Made by a program: the position numbers and the translations under genes
The notes under the pieces: generated by a model
What the model saw: only the letters and a program-made list of their open reading frames with translations
Database searches by the model: none
Told to the model about the DNA's origin: nothing
Shown: one piece after another, positions 1 to 64,000 of the stretch
Position numbering within the stretch: position 1 is the stretch's first letter
Layout of the letters: each line of letters opens with the position of its first letter
Source of the DNA: Gordonia zhaorongruii
GTDB taxonomy: Bacteria > Actinomycetota > Actinomycetes > Mycobacteriales > Mycobacteriaceae
Reading direction: 5' to 3'
Length of the DNA: 64,000 bases
Assembly: GCF_007559005.1 (NCBI RefSeq)
Contig: NZ_CP041763.1
Coordinates: forward strand, 2,388,463 to 2,452,462

Positions 1-125
1 CCGAGCGCTGGTCGTTCGTGACCGAGGTGCCCAAGACCTCGGTCGGCAAGTTCGACAAGAAGCGCGTCCGGCAGCAGTACGCAGAAGGCGAGTACGCAGT
101 CCTCGGAGATCCCATCGAGAGCTGA
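1..125 (+). CDS. C-terminal end of a fatty-acid/acyl-CoA ligase (partial)
   Basis: Only the last 40 codons are inside the window; the reading frame begins at base 3 and ends with TGA at 123-125. The visible peptide contains [15 protein letters not shown], the A10 motif of AMP-binding acyl-CoA synthetases, whose lysine after VG contacts acyl-adenylate. The family makes acyl-CoA from fatty acid, ATP and CoA. Substrate cannot be told from this fragment. A strong hairpin follows, so this is the end of a transcription unit. Confidence 0.8.
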
Positions 126-149
126 GAACCTCCCCGTCGAATCCACCCC

Positions 150-190
150 GGAGACTCCCGCATCCCCTGATGCGGGAGTCTCCGCGTTTC
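150..190 (+). terminator. Intrinsic terminator after the acyl-CoA ligase
   Basis: A perfect 15-bp stem (150-164 with 169-183) with a CCCT loop is followed by CGCGTTTC. It lies 25 bp past the ligase stop and ahead of the next gene. Confidence 0.75.
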
Positions 191-241
191 ACGGCATGTC
201 CGGTCCCGGGACGGGGCGGGTCCCCGGTCTAGACTCGCTCT

Positions 242-1270
242 GTGAGCCGCAGGAAGATACTGATGCTGGCGGCACTGGGCACAGTGGTGGTTCTCGCTCT
301 CGGCGCCACAGTCTGGGTGTTCACCGCCCGGGACTTCGCCTTCACCGAGGAGCGGGTGACCATCCCCGGGCCGCACGGCGGCGAATTGCACGGTGTCCTC
401 GCCGTCCCCAAAGGCGAGGACGGTCCGTACGGTCTGGTCGTGTTCGTCCACGGCGACGGCCCGGTGAACGCCGATTCCGACGAGAAGTACAAGCCTTTGT
501 GGGATTCGTTCGCCCAGGACGGATTCGCCAGTCTGTCGTGGGATAAGCCGGGCGTCGACGATGCGCCGGGAAACTGGTTGCACCAATCGATGCAGGATCG
601 GGCCACCGAGGTCGACACGGCGATCGCCTGGGCGCACACCCGCGAGGACGTCGACCCGACCCGGATGGGCGCATGGGGTATCGGACAGGCCGGCTGGATC
701 CTGCCCGAGGTAGCCCGTGCACGACCCGATCTGCGCTTCTTGACGATGGTCGACCCCGCCGTCAACTGGATCGACCGCCGCGAGCACGAGGTGCGCTCCC
801 GGCTGGAGGCCGACGACGCCACCCCCACCGAGATCGACGCCGCCCTGCGCCGCAACACCGAGCGGAACGAACTGCTGAAGGCAGGCGCGGACTATCGGGC
901 GTATCGCCGTGCCCGGATCGACGCCGAGCCGGTGAGCCGCGACCGATGGAGCTTCCTGCGCCGCAACCTCACCGCCGATTCCACCGGATCGCTCTCCCGC
1001 ATCCCGATCCCGACACTGCTTCTCGTCGGCGGGGAGGACCGCAACGTCGACGTGACACGGTCCGAGCGCGTCTACCGCGCGAAGATGCGCGGTGACCTGC
1101 TGACGGTCAAAAGGTTCCCGGAAGCGACGCACGCGATGATGCGCGACGACATCGAGTACCGACCGGAGGACGTCCGGGTGGCAGGTCAGCGTGCGTTGGC
1201 CCCGAAGTCCGTTTACGTACCCGGTTACCTGGAAGTCCTCAGAGTGTTTGCAAAGCGAAACACAGTTTGA
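242..1270 (+). CDS. Membrane-anchored alpha/beta-hydrolase with nucleophile serine replaced
   Basis: 342 aa starting at GTG. An N-terminal hydrophobic segment (about residues 6-27) suggests a signal anchor, with the hydrolase domain outside the membrane. The fold is that of the dipeptidyl-peptidase/acyl-hydrolase-like alpha/beta hydrolases: oxyanion region FVHGDGP near residue 63, an acid in VGGEDRNVD and a histidine in EATHAMM. The nucleophile elbow reads WGIGQAGW, where relatives have WGISQAGW, so residue 148 is Gly (codon GGA) instead of Ser. The other two triad positions look intact. It may be a catalytically dead binding protein or a point mutant. Substrate unknown. Confidence 0.75.
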   Translation: MSRRKILMLAALGTVVVLALGATVWVFTARDFAFTEERVTIPGPHGGELHGVLAVPKGEDGPYGLVVFVHGDGPVNADSDEKYKPLWDSFAQDGFASLSWDKPGVDDAPGNWLHQSMQDRATEVDTAIAWAHTREDVDPTRMGAWGIGQAGWILPEVARARPDLRFLTMVDPAVNWIDRREHEVRSRLEADDATPTEIDAALRRNTERNELLKAGADYRAYRRARIDAEPVSRDRWSFLRRNLTADSTGSLSRIPIPTLLLVGGEDRNVDVTRSERVYRAKMRGDLLTVKRFPEATHAMMRDDIEYRPEDVRVAGQRALAPKSVYVPGYLEVLRVFAKRNTV

Positions 1271-1360
1271 TGCCGGGACGGTCTACTCTGTCCGTAGTAC
1301 ACCAATCGACGTGCGCAGCTCGGAGCGCGCACGTCGCGGACGATTCAGAGGAGTCAAGTA

Positions 1361-1447
1361 ATGGTCGACCAGGCACTGTGGGGCGCGATCCAGGGTAACG
1401 AAAACGTGTTCAACGCCCTCATGTACATGTTCTCGGGAACCAAGTAG
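1361..1447 (+). CDS. 28-residue small protein between a strong RBS and a terminator
   Basis: ATG at 1361 is preceded by AGAGGAG with 7-nt spacing. The 28-codon frame begins MVDQALWGAIQGNENVF and ends FSGTK-stop, and a perfect 15-bp hairpin starts 23 bp later. Hydrophobic residues (L6, I10, V16, F17, L20, F24) recur every 3-4 positions, so it could form an amphipathic helix. I do not recognise the family. A secreted or membrane-active peptide comparable to small Mycobacteriales porin-type polypeptides is only a guess. Good RBS, spacing and terminator argue that it is a real gene. Confidence 0.6.
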   Translation: MVDQALWGAIQGNENVFNALMYMFSGTK

Positions 1448-1470
1448 CCCGGACCCCAGACGCACCGTCG

Positions 1471-1503
1471 ATGTCCCCGGCCTGCCGTGCAGGCCGGGGA
1501 CAT
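1471..1503 (+). terminator. Hairpin terminator after the 28-codon gene
   Basis: Perfect 15-bp stem (1471-1485 with 1489-1503), 3-nt loop CGT, no strong T-run. Its core stem GTCCCCGGCCTGC is identical to that of the hairpin at 2481-2513. Confidence 0.7.
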
Positions 1504-1655
1504 CTGCGTCCGATGGATGATCGGCGGATCGGCGCTGATCGCCGCGTAATACGAATGACTGACATCTGAGAATTGTCGGACTCTCGCCATATGGTCTGGC
1601 CGTACGAGTGGTGACACAGATCCACCACACGCGACCCCACGAGAGGACCACCGCC

Positions 1656-2446
1656 ATGACCGCCCAGCCACCGACCCAGCCGCCCGTCCCGCCCTACCAG
1701 TCCGGGCAGCCGTATCCCACCCAGCCGTATCCCGCCCATCCGGAACCCCAGCACCCCGACAACCAGTACGCCGGGAACCAGTACCCCGCGGGGCCGTACG
1801 CAGGCAACCAGTACGCAGGCGATCAGTACGCTCCGCTCCCCCGAAGAAGAAGCGGAAGTGGCCGTGGATCGTCGGCGCGCTCGTCGTTCTCTTCGTCATC
1901 ATCGGAGTCGCAGGCGGTGGTGGCGACGATGACGGTGGTGACACCGAGGCAGCTACCGCGGGAACCAACAGCGCAGGAACCAACAGTGCGGGAACCGACA
2001 GTGCAGGGACCGATCGCGCCGCCGACGAGGCCGCCGACGAGGAGTCCCCGGCGAGCCTGAACACCCCGGTTCGGGACGGCAAGTTCGAGTTCGTGGTGAC
2101 GGACGTCGAAGACGGCCTCGACAGCGTCGGGGACAACCCCTACCTCGCGAGCGAGGCGCAGGGGCAGTTCGTCGTCGTGGCCATGTCGGTGAAGAACATC
2201 GGTGACGAACCGCAGTCGTTCACTCCGTCGGCGCAGAAGCTGCAGGACACGGACGGACGCACGTTCGAGTCCGATGTCGAAGCGCAGCTCGCACTCGAGT
2301 CCGACATCCCGCTGTACGACAACATCAATCCGGGAAACACCGTTGAGATCAAGATCGTCTACGACATGCCGCAGAACGCGGAGCCGGCAACTGTCGAGTT
2401 GCACGATTCCATGTTCTCCGGCGGCGCCTCCGTCTCGCTGCGCTGA
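1656..2446 (+). pseudogene. DUF4352-type membrane-anchored protein, frameshifted at a C5 run
   Basis: ATG at 1656 follows GAGAGGA. The first frame encodes a Pro/Gln/Tyr-rich cytoplasmic head with repeated NQYAGNQY motifs (about 60 aa). At the C5 run 1838-1842 the frame must move by -1, after which PKKKRKWPW, a membrane helix (IVGALVVLFVIIGVAG), a Gly/Asp linker with AGTNSAGTNS repeats and a DUF4352 immunoglobulin-like domain (about 2060-2446) are read without a stop to TGA at 2446. Both halves fit one known architecture: Pro-rich head, one helix, DUF4352. One extra C would restore a single frame. A 1-bp sequencing error, a genuine mutation or -1 slippage (Pro codon CCC can re-pair on CCC) are all possible. 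Unshifted translation ends at 2060. Confidence 0.7.
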
Positions 2447-2477
2447 CCGACCCGGAAGCCGGCGAGACCGCGAGAGC

Positions 2478-2513
2478 AAAAAGTCCCCGGCCTGCTGAGC
2501 AGGCCGGGGACTT
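2478..2513 (-). terminator. Terminator of ssrA, also ending the DUF4352 gene
   Basis: Perfect 15-bp stem (2481-2495 with 2499-2513). Read on the minus strand it starts 5 nt after the mature tmRNA 3' end and is followed by five Ts (A2478-A2482 on plus). On the plus strand it follows the DUF4352 stop, so it probably works in both directions. Confidence 0.8.
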
Positions 2514-2518
2514 CTCCG

Positions 2519-2889
2519 TGGAGCCGCCGGGAATTGAACCCGGGTCCTCCGTCACTTCGGTGGGGCTTCTCCGTGCGCAGTCCGCTGTGTCTCTACTCGG
2601 ATCTCCCGGTCTCGCGAACAAGCCAGGATGACGATCCCAGTCGCTGTTTGATGTCCTGCCGACGTCCGCGACCGACGACGACAGTGAGTTCCCTAGCTGA
2701 TGCCGGCATCCGGTTCCGGGAACTTAGAACCGGGCCGACAGACTAGCCTCGCTGATCAGGCAGCGAGTGCGTAGTCGCGCTGATTGGAATCGGCGCTTAA
2801 TTGTTTGCTGCGACGCTTAACGGTGGTCTCCAGCCTGCACCGACACGCTTCCCCCACCTCGATGCACGAAGTCGAAACCGATCGGCCCC
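2519..2889 (-). ncRNA. ssrA: Transfer-messenger RNA (tmRNA)
   Basis: About 371 nt. The 5' end GGGGCCG pairs with CGGCTCC near the 3' end (complements at 2883-2889 and 2520-2526). The conserved GGTTTCGACTT follows the 5' end, and the T arm GGGTTCAATTCCC is near the 3' end. The tag frame reads ADSNQRDYALAA-stop (stop complement at 2756-2758), close to the mycobacterial tag. CCA is not encoded. With SmpB (3753-4226) it rescues stalled ribosomes and marks the products for proteolysis. Confidence 0.95.
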
Positions 2890-2923
2890 GAGGGGTGGTG
2901 CCACCGTTTCCGGTGGACACCTC

Positions 2924-2952
2924 ATAGTAACGAACACGACGCTCGGTTTCAT
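2924..2952 (-). promoter_or_regulatory. Predicted ssrA promoter
   Basis: On the minus strand ATGAAA (2952-2947), a 17-bp spacer and TACTAT (2929-2924). Transcription would start near 2917, leaving a 5' extension of about 28 nt that contains the hairpin CCACCG-GAAA-CGGTGG (2916-2901) before the mature tmRNA end. This extension would be removed by RNase P. Confidence 0.45.
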
Positions 2953-2982
2953 CCCGATATTTCACCAGACCGTTCCGGACGC

Positions 2983-3741
2983 TTATCCGACGGTGAGCAA
3001 CGCGCTGTCGGCGGAGCCGACTTTCACGGTCAGGCGACCGTCCGCAGCCTGGACTCGTCGACCGGTCCAGATCTCGGTGGCCGCAACGGTGGCGTCACCG
3101 ACCAGTCCTATGTCGCTCAAGGTGATCGACATGGTGCGCGGCGCCGACGAGCCGTTCGACATCGACAGGACGAGCCCCTGATCGCCGACCGCCCGAGAGT
3201 AGAGGTCGCGGTTGTCCAGGATCGGCGCTCCCGCGGAGGCTCGACCGTCCCGCGCTATGGCGATGGCGTTCTCATTGGTGATCGTCGCCAGACGCTCACC
3301 GTCGAGGTGGTCCGGAGCCCGGCTGAACGTCAACGGCTGCGCGTTCATCACCTGCCGGGTGATGCCGGTCCGCAGCGCGGGCACCGGTTCCTCCGCCGCC
3401 ATCGTGTGCCGGACCAGCGGATCCGTCGATCTCACCGCGGACAGTCGGAGGCCGCGCTGCTCGAGGTAGCCGTTCAGATCGCCATCGCTCACGGTGGCCG
3501 GCGGCGTGCGCCGGTCGCACACCACGTACAGCGATCGGTAACCGGCTTCGCTCAGCCCGGTGTCGACGATCCCGTCGGCGAAGCCGCGGACCTCGTCCGG
3601 CGTCGATTCGCACCCCGATCCGACCACCCAGCCGAGTTGAGGCGGAACCGCGTCCGTGTGTTCCTCGTCTGCAGTGCAGGCCGTCACCGACCCGGCGACC
3701 ACCACCGCGGTCAGTCCGGCCACGAGTCGGGTGCTTCGCAT
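2983..3741 (-). CDS. Lipoprotein resembling a degenerate GH27 alpha-galactosidase
   Basis: 252 aa from ATG at 3741. The N-terminus MRSTRLVAGLTAVVVAGSVTACT is a signal sequence with a lipobox whose cysteine is about residue 22. Downstream segments recall glycoside hydrolase family 27: DTGLSEAGYRSLYVV (compare the family's LKAAGYEYVNIDD), LATITNENAIAIARD (compare LTNKEVIAIDQD), and a C-terminal beta region with LSMSNGSSAPRTMSITLSD. The domain is much shorter than a normal GH27 enzyme and I do not see its catalytic aspartates, so it may bind sugar rather than hydrolyse it. It lies between ssrA and smpB, 11 bp after the smpB stop. Confidence 0.6.
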   Translation of the reverse strand: MRSTRLVAGLTAVVVAGSVTACTADEEHTDAVPPQLGWVVGSGCESTPDEVRGFADGIVDTGLSEAGYRSLYVVCDRRTPPATVSDGDLNGYLEQRGLRLSAVRSTDPLVRHTMAAEEPVPALRTGITRQVMNAQPLTFSRAPDHLDGERLATITNENAIAIARDGRASAGAPILDNRDLYSRAVGDQGLVLSMSNGSSAPRTMSITLSDIGLVGDATVAATEIWTGRRVQAADGRLTVKVGSADSALLTVG

Positions 3742-3752
3742 GCGTACGAGTC

Positions 3753-4226
3753 TCACATGCCTTTCACGCGGCGTCCGACGATCCGCTCCACTTCGCGCTT
3801 GGCGGTCCGTTCGGCGATGTCGCGGCGTTTGTCGTGCGCCTGCTTGCCGCGCGCCAAGGCGATCTCCACCTTCGCGTAGCCGTCGGAGAAGTACATCTGC
3901 AACGGGATCACGGTCAGATTGCCGTCGCGGACCTTGCCGATCAGATAGTCGATCTCGCGACCGTGCAGCAGCAGCTTGCGCTTGCGGCGCGGTGGATGGT
4001 TGGTCCACGTGCCGCTGCCGTACTCGGCGATGTGCACGGCGTGCAGCCACACCTCGCCGGCGTCGACAGTCGCGAACGCGTCCACCAGTGACGCCTTGCC
4101 GTCACGCAGGGCCTTCACCTCGGTGCCCTGCAGCACCATGCCCGCTTCGAACGTCTCGAGGATGGTGTAGTTGTGCCGGGCCTTCCGATTGGTCGCGATC
4201 ACCGACCTGCCCTTTTCTCTAGGCAC
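3753..4226 (-). CDS. smpB: SsrA-binding protein SmpB
   Basis: 157 aa. Typical features are [14 protein letters not shown] near the start, [17 protein letters not shown] (about 29-45), [15 protein letters not shown] and a basic C-terminal tail ending [10 protein letters not shown], which inserts into the decoding centre. It binds the tRNA-like part of tmRNA and delivers it to stalled ribosomes. It follows ftsX by 20 bp on the same strand, as in M. tuberculosis (ftsE-ftsX-smpB). Confidence 0.95.
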
Positions 4227-4246
4227 GATTCACCTCCTCGACATCG

Positions 4247-5152
4247 TCATTCACGGACGTAGACACGCAGCGTGCCGTATGCGGTCAGCCCGGCCAGCAC
4301 GATGCCCGTCACCAGGACCCAGGGCGATACGAACCACACGTCGGCCGCAGTGATGCGGGCCAGGATGTTCACACCGTAGAGGTCCTCGAGTGCTTTGTCG
4401 AAGAAGAATATCTTCGACAGGAACAGTCCCCCGATCGCGAGAACCGCACCGATCACCGCGGCGATCACCGCTTCGATGAGGAACGGCAGCTGCGTGTACC
4501 AGCGCGTGGCGCCGACCATCCGCATGATCGACACCTCCGTCCGTCTCGTATAGGCAGCGATCTGCACCGTGTTCGCGATGAGCAGGATCGCAGCGACCGC
4601 GAGCACCGCAGCGACGGCGAACGCCGCGTTGCGGGCACCGTCGAGCACGCTGAAGATGCGTTTCACCAGTTCACGCTGGTCGAGGACGCCGTCGACGCCT
4701 TGCGCGCGCGAGAACTTGTCCAGCACCGCGCCGAACCTGTCCGGGTTGTCCATGCTCACGCGCAGTGCGCCCTGATATGCCTCCTTGCGGATGAAGTCGG
4801 CGAGTTCGGGAGAGTCCTCCTCCCACGACTCCTTCGCGCTCTGGAAGGCCTGCTCCTGACTGATGAACGTCACCGACCCGACGCCGTCCTCCGCTTCGAG
4901 GTCGTGGCGCAGCGTGGTGCACGGCGCCGCCATGCAGTTCGGGTCCTTCTCGGTCACCGCATCGTTGATGAAGAACTGCATCTCCACGCGATCGAGGAAG
5001 ATCTTCTGGCTCTTGTCCGCCATCTGGATGACGAGCATGCCGCCGCCCAGCATGCCGAGGGTGATCGCGGTCGTGAGGATCATGGCGACCGTCATGGTGA
5101 TGTTGCGGCGGAATCCGTTGAGGACTTCGCCGATGATGAAGTTCGCGCGCAT
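4247..5152 (-). CDS. ftsX: Cell division protein FtsX
   Basis: 301 aa. Membrane helices lie near residues 20-42, 175-200, 225-250 and 275-295, with a large extracellular loop between the first two containing two cysteines (PNCMAAPC). FtsX is the permease-like partner of FtsE. In mycobacteria its extracellular loop activates a septal peptidoglycan hydrolase of the RipC type. The N-terminus ([17 protein letters not shown]) and final RVYVRE are standard. It lies 33 bp downstream of ftsE in one operon. Confidence 0.93.
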
Positions 5153-5185
5153 GTGTGCTTGCTCTCCTGGTCTGCGAAGTCTGGT

Positions 5186-5872
5186 TCAGCCGATGCCGTA
5201 CACGCCGTACTCGTCGTTGCGAACGAGCGTGCCGTTGTCGAATTCGAGGACGCGACGCCGCATCGAGTCGACGATGTGCCGATCGTGGGTCGCCATGATG
5301 ACGGTAGTGCCGCGGCGGTTCACGCGATCGAGCACCTCGACGATCTCCTCGCTGGTCTCCGGATCCAGATTGCCCGTGGGTTCGTCCGCCAGGAGCAGCG
5401 AGGGCCGGTTGACGATGGCGCGGGCGATGGCGACGCGCTGCATCTCACCACCCGAGAGCTCCTGCGGCATACGGTCTTCCTTCCCGCCCAACCCGACGTA
5501 GTCGAGGGTCTCGGGAACGGCGTCCCGGATCGTCGACGGCGGCTTGCCGATCACCTCGAGAGCGAAGGCGACGTTCTCGGCGACCGTCTTCTGCTGCAGC
5601 AGCCGGAAGTCCTGGAACACGCAGCCGATCGACTGGCGAAGTTTCGGGATGTCGCGGCCCTTGAGCCGGTTGACGTGGAAGTCGCCGACGTACGTCTCGC
5701 CCGAGGTCTGCCTGTCCTCCTTCAGAAGGAGTCGGAAGAACGTCGATTTACCCGAGCCGGAGGGGCCGATCAGGAATGCGAACTCGCCCTTGTCCACTTC
5801 CAGGCTCAGATCCGACAACGCGGGCCTGCTCGACTTCGCGTATTGCATCGTCACATTCGACAGCTTGATCAC
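5186..5872 (-). CDS. ftsE: Cell division ATP-binding protein FtsE
   Basis: 228 aa from GTG at 5872 (reads [11 protein letters not shown]), chosen because FtsE proteins begin right before this first strand; an upstream extension to 5962 looks non-coding. Walker [10 protein letters not shown] is near residue 36, the Q-loop CVFQDFRLL near 85, the ABC signature LSGGEMQR near 137 and Walker [11 protein letters not shown] near 157. It energises FtsX at the septum. Confidence 0.93.
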
Positions 5873-6016
5873 GGTGACCCAGTGTACTGATCGACGCCGA
5901 CTGCCCATCGTCCGTGGATCCGAGTGTCGGCTCCCCGGTCGACGCATCGCCGACCGAAGCACGCGCTCACCGCAGCAGCGCGGTCGATCGAGGTCGCGTC
6001 ACGACCGCGATCGGGC

Positions 6017-7132
6017 TCACGCCTCCACTTCGTCCATGCGCCAGCGGATGCCCGCTTCGATGAACTTGTCGAGGTCGCCGTCGAGGACCGAGCTCGGGTT
6101 GTTGCTCTCCACGTTGGTACGGAGATCCTTCACCATCTGGTACGGGTGCAGAACGTACGAGCGCATCTGGTTGCCCCAGCTCGCTCCGGTGTCGCTCTTG
6201 AGCGCATCCATCTGCGCACGCTCTTCCTGACGCTTGCGCTCGAGGAGCTTGGCCTGCATCACGCGCATCGCGGCCGCCTTGTTCTGCAGCTGGCTCTTCT
6301 CGTTCTGGCAGGTGACGACGATGCCGGTCGGCTCATGAGTCAGGCGCACCGCCGAGTCGGTGGTGTTGACCGACTGCCCACCGGGACCCGATGAGCGGTA
6401 CACGTCCACGCGCAGGTCGTTCTCGTCGATGTCGATGTGGTCGGTCTTCTCGACGACGGGCAGGATCTCGACTTCCGCGAACGACGTCTGGCGTCGCCCC
6501 TGATTGTCGAAGGGGCTGATGCGGACCAGCCGGTGCGTGCCCTGCTCCACCGAGAGGGTCCCGTACATGTACGGCGCCTTCACCGCGAACGTCGCCGACT
6601 TGAGACCGGCCTCCTCGGCGTACGACGTGTCGTACACCTCGACGGAGTATCCATGCTGCTCGGCCCAACGGGTGTACATGCGCATCAGCATCTGAGCCCA
6701 GTCCGCGGCATCGACGCCGCCCGCTCCGGAGCGGATGTTGACGAGCGCATCACGCGGGTCGTACTCGCCCGCGAGCATCGTCTTGACCTCCATCGCCTCG
6801 ATGTCGTTGCGCAGGTCGACGCGTTCGGTGTCGGCGTCCTCGGTGGCCGCCACTCCCGATTCGCCCTCTTCGGATTCGGCGAGTTCGTAGAGGACCGGCA
6901 GGTCGTCGAGGCGCGAACGCAGTTCGCCGACACGCCGCAACTCGGACTGCGCGTGCGAGAGCTCGCTGGTCACCCGCTGCGCATGGTCCTGGTCGTTCCA
7001 CAGGTCGGGATCGGACGCCTGCATCTCCAACTCGTCGATCCGGCGACGGAGTTCTTCGATGTCCATCACCTTCTCGACCGTGGTCAAGGTGGCGTCGAGC
7101 GATTCGAGGTCGGCTGAAGCTTCGGGGTGCAC
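6017..7132 (-). CDS. prfB: Peptide chain release factor 2
   Basis: 371 aa starting at GTG. It has the GGQ loop ([10 protein letters not shown]), the RF2 recognition motif SPF (VRISPFDNQ) and an N-terminal helical domain. It recognises UGA and UAA and releases the finished peptide. The frame is continuous with no in-frame UGA, so the programmed frameshift of enteric prfB is absent. It is upstream of ftsE, with about 145 bp between. Confidence 0.95.
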
Positions 7133-7163
7133 GGTTATCCAGGCTACCCGGTGGCCCCGGCGG

Positions 7164-7520
7164 TCAGACGGTCAGCGAACCGAACTGCCACGTCGAGGAG
7201 ACCTTGGCGGGCTTGTAGACCACCGGCAGGTCGAGTCCGACGTACGGGCGCGGCTCGTCGGCCGACAGAACGCGGGTCCCGTACACCTCGGTGGGTGGGA
7301 TCTCCGGACCGATGACGATGCCGCTGAGTGTGCAGTAACTCTGTCCGTTCTTATCGGCGGCGTTGTCGCGGCCGAGCCCGGTGACGGTCAGGGTGCCCTG
7401 CTGGTATCCGCTCGTCGCATCGACGGGCCCGCTGAAGCTGTGCCCGCGACGGGCCAGGAACAGCGCGATCACACTGATCACGAGCAATGCTGTGAACAGC
7501 ACGGGAATCCAGGTCGGCAT
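7164..7520 (-). CDS. Single-pass membrane protein of unknown function
   Basis: 118 aa from ATG at 7520. One N-terminal helix (about residues 4-24, [19 protein letters not shown]) is followed by RRG and a small beta-rich domain with one cysteine (QSYCTLSG). Its start is 20 bp from the divergent hisN start, so the two share a control region. I do not recognise the family. Confidence 0.65.
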
Positions 7521-7540
7521 ACCCGCTACCCTAGGCGATC

Positions 7541-8344
7541 GTGAACCCAGTCGTTGATAATGCCTCCGCCTACGCCGCCGACCTCCGCCTCGCACTGGCC
7601 GCGGCGAACGCGGCGGATGCGCTGACCACTGCGAGATTCGGTGCGCTGGATCTGCGAGTGGACTCCAAACCGGACCTGACTCCCGTCTCGGACGCCGACC
7701 TCGCGTGCGAACAGCTGCTGCGTGACACTCTCGCGCAGGACCGTCCGGACGATGCACTGCTCGGCGAGGAGTTCGGCGGCGACGCCGCGCCGTCCGGCAG
7801 GCAATGGGTGATCGACCCGATCGACGGCACCAAGAACTTCGTGCGGGGAGTGCCGGTATGGGCGACGCTCATCGCACTTCTGGACGACGGGGTGCCCGTG
7901 GTCGGAGTCGTGAGCGCTCCCGCGTTGAACCGGCGCTGGTGGGCCGCGGCAGGCGGCGGTGCGTTCACCTCACGCGACGGTGGCCTGCCCCGATCCCTGA
8001 CGGTCTCCGCGGTCGGCGAGCTCGCCTCGTCGTCGCTCGCCTTCTCGAGCCTGTCGGGGTGGAAGGATCGCGGCATCCGTGATGCGTTCGTCGACCTCAC
8101 CGACCGCGTGTGGCGCGTTCGCGGCTACGGCGATTTCTTCAACTACTGCCTGGTAGCCGAGGGCGCGGTCGATGTGGCCGCCGAACCGGAGGTGTCGTTG
8201 TGGGACCTCGCTGCGGTGGACGTCCTCGTCCGGGAGGCCGGCGGCCGTTTCACCGACCTGGACGGCGAATCCGGCCCGGCGGGCGGCAGCGCGCTCGCGA
8301 GCAACGGACTCCTGCACGACGAAGTGCTCACCGCCCTGCGCTGA
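7541..8344 (+). CDS. hisN: Histidinol-phosphatase, inositol-monophosphatase family
   Basis: 267 aa starting at GTG. Metal-binding motifs of the IMPase superfamily are in place: GEEFGG (75-80), [12 protein letters not shown] (89-100) and [15 protein letters not shown] near residue 222. In actinobacteria this subgroup dephosphorylates histidinol phosphate in histidine synthesis; M. tuberculosis has it (Rv3137) two genes upstream of fadE24-fadE23, a neighbourhood kept here. Activity on inositol phosphate cannot be excluded from sequence. Confidence 0.85.
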
Positions 8345-8381
8345 CGCCGGGTGTCCCGAGCCGGCCACCCCGAGCTGGGCA

Positions 8382-9041
8382 TCACAATTCGACCGGTTCC
8401 CCCGTCTCGAGCACGGTGAAACCGGTTCCCTCCGGCGCCATCTCGGAGATCCGCGCGTTATGCACGCCGCACCCGGCATCGGAGAGCACCGCTTGATGGA
8501 TGGGGAACGCGATGCGCGGTGCGACTCCCCGCAGATAGTCGACGGACTCGCTCAGTTTGAGCCACGGCGCGGCCGCCGGTAGCGCCAGCACGTCGATCCG
8601 CTCGCTGGGGATGTAGAGACTGTCGCCGGGGTGACAGAACGCTCCGGGCTTCCCGTCGATGTCGAGGATGTACGCGGTGTTGTCGACCACCGGGATGCTC
8701 GGATGGATGACCGCGTGCCGCCCACCGGTCCCCCGCACGGCGAACGCGCCGATGCGAATCTCCTCGCCGGGACCGATGACCTTCCACTCCCCTGCATCGC
8801 CACGCTCGTTCCACTGCTTCGCGGTCTGCGGATCCGCGTACCGGACGGCATCGGGGTTCGCGGCCACGAGCGCCGGGAGACGCTCCGGGTCGGCGTGATC
8901 GGGATGCTGGTGGGTGATCAGCACGGCGTCGAGACCGGTCAACGATTCGAAACCGGCGGCGAACGTGCCGGGATCGAACAGCACTCGGGTGCCGTCGTGC
9001 TCCACGAGAACGCAGGAATGTCTCAGGTGAGTGATCAGCAT
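8382..9041 (-). CDS. Metallo-beta-lactamase-fold hydrolase (UlaG-like)
   Basis: 219 aa from ATG at 9041, which gives the usual N-terminus MLITHLRHSCVLVEHDG. The metal motif HQHPDHAD follows LITH, with further ligands in CHPGDS and FPIHQAVLS. It resembles the YtnP/UlaG-type lactonase-like family; the substrate is unknown. It faces away from the fadE24 promoter. Confidence 0.8.
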   Translation of the reverse strand: MLITHLRHSCVLVEHDGTRVLFDPGTFAAGFESLTGLDAVLITHQHPDHADPERLPALVAANPDAVRYADPQTAKQWNERGDAGEWKVIGPGEEIRIGAFAVRGTGGRHAVIHPSIPVVDNTAYILDIDGKPGAFCHPGDSLYIPSERIDVLALPAAAPWLKLSESVDYLRGVAPRIAFPIHQAVLSDAGCGVHNARISEMAPEGTGFTVLETGEPVEL

Positions 9042-9089
9042 GCCTTCGAACCTACTTCCCACCACGGGAACTGCGTTCGCAGTTGAGGG

Positions 9090-9118
9090 GTGACAAGGTT
9101 CTTACCGAGGAGTAAGGT
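9090..9118 (+). promoter_or_regulatory. Predicted fadE24-fadE23 promoter
   Basis: GTGACA (9090-9095), 17-bp spacer, TAAGGT (9113-9118). The first palindrome (9101-9116) overlaps the spacer and -10, as expected for repression. Confidence 0.45.
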
Positions 9119-9139
9119 CTGTTCTTACTAGGGAGTAAG
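9101..9139 (+). promoter_or_regulatory. Twin palindromic operator upstream of fadE24
   Basis: Two copies of CTTACYNRGGAGTAAG lie at 9101-9116 and 9124-9139, 23 bp apart. The second is a perfect palindrome (CTTACT-AGGG-AGTAAG); the first differs in one arm base. Size and symmetry suit a TetR-family acyl-CoA-responsive repressor, not identified in this window. Confidence 0.6.
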
Positions 9140-9184
9140 AAGTTTTGCTCCACCCGTTCTGCCCCTCGAGACACTGGTGAGGAA

Positions 9185-10552
9185 ATGACCACGAACACCG
9201 AGCCCCGCGACACCTCGTCCGTCGGCGCACACCCGCACAAGCGCACTCCGATCGGCGTCGCGATGCGCGTGCTGACCGCTATCACCGGATCGGACATCGC
9301 CGAGAAGTACGGTCTGCGCGAGCCCATCAACCGTGTCGCCTACGAAGGCACCAAGACCGGGTTCAAGACCCTGGGCGCCGCCAACCGCGCATTCGCCAAG
9401 GCCACCGGCAGCGGCAAACCGCAGCGCCCGGAAACGCCGTCCAAGGGGTACTTCAATCTGAACCCGGACGAAGAGCAGGCGATGATCGCCGAAACCGTCC
9501 GTGACTTCTCCACTGAGATCCTGCGCCCGGTCGCGTACGACGCCGATAACGCCGCCACCGCTCCCGAGGACATCCTCAAGCGCTCCGCCGAGCTCGGCAT
9601 CACGATGATCAACGTCCCCGAGACGTTCGACGGCGCGGCCACCGAGCGCGGCGTCGTCACCAACGCACTCGTCGCCGAGGCGATGGCCTACGGCGACATG
9701 GGGCTGGCCCTGCCGCTGCTCGCACCGAGCGGCGTCGCCTCCACCCTCACCAACTTCGGCAGCGACGGCCAGCAGCGGACGTACCTCCCCGACTACGCGG
9801 GCGAGAACGTCCCGACGTCGGCAGTGGTCATCGCCGAGCCGCGCCCGTTGTTCGATGCGTTCAAGCTGTCGACGAAGGCCACTCGCTCCGGTGACGGCTT
9901 CACGCTGAACGGCGTCAAGTCGTTCGTACCGGCAGCGGGCAGCTGTGAGCTGTTCATCGTCGGCGCCGAGCTCGACGGCAGTCCTGCACTGTTCATCGTC
10001 GAGTCCGACACCGACGGACTGTCGGTCGAGGCCGACCCCGGCATGGGCGTCCGCGCAGCGGGCATGGGCCGGCTGAACCTCGACAACGTCTCGGTTCCGG
10101 CAGCCGGGTTGCTCGGCGAGGTCGACGGCGAGGAAGCCGCCACCGCGTACCGCAACGTGGTGCGCCTGTCCCGTCTCGGCTGGTCGGCACTGGCCGTCGG
10201 CACGGGCAAGGCCGTCCTCGACTACGTCATCCCCTACGTCAACGAGCGCGAGGCGTTCGGCGAGCCGATCTCCAACCGCCAGGCGGTGGCCTTCATGGTC
10301 GCGAACATGGCGACCGAACTCGACGGCCTTCGTCTGGTGACCCTGCGCGGTGCGTCGCGCGCCGAGCAGGATCTGTCGTTCGCCCGCGAAGCTGCGCTGG
10401 CCCGCAAGCTGACCATCGACAAGGGGCTGCAGATCGGCCTGGACGGCATCCAGCTGCTCGGCGGTCACGGCTTCACCAAGGAGCACCCGGTGGAGCGTTG
10501 GTACCGCGACCTGCGCGGTGCAGGCATCGGCGAGGGCATCGTCGTCCTCTGA
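9185..10552 (+). CDS. fadE24: Acyl-CoA dehydrogenase FadE24-like
   Basis: 455 aa, ATG preceded by TGAGGAA. It has an acyl-CoA dehydrogenase N-terminal domain (about 95-205), a middle beta domain with FTLNGVKSFVP and a C-terminal helical domain (about 305-455) with LLGGHGFTKEHPVERWYRD. An extra 90-residue N-terminal region precedes the domain, as in M. tuberculosis FadE24. It is followed 27 bp later by fadE23; several mycobacterial acyl-CoA dehydrogenases work as two-gene heterotetramers, which this layout suggests. It catalyses FAD-dependent alpha,beta-dehydrogenation of acyl-CoA; substrate unknown. Confidence 0.85.
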   Translation: MTTNTEPRDTSSVGAHPHKRTPIGVAMRVLTAITGSDIAEKYGLREPINRVAYEGTKTGFKTLGAANRAFAKATGSGKPQRPETPSKGYFNLNPDEEQAMIAETVRDFSTEILRPVAYDADNAATAPEDILKRSAELGITMINVPETFDGAATERGVVTNALVAEAMAYGDMGLALPLLAPSGVASTLTNFGSDGQQRTYLPDYAGENVPTSAVVIAEPRPLFDAFKLSTKATRSGDGFTLNGVKSFVPAAGSCELFIVGAELDGSPALFIVESDTDGLSVEADPGMGVRAAGMGRLNLDNVSVPAAGLLGEVDGEEAATAYRNVVRLSRLGWSALAVGTGKAVLDYVIPYVNEREAFGEPISNRQAVAFMVANMATELDGLRLVTLRGASRAEQDLSFAREAALARKLTIDKGLQIGLDGIQLLGGHGFTKEHPVERWYRDLRGAGIGEGIVVL

Positions 10553-10579
10553 CGGACGGCGTGCGTGAAGGAGAGTCCC

Positions 10580-11800
10580 ATGGCAATCAATCTCGAACTG
10601 CCCAAGAAGCTGCACGGCACGATCGACCAGGCGCGCGACGCGGCCCTGCAGATCTTCCGGCCCATCAGCCGTAAGTACGACCTCGCCGAGCACGAGTACC
10701 CGGTGGAGCTCGACACCTTGGCCAATCTGTACAACGGCCTCGCGGCCGCCGGTCAGGCGGGCGCAGGTGCGGCCGGCGGTCGTGGCGACGTCCAGAAGGA
10801 GCGCCCCGAGGGGTACGTCGCCAACGGCGGCAACATGCAGTCCGTCCTCAACTCGATGTGGGCGTCGTACGGCGACGTCGGCCTGATGCTGTCCATCCCG
10901 TTCCAGGGCCTGGGTAACGCGGCCATCGCGGCCGTCGCGACCGACGAGCAGATCGAAAGCTTCGGCGGCGAGGTCTGGGCGTCGATGGCCATCACCGAAC
11001 CGAGCTTCGGCTCGGACTCGGCGGCCGTCACCACCACCGCACGCCGGGACGGCGACGAGTACGTCCTCAACGGCGAGAAGATCTTCGTGACCGCCGGTTC
11101 GCGCGCCAGCCACATCGTGGTCTGGGCGTCCGTCGACCGCAGCCTCGGTCGCGCCGCGATCAAGAGCTTCGTCGTCCCCCGCGACCACCCGGGTGTCACC
11201 ATCGCGCGGCTCGAGCACAAGCTCGGCATCAAGGCGTCCGACACCGCGGTGATCCTCTTCGAGGACTGCCGCATCCCGGCGAAGAACCTGCTGGGTTCGC
11301 CCGAGGTGGACGTCAAGAAGGGTTTCGGCGGCGTCATGCAGACGTTCGACAACACCCGGCCGATGGTGGCCGCGATGGCTGTCGGCGTCGCCCGTGCGGC
11401 GCTCGAAGAACTCCGCAAGCACCTCGCGGACGCGGGCGTCGAGATCGACTACGACCGTGCGGCAGCGGATCAGCCCGCGGCGGCGGCGGAGTTCATCCGT
11501 CTCGAATCAGATTGGGAGGCCGCCTATCTGATGACGCTGCGTGCTGCGTGGATGGCCGACAACAAGGAGCCGAACTCGCTCGAGGCCTCGATGTCGAAGG
11601 CCAAGGCCGGACGCACGGGCACCGACGTGACCAACAAGGCCGTCGAACTCGTGTCGACCCTCGGTTACTCCGAGCGAACCCTGTTGGAGAAGTGGGCTCG
11701 CGACTCGAAGATCCTCGACATCTTCGAGGGCACCCAGCAGATTCAGCAGCTCATCATCGCGCGGCGCGTCCTCGGGAAGAGCAGCGCCGAACTGAAGTGA
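10580..11800 (+). CDS. fadE23: Acyl-CoA dehydrogenase FadE23-like
   Basis: 406 aa from ATG at 10580, with GAAGGAGAG 5 nt upstream. N-terminus MAINLELPKKLHG matches FadE23. Flavin-contact segment ITEPSFGSDSAAV is near residue 140, and the C-terminal IFEGTQQIQQLI carries the glutamate position used as catalytic base in many acyl-CoA dehydrogenases. Its partner FadE24 has GEGIVVL at its end instead. Probably cotranscribed and assembled with FadE24 under the operators at 9101-9139. Confidence 0.85.
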   Translation: MAINLELPKKLHGTIDQARDAALQIFRPISRKYDLAEHEYPVELDTLANLYNGLAAAGQAGAGAAGGRGDVQKERPEGYVANGGNMQSVLNSMWASYGDVGLMLSIPFQGLGNAAIAAVATDEQIESFGGEVWASMAITEPSFGSDSAAVTTTARRDGDEYVLNGEKIFVTAGSRASHIVVWASVDRSLGRAAIKSFVVPRDHPGVTIARLEHKLGIKASDTAVILFEDCRIPAKNLLGSPEVDVKKGFGGVMQTFDNTRPMVAAMAVGVARAALEELRKHLADAGVEIDYDRAAADQPAAAAEFIRLESDWEAAYLMTLRAAWMADNKEPNSLEASMSKAKAGRTGTDVTNKAVELVSTLGYSERTLLEKWARDSKILDIFEGTQQIQQLIIARRVLGKSSAELK

Positions 11801-11820
11801 TCTGACGCGCTCCGCGCACC

Positions 11821-11860
11821 GGAAAGAGCCCGCACCGTCGAGACGGTGCGGGCTCTTTCC
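11821..11860 (+). terminator. Intrinsic terminator of the fadE24-fadE23 operon
   Basis: Perfect 19-bp inverted repeat (11821-11839 with 11842-11860), 20 bp past the fadE23 stop and ending in CTCTTTCC. Confidence 0.85.
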
Positions 11861-11929
11861 CTGTCGCCGCGTTCGCGGACCTTGCCGTGTTCGCCGGACC
11901 TGCCGGACGGCGCGGCCTACTGTTGATCC

Positions 11930-13642
11930 ATGCTTCCTCCCAGGGGGCGCGACGGCGCGCTCGGCGTCATCGCGGTCGGCACCGGCGTCGTACTCGCGCT
12001 CCGTCCATTCGACTCGGTCCCGGTTCTCGCCGTGGCGATCGCCGTCGGGCTCATCGTCACCGGCGCGGCCGAGCTGATTCGGACTCCGCGCGGGGCCGCC
12101 GCGCTCCGCGTTCTCGGAGGCACCGCGCTGGTCGTCTCCGGTGCCGTGCTCCTCGTGTGGCCCGGACTGTCGATCCTCGCGGTCGCCGTCGTCACCGGAG
12201 TCGGCCTGATCGTGTGGGGCATCGCCCATCTGGCCGAGGCGGCCCGCGGGGACGATGCCGTCACGCGTGTCACCGACGCCCTGGTCGGACTGTCGGCCAT
12301 CGCACTCGCCGTCGCCGCACTGTCGTGGCCCGGGGTGACGGTCTTCGCAGCGGCGTTCGTCTGCGGACTGGCCTTGATCGGGTTCGGGCTGGCGCTCGGG
12401 TACCGAGCGGTCCGCGGCCGACGCGAGCGCGAACGCACCGCGCATCGCCGTCTCCGCCTGACCGCAGCCGTCCTCGCGGTCTGCGTCACCGTTCCGTTCG
12501 CAGTGCTCGCCATCGGGCTTCATCGGCCCGCCCCCGCACCGGACGGCTTCTATTCGGCCCCACTCGACCGGGACGCAGCTCCCGGCACGCTGCTGCGCAT
12601 CGAGCCGTTCCAGCGAGGAGTCCCGCCGGGCGCGCAGGCGTGGCGAATTCTCTACACAACCACCCGGAATGTCGGTGAACCCGCGCTGGCGAGCGCCCTC
12701 GTGGTCGCGCCGGCGACGCTCCCAGCGGGTCCGCGACCGGTGGTGGCGTGGGCACACGGGACCACCGGCGTCACCCGGGGATGCGCCGTCTCACTCCTCC
12801 CCGACCCGTTCGCCGACACCGTGACACCCGGACTGCCCCAAGTGATCTCGAACGGTGGCGTCATGGTCGCCACCGATTACATCGGGTTGGGCACACCTGG
12901 CCCCTCGCCGTACGTCATCGGACAGGGCGAGGCGCGATCGGTACTCGACTCGGTACGTGCCGCCCGGCACGTGCCTGGGCTCCGGCTCGCCGACGAGACG
13001 ACCGTGTGGGGACATTCCCAAGGCGGGCACGCGGCACTCTGGTCCGGCATCCTGGCCCCGGCCTACGCACCGGATGTGACGGTGAACGGTGTCGCGGCCC
13101 TGGCGCCCGCAGCCGATCTCGTCGGCCTGGCGAACGATCTCACCACGATGACCGGCGGACCGCTGCTCGCCTCGTACGTCATCGACAGCTACAGCCGCGC
13201 CTATCCTGATGTGAAGTACGACGACTACCTGAAGGTGCAGAGTCGGCTTCCGATGCGCGCCATGGCCACCCGGTGTCTTCACGAACCCGCGGCGACCGTA
13301 TCGGTGATCGAGTCCCTCCTGCTCGGCGACGACCCCTACGCTCAGCCCCCGGCGCAGGGACCGCTCGGTCGGCGTCTGACCGAGAACACCCCGTCCGCGA
13401 GGCTCGCGGTGCCGGTGTTCATCGGCCAGGGCGCGGCCGATCCCCTCATCAACCCGCAGGGGCAGCAGAAGTTCGCTGCCGCCCAGTGCACTGCGGGCAC
13501 CAGCGTCGACTTCCACATGTATCCGGGATTGACGCATATGAGCGTCGTCGAGACCGAATCACCGGCGATCACCGACATGCTGACGTGGACGCGCGCTCGC
13601 CTCGAGGGTCGGCCCGCCACCGACAACTGCGCGGCGGGCTGA
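11930..13642 (+). CDS. HdeD-like membrane domain fused to a secretory lipase
   Basis: 570 aa. Residues 1-165 hold about six hydrophobic helices in the DUF308/HdeD pattern; another helix follows near 182-202. From about 210 the protein is a LIP-type secretory lipase (PF03583-like): oxyanion region AWAHGTTGVTRGC, YIGLGTPG, nucleophile elbow WGHSQGGHAA, acid in GQGAADPLINP and histidine in YPGLTHMSVVE. The lipase part would be displayed outside the membrane. It stands alone after a terminator and converges on prpE. Its natural substrate is unknown; acylglycerol or wax ester are plausible. Confidence 0.8.
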   Translation: MLPPRGRDGALGVIAVGTGVVLALRPFDSVPVLAVAIAVGLIVTGAAELIRTPRGAAALRVLGGTALVVSGAVLLVWPGLSILAVAVVTGVGLIVWGIAHLAEAARGDDAVTRVTDALVGLSAIALAVAALSWPGVTVFAAAFVCGLALIGFGLALGYRAVRGRRERERTAHRRLRLTAAVLAVCVTVPFAVLAIGLHRPAPAPDGFYSAPLDRDAAPGTLLRIEPFQRGVPPGAQAWRILYTTTRNVGEPALASALVVAPATLPAGPRPVVAWAHGTTGVTRGCAVSLLPDPFADTVTPGLPQVISNGGVMVATDYIGLGTPGPSPYVIGQGEARSVLDSVRAARHVPGLRLADETTVWGHSQGGHAALWSGILAPAYAPDVTVNGVAALAPAADLVGLANDLTTMTGGPLLASYVIDSYSRAYPDVKYDDYLKVQSRLPMRAMATRCLHEPAATVSVIESLLLGDDPYAQPPAQGPLGRRLTENTPSARLAVPVFIGQGAADPLINPQGQQKFAAAQCTAGTSVDFHMYPGLTHMSVVETESPAITDMLTWTRARLEGRPATDNCAAG

Positions 13643-13664
13643 CCCACTCCTGCATTAGGGGCGG

Positions 13665-15554
<1,890 letters not shown>

Positions 15555-15798
15555 GGCTCAACGCTAGCGATTCATCGGTGATCGTTGTCACTTTATCTTC
15601 GTGTGACGGCTCACATTCCGTCTCTTTCTGATTACGGATCGATAACAGCCGAAACCATTTCATGACCTGCAAATTCGTGCACCGAGGACCGCTTGCAACA
15701 GCTAGCGAACTGTGTTGCGGACCACTTTCGCCTGCGTGACCTCAGCTTTTCGCTCTTGTACGTTGGCTCCCGGCCCACAAAGCAGCTGGTTTTCCTGA

Positions 15799-16146
<348 letters not shown>

Positions 16147-16201
16147 GGTTCGATAGCTGATCGAGCGCCGTCGGCGCGCTACGTGCGCTGACAGGTACCG
16201 G

Positions 16202-16235
16202 CGAGGCCGGTCGTCCTTCGGGACGATCGGCCTCG
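16202..16235 (+). terminator. Terminator of the rpf gene
   Basis: 15-bp stem with one G-U pair (16202-16216 with 16221-16235) closed by a TTCG tetraloop, 55 bp past the stop. Confidence 0.75.
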
Positions 16236-16273
16236 TCTGCGTCTGCACACTCTTTATTCCCGGACTCCCTTTA

Positions 16274-16368
16274 TCCCCCAGCACCCTCTGGCCACTCCCC
16301 CGAGGCCCCTGCCTGTCCCCCGAGGCCCCTGTCTATCCCCCGGGTCCCCGGCTATCCCCAGGTTCCCG
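16274..16368. repeat. C-rich tandem repeat, period about 20 bp
   Basis: Five units begin at 16274, 16296, 16316, 16336 and 16355. The second and third share the exact core TCCCCCGAGGCCCCTG. The array runs into the last codons of the gene at 16352-16786. One strand is strongly C-rich. Confidence 0.6.
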
Positions 16369-16786
16369 CCTGCTCGACGATGAATCCGACCAGGATCACC
16401 ACGCTGCCGCCGACCTCGCCGAAGATCAGCGCAACCATCGACGCCGTCATCGACGGGGTGCTCGGATGCATCTGATTCGTCGTGTCCCGCGTGAACCCGT
16501 GCATGCAGTACGCGCCGATCGCGGTGACGAAGAAGAAGAGCACGACGCCCAGCGCGACGATGTTGACCGCAGTGCTCCAGGCACTGAACTGCACGAGCGC
16601 CGCCAGGAGCACTGTCGCGAAGGAGTACATCAGGGCCGCGCGGTGCGCGATGTCGACGTAGATGTGGGCATGCCCGTCCGGGCTCTGTGCGATCTGCACG
16701 AATTTCCATACGCCGAGAAGCAGCGCCCACAGGAAGATGACACCGGCCGAGATCAGGGCCACCTGCGTGGCGAGCTGCAACGTCAT
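16352..16786 (-). CDS. Four-helix integral membrane protein of unknown function
   Basis: 144 aa. Four hydrophobic segments lie near residues 8-28, 48-68, 72-93 and 115-137, with two conserved-looking polar loops (QSPDGHAHIYVD, HGFTRDTTNQMHP). The stop codon and last residues lie in a 20-bp tandem repeat, so the C-terminus may vary between strains. It is 134 bp downstream of the spermidine-synthase-like gene on the same strand and may be the last gene of that operon. Family not recognised. Confidence 0.7.
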   Translation of the reverse strand: MTLQLATQVALISAGVIFLWALLLGVWKFVQIAQSPDGHAHIYVDIAHRAALMYSFATVLLAALVQFSAWSTAVNIVALGVVLFFFVTAIGAYCMHGFTRDTTNQMHPSTPSMTASMVALIFGEVGGSVVILVGFIVEQAGTWG

Positions 16787-16920
16787 GGCCTCACTCTCGC
16801 ATAACGGAGACTGCGGAGATTCGCCGAGCGGGTCGAACGATCAGCGGAACCGCGGCCGGCCCGACCGGCTGGGGACGACACCACCGCCGGAGAGCAGTGC
16901 AGGTCTGAGCAGTGCAGGTC

Positions 16921-18486
16921 TCAGTACACCGCCCACTCGCTGCGGGAGTACCCGAGGATGCGGGGATCCATCAGCGTCGACGGCGCCATGTCGAGCCGCT
17001 GCCGGTCGCGCGGGAACACCGCTGCCGCAGCGAGCTCCTCGTCGCTGAGGAACCGCAGCGGCGCGGGTGCATCCACATCCAATCGAGGCGGCTCGTCCCC
17101 GGCGCTCGCGATGTGGAAACCCCAGTCGCCGAAGGACGGGACATCGACGTGATACGGCGTCGTCGACAATCCGCCGGCTCGCATCGTCGACTCGATGGAC
17201 CAGTACGACTTCGGTGCGAAGTAGGGCGAACCGGACTGCACGACGGCGCGTCCGCCGTCGGCCAGGTGCGCGGCCACCAGCCCGTAGAACTCCACCGAGT
17301 ACAGCTTGGCGGTCGCGGACTCGTCCGGATCCGGCATGTCGACGACGATCACATCGAATCGGTCCGCATTCTCACGCAGCCAGTTGAACGCGTCGGCAGC
17401 GACGATCTGCGCACGTGGATCGTTCATCGATCCCCGGTTCAGCGCGGTGAGTTCGGGTTCGGTGCGTCCCATCTCGATCATGTCGGGGTCGAGCTCGACC
17501 AGGGTGACCTCGTCGGCGTCCGGATAGGTCAGAATCTCCCGCAGGGCGAGTCCGTCGCCCCCACCGAGAACCAGCACCGACTGATGCGGTCCGGCCATCG
17601 CCGGATGGACCAGCGACTCGTGGTACCGGTACTCGTCGACCGAGGAGAACTGAAGGTCCCCGTTGAGGAACAGACGCGTGTCCGCCCCCAGCGGTGTCTT
17701 CCGCTCGGTGAGGACGATGTCCTGGTACGGGCTGCGCTCGGCGGCGATGATCGGATCGCGGAACATCGCCTGGCGGGCCGTCACCTCGAACTGCGCCGAG
17801 TAGACCAAGCCGGCGATCAGGACGGCCACCGTCCCGACCGCCGAGATGCCCAGAACCGCACGGGCGATGCGCCCCAACGACCTGCGGAAGACGACGAACA
17901 CCAGGAAGCACCCCGCCGCCGCGTTGACCAGACCGACGACCAGCGCTCCTCGTAGCTGCCCGAACACCGGTAGCAGCAGGAATGGGAACAGCAGGCCGCC
18001 GATGAGCGCGCCGATGTAGTCCACGGCGAAGATGTCGGCCACCGCGGAACCCGCATCCTGCTTGCGGATCCGCTGCAGCAGCACCATGAGCAGCGGGATC
18101 TCGGCGCCGATCAGCAGACCGAGGATGAACGCCACCACGACCAGTGCCGGCGTGTACGCCGACAGGTAGGCGAACGACGCGTAAAGCGCCATCACGGACA
18201 GTCCGCCGATGACCGCGAGCAGCAGCTCGATCGCCGCGAACGACACCACCGATCGCGACTGCAGAGGTTTGGCCGCGAGCGAACCGACGCCCATCGCGAA
18301 CACCATCACGGCCAGGACGATCGACGCCTGGGTCGCGGTGTTGCCGATGAGGAACGAACCTAGCGAGACCAGGGCGAGCTCGTAGACGAGTCCGCATGCG
18401 GCACAGACGAACACCACGGCGAGCAGCGCCGATCGCGCGAGCCGTGGCCGACGGACGCCGACCGGTTCTTCGAGTGCCTCGGTCAC
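16921..18486 (-). CDS. Membrane-embedded spermidine-synthase-like protein
   Basis: 521 aa. Residues 1-215 hold about seven membrane helices. The remainder is an aminopropyltransferase/SAM-type Rossmann domain: VLVLGGGDGLALREIL, LVELDPDMIEMGR, VVDMPDPDES and VVQSGSPYF. Proteins of this build (Rv2601-like) are named spermidine synthases, but polyamine activity is unproven. It is last of a five-gene operon in the order DUF4178, DUF2617, DUF4247, DUF350, this gene (Rv2597-Rv2601 order). Confidence 0.8.
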   Translation of the reverse strand: MTEALEEPVGVRRPRLARSALLAVVFVCAACGLVYELALVSLGSFLIGNTATQASIVLAVMVFAMGVGSLAAKPLQSRSVVSFAAIELLLAVIGGLSVMALYASFAYLSAYTPALVVVAFILGLLIGAEIPLLMVLLQRIRKQDAGSAVADIFAVDYIGALIGGLLFPFLLLPVFGQLRGALVVGLVNAAAGCFLVFVVFRRSLGRIARAVLGISAVGTVAVLIAGLVYSAQFEVTARQAMFRDPIIAAERSPYQDIVLTERKTPLGADTRLFLNGDLQFSSVDEYRYHESLVHPAMAGPHQSVLVLGGGDGLALREILTYPDADEVTLVELDPDMIEMGRTEPELTALNRGSMNDPRAQIVAADAFNWLRENADRFDVIVVDMPDPDESATAKLYSVEFYGLVAAHLADGGRAVVQSGSPYFAPKSYWSIESTMRAGGLSTTPYHVDVPSFGDWGFHIASAGDEPPRLDVDAPAPLRFLSDEELAAAAVFPRDRQRLDMAPSTLMDPRILGYSRSEWAVY

Positions 18487-18499
18487 CGGCGGTACTGCG

Positions 18500-18925
18500 T
18501 CACAGGATCGCGACGGCGACGACGATCGCCACCCCGATGTGCAGGACTCCGTGCACCCACACCGCCGGATGGTGCTCCGGCTGAATAAGGAGTTCGCCGA
18601 GATCTCCGGGAGTGAGGAGGTCCACGACGAGGAACGTCACCGCCATGACGACCAGTCCGATGACGGTGTAGACGATCGTGTCCAAGAGGCCTTCGAGAAG
18701 GCCGCCCTCGCTCGCGACGATCGCCGCACCGACGATGATCGCCACCGCGAGGAGGTTGGAGCCGACGAGGATCCCGGCGTTGCGGTTGCGCTCCAGCCAC
18801 AGCTGTTCGCGCAGCTTGCCCGGAGTGAGCACGTCGAGCAGGGCGAACGACACGATCATCAGGGCTACCCCGACCAGTGCGTATGCGCCTGCGGAGTAGG
18901 CGTTCTGGAACATATCAGCGAACAT
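18500..18925 (-). CDS. DUF350 membrane protein
   Basis: 141 aa with four hydrophobic segments; the duplicated half-pattern (LIVSFALLDVLTPGKLREQL and VTFLVVDLLTPGDLGELL) is typical of DUF350. It ends 14 bp before the spermidine-synthase-like gene. DUF350 genes often accompany spermidine synthase, DUF4178 and DUF4247 genes, so it is presumably a membrane subunit of the same process. Function unknown. Confidence 0.8.
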   Translation of the reverse strand: MFADMFQNAYSAGAYALVGVALMIVSFALLDVLTPGKLREQLWLERNRNAGILVGSNLLAVAIIVGAAIVASEGGLLEGLLDTIVYTVIGLVVMAVTFLVVDLLTPGDLGELLIQPEHHPAVWVHGVLHIGVAIVVAVAIL

Positions 18926-18973
18926 GTGAGCTCCGGTCCTGTGTGGAGGTTGGTCGTAGGGTCATCCGAGCTG

Positions 18974-19528
18974 TCACTTTCCGGCTCCACTTCCGCCGCC
19001 GCGGTAGCCGGATCCCGATCCCGAGAACGCCGGTGTCGGGACCCAGAAGGCGCCGACGTAGCTGTGGTAATGGTGATAGCCCGATCGGTAATCGGTGCTG
19101 AGCATCACCCGCGTCTTGTCACCGGCATGGGGAAACAGCGCGATCAGGTAGTCGGGGTACTGGAGGAACCTGGAGCCTTCGACGTTGCCCGTTCCGGAGG
19201 CGCCTTCACGCCGATCGGCCGGCGACTCCTCGTCGCTCAACTCATCGGCGACCTTCGTCGGATTCCCATCGGCCACATAGGCTTTGACCGAACCCTCATC
19301 GAGCGACGCGTCGCGCTGGTAGTTGGAGGTGACGTAGTTTCGTGCATCACCGTTCCCGGAGGAGCAGGTCACTGCGAGCGCGAACACGGCGATGACGATG
19401 GCAACGACGATCGCGACTGTGCGCACGGTGCGCCATCTCCGACTGCGGTCAGGCTCCTCGCCGCGGTCGTCGCCGTGGTCGTCACCGTGTCCACCGCCGT
19501 GGCCACCGCCGGTTCCGAAATTCGTCAT
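18974..19528 (-). CDS. DUF4247 single-pass protein
   Basis: 184 aa. A Gly/His/Asp-rich cytoplasmic head (GGGHGGGHGDDHGDD) precedes a helix (about 35-55) that ends in VTCSSGNGD, which may be a lipobox-like cysteine. The external domain contains SRFLQYPDYLIALFPH and YHHYHSYVG, and a Gly/Ser-rich tail follows. The His/Asp head could bind metal (inference). Its start overlaps the DUF2617 stop by 4 nt. Confidence 0.75.
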   Translation of the reverse strand: MTNFGTGGGHGGGHGDDHGDDRGEEPDRSRRWRTVRTVAIVVAIVIAVFALAVTCSSGNGDARNYVTSNYQRDASLDEGSVKAYVADGNPTKVADELSDEESPADRREGASGTGNVEGSRFLQYPDYLIALFPHAGDKTRVMLSTDYRSGYHHYHSYVGAFWVPTPAFSGSGSGYRGGGSGAGK

Positions 19529-20094
19529 CGTGTTCCCACCGAGTCAGGTGTTCCCAGGTCGCACGTTCTCATCGCACTGCGCGTCGAGACCACTTCGCCG
19601 GTCTGCGGGTAGGTGTGCCAGGTCCGCCACGTCACACCGCCCTCGCCGGGAGCCGCGACCACTGCGGTGACCGCCAGCGGAGATCCGGGGAATCGGCCGA
19701 TCAGCGCGGGAGTCCCCTGGGTCTGATGATCGGCGACGATGCGGTCCAGTGCGACGACGCGCTCGTGCAGTTCGGCCTCGGTCACCTGCTCGACGGAAGA
19801 TGTGAAGCGGTATCCGGGTTCGCGGAACGTCGACGGCATCGGCGATGTGTTTTCTGGAAGGCAGGCGACGGTTTCGCAGAGCCGATGTCCGCCGCCGGAG
19901 GCGAGAACCTGATGGCTGGCTCCGAGGAGCCGAAGGGAGACGGTGAACCCGGCGACCTCACCGTCGGCAACGGCGAGCGCGTCCTGTTCCGGCGCGGCCA
20001 GCGAGAAGCCGAGCTGGTGCGCGCTCGTGTCGGTGTAGGCGACCGGCAGTTCGCGGCTGATCGGGACGGTCGCGTCGGTGAGGTCGGATGTCAT
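19525..20094 (-). CDS. DUF2617 family protein
   Basis: 189 aa, no membrane helix. Segments HQLGFSLAAPEQDALAVADG and RLLGASHQVL near the N-terminus and VTWRTWHTYPQTGEVV near the C-terminus fit the family (Rv2598-like). It is coupled to DUF4247 by a 4-nt overlap and lies 6 bp after DUF4178. Function unknown. Confidence 0.75.
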   Translation of the reverse strand: MTSDLTDATVPISRELPVAYTDTSAHQLGFSLAAPEQDALAVADGEVAGFTVSLRLLGASHQVLASGGGHRLCETVACLPENTSPMPSTFREPGYRFTSSVEQVTEAELHERVVALDRIVADHQTQGTPALIGRFPGSPLAVTAVVAAPGEGGVTWRTWHTYPQTGEVVSTRSAMRTCDLGTPDSVGTR

Positions 20095-20100
20095 CGCGGC

Positions 20101-20727
20101 TCAGGTGGTGGTGCTGGACGGGAAGATGCGGTACTCGCTGCGTCGCAGGACATCGCCTCGTGCGCACTCCCATCCGGGACCGAAGTCCTCGAACGACAGG
20201 CGCGCGTCGCCTGCGGAGTAGTCGTGGTACGAGACTCGGCCGTTCGCCGCGAGCCCGGTGGTCCCGGCCGAGGTGAACGACGCCGCCCCGGACTCGTCCG
20301 AGGTGTAGCGAACGCCCTGAAGTTCGACGGTGGAGGGCCCGGGGCTGACGGTGGCGCCGTTGACCTCCTGCCACAGCACCACTTCGAGGTCGGGGTCGTC
20401 CTCGACCGAGATCCACGCCTTGTGACCCAGTCCGGTGTCGAGGAAGTTCTCGGTCCACACGTAGCTGCCCTGGGTGAGCCGCAGGGTGCCGCGAACCGCG
20501 TAGGTCTCGCCGCGGATCTCGACGAGATCGCCCGGTGTGAGGTCGCGCGGATTGCCCCGCACAGCATCGTCGTCTGCGGTGGAGAACGGGTCGCCCGGGC
20601 GGTAAGCGCGGTCGCGCAAGGCGTCTGCCTCGGCTTTGCGCCGCTTACGCGCTTCCAGGTACTTCATGATCACCACAGCGGCGACGACGGCCAGCAGTGC
20701 GATGAGGATGATGACGACGAATTCCAC
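20101..20727 (-). CDS. DUF4178 protein with N-terminal membrane helix
   Basis: 208 aa. An N-terminal helix (2-22) is followed by a basic stretch (LEARKRRKAEAD), the segment PGDLVEIRGETYAVRGTLRL and a beta-rich DUF4178 domain. First gene of the five-gene operon and Rv2597-like. Function unknown; its domain may act in the same membrane assembly as DUF350 and DUF4247. Confidence 0.75.
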   Translation of the reverse strand: MEFVVIILIALLAVVAAVVIMKYLEARKRRKAEADALRDRAYRPGDPFSTADDDAVRGNPRDLTPGDLVEIRGETYAVRGTLRLTQGSYVWTENFLDTGLGHKAWISVEDDPDLEVVLWQEVNGATVSPGPSTVELQGVRYTSDESGAASFTSAGTTGLAANGRVSYHDYSAGDARLSFEDFGPGWECARGDVLRRSEYRIFPSSTTT

Positions 20728-20818
20728 ACTTTGGACTCTAGTGGGTGGCCGCTCACAGCCGAAACCGATCGATCACTCGGCCGCGATCAGCGGACCTGAT
20801 GATGAGCGGAACAAGCAG

Positions 20819-20856
20819 AAGACCCCTTACTCGACTTGTGTCGAGTAAGGGGTCTT
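20819..20856 (-). terminator. Terminator of tRNA-fMet
   Basis: Perfect 17-bp inverted repeat (20819-20835 with 20840-20856), loop TTGT, 8 bp past the tRNA 3' end. Confidence 0.8.
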
Positions 20857-20861
20857 CCCTT

Positions 20862-20938
<77 letters not shown>

Positions 20939-21022
20939 CTGCACCGATCACGTTACACAGCGGTGAACTGAACACGCAAATCGATTGCCCACCTACGTGA
21001 TCGACGACACTCACGTTCGCCA

Positions 21023-22270
21023 TCAGCGCTGCTCAACGCCCATGAGCCGAGCGAGCTGTGTCGCGATCGGGTTCAGATTCAGCTTGTCGGCATCCTTCTT
21101 CGGCTTGCCGTCCCACGGCTGCCGGTACGCAGGATTCGCCAGATCGGCGTTGTTCGCACCGCGGACAGCGGTCGGACTGCCCGTCGGAACCGCACAACGC
21201 GCCTCCGTGTTGAACGGGAAGTCGTCGTAGTTGACGTCGAAGTCCGGGTCCTTCTTCTTCATCTCGTCGATCATCTTCTGCGTGCCCTCGTAGCCGCGCG
21301 TGCAGCTCGGCGGGTTCTCGGTCTCGAGAACGATGCCGAAGTGGATCTGCCCGTCGGTCCCCGCCACCGAGTGACTGCTCGCCGACAACGAGGACAGCAT
21401 CGCGAATGTCATCCCAGTCGAGAACGAGGTCGGCGCGATCTCGCGCACCGTGCCACTCAACTGACCGATCAGCTTCGTGGCGTCACCGCCGTTCGACCGG
21501 AGGAACGTCGACAGAGCGCTCGCCGCACGCGGCCCGTTCGACAGGATCCTGCGCACCGCCGGATCCGCGGAAGCGAGCGTGGCCGTCACCACGTCGATGT
21601 TCTTCGACCACGACAGGATCTCGTCGGACTGCTCGGCCTGCGTACCCAGTACGACCGCGGAGTTCCGCAGCAACCCGAGAGTGTCTTCGAGGTGCTCGAC
21701 ACCCGTCGCCGACAGCTCTCCGAGTGAGTCGACCAGTCTGGTCAGGTCGTCCCCTCGATCCTCGAACGCCAGACCGAGTTCGCTGACCACCGTCCGGAGG
21801 TCGTCGATGGGCACCGTCTCCGTCAGTTCGATGGCCGACTCGGTCACCTCGTCGAGCTTCGGCGGGAAGTGCACCTTCGTGATCCGTGAACCGTCATGCA
21901 GAAAGGGGCCACCCGCCGACACCGGACGCAGATCCAGGAACTGCTCACCGATCGCCGACCTGTTGGCGACGAACGCCTCTGCCGATTCCGGGATGTCCTC
22001 GCCCGACGACTCGAGCATGAGCTCCGCCTCGATGCCGTCGGCGGTCAGGCGCATATCGCTCACGCGGCCGACGGGAACACCCCGGTACGTGACCTGCGAT
22101 TGAGGAAACAACCCGCCGGCGTCCGGCATCGCGACGGTCACCTGGTACACGCCGACGCCGACCGCCTGATCGAGCCGTGCGTAGCGAACCCCGCCGAATG
22201 CGGTGGCGACGATGGCGAGAATCGCAATCAGGAGCAGCTGAATTCTCACCAGACGACTGAGCGGTGGCAT
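21023..22270 (-). CDS. Solitary MCE-family protein (MceF-like)
   Basis: 415 aa. An N-terminal helix (about 8-27) is followed by the MCE domain (about 40-120) with PDAGGLFPQSQVTYRGVPVGRV, then the long helical region typical of mycobacterial Mce proteins and a C-terminal segment with two cysteines. MCE proteins carry lipids or sterols across the envelope, normally as six Mce plus two YrbE proteins. Here no yrbE or other mce gene is adjacent: one side is tRNA-fMet, the other a divergent gene. It may join Mce complexes encoded elsewhere. Confidence 0.85.
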   Translation of the reverse strand: MPPLSRLVRIQLLLIAILAIVATAFGGVRYARLDQAVGVGVYQVTVAMPDAGGLFPQSQVTYRGVPVGRVSDMRLTADGIEAELMLESSGEDIPESAEAFVANRSAIGEQFLDLRPVSAGGPFLHDGSRITKVHFPPKLDEVTESAIELTETVPIDDLRTVVSELGLAFEDRGDDLTRLVDSLGELSATGVEHLEDTLGLLRNSAVVLGTQAEQSDEILSWSKNIDVVTATLASADPAVRRILSNGPRAASALSTFLRSNGGDATKLIGQLSGTVREIAPTSFSTGMTFAMLSSLSASSHSVAGTDGQIHFGIVLETENPPSCTRGYEGTQKMIDEMKKKDPDFDVNYDDFPFNTEARCAVPTGSPTAVRGANNADLANPAYRQPWDGKPKKDADKLNLNPIATQLARLMGVEQR

Positions 22271-22390
22271 ACCGGCCTTTCAGGATTCAGCCGGCCCGAT
22301 TATCCGACAATGCAGACTGTAAAGGTCCGCTCTCACCTGGAGCTACTTCCACCGATCAAACGTGATCGATCGATCGAATCAATGATAGAT

Positions 22391-22418
22391 GTGACATTAC
22401 TCACGTTCGTCGTATAGT
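22391..22418 (+). promoter_or_regulatory. Promoter of the 96-aa membrane protein
   Basis: GTGACA (22391-22396), 16-bp spacer, TATAGT (22413-22418), 33 bp before the ATG. Confidence 0.6.
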
Positions 22419-22450
22419 GAGGGTACCGATACCAGATATGAGGAGGCATC

Positions 22451-22741
22451 ATGGCCGACCCAGATGTTCACCGCCACGAGAGTCACGGGAACCATCCGAT
22501 GAGCATCATCGCGTTCGCGCTCCTGCTCATCGGTGGAGCGTTCTCGGCACTGTGGCTCATCACGCTCGCCGATCTGCCCGACAACAAGACCATGAACATC
22601 ACCTACGGCGTGCTCGCGCTCGGGTGCCTGGTCTTCGCGACGATGGTCTTCTCATACCTCACTCGGCACCTGCACCACTCACCGGTGATGCCGGACAATA
22701 CGAAGACCGAGATCGACCGTTACCTCGCAAAGGTGCGCTGA
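22451..22741 (+). CDS. Two-helix membrane protein of unknown function
   Basis: 96 aa with RBS GAGGAGG 6 nt upstream. A His-rich head (DVHRHESHGNHP) precedes two membrane helices (about 17-38 and 49-70). Both ends would be on the same side. It has its own promoter and terminator. Family not recognised. Confidence 0.75.
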   Translation: MADPDVHRHESHGNHPMSIIAFALLLIGGAFSALWLITLADLPDNKTMNITYGVLALGCLVFATMVFSYLTRHLHHSPVMPDNTKTEIDRYLAKVR

Positions 22742-22764
22742 CGAACCAGGATCACCGACATGAC

Positions 22765-22800
22765 GCGGCCCCGGCGGGAATCACTCCCGGCCGGGGCCGC
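22765..22800. terminator. Hairpin between converging genes
   Basis: A long GC stem (GCGGCCCCGG with CCGGGGCCGC, plus inner CGGGA/TCCCG and a one-base bulge) lies between the stops at 22741 and 22818. Probably bidirectional. Confidence 0.6.
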
Positions 22801-22817
22801 CTCGTATCCGGGCCGAA

Positions 22818-25800
22818 TCAGCCGCCGGTCGACTCGTACTTCGTGATCGCTGCGTCCAGCTTCTTCAGCGCATCACCGAGGCTCCCGAGGTCTCCCCCGC
22901 TCTGCGCGCGCTTCACCTCGCCCAGAGCGGCGCCGAGTTCGGCCACCGCAGCCTTGCGCTCAGGCGAATCCGATTCCGAGCTGGTCGGCGCCGGCGCCGG
23001 CTTGCCCTCGTTGGGGTTCTGCTCGTCACCACCTCGCGGGGCCTTGCTCTCCGCATCCGGCGCGGTCGCCGCCGCCGGGTTGATGCCGACCTGCTTGAGC
23101 GCTTCGGCCACGGTCGGTGCGTAACCGACGTTCACGTTGCCCTCGCCCGCTGCTGCGTTGTAGTAGGTCAGCACCCGGTAGAGCTTCGGCATCGCCGAGT
23201 CGCCCGACTTCGCCTCGGTGTACATCGGCTGGACGTACAGGATTCCGTTCTCACCGACCGGGAGCGCCAGCAGGTTGCCGTACGTCACCTTGGTGGTCTC
23301 CTCGACCAGCTTTCGGTCGGCGGCGACACCGCCGTTGGTCTTCATGTTCTCGGCCGCCTGACGCGGACCGATCGTCTGATTCGCCGTCGGCAGCGCCTTC
23401 ACGGTGAGTTTGCCGTACCCCTCGGGGTCGGACGCCGCCGTCACGTATGCGGCCAGGTTCGGCCGGTTGAGGGCAGTGAGCACCGACGTCAGCTGGAACT
23501 GCGACTCGGTGCCACCGGGCCGCGCCGCCGTGAAGTAGTACGGCGGCTGCTTGTCGACACCGTTGTCGTCAGCAGTCGGATCCGACGGCACCGTCCAGAA
23601 GTTGTTCGACCGGTAAAAGGTCGCTGCGTTGTCGACGTGGTACTTGCGGAGCAGTTCACGCTGCAGTTTGAACAGGTCCTCCGGGTACCGCATATGGCTC
23701 AGCAGATCAGGTTGCTTGTCGAGTTCGGCCCGGCTCTTCACCGTCCCGGGGAACACCTTCATCCACGTCTTGAGCACCGGATCGTTCTCATCGAACTGGT
23801 ACAGATCCACCTCGCCCGTGTAAGCGTCGACGGTGGCCTTCACCGAGTTGCGAACATAGGAGACCTCTTCGTCCACCTGCGTGCGACCGGTCTGCCCGGC
23901 ATTCTGCACACGAGAGTCGGCCGTCGCGTCGGCGAGGGCCATCCGCTGCGCGTACGGGTAGTTCTTGAGCGTCGTGTAGCCGTCGACGATCCACTTGATG
24001 GAACCGTCGTTCATGACCGCCGGGTACGTCTTCGAGTCCGTGGTGAGCCACGGGGCGACCTTCGACACGCGGTCGCGGGGGTCGCGGTTGTACAGAATCC
24101 GCGAGTTCGAGTTGATCGCATCCGAGAGCAGGAAGTTCCGCTCGCCGTACTTGGCCGCGTACAGCAGCCTCGCTCCCAGGTTGCTCAGCGCGACGCCGGT
24201 ATCACCTTCGTGAGTGTTGCTCTGGTTGTCGCCGTCGTACTCATGGTCCTGGCCGTCGTCGGAGCCGACGACCGCGTAGTCCGGATCGACCTTCGAGATC
24301 AGCTCGCCGAAATAGATGCGCGGTTCCTTCACCTGGATGGGCGAGTTCTTCTTGTACGCCTCGGTCCCGATGGTCCGCTGGTCCGACACCTCGAACACCG
24401 GTAGCCCGCCGCGGTCGGACTTGCTGTCGCTGCTCGCCTCGTCCACCTTGTTGGCCTGGGCTGCGATGAAACCGTTGCCGTGCGTGTAGACGGTGTGCTT
24501 GTTGATCCAGTTGTTCTGGTTGTCGTCGTACTTCTGCGGGTCGAGTTCGCGAGCGGCGACGATGAAGTCGCGCATCTCCGTGGATCCGTCTTCGTTCTTG
24601 ACCGGGTACCGGTCCAATGCGAGCTGATTCGGGAAGCCGTAGAAGTTCTTCAGCGACTGGCGCTGCGCGAACGCCTTGGACACCACAGCCGGATCGAGCA
24701 CGCGGATGTTCGAGAGGGTCGCCTCGTCGGCGTTCACCTTCGCCGGATCGGCGGGCTCGGTGGTCCAGTCCCGCACGTACTCGACGTCCTTGCCTTCCCG
24801 GATCCGATAGGCCTGCGTGGTCGCCGCGATATTGCGGCTGATGTACTCGGCCTCCTTCGAATCCGCGCTCGGCTTGACCGAGAACTGCTCCATCGCGGCA
24901 GGCCAGATCACGCCGATTACAAGCGCGGACAGCAGCATGAGAACCGTTGCCATCGCCGGGATCCGCAGATCACGCAACGCCACCGCGGCGAAGAACGCGA
25001 TCGCGCACACGATCGCGATCGCCATCAGGATGAGCTTGGATGGCAGCACCACGTTGATGTCGGTGTAGGTACCGCCGGTGAAGATGTCGCCGCGGCGGTC
25101 ACTGCTCAGCAGGTCGTACCGGTCGAGCCAGTAGCCGACGGCCTTGAGGAGCATGAACACGCCGACGATGATCGCGAGCTGGATGCGCGCGGCGCGCGTC
25201 ACCATCCCCTGGCGTCCGCCACCGCCCAGCCGGATGCCCCCGAACACGTAATGGGTCAGCAGGTTGCCGACGAATGCGACCCCCAACGAGATGAAAGCCA
25301 GGTCGAGGATGAGCCGGACGAACGGCAGCGTGAACGCGTAGAAGCTGATGTCCATGCCGAACTGCGGGTCGGTCTCGCCGAACGTCTCGCCGTTGATGAA
25401 GGTCTGGATCGTGGCCCACGAGGCCTGTGCGACGAGTCCGCCCACCAGCCCGAGCAGGACGGCCGGCACGATTCCGGCAACCCACGGCCGAGCGCCGATG
25501 ATCTCTCGGTAGCGCGCCAAGGGATCACCGGGCCCCGAGACCGGAACGAAGTCCGGTCGTGACCGGTACGCGGCGTAGATGCCGGCGAACACGATGCCGC
25601 CCACCACGAGGGCCGCGACCAGGAACGCGACGATGCGCGTGGTGACCATGGTCGACATGACGTTGGAGTGACCGACGCTGGAGAACCACATCCAGTCGGT
25701 GGCGATCGCGACGAAACGCGGTCCGATGAGCAGGAGGAGCAGGAGCGCAACACCGATTCCGATCAGGATCTTCGATCTGCGGGAAAGCGTCGGTCGCTCG

Positions 25801-25823
25801 GTCGGACCACGCATGTCAACCAC
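22818..25823 (-). CDS. UPF0182 family large membrane protein
   Basis: 1001 aa. GTG at 25823 is preferred because CAGGAG lies 7 nt before it; an ATG three codons later is an alternative. Seven hydrophobic helices fall in residues 1-310, followed by a large extracytoplasmic domain (about 320-900) and a Pro/Glu/Ser-rich tail ending in a short coiled region. Homologous in plan to Rv3193c and Rv0064. Function unknown. It converges with the 96-aa gene and lies next to the Rv3192-, Rv3194c- and Rv3195-like genes, as in mycobacteria. Confidence 0.88.
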   Translation of the reverse strand: MVDMRGPTERPTLSRRSKILIGIGVALLLLLLIGPRFVAIATDWMWFSSVGHSNVMSTMVTTRIVAFLVAALVVGGIVFAGIYAAYRSRPDFVPVSGPGDPLARYREIIGARPWVAGIVPAVLLGLVGGLVAQASWATIQTFINGETFGETDPQFGMDISFYAFTLPFVRLILDLAFISLGVAFVGNLLTHYVFGGIRLGGGGRQGMVTRAARIQLAIIVGVFMLLKAVGYWLDRYDLLSSDRRGDIFTGGTYTDINVVLPSKLILMAIAIVCAIAFFAAVALRDLRIPAMATVLMLLSALVIGVIWPAAMEQFSVKPSADSKEAEYISRNIAATTQAYRIREGKDVEYVRDWTTEPADPAKVNADEATLSNIRVLDPAVVSKAFAQRQSLKNFYGFPNQLALDRYPVKNEDGSTEMRDFIVAARELDPQKYDDNQNNWINKHTVYTHGNGFIAAQANKVDEASSDSKSDRGGLPVFEVSDQRTIGTEAYKKNSPIQVKEPRIYFGELISKVDPDYAVVGSDDGQDHEYDGDNQSNTHEGDTGVALSNLGARLLYAAKYGERNFLLSDAINSNSRILYNRDPRDRVSKVAPWLTTDSKTYPAVMNDGSIKWIVDGYTTLKNYPYAQRMALADATADSRVQNAGQTGRTQVDEEVSYVRNSVKATVDAYTGEVDLYQFDENDPVLKTWMKVFPGTVKSRAELDKQPDLLSHMRYPEDLFKLQRELLRKYHVDNAATFYRSNNFWTVPSDPTADDNGVDKQPPYYFTAARPGGTESQFQLTSVLTALNRPNLAAYVTAASDPEGYGKLTVKALPTANQTIGPRQAAENMKTNGGVAADRKLVEETTKVTYGNLLALPVGENGILYVQPMYTEAKSGDSAMPKLYRVLTYYNAAAGEGNVNVGYAPTVAEALKQVGINPAAATAPDAESKAPRGGDEQNPNEGKPAPAPTSSESDSPERKAAVAELGAALGEVKRAQSGGDLGSLGDALKKLDAAITKYESTGG

Positions 25824-25973
25824 GTTGTAACTCCTGTTTCATCGCATCGGTCGCCGGAGCAGGCGCCGGCTCTGGTGACCACAGTACTGATCCGGTCGAA
25901 TCCGACCGACCTCGCACTCGTTTCATCCCGCCGAGGTGCCGGGACTTCACGTCGGGGCGGGCTGCCTGTGACA

Positions 25974-26540
25974 ATGGCACGCGTGAATGACGCGCTCCGA
26001 TTCTCTCAGGCCGATCTCGGCAATGCTCTCGCCCAGTGCGCGGGATACGTCGCCGCCAGTCCGTGGGGTTCACCGGCGACCTTGTTCGCTCTCGTGCCCA
26101 CTGCGGTGCTGGCGCAGCAGGCGCCGGGTGTCGTGGATCCCGACGACGACTCGGTCCTGAGCCCGGTCGTCCAGGAGTCGGGTGACGTCGATCTGGAAAC
26201 GCTGCTCACCACTGTCTCGTGGCCGGAGGCAGTCGTCGGCTGCGCGATCGTCAACGAGATCACGGTGCTGCCGCCCGAGGCGGAGACGACCCTCGACGAT
26301 GCCTTCGAGCCGCTCCTGGCCGACCCCGATGCCGCGGACGCCGCAGCGCTTGATGCCGCACACGCTCACCCCGAACGACGCGAGGCGCGCCTCATCGCCG
26401 GCGTGTTGCGCACCGGTCAGCGGTTGGCACTGCTGTCATTGCGGGCGACTCCCGACGACGAGCCGGGTATCGAGTCGGATCTGCGGACGCATCCGAGTCT
26501 TGCGCCGAACGTGCTCGACGCTCTCGCCTCGACCTTCTAG
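25974..26540 (+). CDS. PPA1309 family protein (Rv3192-like)
   Basis: 188 aa from ATG at 25974 (GTG at 25983 is possible). Soluble, acidic, with AQCAGYVAASPWGSP near the start and LRTGQRLALLSLRATPDDEPG near the end, as in this actinobacterial family. Its stop codon TAG shares the palindrome CTAG with the stop of the protease on the other strand. Function unknown. Confidence 0.78.
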   Translation: MARVNDALRFSQADLGNALAQCAGYVAASPWGSPATLFALVPTAVLAQQAPGVVDPDDDSVLSPVVQESGDVDLETLLTTVSWPEAVVGCAIVNEITVLPPEAETTLDDAFEPLLADPDAADAAALDAAHAHPERREARLIAGVLRTGQRLALLSLRATPDDEPGIESDLRTHPSLAPNVLDALASTF

Positions 26541-27595
26541 CAGTGGGGCACCTGCTCGTCGGTGCCGAGTGAGTTCAGCGCGTTCAGCGCCTCATCGAGG
26601 TTGCCGACCTTCAGGAGTTCGATCCCGTCCGGAGCGTCGGATTTGGCGAGCGAGCAGTTTCCCGCCGGAACGAGGAACGCGGTGGCCCCCGCCTCACTCG
26701 CTGCCCGGACCTTGTGATTGATGCCGCCGATCTCGCCGACCTCGCCGGACGGATCGATCGTGCCGGTGCCCGCGATGAAATCACCGTGCGAGAGATCGCC
26801 CGGCGTCATCTGGTCGATGACCGACAGGGTGAGCATCAGCCCCGCCGACGGTCCGCCGATATCGCCCACGCTGTACTTGATGTCCTTCGCGGGATCTGCG
26901 GGAACCGACCGCATCGTGACACCGAGGAAGGCGCGTGCGGGATCGTCGGGCCTCTTCGCGAGGGTCACCGGCGCCGTCTGCTCCTTCCCGTCACGAAGGA
27001 ACGTCACATCGACCTGCTCGCCCGGTCGGTGGGCGTCGATCGTCTTCGACATCTCCTCCATCGAGGACACCTTCCGGCCACCGATCGTGATCACTCGATC
27101 ACCGTCCCGGAGGACGCGTGCCGCGGGCCCCTTGTCGACGATCTGCTTCACGCCGACCGCGGTCGGCAGTCTGAGATGATGGAGTGCAGCGAGCGTCGCG
27201 TCATCCTCCGAACCCGACATCTGAGCCACGTTCTGCTGCTGGACCTCCTCCTCGCTGCGATCGGACGGGTAGTACGACTCGCGCGGCTCGAGCTCATACG
27301 AGCTGGACACCCACTTCCCGAGCGCAGAGAACAACGACATCCCGTCGTACAACGACACCGTCGTCAGGTTGAGGTGTCCGGTCGGCGTCGGATCGACCGC
27401 CCCGACGACCTCGACCACGCGGGGGCTCTTCGGATCATCCGGTGCGGCGGTGCCCAGGGTGTTGACCGTGGGCCCGGGGCCGAGCGCCACGTAGGGCACC
27501 CGCACGTACATGCCGAGGCCGATGAACAGCGCGAGCAATGCCACTGCCACATAGATCGTGATCAGACGGCGGCGGCCGCCACGGGTGCTCTCCAT
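26537..27595 (-). CDS. PDZ/Lon-type membrane protease (Rv3194c-like)
   Basis: 352 aa from ATG at 27595; the frame upstream of this point is the antisense of the next gene. Membrane helix 12-32, a PDZ domain (about 135-220: VGVKQIVDKGPAARVLRDGDRV) and a Lon-like S16 proteolytic domain with catalytic Ser in GGPSAGLMLTL and Lys in GGINHKVRAA. An external, ATP-independent protease; substrates unknown. Divergent from the DUF2342 gene, with 72 bp between. Confidence 0.88.
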   Translation of the reverse strand: MESTRGGRRRLITIYVAVALLALFIGLGMYVRVPYVALGPGPTVNTLGTAAPDDPKSPRVVEVVGAVDPTPTGHLNLTTVSLYDGMSLFSALGKWVSSSYELEPRESYYPSDRSEEEVQQQNVAQMSGSEDDATLAALHHLRLPTAVGVKQIVDKGPAARVLRDGDRVITIGGRKVSSMEEMSKTIDAHRPGEQVDVTFLRDGKEQTAPVTLAKRPDDPARAFLGVTMRSVPADPAKDIKYSVGDIGGPSAGLMLTLSVIDQMTPGDLSHGDFIAGTGTIDPSGEVGEIGGINHKVRAASEAGATAFLVPAGNCSLAKSDAPDGIELLKVGNLDEALNALNSLGTDEQVPHC

Positions 27596-27667
27596 CTGGC
27601 CCAGGGTAATAGAGCCGGAGGTCGCGGACCCGCCGGGAGTCTTCCGCGGGCCGGTACCGTGGAAGCC

Positions 27668-29065
27668 ATGAACGATCTTCCCTTCGGATTCTCGGCTTCC
27701 GGCAACGACGACGACGGCCGGGACAAGGATCAGAACTCCGGCCAGAACCCCGGCGCGGCCGGCGGGTTCGACCCCGCGATGCTCGGCCAGCTGTTCAATC
27801 AGCTCGGCAGCATGTTCAGCGGCATGGGCGCCGGGGCGGGCCCAGGCAGCGCTCCCGGCGCGGTGAACTACGAGGTCGCCGCCAGTCTCGCCCGGCAGCA
27901 GATCGGCGACTTCACACCGATGCTCGAGAAGGAGCAGTCCGTGGTCGCCGACGCGGTTCGCCTCGCGGAGGTATGGCTCGACGAGCAGACGACGCTCCCG
28001 GCCGGAGTCACGACGACGGCCGCGTGGACGCCGGTCGACTGGCTGGAGAACACCATGCCCACATGGCGCACGCTGTGCGATCCGGTTGCCGAGCAGATGT
28101 CGAAGAGCATCGACGCCGGTATGCCCGAGGAGGCACGTGCCCAAGCCGGGCCAATGATGGGCATCATCTCCCAGCTCAGCGGAAGCATGTTCGGCAGTCA
28201 GCTCGGCCAGGGTCTCGGCACGCTCGCGAAAGACGTCCTGACGTCCACCGACATCGGTCTGCCGCTCGCACCCGAGCACACCGGAGTTCTGCTCCCCCAG
28301 GCCATCGCGAAGTTCTCCGAAGGCCTCGACCTGCCGGCCCAGGAGATCATCGTGTTCCTGGCGGCCCGCGAAGCCGCGCACATCCGACTGTTCACCCACG
28401 TCCCGTGGCTCAAGCAGCGCCTCCTCGCCACGGTCGAGGAGTACGCGCGCGGCATCCGCATCGACTTCAGCGGAATGACGGACCTCACCCAGGGCATCGA
28501 TCCGCAGGAGCTGTTCAGCAATCCCGAGAAGATGGAGGAGTTGATGGGTTCGGCGGCTTCCTTCGAGCCGCAGACCACACCCGAGCAGCAGGCCGCACTC
28601 GCCCGACTGGAGACCATCCTCGCTCTGATCGAGGGCTGGGTGGAGACGGTTGTGACGGACGCGCTCTCCGACCGCATCCCGAGCACGCCCGCCCTCACCG
28701 AGACGATGCGCCGCCGCCGTGCCACCGGCGGTCCCGCAGAGCAGGCGTTCGCCACTCTCATCGGACTCGATCTGCGGCCCCGCAAGCTGCGCGAGGCGGC
28801 CGACCTGTGGCGGCGTCTCGCCGAAGCCTCCGACATCACGGTGCGCGACGGCGTGTGGGGGCACCCCGATCTGCTTCCCGACTCCGAGGACATCGACTCC
28901 CCCGCCGGGTTCATCGACGGTGTCATCGGCGGCGGGACTTCGTCGTTCGATGACCCGATGGCCGAGCTCGAGCGCACGATCGCCGAAGAGGAGAAGCGGC
29001 GCAGCGAAGGCACCGGGGAGGCGGGCACCGGCGACTCCGACCAGGGCGACGATCAGCAGCCCTGA
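27668..29065 (+). CDS. DUF2342 zinc-dependent metalloprotease-like protein (Rv3195-like)
   Basis: 465 aa. Gly/Met-rich N-terminus, then the DUF2342 core (about 85-430) with FLAAREAAHIRLFTHVPWL, which holds the putative metal histidines. A TACCGT box 7 bp before the ATG suggests a nearly leaderless message. It begins a run of same-strand genes (DUF2342, cyclodehydratase-like, ABC1 kinase). Proteolytic activity is assigned by family only. Confidence 0.85.
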   Translation: MNDLPFGFSASGNDDDGRDKDQNSGQNPGAAGGFDPAMLGQLFNQLGSMFSGMGAGAGPGSAPGAVNYEVAASLARQQIGDFTPMLEKEQSVVADAVRLAEVWLDEQTTLPAGVTTTAAWTPVDWLENTMPTWRTLCDPVAEQMSKSIDAGMPEEARAQAGPMMGIISQLSGSMFGSQLGQGLGTLAKDVLTSTDIGLPLAPEHTGVLLPQAIAKFSEGLDLPAQEIIVFLAAREAAHIRLFTHVPWLKQRLLATVEEYARGIRIDFSGMTDLTQGIDPQELFSNPEKMEELMGSAASFEPQTTPEQQAALARLETILALIEGWVETVVTDALSDRIPSTPALTETMRRRRATGGPAEQAFATLIGLDLRPRKLREAADLWRRLAEASDITVRDGVWGHPDLLPDSEDIDSPAGFIDGVIGGGTSSFDDPMAELERTIAEEEKRRSEGTGEAGTGDSDQGDDQQP

Positions 29066-29116
29066 CCTGTGGAATTCACCGTCGACCGATCGGAGCGCCG
29101 GTGACACGGTGAGTGC

Positions 29117-30073
29117 ATGAACTCAGCGCCCGCCGTCTCAGCACCCGCCATTCCGTCCGGCGTCACGCCCGTCGGCTCGCAGTTCCTCCCAGTACTCCTC
29201 CCCGGGGTACCCGTGCTGGCACGCGCCGATGCCGCCGTGCACGTGGGATGCGACCCGCACTCAGCCGTGGTGCTGCGCCCGGCGCCCGGGGTCGATGTAC
29301 GCGCGGTGGCCGACGTGCTGCAACGGCTTCGCAGCCCCATCACCTATCGCGCCGTGTCCCGCAAGGTGCGCGCCTCCGGGCTGGACGCGAGAACGTTCCG
29401 GTCCATGCTCGATCGTCTCGTTGCGGCGGGTAAGGCGACGTCCACCCGTCGGTGTGCGCGCATGTGCATCGACGTGCACGGGCACGGCGACGTGGCCGCG
29501 GCCCTCACCGCGTCACTTCGGTCATCCGGTCACGACGTGCGGAACGTGCGAGCCGACCACCACCGGCTCCGTCCACGTCCCGGAACACTGGCAGTGATCG
29601 CCGATCAGCCGATCGCCGATCCGGTCGTCACGGCGTATCTCATGGAGAGTCGACTCCCCCACGTGAGCGCATATCTGCGGGACGGTATCGGGGTCGTCGG
29701 TCCGCTGGTGCTGCCGGGATCATCGAGCTGCTTGCGATGCGTGGACCTGCACCGCACCGATCTCGACCCGCAGTGGCCCGTCCTCGCCGCGCAGCTGAGC
29801 GGAGTCGCGGGGTACGCCTCTCCCGCGGTCCTGCGCGCGACGATCGCCATCGCCCACGCGCAGATCGACGACATCGCTGCCAAACTGCCCGGCCCCACGC
29901 CGATCAGTCCGACCGCAGTCGGGCGAATGTTCGAGTTCCGCGAGTCGCCTGCACGCCTGGACTCGCTGGATATCCCGGTGCACCCGCGCTGTGGATGCTT
30001 GGCGGACGGCTATCAACTCAGCCATAGTTCACCTAGGTCCACTATCCTCGGAGGCGGCGAAAGGACACCATGA
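29117..30073 (+). CDS. Orphan TOMM-type cyclodehydratase-like (E1-like) protein
   Basis: 318 aa, Rv3196-like. The N-terminal half (about 1-125) resembles the leader-binding winged-helix region of TOMM cyclodehydratases. The C-terminal half resembles the YcaO-partner ThiF/E1-like fold with zinc ligands SSCLRCVDLHR (about 204) and HPRCGCL (about 292). No YcaO gene or precursor peptide is adjacent. Its stop overlaps the next start as ATGA, so translation with the ABC1 kinase is coupled. Role unknown. Confidence 0.7.
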   Translation: MNSAPAVSAPAIPSGVTPVGSQFLPVLLPGVPVLARADAAVHVGCDPHSAVVLRPAPGVDVRAVADVLQRLRSPITYRAVSRKVRASGLDARTFRSMLDRLVAAGKATSTRRCARMCIDVHGHGDVAAALTASLRSSGHDVRNVRADHHRLRPRPGTLAVIADQPIADPVVTAYLMESRLPHVSAYLRDGIGVVGPLVLPGSSSCLRCVDLHRTDLDPQWPVLAAQLSGVAGYASPAVLRATIAIAHAQIDDIAAKLPGPTPISPTAVGRMFEFRESPARLDSLDIPVHPRCGCLADGYQLSHSSPRSTILGGGERTP

Positions 30074-31386
30074 GCGAGATCACGAAGGGCCAGGGCCGCC
30101 GAAACGCCAAGCTGGCATCCCTGCCGTTGGGAATGGCCGGGCGTGCCGCTGCCGGATTCGGGAAGCGTATGACCGGCAGGAGCAAGGACGAGGTCAACGC
30201 CGAGCTCATGAACCGAACGGCAGAGCAGCTGTTCGCGGTTCTCGGTGAACTCAAAGGCGGCGCGATGAAGGTCGGGCAGGCCTTGTCGATCATGGAGGCC
30301 GCGATCCCCGAGGAGTTCGGGGAGCCGTTCCGTGAGGCACTGACCAAGCTGCAGGCCGAAGCACCGCCGATGCCGGCGAAAACCGTTCACAAGGTACTCG
30401 ACCAGCAGTTGGGCACCAAGTGGCGCGAACGTTTCCAGCACTTCGAGGATGAGCCGGCCGCATCGGCCAGCATCGGTCAGGTCCACAAGGCGGTCTGGGC
30501 CGACGGCCGACCCGTCGCAGTGAAAGTCCAGTATCCCGGTGCCGACCACGCTCTGAAAGCCGACCTGAAAACGCTGAGCCGCATGTCCGGTCTCATCCAG
30601 AGACTGTCGCCCGGTACCGACGTCAAAGGCATGTTCGAAGAGCTGATCGACCGCACCGAGGACGAGCTCGACTACATCGGCGAAGCCGACAACCAGCGCG
30701 CCTTCGCCAAGGCCTTCGACGACGACCCCGATTTCAAGATCCCCAAGGTCGTCGCCAGCGCTCCCAAGGTCATCGTGTCGGAATGGGTCGAAGGCACCCG
30801 ACTGTCCAAGATCATCGCCGAGGGGACTCAGGAGGAGCGCAACGCCGCCGCCATCAAGATGACGACGTTCGAGATCAGTTCCCCGGCACGGGTCGGCCTC
30901 CTGCACGGTGACCCGCATCCCGGAAACTTCTTCGTCCTCGACGACGGCCGTTTCGGCATCCTCGACTTCGGTGCCATCGGGCGTTACCCGGATGGTCTGC
31001 CACCGATGACCGGCCCCATCTTCGCCCTCGCTCGCGACCAGAAGTACGACGAGCTCCGCGATCTCATGGTGGCGACCGACTTCATCCGCCCCTCACACGC
31101 CGATCGCGTGACCGCGACCGACCTCGCCAACTACCTGCAGCCGTACGTCGATCCGCTGTACACCGACGAGTTCCACTTCACCCGTAAGTGGTTGCAGCGG
31201 GCCGCAGGTCAGGCGACCGACCTCACCGGCGACGTCTACAAGACCTCACGCAACCTGAACGTCCCCCGCGAGTACGTCATGGTCTTCCGCGTCCTCATCG
31301 GATGCGTCGGCATCGCCGCTCAACTGAACGCCGCGGCCCCCTACCGGGCGATCATGGCGGAGTGGGTCCCCGGAATCGCCGAATAG
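30070..31386 (+). CDS. ABC1/AarF-type atypical protein kinase (Rv3197-like)
   Basis: 438 aa. Markers of the UbiB/ABC1 family: KVGQALSIME (KxGQ), AASASIGQVHKAV (Ala-rich loop), VAVKVQYPG with the ATP lysine, LLHGDPHPGNFFV as catalytic loop and LDFGAIG as metal loop. In M. tuberculosis the homologue lies just before whiB7 and has been linked to macrolide tolerance. Here a four-gene cassette on the other strand separates it from whiB7. Confidence 0.88.
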   Translation: MSEITKGQGRRNAKLASLPLGMAGRAAAGFGKRMTGRSKDEVNAELMNRTAEQLFAVLGELKGGAMKVGQALSIMEAAIPEEFGEPFREALTKLQAEAPPMPAKTVHKVLDQQLGTKWRERFQHFEDEPAASASIGQVHKAVWADGRPVAVKVQYPGADHALKADLKTLSRMSGLIQRLSPGTDVKGMFEELIDRTEDELDYIGEADNQRAFAKAFDDDPDFKIPKVVASAPKVIVSEWVEGTRLSKIIAEGTQEERNAAAIKMTTFEISSPARVGLLHGDPHPGNFFVLDDGRFGILDFGAIGRYPDGLPPMTGPIFALARDQKYDELRDLMVATDFIRPSHADRVTATDLANYLQPYVDPLYTDEFHFTRKWLQRAAGQATDLTGDVYKTSRNLNVPREYVMVFRVLIGCVGIAAQLNAAAPYRAIMAEWVPGIAE

Positions 31387-31412
31387 CCAGGTCCGGGGAT
31401 CGGGAGCAGTCC

Positions 31413-32420
31413 CTAACCGCGAGTCCGCTGGTACTCGCGGGCGATCAGTCGCACCCAGCGCCGGTCGGACAGGTCCAGCGGGGTGGCCAGCGAGGCGGTG
31501 TCGTACGCGCTGGGTCCGTCGTCGTGGAATCCCCGATGGAGCCACTGGGCGATCGCTGCTGCACGCGCCTCAGGCCCGCGCGGATCCCCGCCGCCTGACT
31601 CGTCGCTGCTGGAATCACCACCGTCCGAATCGCCACCGGCAGGACCGGGGTCGAACATGCCAGCTCCCGCGTGGAGGTACAGCCCGTCGAGGATCGTCGA
31701 CACCCGATCGTCCGCCCGCAGCACCGTGGTGGCCGACCGGTAGTCACCGTCGTCCAGTTCCGGATGCGCCTGCCGAAGTTCCTGCCACAGCCCGTCGGTG
31801 CGCCGCAGGTCCTGGCGTGCGACGAACCACGACTCGACCATCACCGATGCACAGGCGACGCTGAGCACGATGATCGCCACGGCCCACCATCCGTTGGCCG
31901 GCACGATCTGATCGCGTTCGATCGCGATGATGATGATCACCACGAGGACACCGGCGAGATAGCAGGCGATCGCTCGCCCCAGCGGATGCCAGGCGATGTA
32001 CCGAATCCCCACCACGAGTGAGAACACCCCGGCGAGTACGACGAACAGCGAACCTGCAGCCGTCGAACCGGTGACCGCCATCGCCACCACGACGGCCACT
32101 GCCACCGTCGGGATAGCGACGGTGGCCGAGTGCAGTACGTGCCGCCCCACTCGTGGAGAAGCGGACGCGGCGATCAGCGCAGTCGCCGTCGCGACCACCA
32201 CCCAGCAGCCCACGAAGATCAGCACCGGCGTGTCGCTGCCCGCGGGTCCGAGCACTACAGCGACCGTCGGCGTGCGAACCGCGGCCGCAACCGCGGTGGC
32301 GACCGCGGCGATCGCCACCGATGTGCGCGCGAGCGATGGCGGCCGCACGGTGAGGCGACCGATCCTGGCTCCGACGGCGACCGCGCAGAGCACTGCGATG
32401 ATCCAGGTGGCCCAGGTCAT
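31413..32420 (-). CDS. Polytopic membrane protein of the MAB_1171c-like group
   Basis: 335 aa from ATG at 32420. About seven membrane helices cover residues 1-220 (WIIAVLCAVAVGARIG first; VLVVIIIIAIERD sixth). The cytoplasmic end contains RQAHPELDDGDYRSATTVLRADDRVSTILDGLYLHAG, a Gly/Ser/Asp linker and a helical end with LHRGFHDDGPSAYDTASLATPLDLSDRRW. The build matches the MAB_1171c family 'putative transporters', a name without experimental proof. Its ATG overlaps the stop of the metallopeptidase gene (ATGA), so the two are coupled. Last gene of the cassette. Confidence 0.7.
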   Translation of the reverse strand: MTWATWIIAVLCAVAVGARIGRLTVRPPSLARTSVAIAAVATAVAAAVRTPTVAVVLGPAGSDTPVLIFVGCWVVVATATALIAASASPRVGRHVLHSATVAIPTVAVAVVVAMAVTGSTAAGSLFVVLAGVFSLVVGIRYIAWHPLGRAIACYLAGVLVVIIIIAIERDQIVPANGWWAVAIIVLSVACASVMVESWFVARQDLRRTDGLWQELRQAHPELDDGDYRSATTVLRADDRVSTILDGLYLHAGAGMFDPGPAGGDSDGGDSSSDESGGGDPRGPEARAAAIAQWLHRGFHDDGPSAYDTASLATPLDLSDRRWVRLIAREYQRTRG

Positions 32421-32956
32421 CCGAGAGCCTCGTCGTAGCGGAGCATCGGCCGCCACGAAGTACCGCGATGCAGCCGATCGAGCCGCTGCAGGAGCCGGGC
32501 AGCGAAGGCCTCCGCCTCCCACTCGTGGAGTTCGGAGTCCGCATCGGGAACAACGTCGGACGGGTCGGTCGTCGCGGCGGGTTCCTCCTCGCCCCGGAGC
32601 ATGTAGGCGATCAGGTCGTCATCGGCAGCGGCCGTCGCCTCGGCCGCGGCAGCACCCGGATGATCGAAGACGACGTGGCCGAGTTCATGAGCCAGCGTGC
32701 GGGCTTCGCTCGGCAGAGACGGCGCCAGGACGATCTCGTCATGGTCGGAGTACTCGCGACGCTGCCCCCACACCCCGGGCGCGAGATCGTCGACGATGAC
32801 CGCGATGGGTCGCTGCCGGGTCTCCCCGACCGCCGCCACGATCTCCTCGAGCGACGCGGCATGCTTCTGTGAGGCGACATCGAGGACCGCGTCGACGGCC
32901 GCGTGCACGCGGCGATGGGAGCGCCGCGCCTTAGGCGTGGGATCGGTGGTGCTCAT
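32417..32956 (-). CDS. ImmA/IrrE-type zinc metallopeptidase
   Basis: 179 aa from ATG at 32956. The zinc site LAHELGHVVFDH puts HExxH at 90-94, and EWEAEAFAARLLQRL near 150 supplies the third ligand, as in ImmA/IrrE. There is no HTH domain; the HTH partner is two genes upstream. Such peptidases usually cleave a cognate XRE regulator. Here the EspR-like protein of the same operon is the obvious candidate substrate (inference). It overlaps the membrane protein by 4 nt and lies 4 bp after the secreted-protein gene. Confidence 0.82.
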   Translation of the reverse strand: MSTTDPTPKARRSHRRVHAAVDAVLDVASQKHAASLEEIVAAVGETRQRPIAVIVDDLAPGVWGQRREYSDHDEIVLAPSLPSEARTLAHELGHVVFDHPGAAAAEATAAADDDLIAYMLRGEEEPAATTDPSDVVPDADSELHEWEAEAFAARLLQRLDRLHRGTSWRPMLRYDEALG

Positions 32957-32960
32957 GCCC

Positions 32961-33887
32961 TCACCCCTTGCCCGGAGACAGGAATTCGACTCGGGCCGCA
33001 TTCACCCGGACTCGTCCGGCACGCGCGTTGCGATGGCTTGCGACTCCCGCAGCCGCGGCGACGAGTACCAGTCCGCCGATGCCGCTTCCGGCGGCCGCGA
33101 ACTGACCCGCCGAGGCGGTGGTCGACGCGGGCGACGACGCATCGGCGGCCCGATTCTGAGCTGCACCGGCCTGAGCGGCATCTTTCTGAGCGCCATCTCT
33201 CTGGGCTTCTCCCGGCGGCGGCGCACTCGGGTCTTCCGGGTCGGCGGCCGCAGCGGACGACGTCGATTCAGTGTCGGACCGGTCATCGTCCGCGTGGTCG
33301 GCCGACCGAGTCGTCCGCGCGCCGCGTTTCGTGGGCCGGGCGTGATTCGTTGGCACCGGAGGCTCCGCCGAGCGTGTCAGGCGAGGCTCGCGGACATCGG
33401 GCCGAGGCTCCCGTGACTCGCTCGAGTCGTCGGCCTGTCCCGAATCGTCGGGCTCCATCGAGTCGTCGTAACCGGAATCAGAGTCCCCAGAATCAGAGCC
33501 CTCAGAGTCACCAGAGTCCTCGTCCTCGGACTCCTCAGTCTCCTCAGGCTCCTCAGGTCCTTCCGACGTCTCGGAGGGTGGCGACTCTTCAGGCCCTGCG
33601 CTCTCCTCAGGCCCTGCGCTCTCTTCGGAACCGGTGCTCTTCTCAGAGCTGGTCGACTCATCGGAACCGGGTCCATCGGATTGGGGTCGATCGGATTCAG
33701 GTCCATCGGATTCGGCGGCGGGGCGCTCGGAACTGCGGCTGCACGGCGTCTCGGAGCAGTGATGCTGGGGCGCTGCCGATACCGACGCCGACGCGCCGAC
33801 CAGGATCGTCGGGGCAGCCAGTGCTGCACATGCGGCCGCAGCGACGCTCAGCGGTCGCGCGGCACGCAGCATGTTCCGGTCCGACAT
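32961..33887 (-). CDS. Secreted acidic Ser/Glu-rich protein with C-terminal membrane helix
   Basis: 308 aa. Signal peptide about 1-38 (ending ASVSAA). Residues 50-170 are almost all Ser, Glu, Asp, Gly and Pro in repeats (SAGPEESAGPEES; SDGPESDRPQSDGP). Residues 170-255 are mixed and Arg/Ala-rich. A hydrophobic segment (GGLVLVAAAAGVAS, about 272-286) is followed by RNARAGR. It would span the wall as a stalk or tether. The terminal part after the helix (RVEFLSPGKG) would be cytoplasmic. Nothing similar is recognised; it may be the surface sensor or target of the system. Confidence 0.7.
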   Translation of the reverse strand: MSDRNMLRAARPLSVAAAACAALAAPTILVGASASVSAAPQHHCSETPCSRSSERPAAESDGPESDRPQSDGPGSDESTSSEKSTGSEESAGPEESAGPEESPPSETSEGPEEPEETEESEDEDSGDSEGSDSGDSDSGYDDSMEPDDSGQADDSSESREPRPDVREPRLTRSAEPPVPTNHARPTKRGARTTRSADHADDDRSDTESTSSAAAADPEDPSAPPPGEAQRDGAQKDAAQAGAAQNRAADASSPASTTASAGQFAAAGSGIGGLVLVAAAAGVASHRNARAGRVRVNAARVEFLSPGKG

Positions 33888-33947
33888 CAGATCTCCCCTG
33901 CCTTCAGGTGGGCTCGGGGCACACTACCCAAACTTCGGCGCTGATCC

Positions 33948-34358
33948 TCAATCCGGAGGACTCTCGGGCAGACCTTCGCCCCGGCGGAGCTTCTCGGCCA
34001 TCACGGACAGCATCTCCTGAGACTCCTCGGACAGGTCGAATGCCCTACTGGAGAGGCGCCGGAGGCCGCGGCCCCGTAGTTGGGCCAGCAGTTCGAGGTC
34101 GTGGTCGATCTTCGCCGCATATACGTCGTCGTAGAAGTAGTCGGGTTTGACCTTGAAGAACTGCGCTAGCGCCGACAGCGTCTCGTGAGACGGATTGGTG
34201 CGGTGCCCGTTCCGCAGCTGCGAGATGTACGGCTTCGAGATCTGGTGCCCGGCGGCCGACACCGCCATCGCGACTTCGGCATTGGAGTGTGGTTTTCGAC
34301 CGGGTGGGTGCACTGTGTCGAACAGCCGGTTCAGCCTTTCGGCGAATCTGTTGTCCAT
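33948..34358 (-). CDS. EspR-like XRE-family transcriptional regulator
   Basis: 136 aa from ATG at 34358. The sequence follows M. tuberculosis EspR closely in plan: FAERLNRLFDTVHPPGRKPH at the start, HTH (about 27-58) with KPYISQLRNGHRTNPS, and a C-terminal dimerisation region with YFYDDVYAAKIDHDLELL and GLRRLSSRAFDLS. EspR is a nucleoid-associated regulator of ESX-1 secretion and envelope genes. No ESX gene is in this window, so this paralogue probably controls its own cassette. First gene of the operon; the next starts 60 bp downstream. Confidence 0.82.
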   Translation of the reverse strand: MDNRFAERLNRLFDTVHPPGRKPHSNAEVAMAVSAAGHQISKPYISQLRNGHRTNPSHETLSALAQFFKVKPDYFYDDVYAAKIDHDLELLAQLRGRGLRRLSSRAFDLSEESQEMLSVMAEKLRRGEGLPESPPD

Positions 34359-34466
34359 GAACCCTTTCCTGTCCCGCATCGGATCATCCGAAGTCGATAC
34401 GGGCACATCCCCCGACGATGCCAATCCCACTCTAGCGCGCCTCCCACCTAACTCACTTCGGCATCG

Positions 34467-34494
34467 ATCATAAGTCCGCCGCCCGTAATAGCAA
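34467..34494 (-). promoter_or_regulatory. Predicted promoter of the EspR-like cassette
   Basis: On the minus strand TTGCTA (34494-34489), 16-bp spacer, TATGAT (34472-34467), about 110 bp before the regulator's ATG. A 10-bp palindrome GCTATATAGC lies upstream at 34531-34540 and could be a binding site. Confidence 0.55.
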
Positions 34495-34682
34495 ACTTCC
34501 AGTAACCAACCCACCATCGTGAGAGCACACGCTATATAGCCCCCTTACGTCGGACGATGAGCCGATCAACCAGCGTTCTCTGCCGCAATTTAGTCGCCGC
34601 GAAGTGTTTGCTGTACGGTAACTGGCGTGGTCGTCGCCACGATAAGGGAAGGGCCGATCGGCCGCCCGGGGACCAGATCATC

Positions 34683-34719
34683 GGTGGCGGGTGCTCTTGA
34701 GGGGAGAGCACCCGCCACC
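34683..34719 (+). other. Leader hairpin upstream of the 99-aa gene
   Basis: Perfect 15-bp stem (34683-34697 with 34705-34719), 7-nt loop TGAGGGG, ending 45 bp before the start codon at 34765. No T-run follows on either strand, so it is more likely a leader structure than a simple terminator. Confidence 0.5.
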
Positions 34720-34764
34720 GGCACGAAGCTCACCGCGCAGAGCCACGACGAGCAGGAGAACATC

Positions 34765-35064
34765 TTGGGCACACCGCCAGTGACGTTCGTTTTCGCAGGC
34801 GAGCGCTTCCCGATCAGTCCGGAGACGGGCGACCGCATCATCGAGTTCGTCGCCGCCGCCGAAGCCGATTCCATCGCTGCAGATCACTTCGTCGTCCCCA
34901 CCGTGGACGGCCGCCAGGTGATCGCGAACATCGGTCCGTCGATGCCGTATGCGATCGAGATCGGTATCGAAGACCATTCACCGGAGCCCGGCGAATCGCA
35001 GCCCGACGGGGACCTGGTCCAGACGTTGGCGGCCCGGGATTCCGTCCTCCAACACGATTCCTGA
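34765..35064 (+). CDS. Small acidic protein of unknown function
   Basis: 99 aa if it starts at TTG 34765, chosen because AGGAG sits 6 nt upstream and a stable hairpin lies just before it. A GTG at 34627 would give 145 aa and place that hairpin in coding sequence. Visible segments: VTFVFAGERFPISPETGDRIIEFV and VVPTVDGRQVIANIGPSMPYAIEI. It ends tail-to-tail with whiB7, 2 bp apart. Family not recognised. Confidence 0.6.
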   Translation: MGTPPVTFVFAGERFPISPETGDRIIEFVAAAEADSIAADHFVVPTVDGRQVIANIGPSMPYAIEIGIEDHSPEPGESQPDGDLVQTLAARDSVLQHDS

Positions 35065-35066
35065 CC

Positions 35067-35333
35067 TCATGCGACCGCGTTCTTCCTCGGTCTGCCACGC
35101 GGACGCTTCCTGGCGATGATCGTCCCGCCGTCGAAGATCTCACCTCCCCACACACCCCACGGTTCGGAGCGCTCGAGGGCCACTTCGAGGCACGGCTGCT
35201 GCAACGGGCACTCCCGGCAGAGCGCCTTCGCCTCTTCGAGATGGTGCGGTTCGTCGGCGAACCACAGGTCGGTATCCGTGCTCTGGCACGGGGTTTCACA
35301 TTGTTGTCGGATGGTCAAAGATGGTGCGGTCAT
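35067..35333 (-). CDS. whiB7: WhiB7 transcriptional regulator
   Basis: 88 aa from ATG at 35333; TTG at 35357 is an alternative, and neither has a strong RBS. It has Fe-S cysteines C16 (or C12), C39, C42 and C48, the EPWGVWGGEIF turn that binds SigA and the C-terminal AT-hook KRPRGRPRK found in WhiB7 and not in other WhiB proteins. It activates intrinsic antibiotic resistance genes, including its own. A long leader (35334-35650) precedes it. Confidence 0.93.
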   Translation of the reverse strand: MTAPSLTIRQQCETPCQSTDTDLWFADEPHHLEEAKALCRECPLQQPCLEVALERSEPWGVWGGEIFDGGTIIARKRPRGRPRKNAVA

Positions 35334-35403
35334 CAAAAGTCGGCTTTCGTATCGCAATGATCGGGTGTCTGCGACCCCGGCCGACTCGACGAAGTGCCGA
35401 GAA

Positions 35404-35440
35404 AGGCCACGGTCCGCGTTCTCGCGATTCGCCGTGGCCT
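35404..35440 (-). terminator. Attenuator hairpin in the whiB7 leader
   Basis: Stem AGGCCACGG/CCGTGGCCT (9 bp, 35432-35440 with 35404-35412) with an inner GCG-TTCT-CGC hairpin, followed on the minus strand by TTTCTC. It lies about 70 nt before the whiB7 start, so termination here would prevent whiB7 expression. Confidence 0.65.
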
Positions 35441-35449
35441 CGAATGTTC

Positions 35450-35478
35450 CGAATTACTGTGTGCAGCTAGGTAATTCG
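35450..35478 (-). other. Second whiB7 leader hairpin over the uORF stop
   Basis: Perfect 8-bp stem CGAATTAC/GTAATTCG (35471-35478 with 35450-35457). The uORF stop codon (35467-35469) lies in its loop, so ribosome position would affect its folding and thereby the next hairpin. Confidence 0.5.
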
Positions 35479-35589
35479 TAACGGCTGTCGACAGCCAGGG
35501 CGGGTCACGGGGAATCGCCGGCGCGCTCGCGCCACGGTCTCTGCATGTGCAGTGACATGTACTGCCACCTGCCAGGCGATGTTGACCAT
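35467..35589 (-). CDS. Upstream ORF in the whiB7 leader (40 codons)
   Basis: ATG at 35589 follows GGAAGGGAG at a 9-nt spacing. The frame begins MVNIAWQVAVHV, has an Arg-rich middle (VARARRRF) and ends PLRIT-TAG at 35467. Mycobacterial whiB7 genes are controlled by a translated upstream ORF that couples ribosome stalling to readthrough of a terminator. This ORF precedes both leader hairpins in the right order. An overlapping 13-codon frame (MQRPWRERAGDSP) is an alternative. Confidence 0.55.
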   Translation of the reverse strand: MVNIAWQVAVHVTAHAETVARARRRFPVTRPGCRQPLRIT

Positions 35590-35656
35590 CGGACTGGACT
35601 CCCTTCCGCTCTGCGTCGATCGCACGCCCTTACACGGCGTGTCGCTTACCTCAAGA

Positions 35657-35693
35657 ACTTTATGCGCACCGAGTTATCGGCACAACCCATTTT
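35657..35693 (-). promoter_or_regulatory. WhiB7-type autoregulated promoter of whiB7
   Basis: On the minus strand AAAAT (35693-35689), three G, -35 TTGTGC (35685-35680), 17-bp spacer, -10 TAAAGT (35662-35657). An AT-rich block three bases before the -35 is the known mark of promoters bound by WhiB7-SigA. It starts 24 bp past the uvrD2 stop. Confidence 0.75.
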
Positions 35694-35716
35694 CTACCTG
35701 CGATTATGCGCGTCGT

Positions 35717-37708
35717 TCACCCGGGAAGCTCGGCATCGATCACGGCCAGGATCTGATGCCCGAACTTGTCCGCCCGTTCCGGACCGAACCCGCGAACCGC
35801 GAGCAGTTCCTCGATCGTCGTCGGCAGATCGACGGCCACATTGCGCAGCATCCACTCACTGACCACGTTCGCCGGCATGATCTCCTCCTGCCGTGCGTAG
35901 TCGCGCCGCCACTTCCGTAGCGCACGCAGGACGTCGGCGTCGGGCTCCACTCGCGGTTCGTCAGCGGATTCGGCTACCGGAAGCAGTCCGTCCAGGAACC
36001 TCGAGCGGCGACGACCCGACCGCCGCCCCTCTCCACGCGACAGACTCCATGACAGGTACAGGTGCTCACGGGCTCGGGTGATGCCGACGTAGAAGAGTCG
36101 TCGTTCCTCCTCCACCTCGTCCTGCGACGATGTCGCGCGACCGAGTGGCATCGCGCCCTCGTGCAGACCGGTGAGGAACACCGCGTCCCATTCCAGTCCC
36201 TTCGCAGCGTGCATCGACGAGAGCGTGACTCCGGCCAGAACCGGAGCATGGCGCGACTTCGACCGTGCTTCGAGTTCCTTGACGACGGTCGCGAAGTCCG
36301 CAGTCGGGCGTTCGGCGACGATGGATTCGATCACCTCGACGAGGCGAAGCAACTGCTGCCAGCGGGCCTTCGCGTTGGCGCCGGCCGGTTCGGATTCGGT
36401 GAGACCGACCGGAGAGAGGGCACGCCGCACCGCGTCGATCACGGGCATGGGCGGTGGCGGACCGTCGGCGAGTGCGGCGAGTCGGCGCATCGCTGCCGCT
36501 ATCTCGGGTCGTGCGAAGAAGCCCCGGTCGCCGCGAACCTGGTAATCGATGCCGGCGGCCGACAGGGCTTCCTCGTACGATTCGGACTGCGCGTTGACCC
36601 GGTACAGGATCGCGATCTCCGATGCGGATATCCCGGACCTCAGGAGACGCTTGCACTCGGCGACCACACCGACCACTTCGGACGCGTCGTCCGCGTGCTC
36701 GGTGAAGTCCGGGCCGGGTCCGGTCAGGCGCTGTCCGACCAATCGCAACCGCGTCCCGGCGATGCGGCCCCGCGCCTGCCCGATGGCCCGATTCGCCAGT
36801 TCCACGACCTGCGGCGTGGAGCGGTAGTCGCGTTCGAGCCGCACCAGAGTCGACTCTGGAAACCTGCGGGTGAAGTCGAGGAGATAGTTCGGCGTGGCAC
36901 CGGTGAAGCTGTAGATGGTCTGGTTCGCATCGCCGACGACGGTCAGATCGTCCCGGGCACCGAGCCAGGCATCAAGGAGATTCTGCTGGATCGGAGTGAC
37001 GTCCTGGTACTCGTCGACGACGAAGCACCGGTACCGCGATCGGAACTCCTCGGCGACCGACGGCTCAGACTGCAGGATCAGCGTCGTGTAGATGAGCAGG
37101 TCCTCGAAATCGAGGAGCCGATCGCCGGTCGGCGACACTTTCGCGTTCTCGTAGTCGGCGAAGATCTGCGCCACCGTTCGCGGGTCGGTCGGCAGGTCGC
37201 GGTGCGTGGCCTTGGCTGCAGCCACGTAATCGGCAGGCCCCAGCGCGGAGGACTTCGCCCACTCGATCTCGGATGCGAGGTCGCGGATCAGGTCCCGGTC
37301 CGCCGAGTCCAGACCTGCCGCATGAGCGACCCGCGCGACCATCCGGAACTTGTTGTCGAGCAGTTCCCAACCGGCCGGGCCCATCGCAACCGGCCAGAAG
37401 TAGCGCAGCTGACGCAGTGCGGCGGCGTGGAACGTCTGCGCGACGACGGTGTTCCCGGGTCCGGAGACACCGAGGGCAGCGAGGCGTTCACGCATTTCGG
37501 CCGCCGCGCGGGCGGTGAAGGTGACGGCCAGGACCTGGCTCGGGTTCACCTGCCCGGACTCGACGAGATGGGCGATCCGCCGGGTGATGGTCCGCGTCTT
37601 GCCGGTGCCTGCACCGGCGAGCACGCACACCGGCCCGCGCGGTGCCGTCACCGCTGCGAGCTGCTCCGGATCGAGCCCGGCGAGCGCCCCCGTCGTACTT
37701 GCCGCCAT
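35717..37708 (-). CDS. uvrD2: ATP-dependent DNA helicase UvrD2
   Basis: 663 aa from ATG at 37708 (reads MAASTTGALAGLDPEQ, matching the usual UvrD2 start); ATG at 37759 is possible. Walker A VLAGAGTGKTRT, motif II VDEYQDVTP, GDANQTIYSF, motif V SSMHAAKGLEWDAVF and motif VI YVGITRAREHLYLS define an SF1A helicase. The C-terminal HRDC domain (about 590-663, RNVAVDLPTTIEELLAVRGFG) is the UvrD2 signature. DNA unwinding in repair. Neighbour of mrx1 and whiB7 as in M. tuberculosis. Confidence 0.93.
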   Translation of the reverse strand: MAASTTGALAGLDPEQLAAVTAPRGPVCVLAGAGTGKTRTITRRIAHLVESGQVNPSQVLAVTFTARAAAEMRERLAALGVSGPGNTVVAQTFHAAALRQLRYFWPVAMGPAGWELLDNKFRMVARVAHAAGLDSADRDLIRDLASEIEWAKSSALGPADYVAAAKATHRDLPTDPRTVAQIFADYENAKVSPTGDRLLDFEDLLIYTTLILQSEPSVAEEFRSRYRCFVVDEYQDVTPIQQNLLDAWLGARDDLTVVGDANQTIYSFTGATPNYLLDFTRRFPESTLVRLERDYRSTPQVVELANRAIGQARGRIAGTRLRLVGQRLTGPGPDFTEHADDASEVVGVVAECKRLLRSGISASEIAILYRVNAQSESYEEALSAAGIDYQVRGDRGFFARPEIAAAMRRLAALADGPPPPMPVIDAVRRALSPVGLTESEPAGANAKARWQQLLRLVEVIESIVAERPTADFATVVKELEARSKSRHAPVLAGVTLSSMHAAKGLEWDAVFLTGLHEGAMPLGRATSSQDEVEEERRLFYVGITRAREHLYLSWSLSRGEGRRSGRRRSRFLDGLLPVAESADEPRVEPDADVLRALRKWRRDYARQEEIMPANVVSEWMLRNVAVDLPTTIEELLAVRGFGPERADKFGHQILAVIDAELPG

Positions 37709-37793
37709 CGTTCTCACCGCCATGCCGTCAACCGTCTCATGCGCCCCTGACATCCTCACCGGACGTCGGTCACGGCCGGCCGGCCGGTGAGCG

Positions 37794-38051
37794 CTACAGC
37801 AGCCCGAGCTTGCTCATCACCTCGCCCAGAGCCGGGTTGGTGGCCGTGGACCCGTCCGCGTACAGCGCCGTCGGCACGACGTGATTCCCGTTGTTCACAC
37901 TGCCGACGAAGTCGGCCGCCTCCGGGGTCGCCTCGATGTCGACCTCGGTGAACGAGACGTCGTTTCGGTCCAGACCGGCCTTGAGTCGGCTGCAGAATGG
38001 GCACCAGCTTGTGGTGTACAGGGTCAGTGCGGGGTTCTCGACATCACTCAT
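37794..38051 (-). CDS. mrx1: Mycoredoxin (glutaredoxin-like)
   Basis: 85 aa. Active site CPFC at 17-20 after LYTTSW, and the cis-proline NHVVPTALYADG. In Mycobacteriales this protein reduces mycothiol-protein mixed disulfides. M. tuberculosis has CPYC in a gene beside uvrD2 (Rv3198A). Upstream of uvrD2, 85 bp from its chosen start. Confidence 0.9.
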   Translation of the reverse strand: MSDVENPALTLYTTSWCPFCSRLKAGLDRNDVSFTEVDIEATPEAADFVGSVNNGNHVVPTALYADGSTATNPALGEVMSKLGLL

Positions 38052-38106
38052 GCACCCAATCCCAGCACATCGGATCCGCTTTCGAAATCCAGGAGTCGGC
38101 GAACGC

Positions 38107-39033
38107 TCACGCTATGGGCGCTCGCGCCCAGCCGTCGATCAGGCTGCGGGCAATGGAGATCGACCCGGGCAGCCGCAGCGGAGCATCCGGATTCTCCGTA
38201 CCCCAGTCGTCGGATCGGTCGAGCGCGGCACGCACCTCGTCCCGGTGGAACCACCGGGCGTCAGCCAACTCTCCGTCGTGGAAGACGAGCGGTTCCGCCG
38301 GATCGGCGATCGCTTCGAACCCCAGCATCAACGAACGAGGGAACGGCCACGGCTGCGAGCCCAGGTAGTTCGGCGAACTCACCCGGATCCCGGCTTCCTC
38401 GGCAACCTCGCGCTGCACGCACTGCTCCAGCGACTCCCCCGGTTCGACGAAGCCGGCCAGAGTCGAGAACCACCGATCCGGCCACACGGACTGCCTGCCC
38501 AGCAGGACCTGATCCGCACCGTCGTGCACCACCATGATGACGGCCGGGTCGGTGCGCGGAAACTCGTCCCGACCGCTCGCGTTCCGTCGCACCCATCCGC
38601 CCTGTGCCGGTTCGGTCGGGCTGCCATCCACCGGCGAGTACTTGGCGGATCGGTGCCAGTTGATCAGTCCCATCGCCGTTGCCAGCAGACCGGCGTCATC
38701 GTTCGGGAGCAGATGCGCCCCGCTCCGTGCGTCCACCGAACGCGCAGTGACCTCGTCGACGGGGACGGCCCACCGGTGCGTTCCGGCGCCCGTCGTTCCC
38801 GTCACCCCGAGGAACACCGCGTCCGATGGTGGCCTCGACCCGAATCCCGACACACCGGACCAGGCGATGGAACCGTCTTCCCGCACCGGGAACCGGCCGT
38901 TGCGGTCGACGGTCAGGACCTGCGCACCGGACCAACCCGCAGCGAGCGAGTCGGGATCCTTGCGCACCTGGTCGGCACGATCGAACTCGGCACGCGCCAG
39001 CAAGGGCGGTTCGCTGAACTCGAACGTCGCCAT
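38107..39033 (-). CDS. nudC: NAD(H) pyrophosphatase NudC
   Basis: 308 aa. The Nudix box GFVEPGESLEQCVQREVAEEAG is near 205, followed by the NudC array SQPWPFPRS. The zinc-ribbon region before it has no cysteine: AKYSPVDGSPTEPAQGGW replaces the CGxCG pattern, as I recall for M. tuberculosis NudC too. It hydrolyses NADH to NMNH and AMP and can remove NAD caps from RNA. ATG overlaps the channel stop by one base. Confidence 0.88.
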   Translation of the reverse strand: MATFEFSEPPLLARAEFDRADQVRKDPDSLAAGWSGAQVLTVDRNGRFPVREDGSIAWSGVSGFGSRPPSDAVFLGVTGTTGAGTHRWAVPVDEVTARSVDARSGAHLLPNDDAGLLATAMGLINWHRSAKYSPVDGSPTEPAQGGWVRRNASGRDEFPRTDPAVIMVVHDGADQVLLGRQSVWPDRWFSTLAGFVEPGESLEQCVQREVAEEAGIRVSSPNYLGSQPWPFPRSLMLGFEAIADPAEPLVFHDGELADARWFHRDEVRAALDRSDDWGTENPDAPLRLPGSISIARSLIDGWARAPIA

Positions 39034-40094
39034 CAGGACGGTCCGCCCTGCCGGACGTACAGCAGCCGGTCGCCGACCTCGATCGCCTCGACCGCGGCGT
39101 CACCGACCCGGTAGAGCTTTCCCTCGCGCACGACGCCGAGGACCAGATCCTTGGTGTGCGCGGGCGATCCGCCGGTCTCGGACGGCTCCACCTCCCGTTC
39201 GGCGATCGCATATCCCTCCTCGGGGCTGAGGAGATCCTCGACCACCTCCACCACCGACGGAGTGATGGTTGCGATGCCGAGGAGCCGGCCTGCCGTCTCT
39301 GACGACACGACCACCGAGTTGGCGCCGGACTGACGCATCAGGTGCGTGTTCTCCGCTTCCCGGATCGAAGCGACGATCTTCGCGCGCGGGTTGATCTCGC
39401 GAGCGGTCAGCGTGGCGAGTACCGCGGTGTCGTCGCGACTCGCGGCGATGACGAGGGCAGCCGCGTACTGGACACCGGCCAGACGCAGCACGTCGGACTT
39501 CGTGGCGTCGCCCCGCACGGTGACCAGACCATGCGCGGCCGCCTGCTCGAGCGCCGTGGGGTCGTTGTCGACGATGACGATCTCGGACGGCTTGCCGCCG
39601 TCGGCGATGACGGCGTCGACCGCGGTTCGTCCCTTGGTGCCGTAACCCACGACGATGGTGTGGTTGCGCACGCGGTTCCTCCAGTTCTGGATCTTGATGG
39701 CCTGCCGTGACCGTTCGGTGAGCACTTCGAGCGTCGTCCCGATGAGGACGATCAGGAAGAGCACGCGAAGCGGCGTGATGAAGACGACGTTCACCAGGCG
39801 AGCCGATTCGGCGACCGGGGTGACGTCGCCGTACCCGGTCGTCGACAGGGTGACCGCCGAATAGTAGAGCGCGTCCAGGTACGAGAGCGGCGTGCCCTTG
39901 GCGTCCCGGTAACCACTGCGATCCAGGTAGACGACGATCGAGCACACGAGCAACGCGAGGAGCGCGAACAGGATCCGGCGGCCGATGGCGCGACCCGGGC
40001 TCTTCTCCTGCCCCGGGATCTTGACTACGCCGACCAGCGCGTAGTCGGGTTCGTCGACGAGTCCGCCCTGGCGGCGGCGCAAGCGTTTACGCAC
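39033..40094 (-). CDS. Potassium channel protein with TrkA-N (RCK) domain
   Basis: 353 aa. Two membrane helices (about 33-52 and 100-122) flank a pore loop with selectivity filter TLSTTGYGDVT. The RCK domain (about 135-255) has the nucleotide-binding VVGYGTKGRTAVDAVI and VDNDPTALEQAAAHG. A TrkA-C-like end follows. A two-helix K+ channel gated by a ligand on its RCK domain. Rv3200c-like position between nudC and adnB. Confidence 0.88.
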   Translation of the reverse strand: MRKRLRRRQGGLVDEPDYALVGVVKIPGQEKSPGRAIGRRILFALLALLVCSIVVYLDRSGYRDAKGTPLSYLDALYYSAVTLSTTGYGDVTPVAESARLVNVVFITPLRVLFLIVLIGTTLEVLTERSRQAIKIQNWRNRVRNHTIVVGYGTKGRTAVDAVIADGGKPSEIVIVDNDPTALEQAAAHGLVTVRGDATKSDVLRLAGVQYAAALVIAASRDDTAVLATLTAREINPRAKIVASIREAENTHLMRQSGANSVVVSSETAGRLLGIATITPSVVEVVEDLLSPEEGYAIAEREVEPSETGGSPAHTKDLVLGVVREGKLYRVGDAAVEAIEVGDRLLYVRQGGPS

Positions 40095-40103
40095 AGGCTG
40101 AGG

Positions 40104-43100
40104 CTACTTCATCACCGATGCCGGTGAGGTCTCCAGCAGTTCCGCCAGTCCGTCCGCGTCGGGCAGATCGTCGGGTTCGAGCGTGTGATCGTGCCGCACG
40201 TAGTGAAATGCTGCGCGCACCCGGTCGAGTTCCACGTTCGCCAGCTGCGCCCAGGCCACCCGGTACGCGGCGAGCTGGACGAACAGCGACGCGCGTTTAC
40301 CCGGCTCCGGCACGGCGCCGGTCTTCCAGTCGATCACCAGCCAGCCGTCGCCGTCGCGGAAGACGGCATCCATGCGGCCCCGCACGACGGTATCGCCGAT
40401 GACGGTCTCGAAACCGACCTCGACCTCCGCCGGCGTGCGATCCGCCCATTCGGAGGCCAGGAACGCCTCGCGGAGCTCGTCGAGGTCGTCGTCCGCCGCC
40501 CCGCCTGCCGCGTCGGCTGCACCGGGCAGCTCATCCATGTCCAGCAGCCGGGTGGCGCCGAACCGTCGCTCCACCCACGCGTGGAACGCGGTGCCGCGGC
40601 GAGCGAGCGGGTTGGGCCGGAACGGGACCGGGCGGCGCAGGCGTGCCGCGAACGCCGCTTCATCGGTGTCGAGCTCCACCAGCTGACTCACCGACAGATG
40701 TCCGGGCATCGGAACCTCGACCACCGGATTCCGGTCCTGCAAGCGCTCCTCGAGGAGTACGGACACCTCGGCGCGCCAGGCAGCGACCTCCGGGTCGTCG
40801 GAGTCCGCGCCGGAGTCGGAGCCGACGGCGAACAATCCGTGCGCGGTTCGCGCCGCCGACACCAGATCGGCCGCCGCGGCCATCGGCGCACGACGCTCGC
40901 CGAGACGATCCACCGGCCATTCGACGGCGACCTGCCGCTGAATCAACGGGTTCTGCGCATCGGATGGCGGGGGCGGCGCGTCCGCGTCGATGACGAATCC
41001 CGCAGGGTCAACCGCTCCCCCGGCACCGGCCGCCGCGGCCGCGACCAATTCGGCGATCTCGGTGTAGAAGGGCGAACCGCCGCGCGGCTTGTCGCCGGTC
41101 TCCGACCAGTGATGTGCGGAGACGAAGAGCGTGTGCTTGGCGCGGGTGAGCGCCACGTACAGGAGTCGGCGATCCTCGTCGAGGCGCCGCTCGTTGATCG
41201 CCGCCTTGTGGTCCTCGATCGCGGTCTCGAGTTCTTTTCGATCGGCGAGGCCGGCGAGATCGATCGGCGGATAGCCCTCGCCACCGGGTTCGTCGGCCAG
41301 ATCGCCGCGCAGCGATGCGGGCAGCTCACGTGCCGACCCCAACCAGGTGGTCTCGGCTTTCCCGCTCGGAAAGATCCGGTCTGCGACATGCGGGAGCGCC
41401 ACCACATCCCATTCCAGTCCCTTGGCGGCGTGCACGGTGAGGATCTGCACGCGCTCCTCGGCGACCTCGACCCGGCCCGCTTCTAGGCCCTTCTCCACCG
41501 CTTCGGCAGTGTCGAGGAAGGCCAGCAGGCCCGGCAGCGTGGACCCGGACCGGTCGGCGTAATGGGTGACGTAATCGGCGAACGCGTCCAGGTGCTCACG
41601 TCCGGTCACCCGGCCGCGCATCCGGCGTGCGCGGATCTGCGCCTCGACCGCCACTCCGATGGTCTGCTCCACGTCGGCGACGAGCTCGGGCAGCGGCTGC
41701 CCGATCCGCTTGCGGAGGCCTTCGAGTTGCTTGCCGAACGTGACGATGCGCTGGTGCCCCGCCGCGCTGTACCGGCCCGCGTCCCCGGGATCGGAGATCG
41801 CGTCGCACAGCCCTGCCGAGTCGACCGCCTCCCCCGGCAGTGCGGCGTCGAGCGCCTGACCGAGCGCGCCCGGCGTCGTGACTGCTCCGGTGGCCGGCGC
41901 CGTGTTGCCCGCCGCCAGTTCGCGGGCACGCCGCCACAGCGCGGCGATGTCGGCGGCGCCGAGCTGCCACCGAGCCCCGGTCAGCAGGCGCATCGCCGCG
42001 GTCCCGGCCATCGGATCGGCCATCAGCCGCAGGGTCGCGACGATGTCGGCGATCTCCGGAACGTGCAGCAGACCGCCGATGCCGACCACCTCGGCCGGAA
42101 TGCCGCGGCGCTCGAGCTCCGCGGCGATCGGCGCGGAGTCCTCGTTCCGGCGCACCAGAACTGCGGTCGTCGGCGGTGCGGTCTCGTCACGTTCCGCCGA
42201 GCGGTAGTAGTCCTCGACCCGGTCGGCGATCCACTCGCGCTCATCGACGACCGTCTCCGTCAACGCCAGCCGCACTGTGCCGGCGGGCGCATCGGGACGT
42301 GCGCGGAGCACGCTGACCGGCACGCCGCGACGCCGAAGCTCCCCGGACGTCTCGTTGGCGAGATGAAGCGCACTCTGACAGTTGCGCCAGCTGGTGAGCA
42401 GTTCCCGGCGCTGCGCCCCGGTCCCGTCCGCACGCGGGAAGTCGAGGGCGAATCGGGGAAGGTTCGCCGCAGATGCGCCACGCCACCCGTAGATCGACTG
42501 GATCGGGTCGCCGACTGCGGTCACCGCGATCGACGGCGTACCGGTCGGCTGCACTCCGCCGAACAGCTTGGACAGCAGAATCCGCTGCGAGTGCCCGGTG
42601 TCCTGGTACTCGTCGAGCAGGACTGCGCGGATCCCGGCTCGCTCGGCGCTCACCACTTCCGGATGGGTGGCGACCAGTCGGGCGGCCAGGGACATCTGAC
42701 TGCCGAAGTCGAGTGCGCCCTGCTCGGTCATCGCTTCCCGCAGCGCGACGACGAGCGGGATCAGTTCGCGCCGTTCGTCGATGACCGATTGGTAGGCGCG
42801 TAGCTTCTGACTGGGCTCGGCCCGCTGCCCGGGCCCTTTGGGCAGGGTGTCGACCAGGTCGTGGAGATCCTGGGCCGCCGACCACAGGTCGTCGGTGTCG
42901 ACGAGATGTTCTGCCATCTCGGAGTAGAGCCGCAGGACCGCCTCGGTGACCGACGACGGCACCTTGGTCGTGGTGAGATCGTCGGGCCACGACGCGACGA
43001 CGGAGAACGCGAGTTGCCACAGCTCGGTCTCACTGAGCAGGGTCGACGTCGGTTCGACCGGCAGCAGCAGACCGTAATCGGCGATCAGCCGTCCAGCGTA

Positions 43101-43481
43101 GGCGTGGTATGTGCTGACCTCCGTGTCGGCGCTGCGCAACCGGCTCGCGAGGACTCCGCTCGGATCCCACTCGAGCAGTGCCGGGCTGCCTGCGAGCATC
43201 GAGAGCCGCCTTCGGATCCGGGCCGCCAGTTCGCTCGCCGCCTTTCGCGTGAAGGTGAGGCCGAGGATCTCCTCGGGCCCGACGAGCTGGTTCGCCACCA
43301 GCCACACGACCCGAGACGCCATCGTCTCCGTCTTCCCCGCTCCGGCGCCTGCGACGACGAGCATCGGCTCCATCGGAGCCTCGATGACCTCCACCTGCTC
43401 GTCGGTGGGCGGCGGCAGCCCCAGGGCTGCCGCGATCGACCGCGCCCCGACTCGCGAACCCGAAGGCGAATGGTCAGTCAT
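40104..43481 (-). CDS. adnB: AdnB subunit of the AdnAB helicase-nuclease
   Basis: 1125 aa. SF1 motor: Walker A VAGAGAGKTET (near 47), LLDEYQDTGHSQ, GDPIQSIYGWRG, VHAAKGLEWDVV, LYVALTRAKHTL. C-terminal RecB-type nuclease: GRMDAVFRDGDGWLVIDWKTG (about 1050). AdnAB resects double-strand breaks in mycobacteria. Its start overlaps the adnA stop by 8 bp, so the subunits are coupled. Confidence 0.92.
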   Translation of the reverse strand: MTDHSPSGSRVGARSIAAALGLPPPTDEQVEVIEAPMEPMLVVAGAGAGKTETMASRVVWLVANQLVGPEEILGLTFTRKAASELAARIRRRLSMLAGSPALLEWDPSGVLASRLRSADTEVSTYHAYAGRLIADYGLLLPVEPTSTLLSETELWQLAFSVVASWPDDLTTTKVPSSVTEAVLRLYSEMAEHLVDTDDLWSAAQDLHDLVDTLPKGPGQRAEPSQKLRAYQSVIDERRELIPLVVALREAMTEQGALDFGSQMSLAARLVATHPEVVSAERAGIRAVLLDEYQDTGHSQRILLSKLFGGVQPTGTPSIAVTAVGDPIQSIYGWRGASAANLPRFALDFPRADGTGAQRRELLTSWRNCQSALHLANETSGELRRRGVPVSVLRARPDAPAGTVRLALTETVVDEREWIADRVEDYYRSAERDETAPPTTAVLVRRNEDSAPIAAELERRGIPAEVVGIGGLLHVPEIADIVATLRLMADPMAGTAAMRLLTGARWQLGAADIAALWRRARELAAGNTAPATGAVTTPGALGQALDAALPGEAVDSAGLCDAISDPGDAGRYSAAGHQRIVTFGKQLEGLRKRIGQPLPELVADVEQTIGVAVEAQIRARRMRGRVTGREHLDAFADYVTHYADRSGSTLPGLLAFLDTAEAVEKGLEAGRVEVAEERVQILTVHAAKGLEWDVVALPHVADRIFPSGKAETTWLGSARELPASLRGDLADEPGGEGYPPIDLAGLADRKELETAIEDHKAAINERRLDEDRRLLYVALTRAKHTLFVSAHHWSETGDKPRGGSPFYTEIAELVAAAAAGAGGAVDPAGFVIDADAPPPPSDAQNPLIQRQVAVEWPVDRLGERRAPMAAAADLVSAARTAHGLFAVGSDSGADSDDPEVAAWRAEVSVLLEERLQDRNPVVEVPMPGHLSVSQLVELDTDEAAFAARLRRPVPFRPNPLARRGTAFHAWVERRFGATRLLDMDELPGAADAAGGAADDDLDELREAFLASEWADRTPAEVEVGFETVIGDTVVRGRMDAVFRDGDGWLVIDWKTGAVPEPGKRASLFVQLAAYRVAWAQLANVELDRVRAAFHYVRHDHTLEPDDLPDADGLAELLETSPASVMK

Positions 43482-46400
43482 CGGTCACCGCCTTCCCCTG
43501 CAGTTGCGCCGGGCACGCCGCAGTGAGCGAGCAGTGCCCGCACCCCGGGTTGGGTGTCGCGGTGAACACCGGGCCCACACTGGACGCCGCCGCGTCGCGC
43601 ACCACGTCGATCCACTCGTTCACCTGCTCGCCGGCAAGCGGGTCCTGGAGACGCTCGGCGGCACCGGTCTTCTTGTTCGCCGAATTCACGTACACGAGCC
43701 GACCGCCGCCTGGTTCGCTCGGCGGAATGCCTTCGACGCCGCCCAGCAGCAATGCGAGCTGGTAGGCGGCGAGCTGCGGATGGGCTTTGGCATCGGCGAC
43801 GCTGATCACCGACTTGCCGGTCTTCACGTCGACGATCACCGGGCGGCCCCTGTCGTCTTTCTCCAGCCGGTCGATGCGTCCGACCAGCCGCACCGGCATG
43901 GCCTCCTCGTCGGTCGACGGCAGCTCGGCACTCAGTTCCACCTCGACCCCAGCAGTGCTCAGCTCCGAACGCGATATCCGCAGCCAGTCGCGGAAGTTCG
44001 TGAGCATCGCCTCGGCGCGTTCACGTTCGCGCTCGGAGTACCACTCCGCAGGCGACGACACCCGCCCCCACACCGCGTGCAGTGCCGCACTCACCTCGTC
44101 CTGACTCATCTCGCCGGCGATCGCCTGCACGAGGGTGTGCACGAGTGTTCCGGTCACGGCCTGCTCCGCATCGCCGTCGCGGCCGCCGTGACGTTCCATC
44201 ATCCAGCGCAGCGAGCACTTCGAGAGCGCCTCGACGTTCGACGGTGACAGCGTCCGCGCACCCAGGTCCGGTGTCCACAGCGGAGCATCGGTACTGGGAC
44301 CGACCAATCCGAACCAATCTGCGGGAGCAGCGCCCGGAACACCGGCCTGTGCGAGTTCAGCGAGAAGCGACGCAGCGGCCGACGTCCGCGCGCCGGTCTC
44401 CGATTTCTCTGCACCGGACACCACCGCCGACCTCAGGTCGGCGATCAGCGACGGCAGCGACAGCACCCGGCGAACTCCGGGATCGAGTGGGATCTCATCG
44501 ACTGCGTGCTCGTCGACGGGACTCGCGCCATCCCCGTCACCGCTGACCCCGTAACCGCCGACGGCATCGGCGAGTTCGGGAATGAAACGCGAGGGCGACG
44601 CGTCCCCGGTCCCGTCCTCGACGGCCGTGACGAGCAGCTGGGAGCGGGCCCGTGAGCATGCGACCAACAGCAGCCTGCGTTCGTCGGCGAGCATCACCGA
44701 CCCGCGTGAGATGGAGTCGAGCGCATCGGCGTCGACGCCATCGAGGAGATCGAGAAGTGCCGGTGTGTGGAGCACGCTGCCGCGACTGCGCAGTGACGGC
44801 CACAGACCGTCGAGCACCCCCGGCACCGCGACGACCTCCCATTCGCGACCGGTGGCGGCATGCGCCGACAGCACTGAGACGGTGTCGGACGCGGCGACGG
44901 CCACCCGAGACTCTCTGGGGATCTGCAATTGCCCGAGGTACTCCACGAAACCTGCCAGCGGAGCCGCCGGCAGGTTGTCGGTGAACGATCCGGCAGCCTC
45001 GAACATCGCCAGCATGGCATCGAGGTCCCGGTCGGCTTGATCGCCGATCCGCTGTCCGCGCAGGGACCGCGCCAGCCAGCGCCGCTCGAGCCCGCTCGCC
45101 TGCCAGGCCCGCCATAAGGTCTCCTCGACACCCAGGTCCGCGCGCGCTGCGCGACGTGCGGCCCCGACCACCGTGCACGTGTGCTTGAGCGGGAGCCCCT
45201 CGAACTCGCTGAGCCCCGCGAGGTAGTCCGCGGCCACGTCTTCGGAACTCAACGCCTCCGCGAGCGACGCCAGCGAATCGCGATCTGTCCCGGCCCGCTC
45301 GTCGATCCTCCTGATCCCGCGGCGCAGACGGCGCAGCTGCGCCGGATCGGCGGCGCCGATCGGTCCGCTGAGCAGTGCGATCACGTCGTCGGATTCGATC
45401 ACGTCGCCATCGGCGAGGCGCAGGACCAGCGTGAAGGCCTCGACCGCGCGCTGCCGGTGAATCGGGACGTCATTGGTCGGCGTAGCCATCGGGACTCCCG
45501 CGGACGAGAACGCTCGACGCAGCGCCGGCAGGGCGCGGGGTACCGAGCGGACGATCACCGCCATCTCCGACCACGGCACGCCGTCGAACAGGTGCGCCCG
45601 GCGAAGCAGGTCGGCTACCGCAGTGGCTTCCTTCGCAGTCGACGAGAAGACCCGCACCCGAGCCCGTCCGTCGGGTGCCTCCGCCTCCGGCTCCGGGGAC
45701 GGATGCGGGCGCGCACCCGGCAGACGGGCGGTCAGCGCCCGGACGACGACGTTGATGGACGAGGTACCGCGATGGTCGATGTCGAGCACCACGTCGCGGG
45801 AGCCGTCGGGGGCGAGCCCGTCGGCGAATCGGGGGCTGGCGCCGCGGAAACCGAAGATCGACTGATCGGTGTCGGCGGCGACGATCACCGAATCCGCTCC
45901 GGTGCCGATGGCCTCGACGAGCGTGGCCGCCTGCGGATCGAGATGCTGCGCATCGTCGACGATGAGGTGCCGGATGCGGGCGCGTTGCGCGGCCAGCAGT
46001 TCGGTGTCGGTGGCGAGCGCCGACAGCGCCGACCCGATCAGTTCGGCTGCGTCGACCGCGGTCGCACTCGCCAGCGGTGCACCGAGCCCCACCGCACCGC
46101 GCAGCAGCATGCCCTGCTCGTACTGCCGGTAGGCGTGGGCAGCCGCCACCCATTCGGGCCGCTTGTGCCGTCGGCCCTGTTCCGCCAGGTCCTCTGGGCC
46201 GAGGCCGCGTTCCGCGGCCCGCATGAGCAGGTCGCGCAGTGCCTGGGCGAATCCGTTCGTGGTCAGTGCCGGCCGCAACGACGACGGCCAGTAATGCGCA
46301 CCGTCCTCCACGTCGCCTGCGAGGATCTCGCGCAGCACCATGTCCTGTTCGGATCCGGTCACCAGACGCGGCGGCGGATTGCCGTGCGCCTGGGCCTGCA

Positions 46401-46785
46401 GGCGCAGCACCGCGAACGCGTACGAGTGCACGGTGCGCACCAGAGGCTCGCGCAGGGCGCCGCCCAGCCGTCCGCCCGCCGACAGGACACGGCGAGTGAT
46501 CTCGTCGCGCAGAGCCGTGGCCGCCCGTCGGTTGGCTGCGAGCACCAGCACCGATTCCGGATCGACCGCCGGGTCGAGGAGCCGCGCGACGGCAGCGTCG
46601 ACGATCAGCGCGGTCTTGCCGGTGCCCGGCCCACCGTGGACCCGGTACGGGTGCCATGGCCGTGCGGGATCGGCGGTGTGCGGTCCGGAGATGAGGCGGT
46701 TCGCCGACGACGGCCACTCACGATCGTCCGGGCCGACGTGCGTCGACGCGGTGATCAATCGGGTGTTCGGGCGGACCATGCACAC
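43474..46785 (-). CDS. adnA: AdnA subunit of the AdnAB helicase-nuclease
   Basis: 1103 aa (ATG at 46785; a second ATG two codons on). Motor motifs are partly weakened: Walker A HGGPGTGKTALIVD, VDDAQHLDPQA, AADTDQSIFGFRG. The C-terminal nuclease has GRIDRLEKDDRGRPVIVDVKTGK and an iron-sulfur cysteine set ending GCGHCSLTAACP. It acts with AdnB on DNA ends. Divergent from the hydrolase gene at 46881. Confidence 0.92.
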   Translation of the reverse strand: MCMVRPNTRLITASTHVGPDDREWPSSANRLISGPHTADPARPWHPYRVHGGPGTGKTALIVDAAVARLLDPAVDPESVLVLAANRRAATALRDEITRRVLSAGGRLGGALREPLVRTVHSYAFAVLRLQAQAHGNPPPRLVTGSEQDMVLREILAGDVEDGAHYWPSSLRPALTTNGFAQALRDLLMRAAERGLGPEDLAEQGRRHKRPEWVAAAHAYRQYEQGMLLRGAVGLGAPLASATAVDAAELIGSALSALATDTELLAAQRARIRHLIVDDAQHLDPQAATLVEAIGTGADSVIVAADTDQSIFGFRGASPRFADGLAPDGSRDVVLDIDHRGTSSINVVVRALTARLPGARPHPSPEPEAEAPDGRARVRVFSSTAKEATAVADLLRRAHLFDGVPWSEMAVIVRSVPRALPALRRAFSSAGVPMATPTNDVPIHRQRAVEAFTLVLRLADGDVIESDDVIALLSGPIGAADPAQLRRLRRGIRRIDERAGTDRDSLASLAEALSSEDVAADYLAGLSEFEGLPLKHTCTVVGAARRAARADLGVEETLWRAWQASGLERRWLARSLRGQRIGDQADRDLDAMLAMFEAAGSFTDNLPAAPLAGFVEYLGQLQIPRESRVAVAASDTVSVLSAHAATGREWEVVAVPGVLDGLWPSLRSRGSVLHTPALLDLLDGVDADALDSISRGSVMLADERRLLLVACSRARSQLLVTAVEDGTGDASPSRFIPELADAVGGYGVSGDGDGASPVDEHAVDEIPLDPGVRRVLSLPSLIADLRSAVVSGAEKSETGARTSAAASLLAELAQAGVPGAAPADWFGLVGPSTDAPLWTPDLGARTLSPSNVEALSKCSLRWMMERHGGRDGDAEQAVTGTLVHTLVQAIAGEMSQDEVSAALHAVWGRVSSPAEWYSERERERAEAMLTNFRDWLRISRSELSTAGVEVELSAELPSTDEEAMPVRLVGRIDRLEKDDRGRPVIVDVKTGKSVISVADAKAHPQLAAYQLALLLGGVEGIPPSEPGGGRLVYVNSANKKTGAAERLQDPLAGEQVNEWIDVVRDAAASSVGPVFTATPNPGCGHCSLTAACPAQLQGKAVTDD

Positions 46786-46880
46786 ATCGAACCACGCACC
46801 CCCGACAACCGGGAAGGCGCGTCCGCGGCGTCACCGAACGCGCCAGGACCGCCGTCGCACCCGCCCCGTATGGTGTGGTC

Positions 46881-47726
46881 ATGACGCCAGCGACTGCAGG
46901 TCACGGGGCTCTTCGCACGCACATCTTCGGACCGGAGGATGCCCGCTCACACGTTCTCGCCCTGCACGGGCTCACCGGCCACGGTGGCCGATGGTCCGGG
47001 CTGGCAGCCGAGTACCTGCCCGACGTCCGAGTCGTCGCACCGGATCTGCTCGGTCACGGGGCCAGCCCGTGGGAGCCTCCGTGGGGCATCGCCGACCACG
47101 TCGCCGCGGTGTCGGACGTGATCGACTCCCACATCCGTCCCGAGGACCTGCCGGTGGTGGTCCTCGCCCATTCGTACGGCGCTGCGGTGGCCCTCGCGCT
47201 GGCGGAGGCGCGGCCCGCTGCGGTGACGGGCCTGGTCCTGCTCGATCCCGCGCAGGGTCTGGATCCCGAGTTCGCCCGTGCCGTCTCCGAGGCCTCGCTC
47301 GCCCACTGGACCTACCCCGACGCCGCGGCGGCCGAATCGGCGAAGCGCGCCGAGGGCTGGGGGCAGGTATCGCAGGACGTTCTCGACGAGGAGATCGCCG
47401 AGCACCTGATGCCGACCACCGACGGCCGGGTCGCATGGCGGGTCAGTGCGCCGGCCACCGCGACCGCCTGGAGCGAGATGACGCGGCCGTTCGCACTGCC
47501 GCCGGCGGGCGTCCCGACGCACGTAGTCGTCGCCGATCGGGTCGATCCGCCTTTCGTGCGCCCGGCCTTCCTCGAGGCGTGCGCCCGCGAGCGCGCCGAC
47601 ACTGTGCGGGTCCATCACGTCGACACGGAGCACATGGTCCCCTACCTGGCCCCGGAGACGTCAGCGAACCTGGTCCTCGACCTCACGCGCTCGATCGCAG
47701 ACGAGGACACGGGAGCTCGGACATGA
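46881..47726 (+). CDS. Alpha/beta hydrolase (LipV-like)
   Basis: 281 aa from ATG at 46881 (GTG at 46875 possible). LHGLTGHGGRW oxyanion region, nucleophile elbow VLAHSYGAAVAL (Ala in place of the first Gly), and a histidine in VDTEHMVPYLAP. Position matches Rv3203 (lipV) beside adnA. Substrate unknown. Its stop is 10 bp before the alkyltransferase-like gene. Confidence 0.82.
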   Translation: MTPATAGHGALRTHIFGPEDARSHVLALHGLTGHGGRWSGLAAEYLPDVRVVAPDLLGHGASPWEPPWGIADHVAAVSDVIDSHIRPEDLPVVVLAHSYGAAVALALAEARPAAVTGLVLLDPAQGLDPEFARAVSEASLAHWTYPDAAAAESAKRAEGWGQVSQDVLDEEIAEHLMPTTDGRVAWRVSAPATATAWSEMTRPFALPPAGVPTHVVVADRVDPPFVRPAFLEACARERADTVRVHHVDTEHMVPYLAPETSANLVLDLTRSIADEDTGART

Positions 47727-47736
47727 AGGAGACGAC

Positions 47737-48063
47737 ATGGCGCCCGTGACCGAAGTGCAGGTGGAGTACGTGCGAGCGCTGATCGCCGCCATTCCCTCCG
47801 GCCGAGTCAGCACCTACGGCGACCTGGCGGGGCTGGCCGGGCTGACGAGTCCGCGCATCGTCGGCTGGATCATGCGCACGGACGCGGCCGATCTGCCGTG
47901 GCATCGAGTGGTTCCGGTGAGCGGCCGACCGGCGGCCGCACTGCGCACCCGCCAGCTCGCCCGGTTACGGGACGAGTGTGTTCCGATCGCCGACGACCGC
48001 GTCGTGATGAACCAGGCGCGCGTCGATCCCAGCGCCTTGGACGCCCCCGGCGATCACACCTAG
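47737..48063 (+). CDS. Alkyltransferase-like protein (ATL), MGMT fold
   Basis: 108 aa. The DNA-binding domain of O6-alkylguanine-DNA alkyltransferase is present (GRVSTYGDLAGLAG, SPRIVGWIMR), but the active-site PCHRV reads PWHRVVP, with Trp in place of the acceptor Cys. ATL proteins bind O6-alkylguanine without repairing it and pass the lesion to nucleotide excision repair. Rv3204-like. Its stop overlaps the TIGR02569 stop. Confidence 0.88.
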   Translation: MAPVTEVQVEYVRALIAAIPSGRVSTYGDLAGLAGLTSPRIVGWIMRTDAADLPWHRVVPVSGRPAAALRTRQLARLRDECVPIADDRVVMNQARVDPSALDAPGDHT

Positions 48064-48908
48064 ACCATCAAGCGGACCACGTCCACGACCCGCAGCAGTC
48101 CCGGCAGCGCGCCGGCCGTCGAGCGCGGATGCAGTGCGTGCACCGCGAGTCGGAACATGGTGGCGCGCAGCATCATCTGCGGCCACTCCGGATGGTCCGA
48201 CCACCGCTCGACGAGTTCTTCCTCGGCGCCGCCCCACGCGAGCGCGTCGACGACGATCACCGCGGACGCCCACGATGAGGGTCGCCAGTACGGGACGATG
48301 TCGGTGATGGCCGGTGCCGCGGCCCCGGCGAACAGCACGGTGCCGAAGAGGTCGCCGTGCACCAGTTGCGATGGCAGGTCCACCGGTCGGCGCAGGCTCG
48401 CGAGTGTCTTCACTTCGGCGATGCTCCGCTGACCGTCCTCGCTGGTCGGCTCGGACATGCCCGCTCCGCGCGCCGAACGCAGCGGCACGTCCTCCCAGGC
48501 CGCACGGTCGGCGGCGGTGAACACGTCGACGTCGTTGAACGGCGGTGCGGGAGGCTGCAGCAGGAAACGCGGGCGCTCGAGCTTCGCAGTGGCCTCGTGC
48601 AGGCGGTCCGCGACGGCGAGCACCTCGTCGTGCCGTGGCTCGGGGCTGCCCGCCACATAAGTGTCGGCACGCCAGCCGGACACCACGTAGCGCCCGTCCG
48701 TCGCTCGGATCGGACGGGCGATGCGCATTCCTTCGACGTACAGGTTCTCGCGAGCGGTCGCCGACCAGGCTGCGCGCGCGTGATCGGGAACCAGGCTCAG
48801 CACCACTTCACCGACACGCCAGCCGATGCCGTCCATGGCGATCGGCGGATGCGCGGTGAGGCCGAACGTGGTGAGGACCTGCGCGGGTGGCTCGACTGTG
48901 CTGGTCAC
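48060..48908 (-). CDS. TIGR02569 family protein (Rv3205c-like)
   Basis: 282 aa starting at GTG. Actinobacterial family distantly like aminoglycoside phosphotransferase/kinase folds: the segment SQLVHGDLFGTVLF stands where the catalytic loop HGDLxxxN would be, followed by ITDIVPYWRPSSWASA. Function unknown. Same strand as moeZ, 90 bp downstream. Confidence 0.8.
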   Translation of the reverse strand: MTSTVEPPAQVLTTFGLTAHPPIAMDGIGWRVGEVVLSLVPDHARAAWSATARENLYVEGMRIARPIRATDGRYVVSGWRADTYVAGSPEPRHDEVLAVADRLHEATAKLERPRFLLQPPAPPFNDVDVFTAADRAAWEDVPLRSARGAGMSEPTSEDGQRSIAEVKTLASLRRPVDLPSQLVHGDLFGTVLFAGAAAPAITDIVPYWRPSSWASAVIVVDALAWGGAEEELVERWSDHPEWPQMMLRATMFRLAVHALHPRSTAGALPGLLRVVDVVRLMV

Positions 48909-48998
48909 GGAAGTAACGTTACCCAGGGCAGACCGCGATTCCCGGCAGCGACACCAGATAGCCGCGGTCCGGGTCGGCGGTCGACCGCTCCAGCGGTT

Positions 48999-50189
48999 TC
49001 AGTAGACCGGCATCTCCGGGTCGACCGTCGCGGCCCACGCCGCAATCCCGCCGCCGAGGTGGGTGGCGTCGGCGAAGCCCGCCTCGTGCAGCGCCGCGAG
49101 CGCCTCCGCGGAGCGGACCCCCGTCTTGCAGTACAGCACGATGGGCCGATCGTGCGGCAGGTCGCCGAGGGCACGGCCCGAGACGATCTCGCCGTGCGGG
49201 ATTCCGATGGCCCCGGGTATCTCGTTGATCTCCCACTCCACCGGCTGCCGGACGTCGATCAGCTCAGGCGGGTCCGATCCGTCGAGAGCGGCGCGCAGTT
49301 CACGCGGCGTGCGTGTGGCTCCTTCCGCGGCGGCCGTCGCATCGTCGGACGTCAGGCCGCAGAACTCGGCGTAATCGATGAGCTCGGTTATCCGCGCGCC
49401 GGCCGGGTCCTTCTCCACGCGCAGCGTCCGGTACTCCATGGCGAGCGCATCGTAGGTCATCAGGCGCCCGAGGAGGGGCTGCCCGAGTCCGCAGATGAGC
49501 TTGACCGCTTCGGTCGCCATGATCGACCCCACTGACGCGCAGAGCACTCCGAGGACACCGCCCTCGGCGCACGACGGGACGGTCCCCGGCGGCGGCGCCT
49601 GCGGGTACAGGTCGCGGAGGTTGCATCCCCGACCGTCGGGGGCGCCCTCCCAGAACACCGACACCTGGCCGTCGAATCGGTAGATCGATCCCCACACGAG
49701 CGGCTTGTCCGTGAGGATCGCAGCGTCGTTGCAGAGATAGCGTGTCGCGAAGTTGTCGGTTCCGTCGACGATCAGGTCGTAGCGCGAGAAGAGCTCGACG
49801 GCGTTCGAGGCGTCGAGCCGGAATCGGTGCTGTTGAACCCGAACGTGCGGGTTCACACCCACGATCGAGTCCGCAGCGCTCTCTACCTTCGATCGATCGA
49901 GATCGCCCACGCCGTGGATCACCTGTCGCTGGAGATTCGACGCGTCCACCGTGTCCGCATCGACGACGCCGATCGTGCCGACACCCGCTGCGGCCAGGTA
50001 GAGCAGCACTGGCGAACCAAGCCCGCCTGCGCCGATCACCAGGACCCGTGCGTTCTTCAATCGACGCTGCCCCGGCGTTCCGACATCCGGGATGATCAGA
50101 TGCCTGCTGTAGCGCGCGATCTCATCGCGTGTGAGCTCGCGGCCGGGTTCGACGAGCGGCGGTAATGTCGATCGCGGAGCAGACGTCAT
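48999..50189 (-). CDS. moeZ: Adenylyltransferase/sulfurtransferase MoeZ
   Basis: 396 aa. N-terminal E1-like domain with RVLVIGAGGLGSPVLLYLAAAG (nucleotide site), DASNLQRQ, VDGTDNFATRYL and PSCAEGGVLGVLC. C-terminal rhodanese domain (about 300-396) with active-site cysteine in LYCKTGVRSAEAL. It adenylates and sulfurates ThiS/MoaD/CysO-type carriers. M. tuberculosis has it here (Rv3206c, also called moeB1). Confidence 0.9.
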   Translation of the reverse strand: MTSAPRSTLPPLVEPGRELTRDEIARYSRHLIIPDVGTPGQRRLKNARVLVIGAGGLGSPVLLYLAAAGVGTIGVVDADTVDASNLQRQVIHGVGDLDRSKVESAADSIVGVNPHVRVQQHRFRLDASNAVELFSRYDLIVDGTDNFATRYLCNDAAILTDKPLVWGSIYRFDGQVSVFWEGAPDGRGCNLRDLYPQAPPPGTVPSCAEGGVLGVLCASVGSIMATEAVKLICGLGQPLLGRLMTYDALAMEYRTLRVEKDPAGARITELIDYAEFCGLTSDDATAAAEGATRTPRELRAALDGSDPPELIDVRQPVEWEINEIPGAIGIPHGEIVSGRALGDLPHDRPIVLYCKTGVRSAEALAALHEAGFADATHLGGGIAAWAATVDPEMPVY

Positions 50190-50213
50190 CGGCAGGTCAT
50201 CGCGACTGCCCGA

Positions 50214-51191
50214 TCATCGCGGTGGGAACGGCCAGGCGTTCGGCTTGCACACGTACGAACGGTTGGCCTTCATCTGCTGGTCGAGCGCCATGATCTCGCT
50301 GTTCGCGGTACCGAACGTCTGCTGCATCATGATCGGCGCCAGTTCGCCGTTCTTCTCGCACGGGCGGTGCGCCTCGTACCCGATTCCGTGGCCCACTTCG
50401 TGGTTGATCAGGTACTGGCGGTACGTCAGATCGTCGCCTTCGAACGCCGTCGCTCCGCGCACCCAGCGCGCCTGGTTGAGCACCACGCGATTGTCGGGCG
50501 GGTAATAGCACGAGGCCTGCAGCTTGATCTGGTAACCGCACAGTTCACGAGCGGTGTTGGCCGACGACATCGAGATCCGCAGATCCGGATTCCCCGATGC
50601 GACGCGCCGGAACGACACCTTTCCGTCGCCGATCCAGCTGCGCTTGTTGGCGAGCGTCGCGTCGACGAGCTTCGCGAACGCCGCGTCACCGCTGTACTGG
50701 ACGGGATCGATGCCGCGCTCCACCTCGACGGTGTAGGTGTACACGTGGTTCGACGTGCCGAGTTTGGGTCCGGTTCCGCGGATCGTCCGGTAGACCTCTT
50801 CGCCCTGCTGGGTGAACTCTCCGCCCTCGGGAAGCGCGCCTGCGGGAAGCGCGTCCTCCGGGATGTCGCCGGTCGGCGCACCGATGGGGGTGGTCTCTTC
50901 GCTGACGTTGGTGTTCCGCGTGCTCTCCGACGACGCGGCGGCCGCGTCGTCGTCGCTCGAGCCGCCACCACGGACACTCGCGATGAGCAGTGCGACAGTG
51001 ATCAGCACGAGGATCGGGATGACGTAGGCGCGCCATCCGTACGCGCGCACGAATCTGCTTATCGTGCTGCGTGATCCGGCTGTGCCGGTCGTGGTCGCAT
51101 CGTCCGAGATCGGGTCCCAGCGAGCGCGCAGCGGCTGGTCGGGCCGCGGGCGTCGGGGACGTTGGCCCCCAGGCTCAGGTGTTCCGGTCAC
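50214..51191 (-). CDS. DUF3152 membrane-anchored metallopeptidase-like protein
   Basis: 325 aa. Pro/Arg-rich cytoplasmic head, one helix (about 55-72) and an external DUF3152 domain. Near the C-terminus INHEVGHGIGYEAH gives HExxHxxGxxxH, a metzincin-like zinc site with one extra residue before the third histidine. Two cysteine pairs suggest disulfides. Rv3207c-like. Substrate unknown. Confidence 0.82.
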   Translation of the reverse strand: MTGTPEPGGQRPRRPRPDQPLRARWDPISDDATTTGTAGSRSTISRFVRAYGWRAYVIPILVLITVALLIASVRGGGSSDDDAAAASSESTRNTNVSEETTPIGAPTGDIPEDALPAGALPEGGEFTQQGEEVYRTIRGTGPKLGTSNHVYTYTVEVERGIDPVQYSGDAAFAKLVDATLANKRSWIGDGKVSFRRVASGNPDLRISMSSANTARELCGYQIKLQASCYYPPDNRVVLNQARWVRGATAFEGDDLTYRQYLINHEVGHGIGYEAHRPCEKNGELAPIMMQQTFGTANSEIMALDQQMKANRSYVCKPNAWPFPPR

Positions 51192-51219
51192 GCCACAACT
51201 TTCTCACACGCACCCATGA

Positions 51220-51975
<756 letters not shown>

Positions 51976-51990
51976 TTCACGCCCGGGACA

Positions 51991-52221
51991 TCAAGCGCCG
52001 AAACCGACGCGCCTCGCCTCGTTTGTCCCGACCTCGACGTAGGAGATCTTCGCGGCGGGAACCAGGACCTGCGCCCCCTTCTCGTCCTCGAGAGTGAGGA
52101 TCTCGTCAGTTCCGGCGAGTGCCGCCGACACTTTCTTGTTCACGTCCTTGCTGCTCGCGGCCGTGATCACCGAGAGTTCGCGGGGATTGTGGTCGATGCC
52201 GATCTTCACCTCAACGCTCAT
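51991..52221 (-). CDS. DUF3107 family protein (TB9.4-like)
   Basis: 76 aa: EVKIGIDHNPRELSV at the start and LVPAAKISYVEVGT near the end mark this actinobacterial family, Rv3208A-like. Small, soluble, function unknown. Convergent with the TetR gene, 15 bp between stops. Confidence 0.85.
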   Translation of the reverse strand: MSVEVKIGIDHNPRELSVITAASSKDVNKKVSAALAGTDEILTLEDEKGAQVLVPAAKISYVEVGTNEARRVGFGA

Positions 52222-52257
52222 GGCGACCGACTCTACCCGCCGGAGCTCTCCGGGCCC

Positions 52258-52292
52258 GTCAGGCCGGACGGATCACGGCAGTCCGGCCTGAC
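52258..52292 (-). terminator. Hairpin after the ferritin-like gene
   Basis: Perfect 11-bp stem (52258-52268 with 52282-52292), loop 13 nt, 24 bp past the stop at 52317. A third partial copy GCAGTCCGGTGAGG follows on the plus strand. Confidence 0.6.
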
Positions 52293-52316
52293 GGCAGTCC
52301 GGTGAGGGCAGGCCGG

Positions 52317-52961
52317 TCACGATAATCCGAGGTCGGCCATGCGCTGCCCGTGGCGCTCGGCCATCCGGTCGAAGAACGTCGACGCCGATGCCAGGCCGCC
52401 GTCCCCGGTGAACAGCAGATCCATCACCTCGTCGTCTTCGGCGAGCACCCACTGCATGTGCGAGATCGCCTCGCCGAGGAGTCTCCGCCCCCATAGTGCG
52501 AGCGACGAGCGCAGTGCCGGGTCGTCGGCGATCGCCGCGCGCACCCGCTGGACGGCGAACTCCGAGGACCCGGTGCTCTCCATCACCGACGCGATCACCG
52601 GCTGCGACTCGACGGGCAGCTGCTCGACGAGCTCGGCGTGGAAGTCGGCTGCGAGGCCATCGCCGATGTGCATCTTGACCAGCGCCTCGCACCAGGTCTG
52701 CGGCATGGTGACCCGGTGGTACTCGTCGAATACGGCGGCATGCGCGGTGATCGCCGTCTCCGCGTCCCCGCCTGCCTTCTCGAGCTCGGCTGCCAGTTCC
52801 TCGAAGTGGGCCAGCTCGGCGGCGATGAGACGTGCGATGGCGATCCGGTCCGGTGCCGACTGTGCCATGGCAGATTCGTCGATGAGGCGATAGCACGCGG
52901 CGAACTCGCCCGCGAGAAGTACTTCGTAGAGCTTGTTGAGCGCACGCGAACTGTTCGACAT
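52317..52961 (-). CDS. Ferritin-like fold protein (Rv3210c-like)
   Basis: 214 aa from ATG at 52961. All-helical. Metal-type residues recur: ELAHFEELAAELEKAG, VFDEYH and ADFHAELVEQLP. It belongs to a family resembling MiaE-type diiron hydroxylases. Whether it binds iron is not shown. Divergent from rhlE, with about 190 bp between. Confidence 0.8.
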   Translation of the reverse strand: MSNSSRALNKLYEVLLAGEFAACYRLIDESAMAQSAPDRIAIARLIAAELAHFEELAAELEKAGGDAETAITAHAAVFDEYHRVTMPQTWCEALVKMHIGDGLAADFHAELVEQLPVESQPVIASVMESTGSSEFAVQRVRAAIADDPALRSSLALWGRRLLGEAISHMQWVLAEDDEVMDLLFTGDGGLASASTFFDRMAERHGQRMADLGLS

Positions 52962-53152
52962 GGGACACAGAATATGCAAGCGGTACACTCTGGACCAGAC
53001 GTGGGGAGAATCCGGCCGCCGAGGAGTGGCCGATCCGGACCGCGTCCACCTTTGAGCGCGCACCGCTGATGCCACGCCGAGGGTCTTGCACAGCCAAGAA
53101 CCCCGTGAGCCGATGTGTGCGTGCACCGCACACGAGAGGCAAATAACCGCAC

Positions 53153-54712
53153 ATGACTGACCTGAATTCCGCAGATCTGAGTTCCACCGGTGATCCGGCT
53201 CCGGCCGACGACTCCATTCACACCACCGTCGTCGACGAGGCCCACGAGGCCCCGACGTTCGCCGAACTCGGGGTCGACGACGCGCTCGTAGCGGCCCTCA
53301 CCGCTGACGGCAAGACCCGCACTTTCGCGATCCAGGAGCTCACCCTGCCGCTGGCGCTCGGCGGGAGCGACCTGATCGGCCAGGCCCGTACCGGCATGGG
53401 CAAGACCTACGGCTTCGGCATCCCGTTGATGCATCGCCTGATCAACGCCGAGAAGTCGGGGCTGCGCGGTCTCGACAACACTCCGCGGGCGCTGATCATC
53501 GTCCCGACCCGTGAACTCTGCGTCCAGGTGACCGAGGATCTCGACGTCGCAGCCAAGGGCGTCGATGTCACGCTCACCGACGGCACCGAGCGCCCGCTCA
53601 AGATCACCTCGATCTACGGCGGCCGGCCGTACGAACAGCAGATCTCCGAGCTGCAGTCCGGCGTCGACATCGTCGTCGGCACGCCGGGCCGCCTTCTCGA
53701 CCTGGCGCAGCAGGGCCACCTGGTGCTCGGCAAGGTCGGTGTCCTGGTGCTCGACGAGGCCGACGAGATGCTCGACCTGGGCTTCCTGCCCGATATCGAG
53801 CGCATCATGGGTGCGCTGCCGACCGACCGCCAGACGATGTTGTTCTCGGCCACCATGCCGGGGCCGATCGTCACGCTCGCACGCACGTTCCTGAACCGTC
53901 CGACGCACATCCGCGCCGAGCAGGCCAACGATTCGGCCGTCCACGAGCGCACCACCCAGTACGTGTATCGTGCCCACGCGCTCGACAAGGCCGAACTGGT
54001 AGCACGCATCCTGCAGGCCGACGGACGCGGCGCGACCATGATCTTCACCCGCACGAAGCGCACCGCGCAGAAGGTCGCCGACGATCTCGCCGAACGGGGT
54101 TTCAAGGTCGGCGCCGTCCACGGCGACCTCGGTCAGGTGGCTCGCGAGAAATCGCTCGGCAAGTTCCGCGACGGCACGGTCGACGTCCTCGTCGCCACCG
54201 ATGTGGCTGCCCGCGGCATCGACATCGACGATGTCACCCACGTCGTCAACTACCAGTGCCCGGAGGACGACAAGACGTACGTCCACCGCATCGGCCGCAC
54301 CGGGCGTGCGGGCCGCACCGGCATCGCGATCACGCTCGTCGACTGGGACGAGCTCCACCGCTGGGAGCTGATCGACAAGGCGCTCGGCCTCGGCATGGCC
54401 GCTCCGGTCGAGACCTACTCGACCTCCGATCACCTGCTCGAGGAGCTCAGCATCCCGAAGTCCGCGGACGGCCGCGTCGAGGGCGCGCGTCAGACGTCGG
54501 AGCAGCGCCGTGAGGCACGCGCCGATCGTCCGGCTCCGCGCAAGCGCAACCGTCGCCGCACGCGCGGCGGTGAGTCCGGGCCGAAGGGCGAACGACGCGA
54601 CACCCCGACTGCCGACTCCGCACCCACCGGTGAGGCGGCCGGTCGCCCGAGGCGCCGCCGTCGTCGTTCGGGCGCGAAGCCCGCAGGCGGCTCGTCGGCG
54701 TCCACCGACTGA
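53153..54712 (+). CDS. rhlE: DEAD-box RNA helicase RhlE
   Basis: 519 aa. Q motif near 55 (TFAIQELTLPLALGG), motif I GQARTGMGKT, PTRELCVQV, motif II VLDEADEMLDL, SAT, GRTGRAGRTG (motif VI HRIGRTGRAG). After about 440 the tail is Arg-rich (RKRNRRRTRGGE; RPRRRRRRSGAK) and likely binds RNA. Remodels structured RNA. Rv3211 position. Confidence 0.9.
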   Translation: MTDLNSADLSSTGDPAPADDSIHTTVVDEAHEAPTFAELGVDDALVAALTADGKTRTFAIQELTLPLALGGSDLIGQARTGMGKTYGFGIPLMHRLINAEKSGLRGLDNTPRALIIVPTRELCVQVTEDLDVAAKGVDVTLTDGTERPLKITSIYGGRPYEQQISELQSGVDIVVGTPGRLLDLAQQGHLVLGKVGVLVLDEADEMLDLGFLPDIERIMGALPTDRQTMLFSATMPGPIVTLARTFLNRPTHIRAEQANDSAVHERTTQYVYRAHALDKAELVARILQADGRGATMIFTRTKRTAQKVADDLAERGFKVGAVHGDLGQVAREKSLGKFRDGTVDVLVATDVAARGIDIDDVTHVVNYQCPEDDKTYVHRIGRTGRAGRTGIAITLVDWDELHRWELIDKALGLGMAAPVETYSTSDHLLEELSIPKSADGRVEGARQTSEQRREARADRPAPRKRNRRRTRGGESGPKGERRDTPTADSAPTGEAAGRPRRRRRRSGAKPAGGSSASTD

Positions 54713-54732
54713 TCGCCCGTACTCTCACGAGT

Positions 54733-56013
54733 ATGGGAGTTCGGATCGCTCCGGAGCGTCGTACCCGCGTCGACCTGATCGTGACCACGTTGATCGTGGT
54801 CGCGATCGTCGCCGCGGGTGCGCTCGTCTGGGCGACCAGCAGCGCCCGGCAGTCCGCCCTCACGACCGCTGACGCACCGCTCCAGGTGCCGCGGGCAGCC
54901 GAGCACACACCACGCGAACTGCGAGAGGCGTGGTCGCACGCGTCATCGGTGACGCGGACGCCGCAGCTCGCCGGGACCACAGTGGTCACCGCCGATGGCG
55001 GCACCGTGACCGCCCGCAATCCCGCGAACGGCGAGCAGGTGTGGCGGTATCACCGCGACGTTCCGCTGTGCGACGCACTGGCCGCATGGCCCGGAGGCGA
55101 CGACCTCGTGCTGGCCGCGTACCGGAACAGCCGCGGGTGCAGCGCCGTCACCGCACTGAACGGCGCCGACGGTTCGCGCGTCAACTCCCGGTCGTCGGAT
55201 GCCGACGAGCAGGTGAAGCTCTCCTACGACGGCGACTACGTGCTGTCGGCCGGCCCGACCCGGCTCGAGACGTGGGGCACCAACCTGGTTCGCGGAATCG
55301 AGTACGGACGAGTCTCCGCACCGGTCAACCCCGAGAACACGCCGGGACGGTCGAACTGCCGTCTGTACTCCGCGCTGCCCGGCGAGAACCGGGTAGCCGT
55401 GGTGGAGCGCTGCGACGGCGACTACGGATACCGTCTGACGATCCTGGGGTCGGCTCTCGATTCGGACGAGAAGATCATCCAGTGGGGCACGACCATGCTC
55501 ACCACGACATCGCACGGTCCCGCCCCCGAACTGATCGCGGGCAGCGGGCAGTCGTTCACCGTGTATGACGGCGGACTCGACGAGACCGGCGAGGTCGGCC
55601 CGCCTCCCGGACCGCGGGTGCGGACGTTCTCCACCCAGGCCGAGGTCACCTCGCAGCGGCCGGTCCGCGGTCTGCCTGAGGCGCCGGAGAGCAGCGTCCC
55701 GGTCATCGGCTCCGGAGTGGTGAGCTTCTGGACGGGAACCGGCACGGTTGTACTCGACGCGATGACCGGCGCGCCGCTCTATCAGACGAAAGACGCGATC
55801 GGACCGGGTGCCGTCATGGCAGGCGAACTACTGCTCCCGATTCCCGGCGGGATCAGCGTGCGGCGGTTGTCCGACGGTCGCGAGATCCGATCGATCCCCG
55901 TCGACCGTCATGGTTACGACGCAGACGGCGGGCACGCCGTCTCGCTTCGGGTGTTCGGCGAGTACGTCATCGAGCAGCGCGGTGACCGGATCGTCGCCCT
56001 GGAGTCGCCCTGA
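54733..56013 (+). CDS. Membrane-anchored PQQ-like beta-propeller protein (Rv3212-like)
   Basis: 426 aa. One N-terminal helix (about 17-36), then an external domain of repeats in the PQQ/Trp-docking style: TPQLAGTTVVTADGGTVTARNPANGEQVW, ALNGADGSRVN, LDAMTGAPLYQTKD, IRSIPVDRHG. Scaffold or binding role is likely; no enzyme site seen. 20 bp after rhlE, so probably cotranscribed. Confidence 0.8.
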   Translation: MGVRIAPERRTRVDLIVTTLIVVAIVAAGALVWATSSARQSALTTADAPLQVPRAAEHTPRELREAWSHASSVTRTPQLAGTTVVTADGGTVTARNPANGEQVWRYHRDVPLCDALAAWPGGDDLVLAAYRNSRGCSAVTALNGADGSRVNSRSSDADEQVKLSYDGDYVLSAGPTRLETWGTNLVRGIEYGRVSAPVNPENTPGRSNCRLYSALPGENRVAVVERCDGDYGYRLTILGSALDSDEKIIQWGTTMLTTTSHGPAPELIAGSGQSFTVYDGGLDETGEVGPPPGPRVRTFSTQAEVTSQRPVRGLPEAPESSVPVIGSGVVSFWTGTGTVVLDAMTGAPLYQTKDAIGPGAVMAGELLLPIPGGISVRRLSDGREIRSIPVDRHGYDADGGHAVSLRVFGEYVIEQRGDRIVALESP

Positions 56014-56041
56014 CGCCCGGAACCGGTGTGCGCAGCGTCAG
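56010..56041. terminator. Hairpin over converging stop codons
   Basis: CTGACGC (56010-56016) pairs with GCGTCAG (56035-56041), overlapping both stop codons. Probably terminates both genes. Confidence 0.45.
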
Positions 56042-56829
56042 ACGCTCAGCTCGTAGGTCCCCAGTTCCGCGCCGTTCCAGTAGGTGCGGAGGTTGTCGGC
56101 CAACTCCCGGTACGCGGTGGCGCCCTTGTTCTTGCGTCCGCGCATGACCGATGCACCCGACGCCGACGCCTCGGCGAACCGGACGGTGCGCGGGATCGGC
56201 GGATTGATCACCGGCAGGTCGTAGCGATCGGACACATCGGAGAGCACGTCCCGGCTATGCGTGGTGCGCGCGTCGAAGAGGGTGGCGACCGTACCGAGCA
56301 TCTTCAGGTTCTGGTTGGTGATCTGCTGCACTTCGGTGACGGTGCGCAGCAACTGTCCGACGCCACGGTGCGCCAGCGTCTCGCACTGCAACGGCACGAT
56401 CACCTCGTCGGCCGCGGTGAGCCCGTTGAGAGTGAGCACTCCGAGGGAGGGCGGGCAGTCGATGAGGACGACGTCGTAGTCCTGCTCGACCTCGGCGAGC
56501 GCGCGTTTGAGCGCGTACTCGCGTCCCGGGCGCATCAGCAGCAGTGCTTCGGCGCCCGCGAGATCGATCGTGGCGGGCAGCAGGGTCACGTTGTCGTCGG
56601 TGTCGAGGAGGACGTCCGCGATCTCCTCGGCGCCGATCAGCACATCGTGTACCGATTTGGTGAGCTGATCGGGGTCGTGACCGAGCGAGAAAGTCAGGCA
56701 GCCCTGGGGGTCCAGATCCACTACCAGGACGGATACATCGTTATCCGCGAGTGCGGCGCCGACCGACGCCGTGGTGGTGGTCTTCGCCACGCCACCTTTC
56801 TGATTGGCGATTGCAAGGGTGCGCGTCAT
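56038..56829 (-). CDS. ParA/Soj-family ATPase
   Basis: 263 aa from ATG at 56829 (ATG at 56841 also possible). Deviant Walker A KGGVAKTTTTASVG at 10-23, DLDPQGCLTF, VLIDCPPSLGVLTLN and VPLQCETLAHRGVGQLL. It lacks a parB neighbour, so it is the Rv3213c-type orphan, not the chromosome-partition ParA. Cargo unknown. Confidence 0.85.
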   Translation of the reverse strand: MTRTLAIANQKGGVAKTTTTASVGAALADNDVSVLVVDLDPQGCLTFSLGHDPDQLTKSVHDVLIGAEEIADVLLDTDDNVTLLPATIDLAGAEALLLMRPGREYALKRALAEVEQDYDVVLIDCPPSLGVLTLNGLTAADEVIVPLQCETLAHRGVGQLLRTVTEVQQITNQNLKMLGTVATLFDARTTHSRDVLSDVSDRYDLPVINPPIPRTVRFAEASASGASVMRGRKNKGATAYRELADNLRTYWNGAELGTYELSV

Positions 56830-56940
56830 GCGCACCACCATACGATGATCGCGTTACATCCGAGTGACCGAGTGTCTCTCAACACACTGAGCCGGCACTG
56901 CTGGGGCCGCACCTGAGTCTGCCTCGAGTAGTGGCCCGAG

Positions 56941-57369
56941 TCAGCGCGCATCCGGGGGCAGCGAATCGGCGTTCAGCCAACTCAGCGAGGCGGGCGCGAA
57001 GAGGAGCGCCAGCACAGCGAGGGCGGCGATGCCGACGGGCGCTCCCAGGAGCGGGAGCCCACTGGCGGTCAGGAGCGCGTAGGCGACGGGCAGTAGCAGG
57101 ATCTGGGCCATCATCCCGATGGCACGACCCCAGCGCCGACCTCGCGTGAGGGCGACGCCACCTGCGAGAACGGCGACGCCGATGACGGCGAACCACACTG
57201 CCGACCCGTATCCGCTGATGGCGGCCTCGTGGTGACCGGCAGCCTCCCGCACCACGTAGATGATGGCGACGATCAACCCGATCACGCCTTCGACGGCGAT
57301 GATCCGGCCCGCCCAGCGGAGCGTCGACGGCACGTCGGGTGCACGCCGCACGGATTCAGAACTGCTCAC
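56941..57369 (-). CDS. Four-helix membrane protein of unknown function
   Basis: 142 aa with hydrophobic segments near 22-41, 58-77, 90-107 and 108-127. RGRRWGRAIGMMAQ lies between helices two and three. Divergent from the diacylglycerol kinase gene. No family recognised. Confidence 0.7.
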   Translation of the reverse strand: MSSSESVRRAPDVPSTLRWAGRIIAVEGVIGLIVAIIYVVREAAGHHEAAISGYGSAVWFAVIGVAVLAGGVALTRGRRWGRAIGMMAQILLLPVAYALLTASGLPLLGAPVGIAALAVLALLFAPASLSWLNADSLPPDAR

Positions 57370-57500
57370 GCGTCCAGAGTAGGTCGGCCCCGTCGGCGTC
57401 CGTCGACCGACCCGCAGTGCGGACCTTGCTGCGACTCGCGCTGTGCGGAGCCGTTCTCCCGATTCGTCGTATGCCGGCCCGCCCGATAACGTAAGGCCTC

Positions 57501-58448
57501 GTGCGCGTCATGCTGATCACGAATCCGTTCGCGACCTTCACCACCGCTGAGGGCCGCGATGCGCTCGCCAACACGCTCGATTCCCGCTTCGCGGTCGACG
57601 TCGAGCACACCACCCATCGCGGGCACGCCGGTGAACTCGGCACTAGGGCGGTCAACGAAGGCTACGACGCCGTCGTCGTCCACGGCGGTGACGGATCGGT
57701 CAACGAAGTCGCCAACGGAATGCTGGGTGCACCTGACTCCCCCGCTCCCGACCCGGCGACCCTGCCGGCCCTCGGCGTCGTCCCGGGTGGCAGTGCGAAC
57801 GTGTTCGCCCGCGCCCTGGGGATCAGCCGGGACCCGCTGACCGCCACGGCACAGCTCATGGAACTGCTCGATGCGGGAGCCCGCCGTTCCATCAGCCTCG
57901 GCCACGCGCTGAATCGCTGGTTCCTGTTCACCGCGGGCATGGGCACCGACGCGATCGTGGTCCGCCGGATGGAGGAGCTGCGCCACGCCGGCCGCCGCGC
58001 GACCGCCGGCCTCTACCTGCGCGTCACCCTCGGAGCGTTCTTCCGGCCGCAGGTGACCCCGCCGACCTTCACCGTCGACGTCCCCGATCGCGAACCCGTC
58101 AACGGCGTCCGGTTCGGATTCGTCAGTAACACCGGCCCGTGGACGTACCTGGGCTCCCGACCGATCCGCACCAACCCCGGCACCGATTTCGACACCGGGC
58201 TGGGCGTGTTCGCGGCGACGTCGATGTCGGTCCCGCGGAATCTGAGACTCGGATCCAAGTTTATTCGCGGCGCCGACCCCACAGCGTCACATGTGTACCG
58301 CGACGACGACGTCGAGTGGGTTCGCTTCCACTCCGATGAGCCGGCCGACTTCCAGATGGACGGCGACTACCTGGGACGATTCACCGATATCGAGTTCGGC
58401 AACCGCCGTGGCGTCCTCGATGTGGTGGCACCTCCCGAGGCCGGTTAA
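57501..58448 (+). CDS. Diacylglycerol kinase-family lipid kinase (Rv3218-like)
   Basis: 315 aa starting at GTG. Catalytic domain: VHGGDGSVNEVANGML (near 61) and VVPGGSANVFARALG (near 93), the nucleotide-binding pair of DAGK/YegS enzymes. The C-terminal beta domain ends with FQMDGDYLGRFTDIEF. Phosphorylates a lipid such as diacylglycerol; substrate unproven. Upstream of whiB1 as in M. tuberculosis. Confidence 0.88.
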   Translation: MRVMLITNPFATFTTAEGRDALANTLDSRFAVDVEHTTHRGHAGELGTRAVNEGYDAVVVHGGDGSVNEVANGMLGAPDSPAPDPATLPALGVVPGGSANVFARALGISRDPLTATAQLMELLDAGARRSISLGHALNRWFLFTAGMGTDAIVVRRMEELRHAGRRATAGLYLRVTLGAFFRPQVTPPTFTVDVPDREPVNGVRFGFVSNTGPWTYLGSRPIRTNPGTDFDTGLGVFAATSMSVPRNLRLGSKFIRGADPTASHVYRDDDVEWVRFHSDEPADFQMDGDYLGRFTDIEFGNRRGVLDVVAPPEAG

Positions 58449-58709
58449 CACGTTAGTTACCGGCGGGTACGCATATGTTGACCTCGTTGCCAACCCCTTG
58501 TGACGTATCCAGCATTCGCCGCCGACCTATAGCCAAACGCCGCTGCACAGTAGTACAACAGTTAGTGACCGCAACGACCGGCCCCCAGTTCTGCGCTCCG
58601 CCCGGCTCAGATCCTCCACTGGCGATTTCCGTCGTTGCAGCCCACGAAGTCGAACCGACGTACATTCGCGTGCCCTGTGCACGATGAGACTTGTTTGAAG
58701 GAGTTTGAA

Positions 58710-58964
58710 ATGGACTGGCGCCATAAGGCCATCTGCCGCGACGAGGATCCCGAACTGTTCTTCCCGGTGGGAACCAGCGGTCCCGCGATCGCCCAGGTCG
58801 CAGACGCCAAGATCGTCTGCCAGCGCTGCCCGGTGACCGCAGACTGCCTCGCATGGGCACTCGAGACCGGCCAGGACGCCGGCGTCTGGGGTGGCATGAG
58901 CGAGGACGAGCGTCGCGCGCTCAAGCGCCGCAACGCACGCACCCGTGCCCGCAGCGTCGTCTGA
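58710..58964 (+). CDS. whiB1: WhiB1 iron-sulfur transcriptional regulator
   Basis: 84 aa from ATG at 58710 with GAAGGAG 7 nt upstream. Cysteines at 9, 37, 40 and 46 match the WhiB1 [4Fe-4S] ligands; VWGGMSEDER is the SigA-contact turn and KRRNARTRAR the basic DNA-binding end. Essential NO-responsive regulator in mycobacteria. A 261-bp leader precedes it; I found no convincing CRP site there. Confidence 0.95.
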   Translation: MDWRHKAICRDEDPELFFPVGTSGPAIAQVADAKIVCQRCPVTADCLAWALETGQDAGVWGGMSEDERRALKRRNARTRARSVV

Positions 58965-58980
58965 CTCGGACTGCTGACCA

Positions 58981-59018
58981 GAAGTACCCCGTTCCCCTGG
59001 TGGAGCGGGGTACTTCTG
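58981..59018 (+). terminator. Terminator of whiB1
   Basis: Perfect 12-bp stem AGAAGTACCCCG/CGGGGTACTTCT (58981-58992 with 59007-59018), 16 bp after the stop. Confidence 0.75.
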
Positions 59019-59068
59019 CTTCTGCGGTGCTGCGCATCAGAACCGACCTGATCGGCGCAGTGCGACCC

Positions 59069-60592
59069 TCAGTGCAGCGGGATCTCCAGTTCGACCCGCG
59101 TACCGGGCCCACCGACGGCCGGTCCGATGTCGATACTGCCTCGCAGGTCGTTGGAGACCAGGGTGCGGACGATCTGAAGTCCCAGCCGATCGGATGCGGC
59201 GATGTCGAAGCCGTCGGGTAGCCCCTTGCCGTTGTCGGTGACGCGCACGGTGACCGACCGGACATCGCGGTGGCAGTCGATCACGATCATCGCGCCCCGC
59301 TGACCGGACGTGAACCCGTGCTCGATGGAGTTCTGGAGCACTTCGGTCAGCACCATCACCAACGGCATCGCCAGATCCGCGCTCAGCACCCCGAGACGGT
59401 TGTCCCGGCGGATCTCCACGCGTTCACCGCCGCCGTCGGGGATCGTCACGTCGACGAGGGAGGTGGCGACACGATCGACGATGGCATCGAGATCCACTTC
59501 CTCGTCCACGCTTCCGGACAGCATCTCGTGGACCAAAGCGATCGACGAGACCCGTCGGACGGCCTCGGACAGTGCCTGTCTGGTCTCTGCGTTGCCTGAT
59601 CGGCGCGCCTGCAGACGCAGGAGGGCCGACACGCTCTGGAGGTTGTTCTTCACCCGGTGATGGATCTCCCGGATCGTGGCGTCCTTGCTTATGAGCGCGA
59701 GGTCGCGGCGTTTCACCTCGGTCACGTCACGGATCAGCAGCACCGCCCCCTGCGACCGCGCACGTGACCGGAGGGGCACCGCCCGGATCAGCACACTGGC
59801 ACGTCGGGCGTCGAGTTCCATGCGCATCGCGATGAGCGGGCCCGGCAGCGCTGCGTCGTCCCGCCCTCCAGCCGCGTGCTCGATCATCGCAGCGGCATCG
59901 ACCGACTCGAACGGGTCGGTCAGCAGTTCGGCCAACGTGTCGGCGATCACCACGCCGGACAGGTCGGTGTTCCAGCCCATGCGGTGCACCGCGGACAGCG
60001 CGTTGGGACTCGCGTAGACCACTCGGCCCTGCGGGTCCACGCGCACGAATCCGTCACCCGCGCGTGGGGTGGACAGGCCGAGCGTGTTCGCCTCGTCGAG
60101 TGGGAAGGTCCCCTCCACGACCATCTCGCACAAGGCCTGCGCCGCATCGCGGTAGGCGGCTTCCAGCGGGGAGGCCGGCCGGATATCCGAGGCGTCGGCC
60201 GCCCGTCCGAGTACCCCGATCACCTGGCCGTCGAACGTCACGGGCACCGCGATGCGATCGACGAGCAGGTTGCCGAAGCGGGTGGCGATACCCTCGCGCT
60301 CGATCCGTCCGCTGGCGAGCGCCTGCTCGATCACCGGATTCGCGCCCTGCGGACTGGCCGGCCGGTCAACCCGGTGCCCCACCTCGTCCTGCTGGAACAC
60401 CGTGGACGCCGTGTTCGGCCGCGACTGGGCCACGTACACCAGGTTGCCGTCCTCGCCGCTGACGGCGAGCAGGTAGTCGGCGAACGACAGATCGGCCAGC
60501 AGCTGCCATTCGGCGACGAGTCGCTGCAGATGCGCCGCCGCCCCGTCCGACAGGGTGGTGTGCTCAGCGAGGAGGTCGGTGAGAGTCGCCAC
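59069..60592 (-). CDS. pdtaS: Sensor histidine kinase PdtaS
   Basis: 507 aa, no membrane helix. GAF domain (about 1-150), PAS domain (about 175-300), HisKA_2 box IREIHHRVKNNLQSVSALLRL with phospho-His near 311, and HATPase motifs EVLQNSIEHGF and VTDNGKGLPDG. PdtaS is a cytosolic kinase that signals to the RNA-binding antiterminator PdtaR, which is not in this window. Rv3220c position after whiB1. Confidence 0.92.
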   Translation of the reverse strand: MATLTDLLAEHTTLSDGAAAHLQRLVAEWQLLADLSFADYLLAVSGEDGNLVYVAQSRPNTASTVFQQDEVGHRVDRPASPQGANPVIEQALASGRIEREGIATRFGNLLVDRIAVPVTFDGQVIGVLGRAADASDIRPASPLEAAYRDAAQALCEMVVEGTFPLDEANTLGLSTPRAGDGFVRVDPQGRVVYASPNALSAVHRMGWNTDLSGVVIADTLAELLTDPFESVDAAAMIEHAAGGRDDAALPGPLIAMRMELDARRASVLIRAVPLRSRARSQGAVLLIRDVTEVKRRDLALISKDATIREIHHRVKNNLQSVSALLRLQARRSGNAETRQALSEAVRRVSSIALVHEMLSGSVDEEVDLDAIVDRVATSLVDVTIPDGGGERVEIRRDNRLGVLSADLAMPLVMVLTEVLQNSIEHGFTSGQRGAMIVIDCHRDVRSVTVRVTDNGKGLPDGFDIAASDRLGLQIVRTLVSNDLRGSIDIGPAVGGPGTRVELEIPLH

Positions 60593-60604
60593 TGGGTGCG
60601 GCCG

Positions 60605-60823
60605 TCAGGCCTGGTAGGTGGCGATGGTGTGACCCGCCTGGATCACTTCGCCCACCGTCACCCGCACCTCGCCGATGGTGCCCGGGTCCTCCGCGACCAC
60701 CGGAATCTCCATCTTCATCGACTCGAGGAGAACCAGGGTGTCGCCGACTGCGACCTGCTGGCCGGCCTCCACGGAGATCTCGAGGACGGTGGCGACGATT
60801 TCAGCGACGACGTCTTCAGGCAT
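60605..60823 (-). CDS. Biotinylated carrier protein (TB7.3-like)
   Basis: 72 aa from ATG at 60823. A lone biotinyl-lipoyl domain with LLESMKMEIPVV; Lys37 is the biotin site. It resembles Rv3221c (TB7.3). Partner carboxylase unknown. 12 bp upstream of pdtaS on the same strand, so probably cotranscribed. Confidence 0.88.
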   Translation of the reverse strand: MPEDVVAEIVATVLEISVEAGQQVAVGDTLVLLESMKMEIPVVAEDPGTIGEVRVTVGEVIQAGHTIATYQA

Positions 60824-60945
60824 GAATCGATCGTAACCGAGCAGGCCGGGCGCCTGACCGCCTCGATCGCGATTAACACAGAGTGCCCGCAACGTGAAAG
60901 AATCATCGACGCACGTGACACGCACGCAGTAAAAGGAGGTCCGTC

Positions 60946-61020
60946 ATGGGTAAGCGCGGACGTAAGAAGCGCAGCCGCAAGAAGAATGCTGCCAACCACG
61001 GCAAGCGTCCCAACGCCTGA
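60946..61020 (+). CDS. Tiny ribosomal protein bL37
   Basis: 24 aa (MGKRGRKKRSRK followed by KNAANHGKRPNA). Perfect RBS AAAAGGAGGT 5 nt upstream. Half of the residues are Lys/Arg, and the end NHGKRPN matches bL37, a 50S protein found structurally in mycobacterial ribosomes. Easily missed because of its size. It has its own terminator. Confidence 0.85.
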   Translation: MGKRGRKKRSRKKNAANHGKRPNA

Positions 61021-61045
61021 GCACTCTCGCTCACGCGAACGCGGA

Positions 61046-61092
61046 AACGGCCCGATCCCCGTCGTCTACTGACGACATCGGATCGGGCCGTT
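61046..61092 (+). terminator. Terminator between bL37 and rshA
   Basis: 13-bp outer stem (61046-61058 with 61080-61092) containing a second hairpin GTCGTC-TACT-GACGAC (61061-61076). It may serve both converging genes. Confidence 0.75.
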
Positions 61093-61117
61093 GGCGTTGG
61101 AGTCTGCGCTGGAGAAC

Positions 61118-61432
61118 CTAGCCGAGGTCGCGACGCACGCTCGTCTGCGTGATCGTCACCGATCGGCGGATCTCCACCCGCAGCCGCTCACGCAGACTCT
61201 CTGGTGCAGCGTCGCCACCGCACTTGCGGGATACGAGTTCCTTGAGCTGCCGTTGGACCCCGTAATGCTCCAAGCACGACGGGCAACCGTCGAGGTGACC
61301 CTGGAGCCGAGCGCGGGCACCGGTGTCGCACTCGTTGTCGAGGAGCAGCCAGATGTCGGCGATCACCGCGGTGCAGTCGAGCTGCTCGAACGGGTCGTCG
61401 GAGGAATCGGGGCGGACCGTCTCGTTGCTCAT
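61118..61432 (-). CDS. rshA: Anti-sigma factor RshA
   Basis: 104 aa. Zinc anti-sigma motif HLDGCPSC: His46, Cys50, Cys53; further cysteines at 20 and 35. It holds SigH inactive until thiol oxidation breaks its zinc site. ATG overlaps the sigH stop by 4 nt, as in mycobacteria. Confidence 0.93.
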
Positions 61433-62064
61433 CGGACCACCTCTCCGGTCCGGCCGATGCCACGCTCGTGCGCGACGTCGGCGAGCAGGTCGCGCAGCTG
61501 GCGCCGGCCACGGTGCAGTCGGGACATCACGGTTCCGATCGGAGTGTCCATGATCTCGGCGATCTCCTTGTAGGGCAGACCTTCCACGTCCGCGTAGTAC
61601 ACGGCCATGCGGAAGTCTTCGGGCAGTTGCGCCAGTGCGTTCTTGATCTTCTCGTCCGGCATCGCGTCGAGGGCTTCGATCTCCGCCGAACGCAGACCGG
61701 TCGACGTGTGCTCGGCCGTCGCGGCGAGCTGCCAGTCGGTGATCTCATCCGTCGGGTACTGCGCAGGCTGGCGCTGCTTCTTGCGATACGAGTTGATGTA
61801 CGTGTTGGTGAGGATGCGGTACATCCACGCCTTCAAGTTGGTGCCTGCCCGGAACGACGAGAACGCGGAGAAAGCCTTGACGTACGTCTCCTGCACGAGA
61901 TCCTCGGCGTCCGCGGGGTTGCGCGTCATGCGCAGCGCACCGCCGTACAGCTGATCGAGCAATGGCAGCGCGTCGCGCTCGAACCGCTCACTGAGTTCCG
62001 CCGGAGTCTCCTGTTTCGCCGACTCTGGCTGGACCGATTCAGATTGGACGTGTGTGTCCGACAC
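61429..62064 (-). CDS. sigH: ECF sigma factor SigH
   Basis: 211 aa from GTG at 62064 (GAAGGGGAC just upstream). Region 2: [34 protein letters not shown], split by known helices; [20 protein letters not shown]; region 4: [23 protein letters not shown]. Controls thioredoxin and heat/oxidative-stress genes, inhibited by RshA. The frame stays open upstream to GTG 62193, which has a strong AGGAGGTG site, giving a possible 254-aa long form. Confidence 0.92.
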
Positions 62065-62308
62065 GGAGTCCCCTTCACTGGAAGCCTGATCGATCAAGTC
62101 TACGTCGCCGCCGTCGGGCCAGGCGATGAGGACTTTCGGCTCCAGTTCCGCAGCGTTCCGTGCGGACGAGCGGGTCGCGGTAGCGGTTCTCACGATTCCG
62201 CTCACCTCCTGAGTCTCACTGGTCGTTCTCGTCGTTCGTTCTATGACGATGGTGTCGGCATGTCCAACACCGTGCCGGGTCCAGATGTTCCGTGCCAGCA
62301 TGATTCAC

Positions 62309-63124
62309 ATGTGCGGACGCTATGCAGTGACCACCGACCCGGCGCGGCTGGCAGCCGAGATCGATGCTCGGAACGAGGTCAGCGACCCCGACACCGCGGA
62401 GCGGCTCGCCGAGGGGAACTACAACGTCGCGCCCACCAGCACCGTGATGACCGTCGTGCAACGTCACGACCATGGACAACGAGACAGCGGACAACGAGAC
62501 CGAAGCGGATCGCGCGACGACAGCGGATCACGCGACTCCTCAGCCGAGGCGGATGAGGCGACGCGCCGCGTCCGCGCCATGCGCTGGGGTCTGGTGCCGC
62601 CGTGGACCAAGGAACTGGGCAAGGGGCCGCTGCTGTTCAACGCGCGGGCCGAGACCGTCGGGTCCAAGCCCGCGTTCCGCAGCTCGTTGAAGGGCAAGCG
62701 CTGCCTGGTCCCGATGGACGGCTGGTACGAGTGGAAGCCGGGCCCGGAGGGAGCGAACGGCAAGCCGACGAAGGTCCCGTACTTCATGTCACCGGACGAC
62801 GGCTCGCGGCTGTTCATGGCCGGCCTGTGGGCGGCGTGGCGGCCGACGGCGGCCCGCGAGGCGGGCGACGATTCGGCGTGGGTGTCGAGCACCACCATCA
62901 TCACCACCGATGCGGTCGGTTCGCTGACCGACATCCATCACCGGATGCCGCTGATCATGCCGCACGAGAACTGGGACGCCTGGCTCGATCCGGATGCGCC
63001 GCCCGACCCGGCTCTGCTCGCGCCGCCCGCCGCCGAACTCGTCGAACGTATCGGGATCCGTGAGGTCGCCCCGCTGGTCAACCGGGTGACCAACAACGGA
63101 CCGGAGCTACTCGAGCCGGTCTAG
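62309..63124 (+). CDS. SRAP-family DNA-protein crosslink protein (YedK/HMCES type)
   Basis: 271 aa from ATG at 62309, chosen because SRAP proteins need Cys as residue 2 (MCGRYAV). Conserved parts: NYNVAPTST, MRWGLVPPW, FNARAET, RCLVPMDGWYEW, TIITTDAVGSLTDIHHRMPLIM. It forms a stable crosslink with abasic single-stranded DNA through Cys2. Residues about 51-85 are an unusual Arg/Asp/Ser/Gly repeat insertion (QRDSGQRDRSGSRDDSGSRD). Divergent from sigH. Confidence 0.9.
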   Translation: MCGRYAVTTDPARLAAEIDARNEVSDPDTAERLAEGNYNVAPTSTVMTVVQRHDHGQRDSGQRDRSGSRDDSGSRDSSAEADEATRRVRAMRWGLVPPWTKELGKGPLLFNARAETVGSKPAFRSSLKGKRCLVPMDGWYEWKPGPEGANGKPTKVPYFMSPDDGSRLFMAGLWAAWRPTAAREAGDDSAWVSSTTIITTDAVGSLTDIHHRMPLIMPHENWDAWLDPDAPPDPALLAPPAAELVERIGIREVAPLVNRVTNNGPELLEPV

Positions 63125-63134
63125 CGGGCCGGCC

Positions 63135-64000
63135 TCATGCGAACTCGTAGTCCTCGAGCGGGAACGTGCTCATCTCCTTGAGGCTCGGGAGCGTCGCCTG
63201 CGGTCGCAGCAGGGTCGCCTCGCCGTGCTGATTGAAGTAGTAGCTGCGTGAGCTCGCGCAGTCGCCCGCGTAGAAGACGGAGTCCCCGAGCCGCTCGGTG
63301 ACCCGGGCGAGGAACTTCTCGTTGGCATCCTCAGTGACCTCGAATCGGTCGGTGCGGCGCCGGCGCATCTCCCCGAAGAGCCGGGCGATGTGCTTCATCT
63401 GACCTTCGATGGTCGTGAAGTACGAGAGCCCGCTGTACGAGTACGGACTGTTGAGGGTGAGGAAGTTCGGGAACTTGGGGACGGTGATGCCCTCGTACGC
63501 CTGGAACCGACCTTCACGCCACCACTTTCCGAGGTCACGGCCATCACGCCCGACGATCTGGAAGGCCGGGAAGTTCACGTCCCACAGATTGAATCCGGTC
63601 GCGAGCACCAGGGTGTCGATCTCGACCTCCGTCCCGTCCTCGACGACTATCCCGCCGGGCTCCACGCGCACTATCGAGGAGGTCTGCAGGTCCACCTCCG
63701 GCCGGTTGAAGGTGCGGAAGTAGTGGTTGCTGAAGGTGGGGCGCTTGCAACCGAAGTCGTACGACGGCGTGAGCTGCTCGCGGGTCCGCTCGTCCCGCAC
63801 CTGACTGCGCAGGTGCGCCTTCGACAGCAGTGCTGCGACCTGGTTTCCCGGCTTGGCCTGCCGGTAGTGCAGCACCCCGAACACCATCAGCATCTCGAGC
63901 AGCGAGGTGTTCACGACGCGTGCGGCCCGCTGTGTGAACGGGAGCGCGGCGAAGATCCGCCGCACCACGGGCGGGATCGGGAAGTCGACCTTCGGGACCA
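63135..64000 (-). CDS. Flavin-dependent monooxygenase (partial, N-terminus outside window)
   Basis: At least 288 codons, open to the right edge. The reading frame continues through 63969-64000 (VPKVDFPIPPVV), so the gene starts beyond the window. Segments such as IDTLVLATGFNLWDVNFPAF, with the ATGF motif before the second Rossmann strand, and YAGDCASSRSYYFNQHGEA mark a flavin-containing/Baeyer-Villiger-type monooxygenase C-terminal half. Substrate unknown. Converges on the SRAP gene. Confidence 0.82.
   Translation of the reverse strand, partial: VPKVDFPIPPVVRRIFAALPFTQRAARVVNTSLLEMLMVFGVLHYRQAKPGNQVAALLSKAHLRSQVRDERTREQLTPSYDFGCKRPTFSNHYFRTFNRPEVDLQTSSIVRVEPGGIVVEDGTEVEIDTLVLATGFNLWDVNFPAFQIVGRDGRDLGKWWREGRFQAYEGITVPKFPNFLTLNSPYSYSGLSYFTTIEGQMKHIARLFGEMRRRRTDRFEVTEDANEKFLARVTERLGDSVFYAGDCASSRSYYFNQHGEATLLRPQATLPSLKEMSTFPLEDYEFA

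What the first reader, a model, noticed from the sequence alone, without database searches (positions are those of the whole stretch)
31413..34494. Four-gene EspR-like / secreted stalk / ImmA-type protease / membrane protein cassette
Four minus-strand genes with gaps of 60 and 4 bp and a 4-nt overlap combine an EspR-like XRE regulator, a signal-peptide Ser/Glu-rich protein with a C-terminal helix, a soluble HExxH metallopeptidase and a polytopic membrane protein. The pairing resembles ImmR/ImmA and DdrO/IrrE switches, where the protease cleaves the regulator, but adds two envelope proteins. It interrupts the usual Rv3197-whiB7 neighbourhood. A signal or stress circuit of the envelope, or a defence or mobile-element switch, would fit. 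I know of no described role.
Basis: partly seen in the sequence, partly recalled or inferred. Interest (0 to 1): 0.75.

Follow-up and report, generated by a model that had tools for sequence, protein, structure and literature searches.

The report
EspR switch with membrane-sensing protease
This Gordonia-type bacterium carries a four-gene unit, kept together in related bacteria, that pairs a relative of EspR, a well-known mycobacterial gene regulator, with a predicted zinc protease and two predicted envelope proteins; it likely lets the cell sense its envelope and would switch the regulator by cutting it, which is untested.

Summary
The window (Gordonia-type genome) holds four minus-strand genes: an EspR-family regulator (33948-34358), a signal-peptide stalk protein with one C-terminal membrane helix and a conserved short tail (32961-33887), a single-domain M78 (ImmA/IrrE) peptidase (32417-32956) and a seven-helix membrane protein (31413-32420). 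The same four families recur together in Gordonia, Rhodococcus and Nocardia, in two layouts and at different places. In a Mycobacterium-like genus the peptidase occurs in 41 of 78 genomes and in at least 40 of these lies convergent with espR itself, about 1.2 kb away; the membrane gene lies between in 30 of 30 loci held. In 20 of 20 fetched genomes without it, espR directly adjoins the next gene. The wider class, EspR-like regulator + M78 + DUF6545/MAB_1171c membrane protein, recurs across the order. The model of the membrane protein is a GPCR-like 7TM bundle. Most likely mechanism: a split sensor (stalk + 7TM protein) that controls peptidase cleavage of the EspR-like regulator, like BlaR1 or IrrE/DdrO but with a nucleoid-type regulator. 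Association is shown, folds are predicted, sensing and cleavage are inferred. My searches listed no paper that links EspR with such a peptidase.

The parts
33948..34358 (-). EspR-family XRE regulator, 136 aa
   Evidence: HTH_3 above Pfam cut-off; EspR crystal sequences E ~3e-38 over residues 2-130; 77-85% identical to the four cassette regulators of Gordonia, Rhodococcus and Nocardia aligned with it
32961..33887 (-). Stalk protein, 308 aa: N-terminal signal peptide (read from sequence), Ser/Glu/Asp/Pro-rich ectodomain, one C-terminal membrane helix (about residues 256-282, read from sequence) and a conserved basic tail (HRNARAGRVRVNAARVEFL)
   Evidence: tail pattern found in 38 of 45 loci upstream of the peptidase gene; pattern specific to that place (62 of 7149 ORF ends in overlapping loci, each just upstream of a peptidase motif); no Pfam or PHROGs family, one weak NCBIfam hit far below cut-off
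32417..32956 (-). M78 (ImmA/IrrE-type) zinc peptidase, 179 aa, single domain; HELGH at residues 90-94, EWEAE motif at 145-149 that would give the third zinc ligand
31413..32420 (-). Seven-helix membrane protein with C-terminal part inferred to be cytosolic, 335 aa, divergent relative of DUF6545/MAB_1171c proteins
34359..34626 (-). Promoter region of the cassette, partly conserved with cassettes at other places
   Evidence: upstream alignment A5: the block CAGTTACCGTACAGCAAAC (34606-34624) recurs, once with one change, in 4 of 7 Gordonia cassettes
34607..34613 (-). EspR-type site CAGCAAA (reverse of TTTGCTG)
   Evidence: matches TTTGC[TC][GA] (PMC3315491, passages); 2 sites in 300 bp vs 0.05 expected
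34489..34495 (-). EspR-type site TTTGCTA, inverted relative to the previous one
   Evidence: 10 of 13 promoters tested have no such site, so support is local

Best explanation
The window holds one copy of a conserved four-gene module (an EspR-family regulator, a predicted secreted stalk protein with one C-terminal membrane helix, a predicted M78 zinc peptidase and a predicted seven-helix membrane protein) that likely acts as a transmembrane switch, in which the two envelope proteins would sense a change outside the membrane and the peptidase would cut or disable the regulator. Shown here: the genes, their co-occurrence in two layouts, the conserved HELGH motif, the conserved stalk tail. Predicted: the M78 fold and the 7TM fold; from basic loops, an outside N-terminus and cytosolic C-terminus. 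Inferred: the peptidase lacks the extra domain of IrrE or CapP, so its signal most likely comes through the co-translated 7TM protein and the stalk tail; its substrate is most likely the EspR-like regulator (as ImmA cuts ImmR, IrrE cuts DdrO, and the membrane peptidase BlaR1 acts on BlaI; recalled); loss of regulator oligomers would de-repress its own operon and shift envelope genes.
For: (1) Same four families in Gordonia, Rhodococcus and Nocardia with two different layouts. (2) In a Mycobacterium-like genus 40 of 41 genomes with this peptidase have it convergent with espR, gap 1.08-1.29 kb in 40 of 41 linked pairs and 2.74 kb in one; in the 41st the peptidase contig ends inside espR beside the membrane gene. 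(3) Presence/absence at one site: 20 of 20 fetched espR loci (of 36 peptidase-less genomes with espR) have espR directly beside an Rv3850-like gene. (4) Of 30 loci held (of 37 matches) of MAB_1171c-family proteins, 24 have both an EspR-like regulator and an M78 peptidase within 1.5 kb. (5) HELGH and two Glu of the third-ligand motif invariant in 13 of 13, M78 fold. (6) 7TM receptor-like model. (7) A second, different stalk (Ser/Thr-rich, C-terminal helix, FL[DE][AS]L tail) lies divergently beside 16 of 21 other EspR-like regulator genes of Gordonia (tails counted by eye), of which L021 and L036 were read as triads. (8) The triplet is duplicated in tandem in 2 Nocardia loci.
Against: No cleavage, interaction or expression data. 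Six of 30 mycobacterial loci lack the stalk tail motif and one could not be read, so the stalk is dispensable. 36 of 77 mycobacterial genomes with EspR do without the peptidase. EspR-type sites are clear only in the window and two other Gordonia promoters, absent in 10 of 13 tested. The GPCR-like match may be a common 7-helix arrangement (Foldseek best E 0.024). One locus (L114) has the triplet without a regulator within 1.5 kb; 6 of 30 MAB_1171c-family loci lack one or both partners. One genome (G471) has a second, weaker peptidase match far from espR.
Confidence: 0.5

Rival explanations
1. The peptidase acts on the cytosolic tail of the stalk protein (or matures the membrane protein) rather than on the regulator; the regulator simply represses the operon.
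For: Membrane helix and tail are the conserved part of the stalk; stalk and peptidase genes are adjacent in both layouts of the window family, whereas the regulator gene changes strand.
Against: Six of 30 mycobacterial loci keep peptidase and membrane gene without a recognisable stalk; 24 of 30 wider loci pair regulator and peptidase; all characterised M78 partners that I recall are XRE regulators.
Confidence: 0.15
2. The membrane protein is a transporter ('MAB_1171c family putative transporter') and the cassette is a regulated envelope-export locus, the peptidase being an accessory.
For: NCBI family name of relatives; a MAB_1171c knockout had about half the biofilm and lower MICs for some drugs (PMC8707978, passages).
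Against: No transporter family hit above a cut-off; seven-helix receptor-like model with a helical tail; the name is not tested.
Confidence: 0.13
3. A toxin-antitoxin, defence or mobile-element immunity switch of the Xre-ImmA kind.
For: XRE + M78 pairs are typical of mobile elements; weak capH/capP scores; relatives on Rhodococcus plasmids and phage Adler; the window copy sits at an unusual site.
Against: The espR-linked copies sit at one chromosomal site in 40 genomes; no confirmed relative in a viral-contig scan; two envelope proteins are not part of such switches as I know them; the regulator is well conserved (77-85% identity).
Confidence: 0.12
4. Chance neighbours in this genome.
For: None found.
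Confidence: 0.01

Closest known systems
EspR of Mycobacterium (nucleoid-associated regulator, PMC3315491)
   Same: Full-length similarity to the window regulator over HTH and dimerisation part; in 41 of 78 sampled mycobacterial-type genomes espR has the same peptidase beside it, with the membrane protein and usually a stalk
   Different: EspR is described as a stand-alone regulator; my searches listed no paper on its control by a peptidase
ImmR/ImmA and DdrO/IrrE (XRE regulator cut by an M78 peptidase)
   Different: EspR-type regulator; single-domain peptidase without the extra C-terminal domain; two envelope proteins in the unit
CBASS CapH/CapP
   Same: best Foldseek match of the peptidase is CapP, E 5.8e-4; weak capH/capP scores
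   Different: the solved CapP has 278 residues; envelope proteins added; the neighbourhood was not searched for CBASS core genes
BlaR1/BlaI (membrane receptor with zinc peptidase acting on a repressor; recalled)
   Same: logic: outside signal, membrane protein, zinc peptidase, repressor
MAB_1171c / DUF6545 membrane proteins (NF042915, PF20182)
   Same: homologous by profile through the mycobacterial protein; same kinds of gene neighbours
   Different: the window protein itself has no hit to either model at E<=1; function of the family unknown

Membership tests
EspR family | full-length match to EspR including the C-terminal dimerisation part | tested here: met
   129 of 135 chain residues, E 2.8e-38
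EspR family | own promoter carries TTTGC[TC][GA] sites, as at the espR promoter | tested here: inconclusive
   2 sites in the window promoter vs 0.05 expected, but 0 in 10 of 13 promoters tested; sum 4 vs 1.41
EspR family | oligomerises and binds hundreds of sites | not testable with these tools
   needs ChIP and biochemistry
M78 (ImmA/IrrE) peptidases | HExxH and downstream Glu motif | tested here: met
   invariant in 13 of 13 aligned sequences
M78 (ImmA/IrrE) peptidases | PF06114 above curated cut-off | tested here: met
   24.4 vs 22 bits; relatives L063, L073, L116, L246, L247 fall below it
M78 (ImmA/IrrE) peptidases | IrrE/PprI-like fold | tested here: met
IrrE/DdrO or ImmA/ImmR switch | peptidase cleaves its cognate XRE regulator | not testable with these tools
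   bench assay needed
IrrE proper | extra C-terminal domain beyond the peptidase domain | tested here: not met
   179 aa, model ends after the last long helix plus a short low-confidence tail; the best-matched PprI, IrrE and CapP chains have 240-278 residues
MAB_1171c / DUF6545 | score over curated cut-offs of NF042915 or PF20182 | tested here: not met
   window protein: no hit at E<=1; close relative P0008 25.0 vs 24.4 for PF20182, 20.2 vs 100 for NF042915
MAB_1171c / DUF6545 | homology to members | tested here: met
   hhalign 99.7% to mycobacterial proteins, one of which passes PF20182 (26.9 vs 24.4); direct comparison with MAB_1171c-type proteins weaker, 71%, C-terminal part only
GPCR-like 7TM receptors | 7TM receptor fold | tested here: inconclusive
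CBASS CapH/CapP | cyclase and effector genes beside | not tested
   only the four proteins were scanned against PADLOC

The most novel reading that the evidence does not exclude
A split, receptor-driven protease pathway: a GPCR-fold 7TM protein and a wall-spanning stalk gate an ImmA-type peptidase that trims EspR, so that EspR is the output of an envelope sensor; in the mycobacterial lineage whose EspR is nearest to the tuberculosis protein that sensor was lost and EspR became an orphan.
Probability: 0.3. Interest if true: 0.9.

Novelty: new variant of a known kind. Interest (0 to 1): 0.73.

Why it matters
EspR is a much-studied regulator of mycobacteria, and what controls its activity is, as far as I know, open. 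Finding that espR and its relatives sit, in several genera, beside an intact ImmA-type peptidase, a 7TM membrane protein and a stalk offers a concrete, testable answer: proteolytic control by an envelope sensor. It would also suggest a function for DUF6545/MAB_1171c membrane proteins, which sit beside such a peptidase in 26 of 30 loci held, and would show a receptor and its regulator-cutting peptidase as separate proteins.

Tried and rejected
Pfam, NCBIfam, PHROGs and PADLOC gave no function for stalk or membrane protein of the window. A PDB sequence search with the peptidase found nothing meaningful (one match at E 0.44); only the model did. A paper hit for 'EspR + metallopeptidase' (PMC3890501) was a false lead: the word was the ESPript program. 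EspR-site enrichment across all promoters was weak, so autoregulation is not claimed. Nearly fixed amino-acid differences between EspR with and without the peptidase (5 positions, all in the C-terminal half) are not used as evidence: that sample was picked by similarity and lineage confounds it. A first EspR tree on that biased sample put the peptidase-bearing rows inside the others; the fuller tree (40 of 41 and 35 of 36 genomes) puts the peptidase-less rows inside one branch plus one separate loss, with weak support (85/50) and few columns, so ancestral presence and loss is favoured only weakly over one gain. A scan of viral contigs confirmed no relative (319 pattern matches, none by tblastn). 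The HTH gene beside one plasmid copy shows no similarity to the window regulator. Gene names Rv3850, Rv3847, GDT1 and the sterol-cluster names are recalled.
Full report
What is there. The window lies in a 3.23 Mb genome; the closest named relatives of its peptidase are in Gordonia species. Four minus-strand genes form one unit: EspR-family regulator 33948-34358, stalk 32961-33887, M78 peptidase 32417-32956, membrane protein 31413-32420. Gaps are 60 and 4 bp and the last two genes overlap by 4 nt. The regulator's start is best placed at 34358, where relatives align.

The regulator. It matches the crystal sequences of mycobacterial EspR over 129 residues (E 2.8e-38) and is 77-85% identical to the four cassette regulators of Gordonia, Rhodococcus and Nocardia aligned with it, while the membrane protein drops to 33% in Nocardia.

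The stalk. Its ectodomain is of low complexity and not conserved; the C-terminal helix and a short basic tail are. A tail pattern was found in 38 of 45 loci: 15 of 15 from Gordonia, Rhodococcus, Nocardia and genus g51, 23 of 30 from the Mycobacterium-like genus, where 6 lack it and 1 could not be read. The pattern, written from these sequences, hits 62 of 7149 ORF ends in the (partly overlapping) loci searched, every one just upstream of a peptidase motif; this tests specificity only.

Co-occurrence near home. Regulator over 80% identity, peptidase and membrane protein occur strongly in the same 5 of 61 genomes. The stalk was read in 7 of the 10 Nocardia loci, all 7 that I examined; the other 3 hold under 350 bp upstream. 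Two Nocardia loci carry peptidase and membrane gene twice in tandem, the second copy with its stalk, the first with the end of one.

espR itself. In a sample of 78 genomes of a Mycobacterium-like genus, EspR is found in 77 (E<=1e-40) and this peptidase in 41 (E<=1e-15). In 40 of 41 it is convergent with espR; 40 of 41 linked pairs have gaps of 1082-1291 bp and one (G444, whose espR match is in two pieces) 2738 bp; in the last genome (G487) the peptidase contig ends inside espR, residues 76-133, beside the membrane gene. In the 30 peptidase loci held, espR, membrane gene and peptidase are together in 30 of 30, and an Rv3850-like match lies on the far side in 23; the other 7 stretches show none, 4 of them ending early at a contig end. 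I fetched 20 of the 36 espR-bearing genomes without the peptidase: in 20 of 20 espR is followed on the same strand by that Rv3850-like gene, gap 74-207 bp. The module is thus present or absent as a block at one site. An EspR tree of 75 of these rows plus 3 outgroup rows needs only two changes of state (none of 500 shuffles as low) and places the peptidase-less rows in one inner branch plus one separate case, weakly supported; a smaller, biased tree pointed the other way. A member of the peptidase-less branch (L211) has an EspR very close to the solved EspR (that the crystal protein is from the tuberculosis germ is recalled).

The wider class. Of 101 genomes of the order, 18 hold MAB_1171c-family proteins (0 of 14 controls). 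Of the 30 loci held, of 37 matches, 26 have an M78 peptidase and 24 also an EspR-like regulator within 1.5 kb. Of the 30 loci held, of 33 matches, found with the window-type membrane profile in 33 of 397 genomes, 28 have both; the window's own copy is one of the two misses because its stalk puts the regulator beyond the flank. Other Gordonia species carry a regulator of about 31% identity; two such loci were read as regulator-peptidase-membrane protein triads and a third came with the family search (L074). Beside 16 of 21 of these regulator genes a divergently encoded Ser/Thr-rich protein with C-terminal helix and FL[DE][AS]L tail occurs (counted by eye from the printed tails, the script's own hydropathy count, also 16, differs by two loci). 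Mobile relatives exist: Rhodococcus plasmids (28 plasmid records in all, 27 Rhodococcus and 1 Nocardia, all under 60% identity) and phage Adler with XRE, an M78-like protein below the Pfam cut-off, a MAB_1171c-family protein above cut-off and a P450.

Position and promoter. Rv3197 and whiB7 lie 48-270 bp apart in 16 of 18 other Gordonia genomes; here they are 3.7 kb apart. A 19-bp block upstream of the regulator recurs in 4 of 7 Gordonia cassettes, so the promoter seems to travel with the genes. It contains an EspR-type site (TTTGC[TC][GA], PMC3315491, passages); the window has two inverted sites in 300 bp against 0.05 expected, but 10 of 13 promoters tested have none.

Mechanism. The simplest reading is a membrane-to-DNA switch: stalk and 7TM protein sense, the peptidase is held or released by them, and it cuts or disables the EspR-like regulator. 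PMC3315491 (passages) reports that removal of the last ten residues of EspR prevents dimerisation and ablates activation, so even a small cut at the C-terminus would suffice; that the peptidase cuts there is my conjecture. A mutant of MAB_1171c made about half the biofilm (PMC8707978, passages), in line with an envelope role.

Literature. Searches for MAB_1171c (1 paper), DUF6545 (none), EspR with ImmA or metallopeptidase (20 of 2,903 listed), EspR as nucleoid-associated protein (25 of 62), EspR with protease terms (12 of 12), EspR with Nocardia, Rhodococcus, Gordonia (12 of 575), EspR, IrrE, DUF955, ImmA (25 of 74) and EspR with Rv3850 listed no paper that, by its title or the start of its abstract, joins EspR to such a peptidase. 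I saw listings only, except for passages of PMC3315491, PMC8707978 and PMC3890501 (its abstract too). Unlisted and subscription papers were not seen.

Noticed in passing
L052, L059: In two Nocardia loci peptidase and membrane gene (with stalk) are duplicated in tandem beside a single regulator.
   Followed up: partly
L053, L057, L061: The Nocardia cassette lies inside what looks like the sterol-degradation gene cluster (IpdAB-, EchA20-, CYP125-like genes; names recalled).
   Followed up: no
L063 and L021-L041: Other Gordonia species carry a second EspR-like regulator; in L063 its triad lies near GDT1-like and Rv3847-like genes (names recalled), as espR does in Mycobacterium-like loci read, with its own divergent stalk gene.
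   Followed up: partly
L247 (phage Adler 5370-9738): A phage of Mycobacterium abscessus carries XRE, M78-like, MAB_1171c-family and P450 genes in a row.
   Followed up: partly
L246, L244: Rhodococcus plasmids carry peptidase-membrane gene pairs with a PAP2-like or unknown gene and convergent HTH regulators; the one compared is not similar to the window regulator.
   Followed up: partly
34627-35064: A 145-aa open frame between cassette and whiB7 has no match in 20 whiB7 loci of other genomes (18 of them Gordonia) and no Pfam family.
   Followed up: no
L134-L163 vs L194-L213: EspR with and without the peptidase differs at five nearly fixed C-terminal positions; sample biased by similarity.
   Followed up: partly
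L184, L258 (G444): In one mycobacterial-type genome the espR match is in two pieces about 1.5 kb apart beside the membrane gene.
   Followed up: no
30070-31386: The neighbour scores 632 bits against the macrolide-binding ATPase MABP-1 model (cut-off 800).
   Followed up: no
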